From: a virus | DNA length: 26,197 nt | Reading direction: 5' to 3' (one strand) | IMG/VR virus record: IMGVR_UViG_3300017739_000089 | Coordinates: 1 to 26,197 of that record | In this document: positions 1 to 26,197 of the stretch, one piece after another | Numbering within the stretch: position 1 is the first letter of the stretch | How the letters are laid out: each line of letters begins with the position of its first letter | Made by a program: the position numbers and the translations under genes | The notes under the pieces: model-generated | Databases searched by the model: none | Seen by the model: the letters and a program-made list of their open reading frames with translations, nothing else | Told to the model about the DNA's origin: nothing

Positions 1-2
1 CT

Positions 3-371
3 GTAGGTACTGGAAATGCAGTAAATAAATCTTCAGAAACCTACATAGCCTACCTTTTCGCTACCGTAGCAGGTGTATCCAAGGTGGGAAGCTATACTGG
101 AACAGGTTCTACATTAAACGTTGATTGTGGCTTTAGTAGTGGTGCTAGGTTTGTTTTGATAAAGAGAACTGACAGTTCAGACGATTGGATTGTTGTTGAC
201 ACCGAAAGAGGGATTGTGGCGGGCAATGACCCATACTTGGCTCTTAATACAACTGATCCCGAACTCACTTCTCAAGATTATGTAGACCCGTATTCGGCAG
301 GGTTTGCTGTCACTGGAGAAAACCCAGTTAACGCATCAGGCGGCACATACATTTTTTACGCAATCGCATAA
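3..371 (+). CDS. Tail fibre protein, C-terminal part (partial at window edge)
   Basis: The frame is open from the first complete codon at base 3 to a TAA at 369-371, so this is the last 122 residues of a longer gene. The GTG at base 84 is probably not the start, because the residues before it (such as ETYIAYLFATVAGVSKVG) belong to the same conserved domain. The text reads like the C-terminal domain of many marine phage tail fibres (the DUF7483 type): a GSYTGTGS turn, then CGFSSGARFVLIKRTD, and a GGTYIFYAIA end. The fold is likely all-beta and the protein would sit at the tail tip and contact the host surface. A fibre-assembly-chaperone-like gene follows after 27 bases. The family assignment comes from remembered sequence patterns; the receptor is unknown. 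Confidence 0.8.
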   Translation, partial: VGTGNAVNKSSETYIAYLFATVAGVSKVGSYTGTGSTLNVDCGFSSGARFVLIKRTDSSDDWIVVDTERGIVAGNDPYLALNTTDPELTSQDYVDPYSAGFAVTGENPVNASGGTYIFYAIA

Positions 372-398
372 TCAAACTCATTAGAAAGGATCAATCAA

Positions 399-890
399 AT
401 GGGTGAATACAGAGAAAGAAGTACAGGCGAAGTTAAGTCTCAAGGCGAGTGGAGAGCAGCATTTCCGCAAATGGCATTGCCTCGGGTATGGAATACAAAT
501 GTTTGTGATGCTATGAACATAGACCCTGTACTGGCAAGCCCAGCCGCTACACTTGGCGCATATCAGTACAGCGCAAGGGATGGCGTTGAGCAAGACAGCA
601 ACGGGAACTGGGTAGAGAAGTATGTAGCAACGGATATGTTTGCTGACATTGAAGGTGGTAAAACTAAATCTGAGCAAGAAACTGAGTATCAAGTTACACT
701 AGATGCTAATACTGCAGCAAGTTATCGTAATACACGTAACAGCAAACTAACTGAGACAGACTGGACTGCTATGTCGGATGTCACTATGGCAGATGACATG
801 AAGACCTACAGACAGGCTCTACGTGATTTGCCAACGCATAAGAATTGGCCTAACTTAGAAGATGCTGACTGGCCTACAAAGCCTGAGTAA
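399..890 (+). CDS. Phage tail assembly chaperone-like protein (PF16778-like C-terminus)
   Basis: A 163-residue protein with an AAAGGA ribosome site about 9 bases before its ATG. Residues about 106-160 show the signature of the phage tail-assembly-chaperone domain: RN(S/x)LLxxTDW, then a YRQALRDLP segment, and a C-terminal DADWPTKP. Such domains usually lie next to fibre genes and are thought to help fibre folding or attachment. The first 100 residues look different and may be a small virion or fibre-binding module. The gene sits between two fibre genes and has a paralogue at 3395-3718, sharing the LPTHxNWPxLxDADWPT block. The domain call is fairly safe; the client protein is inferred. Confidence 0.8.
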   Translation: MGEYRERSTGEVKSQGEWRAAFPQMALPRVWNTNVCDAMNIDPVLASPAATLGAYQYSARDGVEQDSNGNWVEKYVATDMFADIEGGKTKSEQETEYQVTLDANTAASYRNTRNSKLTETDWTAMSDVTMADDMKTYRQALRDLPTHKNWPNLEDADWPTKPE

Positions 891-920
891 GATATATATA
901 TATATTAGAGGATACACAAT

Positions 921-1406
921 ATGAGTAAGGCAAGAGATTTAGCAAACTTTATTTCCACAGGAAGTATATTTAGTGATGGTGCAATATCTCCTACAGAGAT
1001 AATAGGCGTAACTGCTGATGCAACAGAGCTAAATAAGTTAGATGGTGTAACAGCCTCTACTGCAGAGCTAAATAAGTTAGACGGTGTAACAGCCTCTACT
1101 GCAGAAATAAACAAACTTACAGGTGTAACTGCTTCTACGACTGAGATAAACAAACTTACAGGTGTAACTGCTTCTACGACTGAGATAAATAGAGTAGTAG
1201 GTGTAACCTCAGATATTCAAACTCAAATCAACGCTAAAGCAGCTAGTGCAAGTTTAGGAACAGCAGCAGCATTAGATGTAGGAACAGGGGCAAACAACAT
1301 TCCACAGCTTGATAGCTCTGGGAAACTAGGAGCCATAGACGGCTCTGCTTTAACAGGCATACAAGGATTTTCTTATGCCGCCACACTAGCATTTGGAGAT
1401 TATTAA
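921..1406 (+). CDS. Repeat-containing tail fibre protein
   Basis: A 161-residue protein with an AGAGGA ribosome site upstream of the ATG. The N-terminus (MSKARDLANFIS) is the form often seen in marine phage fibre proteins. Residues 34-98 are five copies of a 13-residue unit, consensus TAEINKLTGVTAS, a repeat common in phage tail fibres, where it probably forms a slender trimeric rod. After the repeat comes a Gln/Ala-rich helical stretch and a GSALTGIQG turn. The protein ends soon after, so the receptor-binding head is probably carried by the genes downstream, the first of which starts one base past this stop codon. Confidence 0.8.
   Translation: MSKARDLANFISTGSIFSDGAISPTEIIGVTADATELNKLDGVTASTAELNKLDGVTASTAEINKLTGVTASTTEINKLTGVTASTTEINRVVGVTSDIQTQINAKAASASLGTAAALDVGTGANNIPQLDSSGKLGAIDGSALTGIQGFSYAATLAFGDY
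1020..1214 (+). repeat. Five tandem 39-bp units coding a 13-residue fibre repeat
   Basis: Five in-frame 39-base units. Units 1 and 2 resemble each other most (AELNKLDGVTAS), and units 3 and 4 share a run of more than 35 identical bases (ataaacaaacttacaggtgt and onward). Unit 5 has diverged (TTEINRVVGVTSD). The pairwise pattern suggests stepwise duplication. Copy number could change by slippage or recombination, which would alter fibre length without a frameshift. Confidence 0.9.
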
Positions 1407-1407
1407 T

Positions 1408-2787
1408 ATGGCTGACACACTCGAAAGTATTTTTCTTAATACATCATTAGGGGCTACGGAGCTTGATGATGGTGAGCATACATTATTAACAACAAACTCT
1501 ACTACAAGTTTTGTTATTAAGGATATGCATGTTAATGGCACATCTGGTTTAACAAATACGCATTTAGAACTTAATGGTTTTAATGTTAGTGGCATTACAT
1601 CTAATGCAACAGGCAGCTTAATTATACCGCCAAACTCTACACTTAAACTTAAAACAACAGATTATCCTTTCACATTTATCGAACAAAGAGATATAATGGG
1701 TTTACAAAATAACTCTACTATTTTGGCTAAAACGTATTTAAACCCTGATGGAACCGCAGTTTCTGGAATTTCTCAAGAGGTTGCTCATACAAAAAGTAGC
1801 ACATCAAACAATACAGAAGTTCAAGATATGGAATTTGGTATAAGCAGTACCAATTCAAATAGATACGCTTTTTTCTATACACATGATTTGAACTCGAGCA
1901 CTATTCTAAGGGGGGTTCAGGATACTGGATACAATCATTCCAATTCTGAAGATCTTATGTACCAGACTAGTTATGACCCTACAGCATTTGGTTATAATTC
2001 TACTTATGGCAAAATAGCCGTTCAATTAAATGGGGCTTCTTTGCAGTATTGGCAATTAAATAGCGCTTATGCAGGTATAGGGGCTATGACTGCTACTATT
2101 CCGTCAAATTTTGGTAATGGTAATAGAGCTAATGGTAGCTACCAACAGACAACTTCTAGTTACCCGTATGGTTTCGGGGCGCATGATTATTTTTGGTATG
2201 TACCTTCTAGTAGTTATGGCAATCATTTATATTTTATTAATTTAGAAAACGGGCAAGACTTTAGATTTAACATAAATACATCCCCAAGTGCCTTTACAAA
2301 TATGTTGGGCGGTCAATCTAATCATTTGATAGTATCTTATAGACCATCTGATGATAGATTTATCTATTTTAATATAAACGGTAACAATATTTATTACGCT
2401 GTTATTAATGAAACAAAAACAACATTAGATGCCATTAATCAAACTACTAGATACGATGTAGGAAAGTTTGCTGGAGGTAATTTTAGTTCCCCTGTAAATA
2501 ATATTGAGCAATCCAACATAAATTCTGGAGTAGCTGGTTTTGATATTAATGGTAATTTTATATATCACGAAACAGGTGGAGGTTTAGTAGCGTCAGATTT
2601 AACTGGAACGCAAGTAGCTTTAGCAGATAGCGCAAGCACAAGAAGTTTTGGGGGTGTTTCTTATGCTGATGATAACAGAATTAACACAAGAAGGCATAAA
2701 AGATTATCTGCTGCTGAAGCAACTGCTTTAAGTATACCTACACCTACGTTTGGCATTCAATTGCTTGGCGTAAAGTCAACAGTTTAG
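1408..2787 (+). CDS. Tail fibre or virion surface protein, function unknown
   Basis: I start this 459-residue protein at the ATG at 1408, because GGAG at 1395-1398 lies at a suitable distance; a TTG at 1393 would also be in frame but has no site of its own. The protein is rich in Asn, Ser, Thr, Gly and Tyr, has almost no charged clusters, no membrane segment and no Cys. That composition is typical of beta-rich fibre or adhesin proteins. The N-terminal 110 residues (SLIIPPNSTLKLKTTDYPF, then FIEQRDIMGLQ) look like a small beta-sandwich attachment domain; the rest resembles a receptor-binding or propeller-like region. By eye it is more AT-rich than the replication genes. It lies inside the fibre cassette, one base after the repeat fibre. 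Confidence 0.7.
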   Translation: MADTLESIFLNTSLGATELDDGEHTLLTTNSTTSFVIKDMHVNGTSGLTNTHLELNGFNVSGITSNATGSLIIPPNSTLKLKTTDYPFTFIEQRDIMGLQNNSTILAKTYLNPDGTAVSGISQEVAHTKSSTSNNTEVQDMEFGISSTNSNRYAFFYTHDLNSSTILRGVQDTGYNHSNSEDLMYQTSYDPTAFGYNSTYGKIAVQLNGASLQYWQLNSAYAGIGAMTATIPSNFGNGNRANGSYQQTTSSYPYGFGAHDYFWYVPSSSYGNHLYFINLENGQDFRFNINTSPSAFTNMLGGQSNHLIVSYRPSDDRFIYFNINGNNIYYAVINETKTTLDAINQTTRYDVGKFAGGNFSSPVNNIEQSNINSGVAGFDINGNFIYHETGGGLVASDLTGTQVALADSASTRSFGGVSYADDNRINTRRHKRLSAAEATALSIPTPTFGIQLLGVKSTV

Positions 2788-2792
2788 GAGGT
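2786..2792 (+). promoter_or_regulatory. Strong ribosome binding site overlapping a stop codon
   Basis: AGGAGGT begins inside the TAG stop of the 1408-2787 gene and sits 4 bases before the ATG at 2797. It is the closest match to the full anti-Shine-Dalgarno sequence in the fibre cassette and suggests that the next protein is made in high amount. Confidence 0.7.
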
Positions 2793-2796
2793 CGAC

Positions 2797-3393
2797 ATGG
2801 GATTATCGTCAGGAAATTCATTAGCTTCAGCGGCTTCAGGTGGTGGCTCAAGTGGACTTTCATCTGCACAAGTACAAACGCTGATTAAAAGCAATACGCC
2901 TTATCAACATATCGCAACTCTTTCTGCTGATAGTACTAGTGAGTTTGATTATACATCATTACCTTCTACCTTTCGTACATTTCGTATACTTTTTGATGGT
3001 CTGCATTTTGGAAACAATGCTTATTTAAGAATGAGATTATACTTTAATAGTGTGTTATACACAGGCAGTATGTATTTTCGTGGTGGCATGAATAAAAATA
3101 CAACATCTACAAATAATTACCATACACAATCAAGTTACTGGGATTTTATGCATAATTACCAGGTTTCAAGTGGGGGCTATCTTACTGGTTATATAGAGTT
3201 TTGTGGTAATGATGTATATGGCAGAACCACAATGAATAGCTATACTACTTGGTATTACAGTTCTTCTGTTCGATCTAATTTAATGGGAGGACACGTTGAA
3301 GCTAATAGCAACGAAAACATCACTGGATTTAAATTGTACCCAGATTCAGGAACAATGAATAGAGGCAGCATCAAGATATATGGGATGAATTGA
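2797..3393 (+). CDS. Putative tail fibre / receptor-binding protein
   Basis: A 198-residue protein with a near-perfect ribosome site. The N-terminus is a flexible Gly/Ser-rich linker followed by a short helix (SSAQVQTLIKS), a common way for phage fibres to join a head domain. From about residue 37 on it looks all-beta, with aromatic-rich strands and an ending (FKLYPDSGTMNRGSIKIYG) typical of jelly-roll-like heads of phage fibre tips. No catalytic motif is visible. It directly precedes the second chaperone-like gene, so the two may act as a pair. The role in host recognition is inferred from composition and place. Confidence 0.7.
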   Translation: MGLSSGNSLASAASGGGSSGLSSAQVQTLIKSNTPYQHIATLSADSTSEFDYTSLPSTFRTFRILFDGLHFGNNAYLRMRLYFNSVLYTGSMYFRGGMNKNTTSTNNYHTQSSYWDFMHNYQVSSGGYLTGYIEFCGNDVYGRTTMNSYTTWYYSSSVRSNLMGGHVEANSNENITGFKLYPDSGTMNRGSIKIYGMN

Positions 3394-3394
3394 T

Positions 3395-3718
3395 ATGAGT
3401 GAAGAAGAAACTGTTAGAGAAAACCCAAGGTTTAAAACCACAGAGTTAGGCAAAATTCAGTTTACTGAAGAAGAAGAACTAGCTAGGGATGCAGAAGAAA
3501 AAGAGTGGGCTGATGGTGCTAACGATAGACTAGCAGCCGCACATAGAGCTACTCGCAATGAGTTACTTACTGCGTCTGACTGGACACAGTTCAACGACAG
3601 CCCACTAGCAGATGAAGCTAAGACTTCTTGGGGTACTTATCGAACAGCATTGCGTAATCTTCCTACACACGAAAACTGGCCCTCGCTTAAAGATGCTGAT
3701 TGGCCTACCCAACCTTGA
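3395..3718 (+). CDS. Phage tail assembly chaperone-like protein, second copy
   Basis: A 107-residue, very acidic protein that begins one base after the preceding stop. Residues about 45-105 match the tail-assembly-chaperone pattern (RNELLTASDWTQ, then YRTALRNLP, then DADWPTQP at the end). It is clearly related to the C-terminal third of the protein at 399-890, but its N-terminus is a short charged helix (EEEELARDAEEKEWA) instead of a separate domain. The two copies bracket the fibre genes, which suggests each serves a different fibre. It could also be a minor tail protein. Confidence 0.8.
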   Translation: MSEEETVRENPRFKTTELGKIQFTEEEELARDAEEKEWADGANDRLAAAHRATRNELLTASDWTQFNDSPLADEAKTSWGTYRTALRNLPTHENWPSLKDADWPTQP

Positions 3719-3741
3719 CACATATACAGGTATAGGCTACT

Positions 3742-3996
3742 ATGAGTGAAATAAAACTCTCCCCAGAAGAACTAGAAGATATGCTAGACAACGCAGCTAG
3801 TCGTGGTGCTAAAGAGGCACTGCGTTCTATCGGGCTACTCGATGATGATGCAGCTAAAGACATAATAGAAATGCGTAATCTCATAGAAGCGTGGAGAGAT
3901 ACACGTAGATCTATAAGATCAACCGTAGTAAAAATGACTACCGTTGGAGTCCTGACATTTATTGCAGGTGCGGTGTGGATGACAATGGGTAAATAA
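3742..3996 (+). CDS. Small one-helix membrane protein, DUF6127-like, holin candidate
   Basis: An 84-residue protein. The N-terminal 55 residues are a charged helical domain (LSPEELEDMLDNAASRGAKEAL, then EMRNLIEAWRDTRRS). A single membrane helix covers about residues 62-81 (VGVLTFIAGAVWMTM), followed by a lone Lys. The arrangement (GAKEALRSIGL, a central LIEAWRDTRR and a C-terminal helix) resembles the DUF6127 family seen in alphaproteobacterial phages and gene transfer agents. Its size, topology and place between fibre genes and the virion-lysozyme block make it a possible holin, but a virion membrane-anchoring role is as likely. There are no Cys residues and no signal peptide. Confidence 0.75.
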   Translation: MSEIKLSPEELEDMLDNAASRGAKEALRSIGLLDDDAAKDIIEMRNLIEAWRDTRRSIRSTVVKMTTVGVLTFIAGAVWMTMGK

Positions 3997-4006
3997 GGAA
4001 TACAGT

Positions 4007-6925
4007 ATGGCAGACTTAGAATATGGAATAGATTCAAAAAACTCTAATGTAGTGGATTCTTTTACTTCTGCAGATGGTACTGTTTATGAAGCTAGAGCAG
4101 GTGTTTATGGCAACGGTATTGTTAAAATAACTACCAATGAAGATGGATCTAAAACAGAAACAGCATTGACTTATGAAAAAACAAGTCGTTCTGACAAGAA
4201 AAAAAGATCTGCGTCTGCAAGAAATAATACTAATGTATCTAAAGCTTCAAAAGAATTTGCAGGATTTAAAACTGCTGCAGAAGCTGCTGCTAATACTACA
4301 GAAGCTATAGGATATACAGATGATAATGTATCTGCAGGTGGAGGCGGTCCTTTTAGATATGACAGAGCTTCTACTGTAACACTGACTGATGCTTCAGGAA
4401 ATGTTATAGGTTCTGTTGGAACCAGAAAAGGTAAAACAAATACAGAAATAGCTACTGCAAAAATGTTAGCTGATGAAATTATAAACATAAATAAGTCTGC
4501 TATTACAACTACAGATGATGATAAAAATTTAGATGACGATGAAGATGACACAGAAGATACAACAGATGGTAGTGATACTACAACAGGAGCAGGTACAACA
4601 GGCTTAACAGCAGGTGACTACATGCAGACTGTGAACCCTGCTGTAGCAGGTGGTGCTTTTGATTCTGTAACACCTCCGACAACTGTACAACAAGTACCTG
4701 CAGGTGGTGTGCCTATTGTTGATCCTGATGAATCTCAAACAGTAATGCAGCAAGTAGCACCAGTTACATATCAGGATGTAGTACCAACAGCAGGATCAGG
4801 TCCAAGCACAGTAGCAACAACTACACAAACAGGTGGTATGTCTGCTGTGCCATCTCAAGTAGCATATAAAACACAGTACACAGGTACACAAGGTGCAGTA
4901 GCACCTACCCTTGTAACAACACAGCCAGGAACAGGCGCAACTTATCCTGAAGTATTTCAAGGCTATCAGACTGTACCGTATGGTAATCAGCTAGGTCAGC
5001 AAATAATGATTACTGAGTTTAACGGTGTACCTACAACATATGTACCACCGGGTTTTTCTAAGATAGAAGCTACTACAGGTGCTGCAGAAGGTGGGTTGAT
5101 GGAGACTATGTCTCTAGAAGGTAAAGACCGTATCTTTCGTAAGATGGGTTACAATGGTCCTAAAACACGAGAAGGTCACGCTAAGTTTGAAGAAGCTAAC
5201 CCTGCTGCTAAAGCTAAAGGTCTTGCCATAGGCGGCTACATACAAAAGTTTAATCAAGGTGGTGCAGTAAAAGGTTTTGAAACAGGTGGTCTTACTACAG
5301 AGCAATTAGCTCAGATGCAAGCCAACGCTGTAAGACAAACCATGCAGCCAATGCAACCTACTACAGCTATGATACAACCTACTGCAGGTGAGTTTATACC
5401 AGTAGATGCAGGTCAGACTGTACCCATAGCTCCTTTTGCTGAAGCTGCTACAGTAGGTACTGTACAACAAGCTGTAAAGCCTACAGCTTCTACACCTGTA
5501 GAGGCAGATGTTACTACTGTTACACCACAAGTAAAACTACAAACTGCAGGACTAACTGCAGCTACAGGCACACCTACACAACAGATTACTGCCCAACAAC
5601 AAGTTGGTACATCTATCACAGGCATGGAAGCGGAACTAGGTAACGCTATAAAAGTAGATGCTCCTGATCCTAGAGAGATAAAAGACGGTGAGATAATATC
5701 TGGTGAAGCAGATGCTACTAAAGCTGCTACATTTACTGAAGCAATACAAGCTGCAGAAGCTACACCAAGTAAACAAGCAACAGTTGCAGGTCAGCTAGAA
5801 CAACTAATGGCTGACTTTGAGGGTGGTGAGACACCTGCTTGGGCTGCAGGATCTATGCGTACCGCAATGGCTACACTCTCTGCTCGTGGTCTTGGTGCGT
5901 CTAGTCTTGCAGGTCAAGCTGTGGTGCAAGCTGCAATGGAAGCTGCACTACCTATCGCTCAGATGGATGCGGCTACTATAGCACAGTTTGAAGCACAGAA
6001 CTTATCTAACAGACAGCAAAGACAGATACTTGCTGCACAGCAACGTGCTACCTTTATGGGCATGGAGTTTGATCAAGAATTCCAAGCTCGTGTAGCTAAC
6101 TCTGCTCGTATCGGTGACATTGCTAACATGAACTTCACGGCTGAACAACAGATAGCCTTAGAGAACTCTCGTGCAGCAAACACTATGGAACTATCCAATC
6201 TGTCTAACAGACAAGCTATGGTGATGGCTGAGGCTGCTGCTCTATCACAACTAGACATAGCTAACTTGTCAAACAGACAACAAGCTGCAGTACAGAATGC
6301 ATCTAACTTCTTACAGATGGACATGGCTAATTTGTCTAACGAACAACAGACTTCTATGTTCAAGACACAGCAAAACATACAGGCTTTGTTTACAGATCAA
6401 GCTGCAGAGAATGCTACGGCACAGTTCAACGCATCTAGTGAGAATCAAACAAATCAGTTCTTTGCTAACTTGGCTAACCAAACTGCACAGTTCAATGCTA
6501 CACAACAGAACGCTATGGATCAGTTCAACGTCAATAGTGTGAATGCATTACGTGAGTTTAACTCTGGTCTACAGCAACAACGTGACTTGTTCAATGCACA
6601 GAATGGCTTGGTGATAGCACAGTCTAATGCGGCATGGAGACAGAGCATAGCTACAATCAATACAGCTACACAGAATGAAAGCAACATGGACTTTGCTAAG
6701 GTGATCAACGGATTGACTGCAGCTAACATGGATCAGATATGGCAACGTGAGCGTGACCTCATGAGCTTTGCATTCCAGTTAGAGAACAACAATGCTGACC
6801 GTGCTACAACTATTGCTGTACAAGAACTAGCTAACGAAGCAGCAGCAAGTAGTGCAGCAGCAAGTAAGAGTGGATCATTTGCAAGAGCTATAGGCTCTGT
6901 TGTGGGTTCAATTATAACAGGCTAA
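4007..6925 (+). CDS. Large virion protein with C-terminal 11-residue helical repeats
   Basis: A 972-residue protein with an AAGGA ribosome site. Residues 1-160 form a charged, possibly globular start. Then comes an acidic Asp/Thr-rich linker (about 165-200) and a long low-complexity region rich in Thr, Gln, Val, Pro and Gly (about 200-640). Around residues 355-430 lies a patch seen in marine phage virion proteins (FRKMGYNGPKTREGHAKF, then GGYIQKFNQGG). From about residue 650 to 946 the chain falls into consecutive 11-residue units, and it ends with a small Gly/Ala helix (ARAIGSVVGSIITG). No enzyme motif is visible. Its place at the head of the ejection-type block suggests an internal or tail-needle protein that forms a long helical bundle during DNA delivery. 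That role is inference; a virion location is likely. Confidence 0.75.
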   Translation: MADLEYGIDSKNSNVVDSFTSADGTVYEARAGVYGNGIVKITTNEDGSKTETALTYEKTSRSDKKKRSASARNNTNVSKASKEFAGFKTAAEAAANTTEAIGYTDDNVSAGGGGPFRYDRASTVTLTDASGNVIGSVGTRKGKTNTEIATAKMLADEIININKSAITTTDDDKNLDDDEDDTEDTTDGSDTTTGAGTTGLTAGDYMQTVNPAVAGGAFDSVTPPTTVQQVPAGGVPIVDPDESQTVMQQVAPVTYQDVVPTAGSGPSTVATTTQTGGMSAVPSQVAYKTQYTGTQGAVAPTLVTTQPGTGATYPEVFQGYQTVPYGNQLGQQIMITEFNGVPTTYVPPGFSKIEATTGAAEGGLMETMSLEGKDRIFRKMGYNGPKTREGHAKFEEANPAAKAKGLAIGGYIQKFNQGGAVKGFETGGLTTEQLAQMQANAVRQTMQPMQPTTAMIQPTAGEFIPVDAGQTVPIAPFAEAATVGTVQQAVKPTASTPVEADVTTVTPQVKLQTAGLTAATGTPTQQITAQQQVGTSITGMEAELGNAIKVDAPDPREIKDGEIISGEADATKAATFTEAIQAAEATPSKQATVAGQLEQLMADFEGGETPAWAAGSMRTAMATLSARGLGASSLAGQAVVQAAMEAALPIAQMDAATIAQFEAQNLSNRQQRQILAAQQRATFMGMEFDQEFQARVANSARIGDIANMNFTAEQQIALENSRAANTMELSNLSNRQAMVMAEAAALSQLDIANLSNRQQAAVQNASNFLQMDMANLSNEQQTSMFKTQQNIQALFTDQAAENATAQFNASSENQTNQFFANLANQTAQFNATQQNAMDQFNVNSVNALREFNSGLQQQRDLFNAQNGLVIAQSNAAWRQSIATINTATQNESNMDFAKVINGLTAANMDQIWQRERDLMSFAFQLENNNADRATTIAVQELANEAAASSAAASKSGSFARAIGSVVGSIITG
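5954..6844 (+). repeat. About 27 in-register 11-residue (hendecad) protein repeats
   Basis: Residues about 650-946 of the 972-residue protein divide without gaps into units of eleven. Well-conserved examples are LDIANLSNRQQ, MDMANLSNEQQ, TAQFNASSENQ, TNQFFANLANQ, TAQFNATQQNA and MDQFNVNSVNA. Hydrophobic residues recur at unit positions 1 and 3-4, with Asn/Gln elsewhere. The clearest twenty units are at 5987-6646. Such hendecads usually form right-handed or nearly straight helical bundles. Confidence 0.8.
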
Positions 6926-6929
6926 TATA

Positions 6930-8171
6930 ATGGCAGACTATAAAACATTAGGTGGTTTAGACTTAGACATTGGTGGCTTCACTGAGTCTGTTACTAGTAG
7001 GAGTAAAAAAACTCTAGAAGAAGTATCTAGAAAGAATCGTGGTATAGGAGCAAAGCCTGAAACAGAAGAGATAGAATTAGACGATAACTTCTTAAAAGGT
7101 ATAGCACAATTATTTATAGACAATGGCTACGAACCTAAACAACCTAATGAAGATGATACAACTACACCAAAAGACAAAGTGTTAGATGAATACTCTGAAC
7201 TGATGAAGAGTGAGATTATTCAAGATGCAATGAAAGAAATATCTACACTGGGTGAGTCTCCAAATAAACTAGAAGATATATACACTAGTATGGACACAGA
7301 CTTTGTGACACTAGAGAATCAGCCCACAGTTGACAGCGAGGGTGAGCTACTTGAGATTGGACAGACAGAACCATTAGGACTTATGAGTAAAGTATCACCT
7401 GTAGTTACATCAGACAAACCCATAATGGCTGAAACCCCTTCTCAACCTGACTTAAAAGCAGATGTTGATAGTGAAATACTAAGCCCCACGTTTCTAAACG
7501 CTATTGGTATTACAGGAAGTTTGACTGAAGAGGGTGTGCAGACTGAGGTTAAAAAAATACTAAAAGAGCAAGGAATGTCAGATGAAGAAATTGCTAATAT
7601 TGTCAATAAGTCTCTTGCTGCTGTTGAGGTGCAGCCTACAGATGGAAAAGAAATAGATTTAAGTAAAGAGTTAGACACTATCTTAGCATCAGAGGGAGGT
7701 TTTCAACAAGATAAAGACGATTCAGGTAATTATGTTAATGGTGTTTTAATAGGAACTAATAGAGGTATAACACCTTCTGCTTTAGCTAAACATAGAGGAG
7801 TTAAAGCTTCTACTATAACTGTAGAGGATATTAAAAACTTAACTGAGGAAGAGGCTAGGGAAATATTTAAGAATGAGTATTTCTATAAACCAAAAATAAA
7901 TAAACTGCCTTTAGAACTACAGCCATCTGTTCTTGACATGCAAATAAACGCAGGACCAAATGCAATAAAGATATTACAGAAACTAGTTGGTACTAAACAA
8001 GATGGAATTATAGGACCAATAACACTGAAAGCTTTAAAAGATAACCCTGTAACTGTGAACCAATATGCAGATGCTAGAATAGAATATTACAAAAAAGTAA
8101 TTAAAAAGAGTCCTGAAAAAAAGAAGTTTCTTTCTGGTTGGACTAATAGAGCAAACAGCTATAGGAAATAA
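6930..8171 (+). CDS. Virion-associated muramidase, GH108 family with C-terminal peptidoglycan-binding domain
   Basis: A 413-residue protein. The C-terminal 165 residues match glycoside hydrolase family 108: helix ELDTILASEGGF with the catalytic Glu at 255, then DDSGNYVNGVLIGTNRGIT, then the LTEEEAREIFKNEYF segment. The PG_binding_3-like end has LDMQINAGPNAIKILQKLVG, DGIIGPITLKAL and ARIEYYKKV. The family cleaves the MurNAc-GlcNAc bond of peptidoglycan. Free GH108 endolysins are about 170-200 residues; here about 240 acidic, probably disordered residues precede the domain, with no signal peptide. That, and the position among virion genes, suggests an enzyme packaged in the particle to open the wall during infection, though a lysis role cannot be excluded. 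It starts four bases after the hendecad gene and ends three bases before the next. Confidence 0.88.
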   Translation: MADYKTLGGLDLDIGGFTESVTSRSKKTLEEVSRKNRGIGAKPETEEIELDDNFLKGIAQLFIDNGYEPKQPNEDDTTTPKDKVLDEYSELMKSEIIQDAMKEISTLGESPNKLEDIYTSMDTDFVTLENQPTVDSEGELLEIGQTEPLGLMSKVSPVVTSDKPIMAETPSQPDLKADVDSEILSPTFLNAIGITGSLTEEGVQTEVKKILKEQGMSDEEIANIVNKSLAAVEVQPTDGKEIDLSKELDTILASEGGFQQDKDDSGNYVNGVLIGTNRGITPSALAKHRGVKASTITVEDIKNLTEEEAREIFKNEYFYKPKINKLPLELQPSVLDMQINAGPNAIKILQKLVGTKQDGIIGPITLKALKDNPVTVNQYADARIEYYKKVIKKSPEKKKFLSGWTNRANSYRK

Positions 8172-8174
8172 CTA

Positions 8175-8618
8175 ATGTTTGGATTACCATTAGAACTAAT
8201 CACAATGCTCTTCTCCACTATATTAGGTGGGGTCATGTCTATCTGGGGTCAGTCAATGAAGAACCGCCAGATGCAACAAGAAATGTTGATGCAACGTGCA
8301 GAGTTTAACAGAAATGCTGTAGCTGATGCAAGAAATGCAGGTAAGAATGACAAGCACTTTGCATGGACACGTAGGCTTATAGCTCTATCTGCTGTGTTCT
8401 CTATAATTGTATTGCCAAAGCTAGTCGCTGTATGGTATCCTGAAGTGAGTGTGTACGTAGGATACACTGAAGCTACTGGTGGTTTCTTTAGTTGGTTGTT
8501 TGGACCAGATGAAGCTATACAGTGGAAGATGGCTCAAGGCTTTGTAATTACACCACTAGATACACACATCGTATCAGCCATAGTAGGACTATACTTTGGC
8601 GCAGGGTTTACTAAATAG
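8175..8618 (+). CDS. Three-helix membrane protein, phage conserved
   Basis: A 147-residue protein with three hydrophobic segments: about residues 5-25 (LELITMLFSTILGGVMSIWG), 67-87 (LIALSAVFSIIVLPKLVAVWY) and 124-145 (ending VGLYFGAGF). Between the first two lies a charged helix rich in Gln, Met and Arg (MKNRQMQQEMLMQRAEF) that would face the cytoplasm or virion interior. A short SWLFGPDEAIQW stretch precedes the last segment. I recognise the type from marine podoviruses but know no proven function. A holin, or a virion protein that enters the host membrane at ejection, are the main options; the neighbouring muramidase fits both. Confidence 0.75.
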   Translation: MFGLPLELITMLFSTILGGVMSIWGQSMKNRQMQQEMLMQRAEFNRNAVADARNAGKNDKHFAWTRRLIALSAVFSIIVLPKLVAVWYPEVSVYVGYTEATGGFFSWLFGPDEAIQWKMAQGFVITPLDTHIVSAIVGLYFGAGFTK

Positions 8619-8629
8619 GATATAATAAC

Positions 8630-9184
8630 ATGGCATCATTTCTTGAAGCACCAATACCGGGACAGTCTCTGACAGATGAACCTAAGAACTGGCCTTGGGA
8701 GAATCCACCTGAGATGGTTGATCCTGATGAAGTAACTAAATATTACATCAATAGATTAGCTGATGAAGAGGTTATGGATGATCTGTCTGTGCTCTTTGGT
8801 GGTGACATGCCTGTAGCTCCCTTTGTTAAAACGCTAATGACTACAGGTGTTATGAACGGACTGCACAGTGTGGATGTAAGCTTGATTGTAGCTCCTGTCA
8901 TACACGAGTTCATCAAAGCATCGATGACTACATATGGCATAGAAGTAAGAGATGACATTGAAGACCCTGAAGAGGCACTCAAAGATCGTGAGAAAAAACG
9001 ATTAGCACTAGCTATAGAGTTAGCTGTAGCAGATGCTAAGGGTGAAGAGGGTGATGTAGGTATGGACTTGTTGAAGACATTACAAGGTACTTTGGAAGAA
9101 GAAACAGATGATGTGCCACAGCAAGAAGAAATGGAAGTAAGCGAAATGTCTGAACCCCAAGGCTTGATGGCAAGAGGAGCTTAG
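8630..9184 (+). CDS. Conserved marine phage virion protein, function unknown
   Basis: A 184-residue acidic protein. It opens with MASFLEAPIPGQSLTDEP and a Trp/Pro-rich stretch (KNWPWENPPEMVDPDE), then a helical core (about residues 35-110, containing FVKTLMTTGVMNGLHSVDVS) and an acidic Glu-rich tail. No membrane segment survives scrutiny; the core is only mildly hydrophobic. It resembles a family that recurs in marine podoviruses beside internal virion genes, so I call it structural or a chaperone for that block, with no known activity. It starts 11 bases after the membrane protein and ends 3 bases before the 631-residue gene. Confidence 0.75.
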   Translation: MASFLEAPIPGQSLTDEPKNWPWENPPEMVDPDEVTKYYINRLADEEVMDDLSVLFGGDMPVAPFVKTLMTTGVMNGLHSVDVSLIVAPVIHEFIKASMTTYGIEVRDDIEDPEEALKDREKKRLALAIELAVADAKGEEGDVGMDLLKTLQGTLEEETDDVPQQEEMEVSEMSEPQGLMARGA

Positions 9185-9187
9185 AAT

Positions 9188-11083
9188 ATGGGATTTGATT
9201 GGAGAGAGTTCGCTGCAGGGTTTGCTGAAACAGCAGCAGCGAACATAAAAGAGAAAAAGAAAGAAGCTCGTAAATTCGAGTTAGAGCAAGAGCAGTTAGC
9301 TAAAGATAACATTATGAAAATCTCTAGGCGTAACTCTGTAGTGAACGAGGTGCTAGGACTTACTAACTACTTAGAGGATCAAGGTGTAAGTACAGCGCAG
9401 ATGCAAGCTGCAATAGCAAGTGGACCTCAAGCTATACAAGACTTATCTACTAAAGTTAGAACAGCAGTTGAGGCTAATGGTGGTAGAAAGCTAAGTGATA
9501 CTGAAGTAGACATGATCATAAAACTACCAGAGGGTTTTCAACCTCTTGACATGAATATGGATGAATACGTAAGAAAAACGTATGGCCTTGGCTTAGAAAC
9601 AAAAGGTGCTACTGCAGAAAAACCAGACATAGGTTTCTTTGATAGACTTACTGGTGAAGCGGCTATGATGAGTTCTAAGTACAAACTTGGCAGTGATATT
9701 ATCTATGATGGATATACTGCTGAAGATATAAATATGTTAGCACGACAGCAAGAGTATGAAGCTATACAGCCATCTACGTATGCTACAATAGCAGACTTAA
9801 AACGCTTTGATTTAAAAGCTAAGAAGTTTGTACTTGATAGTATTGTAACTTTGAAAAAAGACAGAGAAGAGCTAGACCCTGCATACAAAGCTGCTTTAGA
9901 TACGCTAGAAACATTCGATGAAAGAGGTGGGCTAACTCAACTTGAACTTGACCTAAAAGCAAATCCAGATAGTGCAAATATAAAACAACAAATAGCTGAA
10001 TATAAATCTGCACAGAACAAAGTAAAATCTATAGAGATGCCTCTCTACCAAATGGTTTACGATGATGCCATAGATACATATGGACTAGCTGCCTTTGAAG
10101 ATTTAGAGACTAGTATGTTAGCCAACGTAGGCGAAGAGTACGTAGAAAACCTACGTGAATTATTGTTTCCTGGAATGAAACAGACCATAGATACAAGTAG
10201 TGCTGTTGATGCAGAAACTATTGAAGCACTAGGAAAAGTACCTACAACTAAGAAAATATTTGAGGACATTCAGTTTACCGTAACAAAGTCTGACTCAGAA
10301 GGTAATCCTCTTGAGGTCACAACTGATGGTGGTAATACTTATACACCAGAGAGTGAAGGGTGGGATGTACTAGTACAGCATCTAAACAAGAAAGAAATAC
10401 CTGTAGGTCCAGTAGAAGAGCAAGCCCTCAAAAGATTAAACCTAGAAGAGATAGACACTACACAGAACGTAGTAACTAGTGAAATTAAAACAGAAGATCC
10501 TGTAGAGAAAAAGGTTGAGCTAGAACCTCCTGAGCAAGAACGTGAAGTAGAAGCCACAACTGAAACTGCAGAAGAAATGGGTATACGTAAAGCTGCGCTG
10601 TACATGGACAGAGATAGAGTTACCTTTGAAGAGTGGGAAGAGATGGGTCCAAACGCTAGAAAGCTACTTGGTCTACCTACATCTAAGGTTGGTGCACAAA
10701 ATGCTACAGAGAATGGCTTCATAGAGTTGCCTCAAGGTAAGGTAAATCGTGAAACTATTGCTGCACGTATGGCAGAGCTAGAGCCAGGTTCTAAAAAAGT
10801 ATTAAGCTTAAGAGATAAACTTAAACGCTTATTTCCTAAAACTACAGATGAAGAAATAGAAACAGGTATGGATACAGGTACTATTACAGAATTAGACATA
10901 TCTGTAATGGCTGACTTTGGTGAAGACATATTTAAGTATATGCAAGAGCAAGGTATAGATGAAAATGCTGATACCTTTGACATCATGAGAGCACTCAGTG
11001 AGTGGGCAGATGCAAACAATAAGAGACTGCCATACAACACAGGATTCCTAACTGTACAATTTCAAAAAGCACTTAGAGGATAG
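9188..11083 (+). CDS. Putative internal virion / ejection protein, 631 residues
   Basis: The ATG at 9188 has AGAGGAG upstream. The N-terminal 50 residues form a strong amphipathic helix, first Ala-rich (FAAGFAETAAANI) and then Lys/Glu-rich (KEKKKEARKFELEQEQLA), suitable for membrane contact or coiled-coil assembly. The middle (about 60-340) is mostly helical, with no catalytic motif. Residues about 420-475 are a Glu-rich linker (VEKKVELEPPEQEREVEAT). The last 160 residues look like a helical repeat domain. It sits between the 184- and 1168-residue virion genes. By place, size and composition it could correspond to a T7 gp15-like core protein, but I see no direct sequence match. Confidence 0.7.
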   Translation: MGFDWREFAAGFAETAAANIKEKKKEARKFELEQEQLAKDNIMKISRRNSVVNEVLGLTNYLEDQGVSTAQMQAAIASGPQAIQDLSTKVRTAVEANGGRKLSDTEVDMIIKLPEGFQPLDMNMDEYVRKTYGLGLETKGATAEKPDIGFFDRLTGEAAMMSSKYKLGSDIIYDGYTAEDINMLARQQEYEAIQPSTYATIADLKRFDLKAKKFVLDSIVTLKKDREELDPAYKAALDTLETFDERGGLTQLELDLKANPDSANIKQQIAEYKSAQNKVKSIEMPLYQMVYDDAIDTYGLAAFEDLETSMLANVGEEYVENLRELLFPGMKQTIDTSSAVDAETIEALGKVPTTKKIFEDIQFTVTKSDSEGNPLEVTTDGGNTYTPESEGWDVLVQHLNKKEIPVGPVEEQALKRLNLEEIDTTQNVVTSEIKTEDPVEKKVELEPPEQEREVEATTETAEEMGIRKAALYMDRDRVTFEEWEEMGPNARKLLGLPTSKVGAQNATENGFIELPQGKVNRETIAARMAELEPGSKKVLSLRDKLKRLFPKTTDEEIETGMDTGTITELDISVMADFGEDIFKYMQEQGIDENADTFDIMRALSEWADANNKRLPYNTGFLTVQFQKALRG

Positions 11084-11092
11084 AGTATTAAT

Positions 11093-14000
11093 ATGAGTGA
11101 TTCCTTCCTAGACTTGATGGATCAGTATGGCGTTACAAAAGATGACATACTTGCGCCTAGTCGTATTGAGCCACCAACCGTAGAACAAGCAGAGCCTGTA
11201 CCTGTAAGTAGTCAGAACGAACTTGTTGATAAAGGTGGTAAACTTAAGAAGAAAGATTTGTACGAGGCTTCTAACTTACGCACTATACGTAGATATATGG
11301 TGTCTCGCAGAGGCATACAGTATAACGACAAGAGTGATGAAGATGTTGTAGAAGAGTTTGTAGATCATATGCGTAGCTTCAACACCAATATCATAAACAC
11401 AGGTGGTGAAGTAAGACACATCACAAATGCGAGTCAGCAAGATAAAGCAGTGGCAGGTAATGCATATAAGCTGTACGATCAGCTAGGTAATGTGTTTGTA
11501 AACGATGGGTTCTACGGTGCAGTAGATGGTGTGTTTGACTATATCCAAGCTGCAGCTACAGATCCTTCCAACTATATTGGTCTACTTACTGGTGGTTTAG
11601 GTAAAGCTGCATCTCTAGGTATAACACAAGGTGGCAAACAATTAGTCAAAAAAGCTGCTATAGAAGCAGGACAAAGAGCAGCCAAATCTGGTGCGACAAC
11701 ACAAGGTGCTAAGAAAGCAGCAGACAAAGCAGCAGAACGTGTAGCCCAACGCATAGTAGAATCAAGCATAAAAGGTCCTGCAGCTAAGAAGTTACAAGAA
11801 CGTGTAGCTCTACAAGAACAGCGTAACTTTATATATAACGCCAAGAAGAAAGCACAGAAAGAGTTCTTAGATGAAAGGGCTAGGAAAGGTGTGCGTGGTT
11901 CTCTGTTAGCTACCACAGGTATTGATGGATCACTAGCTATGCTGCACGACAACATGATACAGAATGTCATGCTAGATGCAGGAGCACAAGAAGAGTACAG
12001 CATGTTACAAACAGGATTTAGTTCTGCGCTAGGTCTTGTTGGCGGTGGTGCTCAACTTGTAGGTGGTAAACTGAAAGGTGTGAGTGGCCTCAAAGACACC
12101 AAAGGTAAACTTGTTGCAGGTAAACGTAAGGCAGAGTTAGAGGCTGACATTGAAGGTAAGCTTTTAGTGCCTCTATCTGATAAGTCTATGAATAAGTTTA
12201 CAACTGATGTAAACAAAGCGTTAGACTCTTGGGAACAGAAGTGGAAGCGTGGAGATAATATGTTCCAAGCAGGTGTTATGCCAGCAGAGTTTTTGGACAC
12301 TATCATGCGTGGCGAAGATGGCAAGGGTGGTATAGCTAAAATATACTTAGATGAAGTAGGTAAGCCTCTACCTAAAAATGTACGTGTCACAGATGTAATG
12401 ACTAACACACTGAGACAAATGCCTGAAGACGAGTTACAAGCTATATCCAAGCGTATGCAGCCTTTGGTTGGTTACACTCTAGGAGACACAACAGAAATAG
12501 CACAGGAGATAGGTGACTACATTGCCTCTAATGTTCGTAGAGGTATGACTTATGGTGCAGTGATGTCAGCTACACGTAGGACAGTAGATGCAGGTCTTGT
12601 AGCAGGACACAACGCAATGTTTAACTTGGTACGTAATCCACAGCTAAAAGAGCAGATGGAAGAAGAAATACTCAAGGCTACAGGAAAAGTAAAACGTCCT
12701 AAGATAGGAGCGTACACTCAGAGTGTGTGGCGTAGATTGCTTATCTCCTCACCTGCTACAACAGGCTTGAACATTGCAGGTTTCTCACAGTTCTATATCG
12801 GTTCTACACTGGCTGATGTATCAACAGGTGGTATGTATATGCTTGGTGGTTTAGCAACAGGTGGTAAATTTACTAAGACAGGATCAGAACTACTACGTAA
12901 AAGCAAAGTGTTTGGTCAGATACAAGCACAGAAGATGCGTAACTTGATGGACCCATACACTACTCATGATTCTTACATGGACTTCTTATCTCAAAATAGA
13001 GACATAGAGAAAGTTTTGTTTGAAAGTGTTACTGGTGGTATTGAAAGATCAGGTAGACGTTTTGATATTGACCCTGATGCTAAATGGTTTAAAGGTGTAG
13101 AAGCTGTAGCTAATGGTGCTAATCGTCTAACAGGTGTGCGAGTACAAGATACGTTTACTAAGTCTCAAATGTTTATGACTGAGCTAGACAAACGGCTACG
13201 ACTCAAGCATGACAGAACCTTAACAGACGTTCTTAACACAGGTAACATAGAACTAGTAGATGACAGCGTAGTTGGTGGTGCTATTGATACTACACTCAAG
13301 TCTGTATTCTCAAAAGATTACACCACAGATGATCAGCTTCTAAGAGGTGCAGCTAAATTAACAGAGAGTATTTCTAACATACCGTTGTTTGGTACAATAC
13401 TTCCTTTTGGTAGATTTTTCAACAACGTTGTAGCCACATCCTATCAATGGTCTGTAGGCGGTGGTGTACAACTTATGTCTGCTATAGCTAAATCAGAGAA
13501 GCGTAATGTTGAAACCCTAGAAGCTGCATCACGTAGTCTTGTGGGTGTAACAGCAATCAGTCTAGCTATGCAATATGACAAAGAGAGAAGTGACAAAGGT
13601 TTAGACGTATTTGAGATTGAAGGTACTGGTGGTGCTATTATAGATGCTCGTAACACATTTCCATTCTCTCTATGGTTGGCGGCAGGACGTATCGGTAGAC
13701 TCAGAGCAGAAGGTCAAGATGTACCAAAAGAAATGATGATCAAGTTTGGTGAACAAGTAGCTGTAGGACAGCTTGCTACAGACTTACAGTTTGGTAATGA
13801 TGTAACTAGAATTATGGACACGCTGATAAACCAAGATGTAGATCTAGCTCAAGCTTCTTTCAAAGAGATAGGAAAGTTTACAGGTAACTATGCTGCAGGT
13901 TTTACCAGACCACTTGATGCAGTAAATAAACTTACTGGATATGTTACAGACACAGATGCAGCAAGAGATATACGTCAAGCTGAAACAGGCGGTCAGATGT

Positions 14001-14599
14001 TTACACAAGGTGCAACACGATACTTTGATAATGTCATAGAAGCTATCACAGATAAAGCAGAAACAGTTTCAGGTGAAGAGCTAAGGGTTGCAAGTCGGCA
14101 AGGTAAAGTACAGGATGCAAATCCTATGGCTAGAATCTTTGGTATTACTGTTAAACCTGCACGTACATCTACAGAACAAGCATACTCAATGGCTAACATG
14201 CAAGATTGGACAGCCAGTGAACGAACAAGTATGGCTGCTTACGATACAATATTTAATGAGTCGGTTGCTCCTGAGTTAGAAAGAGCTACGGATAACTTGC
14301 TTAGGGATAAGAAGTTTATAAACGCTGACCTTGTAGGTAAACGTGCTATGCTTAAGTCAGTTGTGTCTGAGGTGAAGAAAGATTTACGTAAGGTACTAAA
14401 GAAGTATGGCACTAGTGAGACTAAGCTAGGTGCAATGAGAGCTAAAGCTACAGAGCATGGCAATAAAGAATTACGTAGTAAGGCTATGAAAGCAATGAGA
14501 GAACGGTATGGCTTTGAAGGAGGTATACGTGATATGACAATCACAGAGTTACACTACTTCATGGATTACGTAGATTACTTAAAAGATTATTACAAATAA
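11093..14599 (+). CDS. Giant internal virion / DNA ejection protein, 1168 residues
   Basis: The last gene of the structural arm. It starts nine bases after its neighbour and ends just before the terminator. After a helical start, residues about 140-180 hold a Gly-rich amphipathic stretch (AAATDPSNYIGLLTGGLGKAA) and then a long Ala/Lys/Arg-rich helix (about 180-270). Gly-rich hydrophobic segments recur near residues 300-330, 550-590 (TTGLNIAGFSQFYIG) and 758-785 (SIPLFGTILPFGRFF). The C-terminal 150 residues are charged and helical. Length and mixed membrane-active character are like T7 gp16 (1318 residues), which lines the ejection channel. I see no transglycosylase or peptidase motif; wall cleavage may be delegated to the GH108 protein. 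The ejection role is inference. Confidence 0.7.
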   Translation: MSDSFLDLMDQYGVTKDDILAPSRIEPPTVEQAEPVPVSSQNELVDKGGKLKKKDLYEASNLRTIRRYMVSRRGIQYNDKSDEDVVEEFVDHMRSFNTNIINTGGEVRHITNASQQDKAVAGNAYKLYDQLGNVFVNDGFYGAVDGVFDYIQAAATDPSNYIGLLTGGLGKAASLGITQGGKQLVKKAAIEAGQRAAKSGATTQGAKKAADKAAERVAQRIVESSIKGPAAKKLQERVALQEQRNFIYNAKKKAQKEFLDERARKGVRGSLLATTGIDGSLAMLHDNMIQNVMLDAGAQEEYSMLQTGFSSALGLVGGGAQLVGGKLKGVSGLKDTKGKLVAGKRKAELEADIEGKLLVPLSDKSMNKFTTDVNKALDSWEQKWKRGDNMFQAGVMPAEFLDTIMRGEDGKGGIAKIYLDEVGKPLPKNVRVTDVMTNTLRQMPEDELQAISKRMQPLVGYTLGDTTEIAQEIGDYIASNVRRGMTYGAVMSATRRTVDAGLVAGHNAMFNLVRNPQLKEQMEEEILKATGKVKRPKIGAYTQSVWRRLLISSPATTGLNIAGFSQFYIGSTLADVSTGGMYMLGGLATGGKFTKTGSELLRKSKVFGQIQAQKMRNLMDPYTTHDSYMDFLSQNRDIEKVLFESVTGGIERSGRRFDIDPDAKWFKGVEAVANGANRLTGVRVQDTFTKSQMFMTELDKRLRLKHDRTLTDVLNTGNIELVDDSVVGGAIDTTLKSVFSKDYTTDDQLLRGAAKLTESISNIPLFGTILPFGRFFNNVVATSYQWSVGGGVQLMSAIAKSEKRNVETLEAASRSLVGVTAISLAMQYDKERSDKGLDVFEIEGTGGAIIDARNTFPFSLWLAAGRIGRLRAEGQDVPKEMMIKFGEQVAVGQLATDLQFGNDVTRIMDTLINQDVDLAQASFKEIGKFTGNYAAGFTRPLDAVNKLTGYVTDTDAARDIRQAETGGQMFTQGATRYFDNVIEAITDKAETVSGEELRVASRQGKVQDANPMARIFGITVKPARTSTEQAYSMANMQDWTASERTSMAAYDTIFNESVAPELERATDNLLRDKKFINADLVGKRAMLKSVVSEVKKDLRKVLKKYGTSETKLGAMRAKATEHGNKELRSKAMKAMRERYGFEGGIRDMTITELHYFMDYVDYLKDYYK

Positions 14600-14601
14600 A
14601 T

Positions 14602-14630
14602 AGGGGCGCATTTAGCGCCCTTACTTTTTT
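14602..14630. terminator. Bidirectional rho-independent terminator between converging arms
   Basis: The stem is GGGCGC at 14604-14609 paired with GCGCCC at 14615-14620, with a five-base ATTTA loop. A G-T and an A-T pair (14602-14603 with 14621-14622) extend it. On the plus strand it is followed by TTACTTTTTT; on the minus strand by a weaker T-rich run (TATTTATTTG). It lies between the stop of the 1168-residue gene and the stop of the last minus-strand gene, so it can end transcription from both sides. Confidence 0.85.
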
Positions 14631-14827
14631 ATACCATTGAGTCTTGAGCTACGCTCTGCCCATAGTTGTACTATAATTAAATGTTTTATAGCTTCTCTTG
14701 TTTCCGTAGTGTGATACAGATTGTCAGTTATAAACTTATCCAACGCTTCTATGCGTTCCTGTATCCCTTCTATAAAATGCTCGTGTCTCCTAGATACAAA
14801 GTCTTTCGCTTCTTTTTCTAGGCTCAT
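14621..14827 (-). CDS. Short helical protein, resembles the Acb2/Tad1 hairpin family (candidate anti-defence)
   Basis: A 68-residue, all-helical, soluble protein and the last gene of the minus-strand operon. Its ATG follows AGGAGG by 12 bases. The pattern is a long helix (ERIEALDKFITDNL), a short turn (TTET) and a second helix, REAIKHLIIVQLWAERSSRL, with R44-E45-A46 and W56-A57. It recalls proteins annotated as Acb2/Tad1 hairpin domain, in which SRE(A/L)SLALTKLEEAVMWAN is typical. Proven members bind cyclic nucleotides and block CBASS or Thoeris signalling. The match is by memory of the motif only, and the LALTKLEE core is not kept, so function is a hypothesis. The coding call is firm: clean start, good ribosome site and operon fit. 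Confidence 0.75.
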   Translation of the reverse strand: MSLEKEAKDFVSRRHEHFIEGIQERIEALDKFITDNLYHTTETREAIKHLIIVQLWAERSSRLNGIKK

Positions 14828-14833
14828 AGTTGA

Positions 14834-15025
14834 CTATGCCTCCTGTGGTATCTCAGTACAGTAAGCAAATACATTTGAGTTAGGTGATGGTCTAGTGTTC
14901 ATAAGATCAGTACGGATAGTTACCGCACTTCGTTTACAATCTTCTAAACTAGAATAAACTGTATTGACTGCTTGTACTTGTACAAAACCACTTCCAATAG
15001 AAAGTATAAACACTAAGACATACAT
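14834..15025 (-). CDS. Small exported protein with two cysteines
   Basis: A 63-residue protein whose ATG overlaps the stop of the upstream gene by one base (TAATG). Residues 1-19 are a hydrophobic signal-like segment ending VQVQA, a plausible signal peptidase site. The mature part would be about 44 residues with Cys30 and Cys56, able to form a disulfide. It resembles the 65-residue product at 24338-24535 (M-aromatic-x-LVFI start, a TY/VY-xx-(L/M)-xx-C helix, a second Cys 23-26 residues later). Function is unknown; a periplasmic or membrane-bound role, for example superinfection exclusion, is possible but unproven. Confidence 0.7.
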   Translation of the reverse strand: MYVLVFILSIGSGFVQVQAVNTVYSSLEDCKRSAVTIRTDLMNTRPSPNSNVFAYCTEIPQEA

Positions 15026-15207
15026 TATTCTGACTCTACAGGAATAGGATCGTCAGTAGTTATGTCTTTAATAACGTCTACACTTTTCTCGTAAACAACT
15101 ACGCCTGTTTCCCAAGTGGCTTTAGCTACAGGTTTAGCTACATCATTATAGCTTCCATAAATCGTTAAAGCGTATACCACTGGTACTAATAAATTAAATA
15201 ACAACAT
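15025..15207 (-). CDS. Small membrane or exported protein
   Basis: A 60-residue protein with AAGGAG about 8 bases before its ATG. Residues 1-18 are hydrophobic (MLLFNLLVPVVYALTIYG) and could be a signal peptide or an anchor; the rest is polar, with an amphipathic middle (VAKPVAKATWETGVVVYEKS) and an acidic end. There are no Cys residues. The gene is followed by, and overlaps by one base, the two-cysteine exported protein, so the two may act together at the inner membrane. The 41 bases before it are the largest gap near this end of the operon. No family recognised. Confidence 0.65.
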   Translation of the reverse strand: MLLFNLLVPVVYALTIYGSYNDVAKPVAKATWETGVVVYEKSVDVIKDITTDDPIPVESE

Positions 15208-15248
15208 AAATAACTCCTTTGATTGTCGTTAAAATGATAACACAGTAA

Positions 15249-15704
15249 TTATACTATGTCTACTAATTCTGCTTCTTGGTATGGAATATGATAAAACGTT
15301 TCACCTTTTGGTATCCTGTAAGTAGGACCAGTAGCTTCTTTAATAACAGCGTCTATCATCTGTGTACCCTTTATCTTCCAAGCTTGATTATAATGTTTGT
15401 TAAAAACATAAAAGTATAAGTTCTCCAACTGATCTTTGTATTTCTCTATAAGTCTCCTCTTTCTCCCTGGTATTCGTATCTCTGACCAATACGTAGGCCA
15501 CTCCTCTTTCCACTGCGCTTTTCTTTCAGCTTCGTGAAAGTAAGTAACACCATCTTTTTCTGACACAACATCAGCATAGTAATCTTCTTTCTTACTTACA
15601 ATTATATGTCCTTCTGATTTTAAATACTTAATCAATGCTTCCTTAGACGGTGCGTCTACTTTGTCGTATACTTCTTTTTGGAATGGCCTAGTATACACTT
15701 TCAT
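15249..15704 (-). CDS. PD-(D/E)XK nuclease-like conserved phage protein
   Basis: A 151-residue protein with AGGGG before its ATG, three bases after the reductase stop codon. It starts with a basic stretch, then helix APSKEALIKYLKSEG. Residues 41-65 read DYYADVV, a turn, then YFHEAERKAQW, giving D45 and the pair E60-x-K62. This spacing fits the catalytic core of PD-(D/E)XK nucleases. The following block (EEWPTYWSEIRIPGRKRR) and the strand LENLYFYVFNKHYNQAW are conserved in similar phage proteins I remember, often found in replication operons. It might be a minor nuclease or a resolvase-like DNA-binding protein. The nuclease reading rests on the motif alone. Confidence 0.7.
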   Translation of the reverse strand: MKVYTRPFQKEVYDKVDAPSKEALIKYLKSEGHIIVSKKEDYYADVVSEKDGVTYFHEAERKAQWKEEWPTYWSEIRIPGRKRRLIEKYKDQLENLYFYVFNKHYNQAWKIKGTQMIDAVIKEATGPTYRIPKGETFYHIPYQEAELVDIV

Positions 15705-15707
15705 TAA

Positions 15708-17606
15708 TTATGCCCCTATATCTACCATTTCACACACATCACCAGTACAAGCCATAGTCTGCATACCGACTGTGTTATCTTCTTGTTCATACTCACTAAG
15801 CTTAGACCAGTCAATACTTTCTGGCATCTTAGTTAATAATTCTTCATACTCTTCTTTGGTACAATCTTGATAGGGTGCTTGCTGATAAGTGTGATCTGAG
15901 TGTGGCAGAAAAGACACACCTGACATTTCATCAAAGTGTTTATAAACAAATGCACCTACCTCCATCCATTCATCAGGCTTCACAGTACAAGTTATGCTTG
16001 GCTTGTGCTCACACCAATGTCGTTGATAGGTTAGCCACATCTCCAGTTGTTCAATGGCTGTCATATCGTTTCGAGTTACAGCTTTATCTGGTGACTTCTG
16101 TGGGAAACTAAAAACAGTAGTTGTCTCTGGCTTCATAACACAGGGTTCATTAGGTATACCTTGATCTTTCATCATCTGAGTTAGAGGATCTTTGTTGTCA
16201 CCTCTCACTGTCCTTATATAGTAAGGTGCATGACGTGCATGTATACCTGATGCAGAGTCAACTAGTTGTGATACTGTTCCGCTTGGCTTGACGCAGGTAA
16301 TCGCTGCACTTGGTGCAATGCCAAGGCGGTCAGCCCAAGTAGTATTAGTGCAAACAGCAACTTCTCGTAGATGTTCAAGAGTCTTCTCCAATCCTTTATT
16401 TGCTGATGTCATAAGAGGGTTGTCCATTATTCCTGTGAGTGACACACCCAACAGACGCTCCTCTTCTGTGTTGATTGTCCACACCTTACGCAAGTATGGA
16501 AACTTGGTGTATGTGGATTGAATTGTACCAAGAATAGTAGCGAGTTCCACTTTTCTTTCAAGGTCATCCACAGTATCTGTAGCCCTAACCACCACTTCAG
16601 TAAGATTACAAAACTGATTTGGTCGTAATATAATTTCACTACATGGGTTAGTTCCAAACTCATGGTTAGGATCACGTCTTCCATATTTCGCAGCTTGTTT
16701 CTTGGACGCTTCACGATTAAATATACCCCTCTCCCCTGACTTGCTTTCTACTAAGGCTAACCACTCACGCATAAACGTTTCTGAATCTGGCTTCTCTGTA
16801 TAACAAACTGAGTTATTAGCTAGTGCTCTGTGTGCAGCTTCGTTCCACCACTGTCCTGATTTAGCGTGACGCATCCTATCATCACTAAGGTTAGACAAAC
16901 TAATCATAGCACTACGTCTAACACCACCGACAACAACTATCTGACCAATGAAACACATTAGGTCATGGCATTCTAAACTAGAAAGCTTACGTCCTTGAGC
17001 ATCCCTGAATGTCTTAACTGTAAAGTTAAACAATTCAACCAAAGGTGCAGGTCCACTAGCTCTACCACCAAATGTTTTTAACCTTGCCCCTGCAGGGCGT
17101 ACTCTGCTAATATCCCACTGAGGAATCTCACCTGCCCATAAAAGTGCCAACAATTGCCTGAATGCCTTAGACCATCCCTCCTTGCTGTCCTTTACCACAA
17201 TGGTAGTATCACTCTCGAAGAGTTCAGGCACTTCGGGAAGCTTGTTAATGAACTGTCTCTCAACACTGAAGCCGACACCAGTACCACAGAGGAGGATCTG
17301 CATAGCTTCATCGAAGGCTTTCGGATCATCTACGGCTAGGTTACTACAGTTATACATGGCAGTATTATCACGTTCTGCAGCAGGTCCTGCAGTCATCATA
17401 GCTCTCATACTAGGCTCAACTTCATTAGATATAATAGCCTGTTCTAATGTATCTGCTGTTTCTTTATCAACTTTAGTTCTAACTATATTATCAATAAAAC
17501 GTCCTACTGTTTCAGGCCAAGACTCTCTGCCTTTTCCTTCAATATATTTAGCATACCGTGACTTATGTATAAAACTTTGGTAGTCGGTTGGTAAGTAGTT
17601 ATTCAT
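15708..17606 (-). CDS. nrdJ: Class II (B12-dependent) ribonucleoside-triphosphate reductase
   Basis: A 632-residue enzyme reducing ribonucleotides to deoxyribonucleotides with adenosylcobalamin as radical source. Motifs fit the monomeric Lactobacillus leichmannii type: Cys87 in NCSNL, the active-site set N320-P-C322-S-E324 (Cys322 the thiyl radical site), Cys333 in NQFCNL as the redox partner of Cys87, PSGTVSQLVD, and a C-terminal pair Cys620/Cys625 (ACTGDVCEM) for re-reduction by thioredoxin. It is about 100 residues shorter than the 739-residue Lactobacillus enzyme, which may mean a trimmed allosteric region. A GAGGTGA ribosome site lies before the ATG, which overlaps the preceding small gene by 8 bases. 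It would supply dNTPs from host RNA without a separate radical subunit, at the cost of needing cobalamin. Confidence 0.95.
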   Translation of the reverse strand: MNNYLPTDYQSFIHKSRYAKYIEGKGRESWPETVGRFIDNIVRTKVDKETADTLEQAIISNEVEPSMRAMMTAGPAAERDNTAMYNCSNLAVDDPKAFDEAMQILLCGTGVGFSVERQFINKLPEVPELFESDTTIVVKDSKEGWSKAFRQLLALLWAGEIPQWDISRVRPAGARLKTFGGRASGPAPLVELFNFTVKTFRDAQGRKLSSLECHDLMCFIGQIVVVGGVRRSAMISLSNLSDDRMRHAKSGQWWNEAAHRALANNSVCYTEKPDSETFMREWLALVESKSGERGIFNREASKKQAAKYGRRDPNHEFGTNPCSEIILRPNQFCNLTEVVVRATDTVDDLERKVELATILGTIQSTYTKFPYLRKVWTINTEEERLLGVSLTGIMDNPLMTSANKGLEKTLEHLREVAVCTNTTWADRLGIAPSAAITCVKPSGTVSQLVDSASGIHARHAPYYIRTVRGDNKDPLTQMMKDQGIPNEPCVMKPETTTVFSFPQKSPDKAVTRNDMTAIEQLEMWLTYQRHWCEHKPSITCTVKPDEWMEVGAFVYKHFDEMSGVSFLPHSDHTYQQAPYQDCTKEEYEELLTKMPESIDWSKLSEYEQEDNTVGMQTMACTGDVCEMVDIGA

Positions 17607-17763
17607 GTTTCTTCACCTCTATCTTTCTAATTACTGCACCATCAATATCATAAATAATATCTTGGAATAACTCAGTAACTGCCTCCTCGTGCATCTCTGC
17701 TACTATCGGTAGTATCCGTTCTTCCTCGTCTATTTCTATTGTTAGTTTAATGTTGAACTTCAT
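17599..17763 (-). CDS. Small hypothetical protein, 54 residues
   Basis: This short frame begins at an ATG that overlaps the end of the MazG-like gene by four bases (ATGA) and stops 8 bases inside the reductase gene. The protein starts with a beta strand (MKFNIKLTIEID), has an acidic helix (EEERILPIVAEMHEEAVTEL) and ends with a second strand (AVIRKIEVKKHE). That beta-alpha-beta order is that of a tiny folded domain. It exactly fills the space between two genes and is coupled to both, which is the main proof that it is real. No family recognised; a link to nucleotide metabolism is only by place. Confidence 0.7.
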   Translation of the reverse strand: MKFNIKLTIEIDEEERILPIVAEMHEEAVTELFQDIIYDIDGAVIRKIEVKKHE

Positions 17764-18116
17764 CTCTTATCGCCACTGCCCTTAATGGTTCCTCTCTCCA
17801 TACGACTGTGAAGTTTGTCTAAGTTGCACCTGGCTATGTATCCCATGTCAAAGTTTAAGTCACGACATAAAGCTGCAATGTACCACAGGCAGTCACCTAC
17901 CTCTGCAGCTACATCTTCCCTTTTAAAATTTCCATCCCTTAACATCTTCTTTACTTTGTTGGCTACTTCACCTGCCTCACCTGCGAGTCCTAGCGCAGGG
18001 TAAACTATCTTGTGTTCATCAGGATATATAGCAGTCTTACGTGCCTCTATCTGATAATCACCGAATGTCATTTCATACATATCTTTCCAAGCATTTATGT
18101 CATCTGCTGTTATCAT
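17760..18116 (-). CDS. MazG-like nucleoside triphosphate pyrophosphohydrolase
   Basis: A 118-residue all-helical protein of the MazG/dUTPase-like NTP pyrophosphatase fold. The metal-binding set is visible: E47 and E50 in LAGEAGE, then E72 and D75 in AAEVGDCLWYIAALC. I choose the ATG at 18116, not the in-frame TTG at 18134, because it overlaps the upstream stop as ATGA and has GGAG 8 bases before it. Such enzymes hydrolyse dNTPs or other NTPs to monophosphates; phage versions have been proposed to cleanse nucleotide pools or lower alarmone levels. It is clustered with DUF3310 and the ribonucleotide reductase. The substrate cannot be told from sequence. Confidence 0.9.
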   Translation of the reverse strand: MITADDINAWKDMYEMTFGDYQIEARKTAIYPDEHKIVYPALGLAGEAGEVANKVKKMLRDGNFKREDVAAEVGDCLWYIAALCRDLNFDMGYIARCNLDKLHSRMERGTIKGSGDKR

Positions 18117-18379
18117 TTGTGCATCTCCATCCAACGTCTTTCTAGTCTGTCAAGATACCACTTTGCTTTTCTTATATCTTCTAATCCATTCTTGTATTCA
18201 TGCCGCCACATATACTTCAATACATTAGCAGCGTGTGGCGCTGTAGCTCCTGACATATTCTCTGTCATTGCTTCTATAGCCTCAATGCATTCTATACCAC
18301 TGTGATTGTAGTGAACTGGATTGTTTACTTGATCGTGATCTAAAGTTGTATCTCCAGTTAATGTTATTGTATCTATCAT
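18113..18379 (-). CDS. DUF3310 family protein (SaV-like)
   Basis: An 88-residue protein whose pattern is plain: VNNPVHYNHSGIECIEAIEA, then NVLKYMWRHEYKNGLEDIRK and AKWYLDRLERR. This is the DUF3310 domain of many phages, sometimes labelled a nucleotide kinase although proof is thin. I place the start at 18379, where ATGA overlaps the upstream stop and AAGGGA precedes it; an upstream ATG at 18403 would add eight basic residues but has no ribosome site. The gene ends in another ATGA overlap with the MazG-like gene. Its partners suggest a role in nucleotide supply, but the reaction is not established. Confidence 0.88.
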   Translation of the reverse strand: MIDTITLTGDTTLDHDQVNNPVHYNHSGIECIEAIEAMTENMSGATAPHAANVLKYMWRHEYKNGLEDIRKAKWYLDRLERRWMEMHK

Positions 18380-18714
18380 GCGCTTCCCTTTGTCTTTGTC
18401 CATTTATTAAGTGTATACACATTACCCTCTCTTGTTACAACAGGTTTATCTTCTTCCTCTTCTTCCAGAGTTACGAGATAATCTCTATGTTCTTTAACTA
18501 ATTTATAAATATCTGGATGCTCATTTGCTATATCTAAAAATGCTGACATCATAGTTGCTACATCTACTATACCGTTGATGATAGGGTCAGGTAAGTTGTG
18601 TTCAGGTGATATTGCTATCGACACATTTGTTTCACCTTCCCAACTACCATCATCCTTGTAATCTACTGGGCTTATAACTATTGCTATTTCATCATTGTCT
18701 AAGTCGTGACCCAT
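18376..18714 (-). CDS. Conserved hypothetical phage protein, 112 residues
   Basis: The ATG overlaps the endonuclease I stop by one base and has AAAGGAAAG upstream. The protein is acidic: a beta-rich first half (EIAIVISPVDYKDDG, then ETNVSIAIS), a helical middle (INGIVDVATMMSAFLDIANEHPDIYKL, residues about 45-73), a Glu run (EEEEED) and a short basic end. No motif points to an enzyme. It lies between the Holliday-junction nuclease and the nucleotide genes. Function unknown. Confidence 0.75.
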   Translation of the reverse strand: MGHDLDNDEIAIVISPVDYKDDGSWEGETNVSIAISPEHNLPDPIINGIVDVATMMSAFLDIANEHPDIYKLVKEHRDYLVTLEEEEEDKPVVTREGNVYTLNKWTKTKGSA

Positions 18715-19145
18715 TAGTCTTTCCTTTTTGTTTTTAATTCTATCTTCTTAACTGTGATCTCTTTACCTTTTTCTTTCAGCCAATCTTCAGGTATCACACG
18801 ATGCGCCCACTGAAACTTGTGCTGATCACACCAATGACAATACCTAGACTTAGCACCCTTGTATAGCTTGGCGTTTGCGTTACTGAATACAAACCGTATG
18901 TCTAACTCAGGATGTTGTCTCTGTATCTCAGAGTGTTTACGTCTGTCAGCACTATCAAAAATACCTTTAGTCTCAATAATAATACCGTTATCTAACACAA
19001 AGTCTGGTGTGTAGGTGCGGTAGCGTAAGTCTTCCCACTCAACCTTTAGTACTTCGTATCTGACTTTTTTTTGTGTCTTACGCAAGTACGCAGCAACCTC
19101 TTTCTCTAGGCCACTGCGATACCTACCTTTAATGTGTCTCCGCAT
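18714..19145 (-). CDS. T7-type endonuclease I (Holliday junction resolvase)
   Basis: A 143-residue nuclease that should cut four-way junctions and branched replication intermediates. The active site matches phage T7 gp3: a Glu in RSGLEKE (E14), D48 in YTPDFVLDNG, and E58-x-K60 in IIIETKG. The spacing D48-E58-K60 is the same as D55-E65-K67 of T7. A downstream YCHWCDQHKFQWAHRVIPEDWL block (read here as YCHWC near residue 102, then the AHRVIPEDWL end) may add a small metal site. T7 gp3 is 149 residues, so the length is normal. The start overlaps the Cas4-like gene by 17 bases. It would resolve phage recombination products and help break down host DNA. Confidence 0.92.
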   Translation of the reverse strand: MRRHIKGRYRSGLEKEVAAYLRKTQKKVRYEVLKVEWEDLRYRTYTPDFVLDNGIIIETKGIFDSADRRKHSEIQRQHPELDIRFVFSNANAKLYKGAKSRYCHWCDQHKFQWAHRVIPEDWLKEKGKEITVKKIELKTKRKD

Positions 19146-19998
19146 ACTCAGGACTCAGTAGAACATAGTCTACCATAGGCGGATTAGCAGCGTGTGACTT
19201 TACAGCTTCACGAGTCTGCAAGTTAGGCCAACACTTATGTTTGTAAGAACAGAACCCACACTCTGTGCCAAGCTTTAGATTACCAGTTAGCTTACGGTAA
19301 TGTGTCTCTGGCACTGGCTCAAAGCAACGCTCAAAAGGTTTATCCTCATTGATGTAGCCTACTGTCTGCTCAATGCTTTCCATCACTGTAGGCTTGTCTA
19401 CGGAGTTAGCATCAACATACTTAAACTCACCGTTTGCTTTGTTGACTACCCACCAACCACCTACATCTAACCCTGCAGCTTCAGCGTATCCTACTAGTTG
19501 AGATACGTAACCAAAGCTGTCACTTTTAGCTAGAGTTTCCAGAGTGTTGAACTTGTTCTTGTATGACCAAGGCGAAGCTGACTTAACATCATCTACCCTG
19601 CCATCAAGCACCATGTCGTACTCACCGTTTATTTCTGTGCCATCCTTTAACTTAAGGGTGACATTATCATTATCTTTGAAGTCTACCTCAGCAGCACGAA
19701 GAAGACCCTTGAACACTGCTTCCACAATATCACCAATGATCATGTTCATTAGAAAATGTGGAGGTAGTGGTGTCTTGTCTTCAGGATCATTCTTCTCAAA
19801 CCATAGCTGACAAGTAGGACGCCCAATGTTGGACATCCTTAATCTAAACTTGTCACGAGGTCCACTGCTGAACTGCTTCTCTAATGCAGCCTCAACATCA
19901 GAAGCGACTTGCTTACGTATGTCTTCAGCCATACTTGTCTCACCCTTGACAGCTTTGCCAAGGTACTCAAAGACAGCTAGTTCAGCAGGGTGGTTCAT
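19129..19998 (-). CDS. Cas4/RecB-like PD-(D/E)XK nuclease with predicted Fe-S cluster
   Basis: A 289-residue protein. Nuclease motifs in order: G89-D-I-V-E93 in the first helix, D128 in GEYDMVLDG, D137-V-K139 in VDDVKSAS, and Q167 with Y171 in SQLVGYAEAAG. A Cys at 63 (PTCQLWFE) and a C-terminal C247-x2-C250-x5-C256 cluster frame the domain. This one-plus-three arrangement binds a 4Fe-4S cluster in Cas4 and AddB-type nucleases. In phages such proteins act as exonucleases in recombination or replication, in the place where T7 has gp6. It begins with TAATG after the SSB-like gene and overlaps endonuclease I. There are no Cas1/Cas2 genes or arrays here, so it is not a CRISPR component. Confidence 0.9.
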   Translation of the reverse strand: MNHPAELAVFEYLGKAVKGETSMAEDIRKQVASDVEAALEKQFSSGPRDKFRLRMSNIGRPTCQLWFEKNDPEDKTPLPPHFLMNMIIGDIVEAVFKGLLRAAEVDFKDNDNVTLKLKDGTEINGEYDMVLDGRVDDVKSASPWSYKNKFNTLETLAKSDSFGYVSQLVGYAEAAGLDVGGWWVVNKANGEFKYVDANSVDKPTVMESIEQTVGYINEDKPFERCFEPVPETHYRKLTGNLKLGTECGFCSYKHKCWPNLQTREAVKSHAANPPMVDYVLLSPEYAETH

Positions 19999-20867
19999 TA
20001 GTCTGCCTCTTCTACGTTGACGAACTCAGCTACGATAGCAGCATCATCATCAGAGATAGTCTCCTTATTCTTTTCATCCCACTGTTCTAAGATGTAAGAG
20101 TTTTGCGTAGTGATGTACGCTAAGAAGTTGTGTAGAGTATCCTGATCTTCATGTTGTAGTTCTACCTTATCACCTGTCTCTAAAGTTATGACAGCAAAGT
20201 TATTACCTGTTTTACTGTCAACTATGTTAGCACCTAGATTTAACATACACTGTATGGGAAGTATGTTCTTACGTCCTAGTGCATTTACTGTTAAGTCTAA
20301 TGACTTGATACTTGAAGGAGGTACTTCAAAAGAGAAAGGCATAGTAGTTATGTCACCTACTGGGTCACCTGCTTCATCAGTAACACCTGTTGCAGTCAAC
20401 TCACCAAAGAGAATCTTCTTACGTTTGATACTACGAATCAGATCCTTTGTCTTCTCAGGTACGCTATCCCAATCTTCGATGTAACCTGATGGTCTACCTA
20501 GATTAAATGTACCAACATTATCTTTGAGGTCACCCTTGAGATCGTTAGCCATGACTGTCTTCATCATCATCTCTTCTTTGGCATCCCACTTTGACCACTG
20601 CTGTCGGATTGCAAAGATACGTATGGTAGGACTAGTTGCGTAGACAACATCATCTTCACCTCTTGTAATCTTGTATGCACCTGCAGGTACAACCTCAGTC
20701 TTGATAGGCTTACCATTAACTTCGATCTCACCCATGATACCTGTGTGCATCAAGTTTACTCTAGGTAAAGCGGAACTCTTTCTTTCGCCACCACTTTGAG
20801 GAGTTACACCTACTGCCTCTGCAAGAGACATACCTAAATCGTTTTGTATTGCTAGTTCTGTATTCAT
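19998..20867 (-). CDS. Conserved phage replication protein, candidate ssDNA-binding protein
   Basis: A 289-residue protein. After a polar start (about 35 residues) it looks beta-rich, with segments such as PRVNLMHTGIMGEIEVNGK, KTEVVPAGAYKI and PTIRIFAIRQQWSKW. It ends in a clearly acidic tail (DDDAAIVAEFVNVEEAD). Acidic C-termini and a place between DNA polymerase and exonuclease are the marks of phage single-strand binding proteins such as T7 gp2.5, though it is longer than gp2.5 (232). I cannot see a specific OB-fold motif, so the role is a guess from context. The 45 bases before it are the largest gap in the replication core, with only a weak AGTAAG-type ribosome site. Confidence 0.75.
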   Translation of the reverse strand: MNTELAIQNDLGMSLAEAVGVTPQSGGERKSSALPRVNLMHTGIMGEIEVNGKPIKTEVVPAGAYKITRGEDDVVYATSPTIRIFAIRQQWSKWDAKEEMMMKTVMANDLKGDLKDNVGTFNLGRPSGYIEDWDSVPEKTKDLIRSIKRKKILFGELTATGVTDEAGDPVGDITTMPFSFEVPPSSIKSLDLTVNALGRKNILPIQCMLNLGANIVDSKTGNNFAVITLETGDKVELQHEDQDTLHNFLAYITTQNSYILEQWDEKNKETISDDDAAIVAEFVNVEEAD

Positions 20868-20912
20868 TGTTTTACTTACTTTCTGTTAAAGTTAAAGATG
20901 GTTAGTTATACT

Positions 20913-22961
20913 CTAAACGTCCACTGTGTCAAGCCAATTGTTTCCTATTTTGGCTTCTAATAATAGAGGCACATTCATTTCTACATCGTATGCGTCTTTT
21001 ATGACACAGTTGAGATTAGCATTTATAGTATCCACAATAGTCAATACTTTTTTCACTTCATCAGGGTGTACATCTATCACCATAGAGTCGTGTACTGTAT
21101 TGACTAAACATGACTGTAAAGGCTCAAGCAATCGCTCAAACTCTAGCAGCACCACAGGTACGATGTCACCTGTAGCAAATCCTTGGACAGGGTAGTTCTT
21201 TATCATAGTGAAGTGTGACACGCTACCATTACTCCTACGAGTTACATCAGGAAATGCGTACTGTCTGCCACTCACGTTAGTGATCTTGAGAAACCTCATA
21301 GCTTCATCACCTAGCTTCTTGTGCCACTTAGCTACGCCTTTGTATTTCTCATGAAAGTGTTCGTAGTATGCAGCTACAGGCTTAGGTCTACCATATCCAG
21401 TAGCACCGAAGAGAGGGGCGAATGTATGCTCCTTTGCTGCCTGACGCTCTGTAGGCTGTCCTGCATCACTGATAACCTTTGCTGTGTAGGAGTGCACATC
21501 AAACCCTGTATCAATCTCCTGCATGGCTGTACTGTCCTGTGAGAGGAATGCAGCAACTCTAAACTCCAACTGTGCAAAGTCACACTCACATATCTGTCCA
21601 CCTTCCCATCTTGATATGAACACACGTTTTACTGGAAATGTTCCTCCTCTTGGCATGTTTTGCATGTTGGGATTGCGTCCAGAAAATCTACCTGTACTGG
21701 TAACACTTTGGGTAAGGTTGACGTGAAGGATTCCGTTGGGCTTGGTGAATATTTCGATACCATCCACGAAGCTACTAAGGTAACTGCTGATAGCAGAGAG
21801 GCGCTTAAGATCAGTAAGAAAATCAAGAGCAGACTCCATACCGTTGCTTGTAGCGGTAGCCATAAGACTTTCAAGGTTGCCCTTACTAGTACTGAAACCA
21901 TTTGCACTTATCCATTTCTTGCTTGGTGCAGAGAAACACAGCCCTGCTACTTGTTTTGTTTGTGTTAGAAGATAGCCTTTACCCTCACACTTCTTACATA
22001 TATTTGGTATCTTGTATAGCGTACCGTCTTTTCTTGTCTTCCAAACTTTTCCTCCACCATTACAGTTGGTACAAGTAGATGCTTTAGTCTTTCTAATGAT
22101 TGAACTGTTTGCTTCTATAGCTTCCCTAAACTCTTGCTGTGTCTCAGTGTAGTCAAACAAGTCAGCCCATTCTTTCTTGTTGTGAACACGTCTACTGAAT
22201 ATGACTTGAGATGCTTGCTCAGGACTGTTGAGGTTGATAGGTGTGTCACCCATAAGGTCACGAGTCTTGCGCTGCAGCCTGTCTTCTATCTCAGCTTTCT
22301 CTTTCTCAAACTCTATTCGGACTTGCTGAAGGGCGGTTCTGTCCACACGGATTCCTGACATATACATTCTGGTGAGGGCTTTACAGGTGCGGAAGGTAAT
22401 GTCTCTGACATTATGTAAGGACTCTGCTTCTGGCTTGGCGTAGTCTTGTTCCAAGGCAAAGAACAACTCACGAGTAATGTCGAGGTCACTCCTAAGATAA
22501 AAAAGAAGCTCTTGTAAAGGTATCTCATTGGTGTTGTATCCTTTCTTGTAATACTCTTTGAGAGTGTCTTGCTTCTGGTAGTTTAGATTCCTACGTTCAG
22601 CACAAGCTTCTAAACTTATAGGTTCTTTCTGTCCACGCTGCAGTAGATACTCAGCTAACATCGTGTCATAGATGTCACCGTCATACTTGAAGCCCGACTC
22701 CCATAACCACATCAAGTCATGCTGTGCATTGTGCATGATCAGTAATGTTGTATGGTCTAGTAGGATCTGTATATTTCTAGCTCTTGATCCACCTACGTCC
22801 TGATCCTCTTTGTGATTCAGCGTAAACAAGTGTGTCTCTTCTACGTTATCTACATTCTGCACACCTACTTGAACAAGCTCAAGTCCAGGCTCGAATGGAT
22901 CAAGAATGTTTTTCTTCTCTCGTTTAGTTATGGTGTTTTCTACATCAAGTACAAGTCTCAT
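20913..22961 (-). CDS. Family A DNA polymerase with inserted DnaJ-type half zinc finger
   Basis: A 682-residue replicative polymerase. Exonuclease motifs: D6-x-E8 (LDVEN), N78 and D82 (HNAQHDLMWLW), Y155-x3-D159 (YLRSD). Residues 297-328 hold C297-x2-C300-x-G-x-G and C322-x2-C325-x-G-x-G, half of a DnaJ zinc-binding domain, placed between the exonuclease and polymerase parts. Polymerase motifs: TGRFSG (residues 423-428), motif A with D461 in CDFAQLEFR, the O helix R506-x3-K510-x3-F514-x3-F518-G, and motif C HD at 624-625. F514 aligns with E. coli Phe762; F518 replaces the usual Tyr766. This architecture is known from SAR116 phage HMO-2011 and relatives. The start overlaps the helicase stop as ATGA. 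Confidence 0.95.
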   Translation of the reverse strand: MRLVLDVENTITKREKKNILDPFEPGLELVQVGVQNVDNVEETHLFTLNHKEDQDVGGSRARNIQILLDHTTLLIMHNAQHDLMWLWESGFKYDGDIYDTMLAEYLLQRGQKEPISLEACAERRNLNYQKQDTLKEYYKKGYNTNEIPLQELLFYLRSDLDITRELFFALEQDYAKPEAESLHNVRDITFRTCKALTRMYMSGIRVDRTALQQVRIEFEKEKAEIEDRLQRKTRDLMGDTPINLNSPEQASQVIFSRRVHNKKEWADLFDYTETQQEFREAIEANSSIIRKTKASTCTNCNGGGKVWKTRKDGTLYKIPNICKKCEGKGYLLTQTKQVAGLCFSAPSKKWISANGFSTSKGNLESLMATATSNGMESALDFLTDLKRLSAISSYLSSFVDGIEIFTKPNGILHVNLTQSVTSTGRFSGRNPNMQNMPRGGTFPVKRVFISRWEGGQICECDFAQLEFRVAAFLSQDSTAMQEIDTGFDVHSYTAKVISDAGQPTERQAAKEHTFAPLFGATGYGRPKPVAAYYEHFHEKYKGVAKWHKKLGDEAMRFLKITNVSGRQYAFPDVTRRSNGSVSHFTMIKNYPVQGFATGDIVPVVLLEFERLLEPLQSCLVNTVHDSMVIDVHPDEVKKVLTIVDTINANLNCVIKDAYDVEMNVPLLLEAKIGNNWLDTVDV

Positions 22962-24187
22962 GCTAAGTACTGGCTCCTGTCTCCATCTAACTCACAGTGA
23001 ATAGTACCATGCCATCCACCCTTGAGTTTGTTCTTTGCTATACAAAGATGTCTCTGATTAGTTTCATCTTCGTCTTGCCCCTCTACTACTTTGTTTTTTG
23101 ATATGAGTATCATCAAGTCAGCCTCTGCTGCTTTACCAGTACGGCTACCCTCAAGCATTGATTGATCAGGATGCACCAATCCCTCTGCTGCTGCACTCAA
23201 CTGTGACATCCATATGATTGCACACTTGTGTTCTTTGGATATGTTACGTGCATGTATGGCTGCTTCTTTGAGATAGATGTCCGACTTGTCACTTGTCTTG
23301 GACGCAAACTTGTCACCCATATCAAGCACTACAATGTCAGGCTCGTATGCCTTGATGATAGCTTCAACCCATGCCATGTCTTTACCTGTGCTGTCTTTGA
23401 TGAAAACGTTCTTCTCTACTGGATCATAACGTAGTGCAGCCACCGCCATGTTAGTCTTGACTTCATCCATGCTCATACTTGTAGCAGCACTCAGGTATCT
23501 TGCACCTACACGCTCATAACTTTCTTCGTTACACAGAACCATACACTTAGCACCCTGTGATGCAAACCCATCAGGTGCAGCTATTGTACTAGCATGAAAG
23601 CTAGTCTTACCTGTATTAGGTCTAGCACCTACAACAACTAAGTGTCCTGCGCTAATGCCCTCTGTCCTACGTTTAAGTGTAGGTATGTTCCACTTCCATT
23701 GTGACTGTATGTCATTGGCTTTTAATAATGTATCGATACTTGTATCATCCCACTCTACCTTGAGGTTGGGTAGGAAATCATCTTGATAATTACTCAGTAT
23801 ATTTCTCAAGGGTTCGAGGCTAGACTGTGATCCGTTAACGTAGTCGAATCCAAGGTTAGCAATCTCTTCACCCACTACCTGCTGAAACAGCTTAGACAAT
23901 ACATCATCAGCTATATCTGTAGACAGTGGCTTTTCTCGTGCAACCTTTTGGAACAACTCACTAAAGACTAGCTTGTTAGCTGTAGTCATACTGGTGTTGT
24001 TAACAAAGAATAAAGCTTCTAACTCCGTAGGAGTAATACTCTTACCATACGTATCCATAGCGTAATCAAGCGTCTGCTTAATCTTACGTGCATCTTTACT
24101 AAATATCTTGTCGGGGCAACGTATGCCTTTATGATTCTCGTAAAAATCTTTGTCCAACATAGTACGGATTAGTGCTAGTTCCTGCAT
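22958..24187 (-). CDS. DnaB-like replicative DNA helicase
   Basis: A 409-residue RecA-fold helicase that should unwind the phage fork ahead of the polymerase. The N-terminal 140 residues are helical, as in the DnaB N-domain. The ATPase has Walker A at residues 187-196 (GARPNTGKTS, Lys194), a catalytic Glu near 221 (CNEES), Walker B at 284-289 (DIVVLD) and the sensor MSQL near 327-330. KNKLKGGWHG (385-394) is in the place of the arginine-finger segment. I prefer the ATG at 24187 over the in-frame TTG at 24205, since AGAGGAG stands six bases before it. Unlike T7 gp4 the primase is a separate gene (25086-25874). The stop overlaps the polymerase start by four bases. Confidence 0.93.
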   Translation of the reverse strand: MQELALIRTMLDKDFYENHKGIRCPDKIFSKDARKIKQTLDYAMDTYGKSITPTELEALFFVNNTSMTTANKLVFSELFQKVAREKPLSTDIADDVLSKLFQQVVGEEIANLGFDYVNGSQSSLEPLRNILSNYQDDFLPNLKVEWDDTSIDTLLKANDIQSQWKWNIPTLKRRTEGISAGHLVVVGARPNTGKTSFHASTIAAPDGFASQGAKCMVLCNEESYERVGARYLSAATSMSMDEVKTNMAVAALRYDPVEKNVFIKDSTGKDMAWVEAIIKAYEPDIVVLDMGDKFASKTSDKSDIYLKEAAIHARNISKEHKCAIIWMSQLSAAAEGLVHPDQSMLEGSRTGKAAEADLMILISKNKVVEGQDEDETNQRHLCIAKNKLKGGWHGTIHCELDGDRSQYLA

Positions 24188-24193
24188 GTGTGT

Positions 24194-24200
24194 CTCCTCT
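24194..24200 (-). promoter_or_regulatory. Ribosome binding site that sets the helicase start
   Basis: AGAGGAG on the minus strand, six bases from the ATG at 24187. It lies inside the extension that a TTG start at 24205 would create, so that upstream start would have no proper ribosome site. The 14-base spacer between the previous small gene and the helicase consists mostly of this site. Confidence 0.75.
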
Positions 24201-24201
24201 C

Positions 24202-24366
24202 TCAATCAAAACTTTTCCCCTTGTTGTATACCTTATCTAACTCCTTATCAAAAGCTTTGTCTGAAGCATACCTCTTACATGCTTCTAACACTTCATCTAC
24301 TGTCAAATCAACGTAAACCTTACCTAATGGTACACGTTCATCTATTATTGCTGTCTTCTTTGGCAT
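24202..24366 (-). CDS. Small hypothetical protein, 54 residues
   Basis: A short frame with AAGGAG 7 bases before its ATG, overlapping the end of the previous small gene by 29 bases and ending 14 bases before the helicase start. The product is soluble and charged: a basic start (MPKKTAIIDERVPLGKVYVD), then helix LTVDEVLEACKRYASDKAF and a basic, Lys-rich end. It has one Cys. A clean ribosome site and exact packing before the helicase support it as real. No family recognised; a helicase accessory or a host-takeover peptide are possible. Confidence 0.7.
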   Translation of the reverse strand: MPKKTAIIDERVPLGKVYVDLTVDEVLEACKRYASDKAFDKELDKVYNKGKSFD

Positions 24367-24535
24367 TAGTATCTCCTTGTATACAAGTTAGCCTTACTCC
24401 CACTCTACTCTCTGGTGTCATTGAATAGTATAACATATCATAATTATTGAAACATTGATACATATCATCATACGTTCCTATCTTTCTGACTTCTGGCTCA
24501 CCATTGAACAACCATATGAATACTAACGTCCACAT
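24338..24535 (-). CDS. Small hydrophobic-start protein with two cysteines
   Basis: A 65-residue protein. Its ATG overlaps the previous stop by one base (TGATG). Residues 1-10 (MWTLVFIWLF) are strongly hydrophobic, but the stretch is short for a full membrane helix or a signal peptide. Cys28 follows a TYDDMYQ helix and Cys51 follows a strand (RVGVRLT); the tail is polar. This plan is like that of the product at 14834-15025, suggesting a small family. The two might be folded outside the cytoplasm with a disulfide. Function unknown. Confidence 0.65.
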   Translation of the reverse strand: MWTLVFIWLFNGEPEVRKIGTYDDMYQCFNNYDMLYYSMTPESRVGVRLTCIQGDTNAKEDSNNR

Positions 24536-24684
24536 CAGAACATCGGATTCATTAAATCAAATCTTTCGTACCAACTGCTACCCTCTAAGGCTAACCACAT
24601 CAGTACAGGCACACCTAATATGAATATTGCACATACTAGGAATGCCCACCCTAAACCTTTTGTTGTACAGTAATGTTCAGACAT
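24535..24684 (-). CDS. Single-helix membrane micro-protein, 49 residues
   Basis: A 49-residue frame starting with AGGAAGAG upstream and overlapping the preceding gene by 8 bases; its stop is shared with the next ATG. Residues about 11-33 (LGWAFLVCAIFILGVPVLMWLAL) form a clear membrane helix; the outside parts are short, with Cys6 near the N-terminus and a Trp/Tyr/Phe-rich end. Packing with neighbours on both sides and a good ribosome site argue that it is expressed. No family recognised; the location beside the other tiny hydrophobic genes suggests they act together at the inner membrane. Confidence 0.7.
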   Translation of the reverse strand: MSEHYCTTKGLGWAFLVCAIFILGVPVLMWLALEGSSWYERFDLMNPMF

Positions 24685-24892
24685 AACTCTTCCTGTGCTT
24701 TTGAGGAAAACCCTCTTTATTCCATCCTTTACTAACTTGTTCTGCTGCCCACGAGTAGTTTACATTCCAATGTCTAGCAGCGTCAGCTATGCTTTTGAAG
24801 TCCTTACCGTGTAAGCGACAAGCTTTACCTTTCTGCTGTTGCGTTGGCTCTACCTTGATACGGATATGGCAGGGTACATTCTTTGGTTGCAT
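24677..24892 (-). CDS. Small basic protein, possible helix-turn-helix
   Basis: A 71-residue basic protein whose ATG overlaps the upstream stop by one base, with AGGAG about 8 bases before it. It has two Cys residues (8 and 25) and, at about residues 32-56, a stretch FKSIADAARHWNVNYSWAAEQV that reads like two short helices with a turn, as in DNA-binding proteins or the helical parts of homing-endonuclease-associated domains (SIADAARHW is a common form there). A Lys/Arg-rich C-terminus follows. It could be a small DNA-binding regulator. The fold is inferred from pattern only. Confidence 0.65.
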   Translation of the reverse strand: MQPKNVPCHIRIKVEPTQQQKGKACRLHGKDFKSIADAARHWNVNYSWAAEQVSKGWNKEGFPQKHRKSYV

Positions 24893-25086
24893 TACTTGTC
24901 TCCTATATTTCTTGGTGCATATACTTCACCGTTGTATTGGCTACCTGTTTCAGTATCTGCTCCAAAGTTAAAGTACGCTAGTATAACTAGCAGTGCCATT
25001 ATCCAGTAGAATGTAACCTTCACCCACTTGATAAAACCTTCGTATGTTTGCTTCGCTTCTAGCTCTGCTGCTTCTCTTGGTTGCAT
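24892..25086 (-). CDS. Small membrane protein with one helix
   Basis: A 64-residue protein starting at TAATG after the primase stop, with AGAGGAGAT upstream. A charged N-terminal helix (REAAELEAKQTYEGFIKW) leads to one membrane segment (about 22-42, VKVTFYWIMALLVILAYF) and a polar C-terminus with Gly and Asn. By the positive-inside rule the Lys-bearing N-terminus should face the cytoplasm. It is the first of five tiny genes between primase and helicase. No family recognised. Confidence 0.7.
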   Translation of the reverse strand: MQPREAAELEAKQTYEGFIKWVKVTFYWIMALLVILAYFNFGADTETGSQYNGEVYAPRNIGDK

Positions 25087-25874
25087 TAAACTATCTCCTC
25101 TAGTTTCTTTATGTCTGCATCTACTTTATATTTAATATCATCATAGAGTCTTAACGCTATAGTTTCTAACCCTGTGTAAGCCTCTATCTCTCTCTTGTAC
25201 TCTAGTGTTTTATATGCAGCGTCAGGGTCTAGTGCTACAATAACCTTATAAAAATTATCTAAGTGTTGCATATTAGATACACTGAATGACGTACCCAGTA
25301 TAGCCAAACCTGTCAGTCCAGGAAATAGTTTAGCTGCTACGGTAGCACTGATAACATCCTCAACTACTATCACGACACCATTAGGTTTACCTACGACACG
25401 AGTGAATACAGTAGGTGTCCTGTCGTAACGCCTCCACTTAACCTGTCCTGCATAGGACGTGCATCTACCTATTGCTCCTACAAGTCTGCCTTTGTCATAG
25501 ATAGGAAAGACTACTCGTGAATCCATTACGTCATACATCAAGTCCTCCCCATACAAGCCCCACCTTCCAATGAATCTTTCAAACTGCTTATGCTCTACAG
25601 TAGGCTTGACTATATACTCAGGCCAAGTAAATAACTCATGCTCCGACTCAGGCTCTTCATACTGGTTAAGCCTACGTTGTATCTCTTGTGCTGTCATACC
25701 TGAAGACACAACACCTTTAACTCTACAGTCAAGCTTGTAACAGTTGTAAAGCAAAGCACTACCATCTCGTGTAGCAGTGAATGTGTTCTTACCTCTACAC
25801 ACAGGGCAGTCACCTCTATGTTTGTAATCTTCTTTTAGATCAAGGGTTTCTAGGTAGTTCTTAATGTTGTTCAT
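25086..25874 (-). CDS. DNA primase with zinc finger and Toprim domain
   Basis: A 262-residue protein. The N-terminal zinc site is C23-x2-C26 (GDCPVCRGK) with C45 and C50 (YNCYKLDC), as in the T7 gp4 primase half. A linker follows, then the Toprim fold: E172 in VIVVEDVISATVAA and the D216-x-D218 pair in VALDPDAA, which bind the metal ions for RNA primer synthesis. A conserved strand (SRVVFPIYDKGRLVGAIGR, about 119-137) lies before it. There is no helicase half; the DnaB-like gene at 22958-24187 must supply that. GGAGGAG stands five bases before the ATG, and the gene overlaps the integrase by 14 bases. It would make primers on lagging-strand template in phage DNA replication. Confidence 0.93.
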   Translation of the reverse strand: MNNIKNYLETLDLKEDYKHRGDCPVCRGKNTFTATRDGSALLYNCYKLDCRVKGVVSSGMTAQEIQRRLNQYEEPESEHELFTWPEYIVKPTVEHKQFERFIGRWGLYGEDLMYDVMDSRVVFPIYDKGRLVGAIGRCTSYAGQVKWRRYDRTPTVFTRVVGKPNGVVIVVEDVISATVAAKLFPGLTGLAILGTSFSVSNMQHLDNFYKVIVALDPDAAYKTLEYKREIEAYTGLETIALRLYDDIKYKVDADIKKLEEIV

Positions 25875-26196
25875 CTCTGCTCCTCCGCTTATTCAATGCA
25901 TTACTTGCACCACTAAATGTGTTGACTAGGTAAGGCTTGACTGACTCAGGATTCACATGCCCTGTTACTTGCATCAACTCAAGAGTCTCAACACCTGCCT
26001 CCACCATCTCAGTAATTGCAGTCCTACGTAGATCCATAGCTGTCAGTTTCTTTGGTAGTCCTGCAGCTTCCTTAACTTCATTGATTGCATCATCGATGTG
26101 GTCAATAGCGTATGGCACATATGCCCCTGCCACTGGTGTAGTCTTGGGTGCTACATAGTCTTGAAATCCAAAGTCCTGACTCTGTTGCCTGAGCAT
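25861..26196 (-). CDS. Tyrosine recombinase / integrase, C-terminal part (reaches window edge)
   Basis: The last 111 residues of a tyrosine recombinase. The ATG at 26194-26196 is at the window border and is probably internal; the catalytic domain's first Arg box lies outside. Visible catalytic residues are R57 in LTAMDLRRTAIT, H80 in VTGHVN and the nucleophile Tyr89 in VKPYLVNT. In most family members the R57 box reads HxLR; here the His is replaced by Met54. The segment between R57 and H80 (TEMVEAGVETLELMQ) is the usual length. It would cut and join DNA at an attachment site. The adjacent primase gene overlaps it by 14 bases, so the integrase is first in view of the minus-strand operon. No attachment site can be seen. 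Confidence 0.85.
   Translation of the reverse strand: MLRQQSQDFGFQDYVAPKTTPVAGAYVPYAIDHIDDAINEVKEAAGLPKKLTAMDLRRTAITEMVEAGVETLELMQVTGHVNPESVKPYLVNTFSGASNALNKRRSRDEQH
25880..25886 (-). promoter_or_regulatory. Strong ribosome binding site for primase
   Basis: GGAGGAG on the minus strand, five bases before the primase ATG and located inside the integrase coding sequence. It suggests the primase is translated independently and well, not only by coupling to the integrase. Confidence 0.7.
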
Positions 26197-26197
26197 A

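Follow-up and report, generated by a model that had tools for sequence, protein, structure and literature searches.

We analysed a linear virus record of 26,197 bases (IMG/VR IMGVR_UViG_3300017739_000089), hereafter the window, in which the gap between a primase and a helicase gene is tiled by five ATG-started open reading frames on the minus strand, with products of 64, 71, 49, 65 and 54 residues (g64, g71, g49, g65 and g54). An ORF check of the window returned the coordinates, order and lengths claimed for them in a preliminary description of this DNA, as well as the overlapping or abutting layout, with 1-nt TAATG/TGATG overlaps, one 8-nt overlap and one 29-nt overlap. The features are as follows, with the number of loci and the dN/dS for each small gene.

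25861-26196, tyrosine integrase, cut short by the end of the window (PF00589, above cut-off)
25086..25874, minus strand, TOPRIM DNA primase, upstream neighbour of the small genes (PHROG 47, E 2.5e-20)
25095..25099, minus strand, Shine-Dalgarno AGGAG of g64, within the primase gene
24892..25086, minus strand, g64, gene for a 64-aa CoxIV-like membrane protein (PF07835; 52 loci; dN/dS 0.23)
24967..25053, minus strand, CoxIV-like segment of g64, residues 12-40, with a T-Y-x-G-F-I-K motif and the transmembrane helix
24895..24960, minus strand, tail of g64, residues 43-64, YNGxVYxPxN, not in CoxIV, predicted to be periplasmic on positive-inside grounds
24900..24904, minus strand, Shine-Dalgarno AGGAG of g71, within g64
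24677..24892, minus strand, g71, 71-aa basic protein, hairpin plus helix-turn-helix-like (65 loci; dN/dS 0.12)
24535..24684, minus strand, g49, 49-aa single-helix membrane protein (43 loci; dN/dS 0.26)
24338..24535, minus strand, g65, 65-aa soluble two-cysteine beta-beta-alpha-beta protein (22 loci; dN/dS 0.12)
24202..24366, minus strand, g54, 54-aa soluble Lys-rich protein (64 loci including CRP-2; dN/dS 0.14)
22958..24187, minus strand, DnaB-type helicase, downstream neighbour of the small genes (PF03796 and PHROG 19)

The helicase most likely starts at the ATG at 24187, behind GAGGAG, rather than at the listed TTG at 24205, so that it no longer overlaps g54. Further down on the same strand lie genes for a DUF3310 protein and a phage endonuclease I (18113-18403 and 18714-19145; Pfam, above cut-off).

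By scanning IMG/VR with the primase we obtained 79 loci, in which the small ORFs were recovered by tblastn and then re-called. Each of the five genes has an intact, ATG-started frame in the number of loci given above (counts that include the window and, for g65 and g54, also CRP-2), and no frame was broken where the gene was found. Pooled Nei-Gojobori dN/dS ranges from 0.12 to 0.26 in frame, and is about 1 or more (0.98-2.7) in both shifted frames of all five genes. Frame-breaking changes free of selection, proposed beforehand as the observation that would speak against these genes, were thus looked for in the relatives and the frames proved intact. Also, of 5000 sequences generated with a first-order Markov model of these 885 bases, none reached four ATG-started ORFs of at least 49 aa on the minus strand, where the real sequence has five. 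Conservation, selection and the Markov null together rule out chance frames, and we regard it as virtually certain that the genes are real: all five are protein-coding and under purifying selection in about 60 IMG/VR relatives. A Shine-Dalgarno match precedes four of the five starts, the exception being g65. None of the five genes had a usable match in PHROGs or NCBIfam.

Judged by its sequence, the window phage is an HMO-2011-type (roseophage CRP-2-like) marine phage. This type is marked by a family A DNA polymerase with a partial DnaJ domain carrying two CXXCXGXG motifs (PMC6918029). The window polymerase (20913-22961) has both of them, CTNCNGGG and CKKCEGKG, in a DnaJ-like insert that matches PF00684 with an E value of 4e-5, below the cut-off of that model. 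The position of the integrase upstream of the replication genes, another HMO-2011-type feature, is likewise present. The nearest isolate records are those of roseophages CRP-2, CRP-603 and CRP-207, and the isolates closest to the window have Rhodobacteraceae hosts. CRP-2 and CRP-603 share with the window the order primase, small genes, helicase, polymerase and carry weak g65 homologues; however, their slot holds thymidylate synthase and different small genes, and they have no detectable g64, g71 or g49.

In the relatives the order of the small genes is constant while their membership varies, giving g64-g71-g49-g54, g64-g71-g54 or g71-g49-g65-g54. Further genes occur in the slot, namely an EndoVII-like HNH gene after the primase (13 loci), c56 before the helicase, and c60 replacing g65. 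Mapping these states on a primase tree of 58 genomes gave at least 10 changes for g64, which is missing from 11 of the genomes, 8 for g65, 7 for g49 and 6 for c56; these are minimum parsimony counts on one tree, in which gain and loss are indistinguishable. The expectation that this interval is a site of gain, loss and replacement is thereby borne out, with the EndoVII-like, 56-aa and 60-aa genes each present in some relatives and absent from others. The idea of an accessory cassette fits the variable slot and fails for the 54-aa and 71-aa genes, which are near-universal in the lineage.

The junctions suggest how such exchange may proceed. With or without g64, the primase ends in GAGGAGATAGT(T/A)TAATG and the next gene starts at that ATG, while the sequence following g71, AGGAAGAGTTATGTCT, runs into either g49 or g54. 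Gain and loss junctions thus join start to start and retain both the start signal and the gene coupling, and the common start regions probably let genes be exchanged without losing that coupling. The EndoVII-like gene, of about 148 aa, lies between the primase and g64 or g71 with the SD-TAATG junction kept (loci L014, L018, L019, L021, L033, L034 and others). In the window, g64 and g71 (starts at 25086 and 24892) both open with TAATGCAACCAA preceded by AGGAGA; this short direct repeat might be used to excise g64. On this view, the replication operon of an HMO-2011-type roseophage has a modular slot here, occupied by small genes that are coupled in translation.

One reading of the whole cassette, which we consider evenly balanced, is that its small genes are unrelated and without a shared function, and that it is simply a hot spot kept mobile by the AGGAGA...TAATG sequences at the gene starts. 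It draws on the equivalent junctions of relatives with and without a given gene, on the repeated state changes of g64, g65 and g49, and on the EndoVII-like gene, c56 and c60 as replacements. In other phages, however, g64-g71, often with g49, hold their order beside a different type of primase-helicase, a hint that joint movement of some members is not accidental. The hot-spot reading is about the cassette and does not conflict with the explanation that we favour below for g64 itself, under which the other four genes would be neighbours sharing the slot and its start signals and not parts of one machine.

Among those four, g71 follows the pattern CRLxGKxFxSxAxAAR...SWAxEQV. Three of nine members match Pfam NUMOD1 weakly (best E 0.008; the window protein is not among the matches listed), and the AlphaFold2 model, with a mean pLDDT of 64, is too weak to go beyond a hairpin and helix-turn-helix hint. 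A homologue is found in roseophage CRP-738 (gp04). The g49 product has one helix with the pattern KG...A...G.P...L.W and divergent homologues in other phage lineages, and a family search returned no match. In agreement with the two membrane products and the soluble Lys-rich peptide claimed for the cassette, the 64-aa and 49-aa products are membrane proteins with one helix each and the 54-aa product is soluble and Lys-rich; the short hydrophobic start ascribed to the 65-aa product was reinterpreted, since AlphaFold2 predicts there a beta strand of a soluble fold. The g65 model is confident (pLDDT 86; beta-beta-alpha-beta, with a strand at residues 2-10), which disfavours a signal peptide; the protein resembles many small phage proteins, and its model had no significant fold match in the PDB. 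In window-type phages (L335, L391 and others), a 57-aa two-cysteine gene with a layout like that of g65 (cys57) is located upstream of the primase.

The g54 gene directly precedes the helicase gene or is separated from it by a single gene, and its homologues in CRP-603 and CRP-2 are 64-68% identical. Because it is near-universal, helicase-adjacent and conserved in these isolates, g54 seems tied to replication more than to host attack, and a replication role is the more likely one. In the CRP-2 record (L001, about 8942-9145) its 67-aa homologue is annotated only as a 32-aa piece, gp26, one case in which a gene of this size was indeed missed, as had been anticipated.

The strongest lead to a function comes from g64. 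The window protein matches the Pfam family COX4_pro_2 (PF07835), subunit IV of the alphaproteobacterial aa3-type cytochrome c oxidase (CoxIV), with 23.3 bits against a cut-off of 22. Because the membrane helix makes up most of this match, we ran controls. All 11 divergent g64 members examined match PF07835 (E up to 1), and their other Pfam matches are isolated, found in single members and with E values of 0.056 or worse. We used the Paracoccus sequence to retrieve Rhodobacteraceae CoxIV loci and built an HMM from these; with it, all 33 close g64 variants scored, at about 17-28 bits, compared with a maximum of 15.0 bits in 20,000 shuffles preserving the composition of the N-terminal part, the helix and the tail, and with 9.2 for the best of the other ORFs of these viral loci. 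In the wider family many members score above the window protein, the top one reaching 33.7 and the lowest 11.0, inside the shuffle range. Aligning the g64 and CoxIV families with hhalign gave a score of 49.9; the highest among 300 column shuffles was 25.9.

Two further searches did not presuppose CoxIV. First, a g64 profile from the diverse alignment A13, run against 177,635 PDB sequences, ranked the five CoxIV sequences (1M56_D, 5WEH_D, 1QLE_D, 7ATE_D and 9FKS_j) as its top five, with E values of 0.011 to 0.27 that are weak singly; the narrow alignment A1 missed CoxIV in the PDB. Second, in 149 Rhodobacteraceae genomes, a family in which CoxIV is widespread, the 20 best matches of the g64 profile were all host CoxIV (E down to 1.1e-7). 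A genome scan with the narrow alignment found no g64 copies in bacterial genomes.

The match is gapless over about 30 residues and extends before and through the helix, as in host EKTFDGFIKW against phage KQTYEGFIKW. Both proteins have T-[FY]-x-x-F followed by a single transmembrane helix; the fuller T-F/Y-x-G-F form is present in the window g64, with the G changed to A in many relatives. In contrast, the HGxMDI N-terminus of the host protein is missing from the phage members, which match from position 18 of the 46 in the profile and begin instead with MxPxExAExEA. Host CoxIV, mostly 44-56 aa, ends a few residues past the helix, whereas the phage proteins, of about 61-71 aa, carry a tail of about 22 residues, and g64 is carried by phages, not by oxidase loci. 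By sequence, then, it is well supported that the motif and helix of g64 are homologous, or very closely convergent, to those of CoxIV, and we consider homology highly probable.

The tail residues Y, N, G, V, Y, P and N do not vary, even where identity to the window protein falls to 38-44%. Lys 20 and Lys 23 before the helix suggest an N-in/C-out orientation, which would put the tail in the periplasm. In some relatives the helix ends with a Cys in a lipobox-like context (LASC, LAWC, VFGC; L471, L474, L479, L462 and the CRP-9-type g64 genes), and these proteins may be lipidated there. A lipoprotein reading of the window g64 itself was rejected, as its helix, like that of its closest relatives, ends in LAYF, without a Cys. 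A similarity of the tail to actinohivin (E 1.6-1.8) was taken as chance.

The g64 family comprises at least 356 IMG/VR stretches and at least two replication types; it is not in PHROGs, is unnamed in NCBIfam, and is an undescribed phage family. Among isolates (50,697 records) there was no credible match, and the expression and host of g64 are presumptive. In other marine phages, the order cys57-g64-g71-g49, with a 60-aa zinc-ribbon-like gene between the last two, stands directly upstream of a fused primase-helicase whose nearest isolates, CRP-9 and CRP-13 (PMC8528129), are 71-78% identical in that enzyme. The uncultivated relatives of these two phages thus share the cassette, but the isolates themselves lack a g64 match and their replication genes are of another type than those of the window. 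The 60-aa protein has a CxxC...CxxC arrangement (L327:3212-3394), and its homologue in L329 matches PHROG 2816 (E 7e-9); cys57 lies directly before g64 in these fused primase-helicase phages.

To account for these observations, we propose that g64 would insert in the inner membrane N-in/C-out, that its CoxIV-like part would take or share the CoxIV site of the host aa3-type cytochrome c oxidase, and that the YNGxVYxPxN tail, at the periplasmic face, would, during infection, tune or block electron input, or else the assembly of the oxidase or its contacts in supercomplexes. Our reason for proposing a docking module with an effector is the way conservation is distributed, over a membrane part like that of CoxIV and a tail found only in the viruses. 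That g64 is such a host-subunit mimic, acting through its tail, is the explanation we favour, held tentatively and at somewhat less than even confidence, the docking and its effect being inferred from sequence features. We are more reserved about the general form of this proposal, in which a widespread marine phage family would have captured the CoxIV helix for docking and used a virus-specific periplasmic tail to control host respiration directly. Still, these phages, which are abundant in the ocean, may adjust the respiration of their hosts or block it. Resemblance to a host respiratory subunit fits the host takeover or metabolic steering suggested for this interval in the preliminary description; its suggestion of anti-defence or exclusion peptides found nothing in its favour, and a defence or anti-defence role was set aside, none of the five genes having a PADLOC match.

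The CoxIV-mimic reading has its limits: the similarity covers about 30 residues, mostly in the transmembrane helix, HGxMDI is missing, and no isolate carries g64. Absence from 11 of 58 genomes makes g64 dispensable in some settings. In Paracoccus the enzyme is little affected by deletion of CoxIV; replacement of CoxIV alone may therefore do little, and the tail would have to act. The same homology would also suit a g64 that is CoxIV-derived and supports respiration, an auxiliary metabolic gene stabilising or replacing the host subunit so that the oxidase runs on during the shut-off of host synthesis. These phages do have other host-derived metabolic genes (PMC9038755), but a strictly conserved 22-residue tail without a counterpart in host CoxIV is not needed for plain replacement, and we find this role unlikely, if worth keeping in view. 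Least probable, and in our judgement quite improbable, is an unrelated small phage membrane protein (for exclusion, pinholin-like, or anchoring a replication complex) in which helix and flank came to look like CoxIV by convergence. The shortness of the alignment and the missing CoxIV N-terminus would allow it, as would the position of g64 beside replication genes in every lineage and the lipobox-like Cys of some members (LASC, LAWC), which suggests that the membrane part mainly anchors the tail; yet neither sequence nor column shuffles ever reach the real scores, and CoxIV is the top match in both searches that did not presuppose it.

The papers on these phages that we consulted make no mention of cytochromes, and the list of metabolic genes in PMC9038755 contains none. 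A viral cbb3 oxidase subunit I has been reported from a metagenome (PMC3474794), a different protein from g64, and another paper discusses cellular sequences as contaminants of viromes (PMC3877843). If our favoured explanation of g64 as a CoxIV mimic is true, a phage version of a respiratory oxidase subunit would be a direct link between infection and oxygen consumption. It would also assign a function to a family that PHROGs lacks and NCBIfam leaves unnamed, and would provide a natural tool for probing the role of CoxIV in the oxidase, which is unclear. The photosystem genes of cyanophages are phage-encoded subunits of host energy complexes. Under this explanation, g64 would resemble them in that a virus has its own version of a host bioenergetic subunit; it would differ in that its target would be a respiratory oxidase of heterotrophic roseobacters, at the level of an accessory subunit, and in that the protein is small and has an extension specific to the virus.
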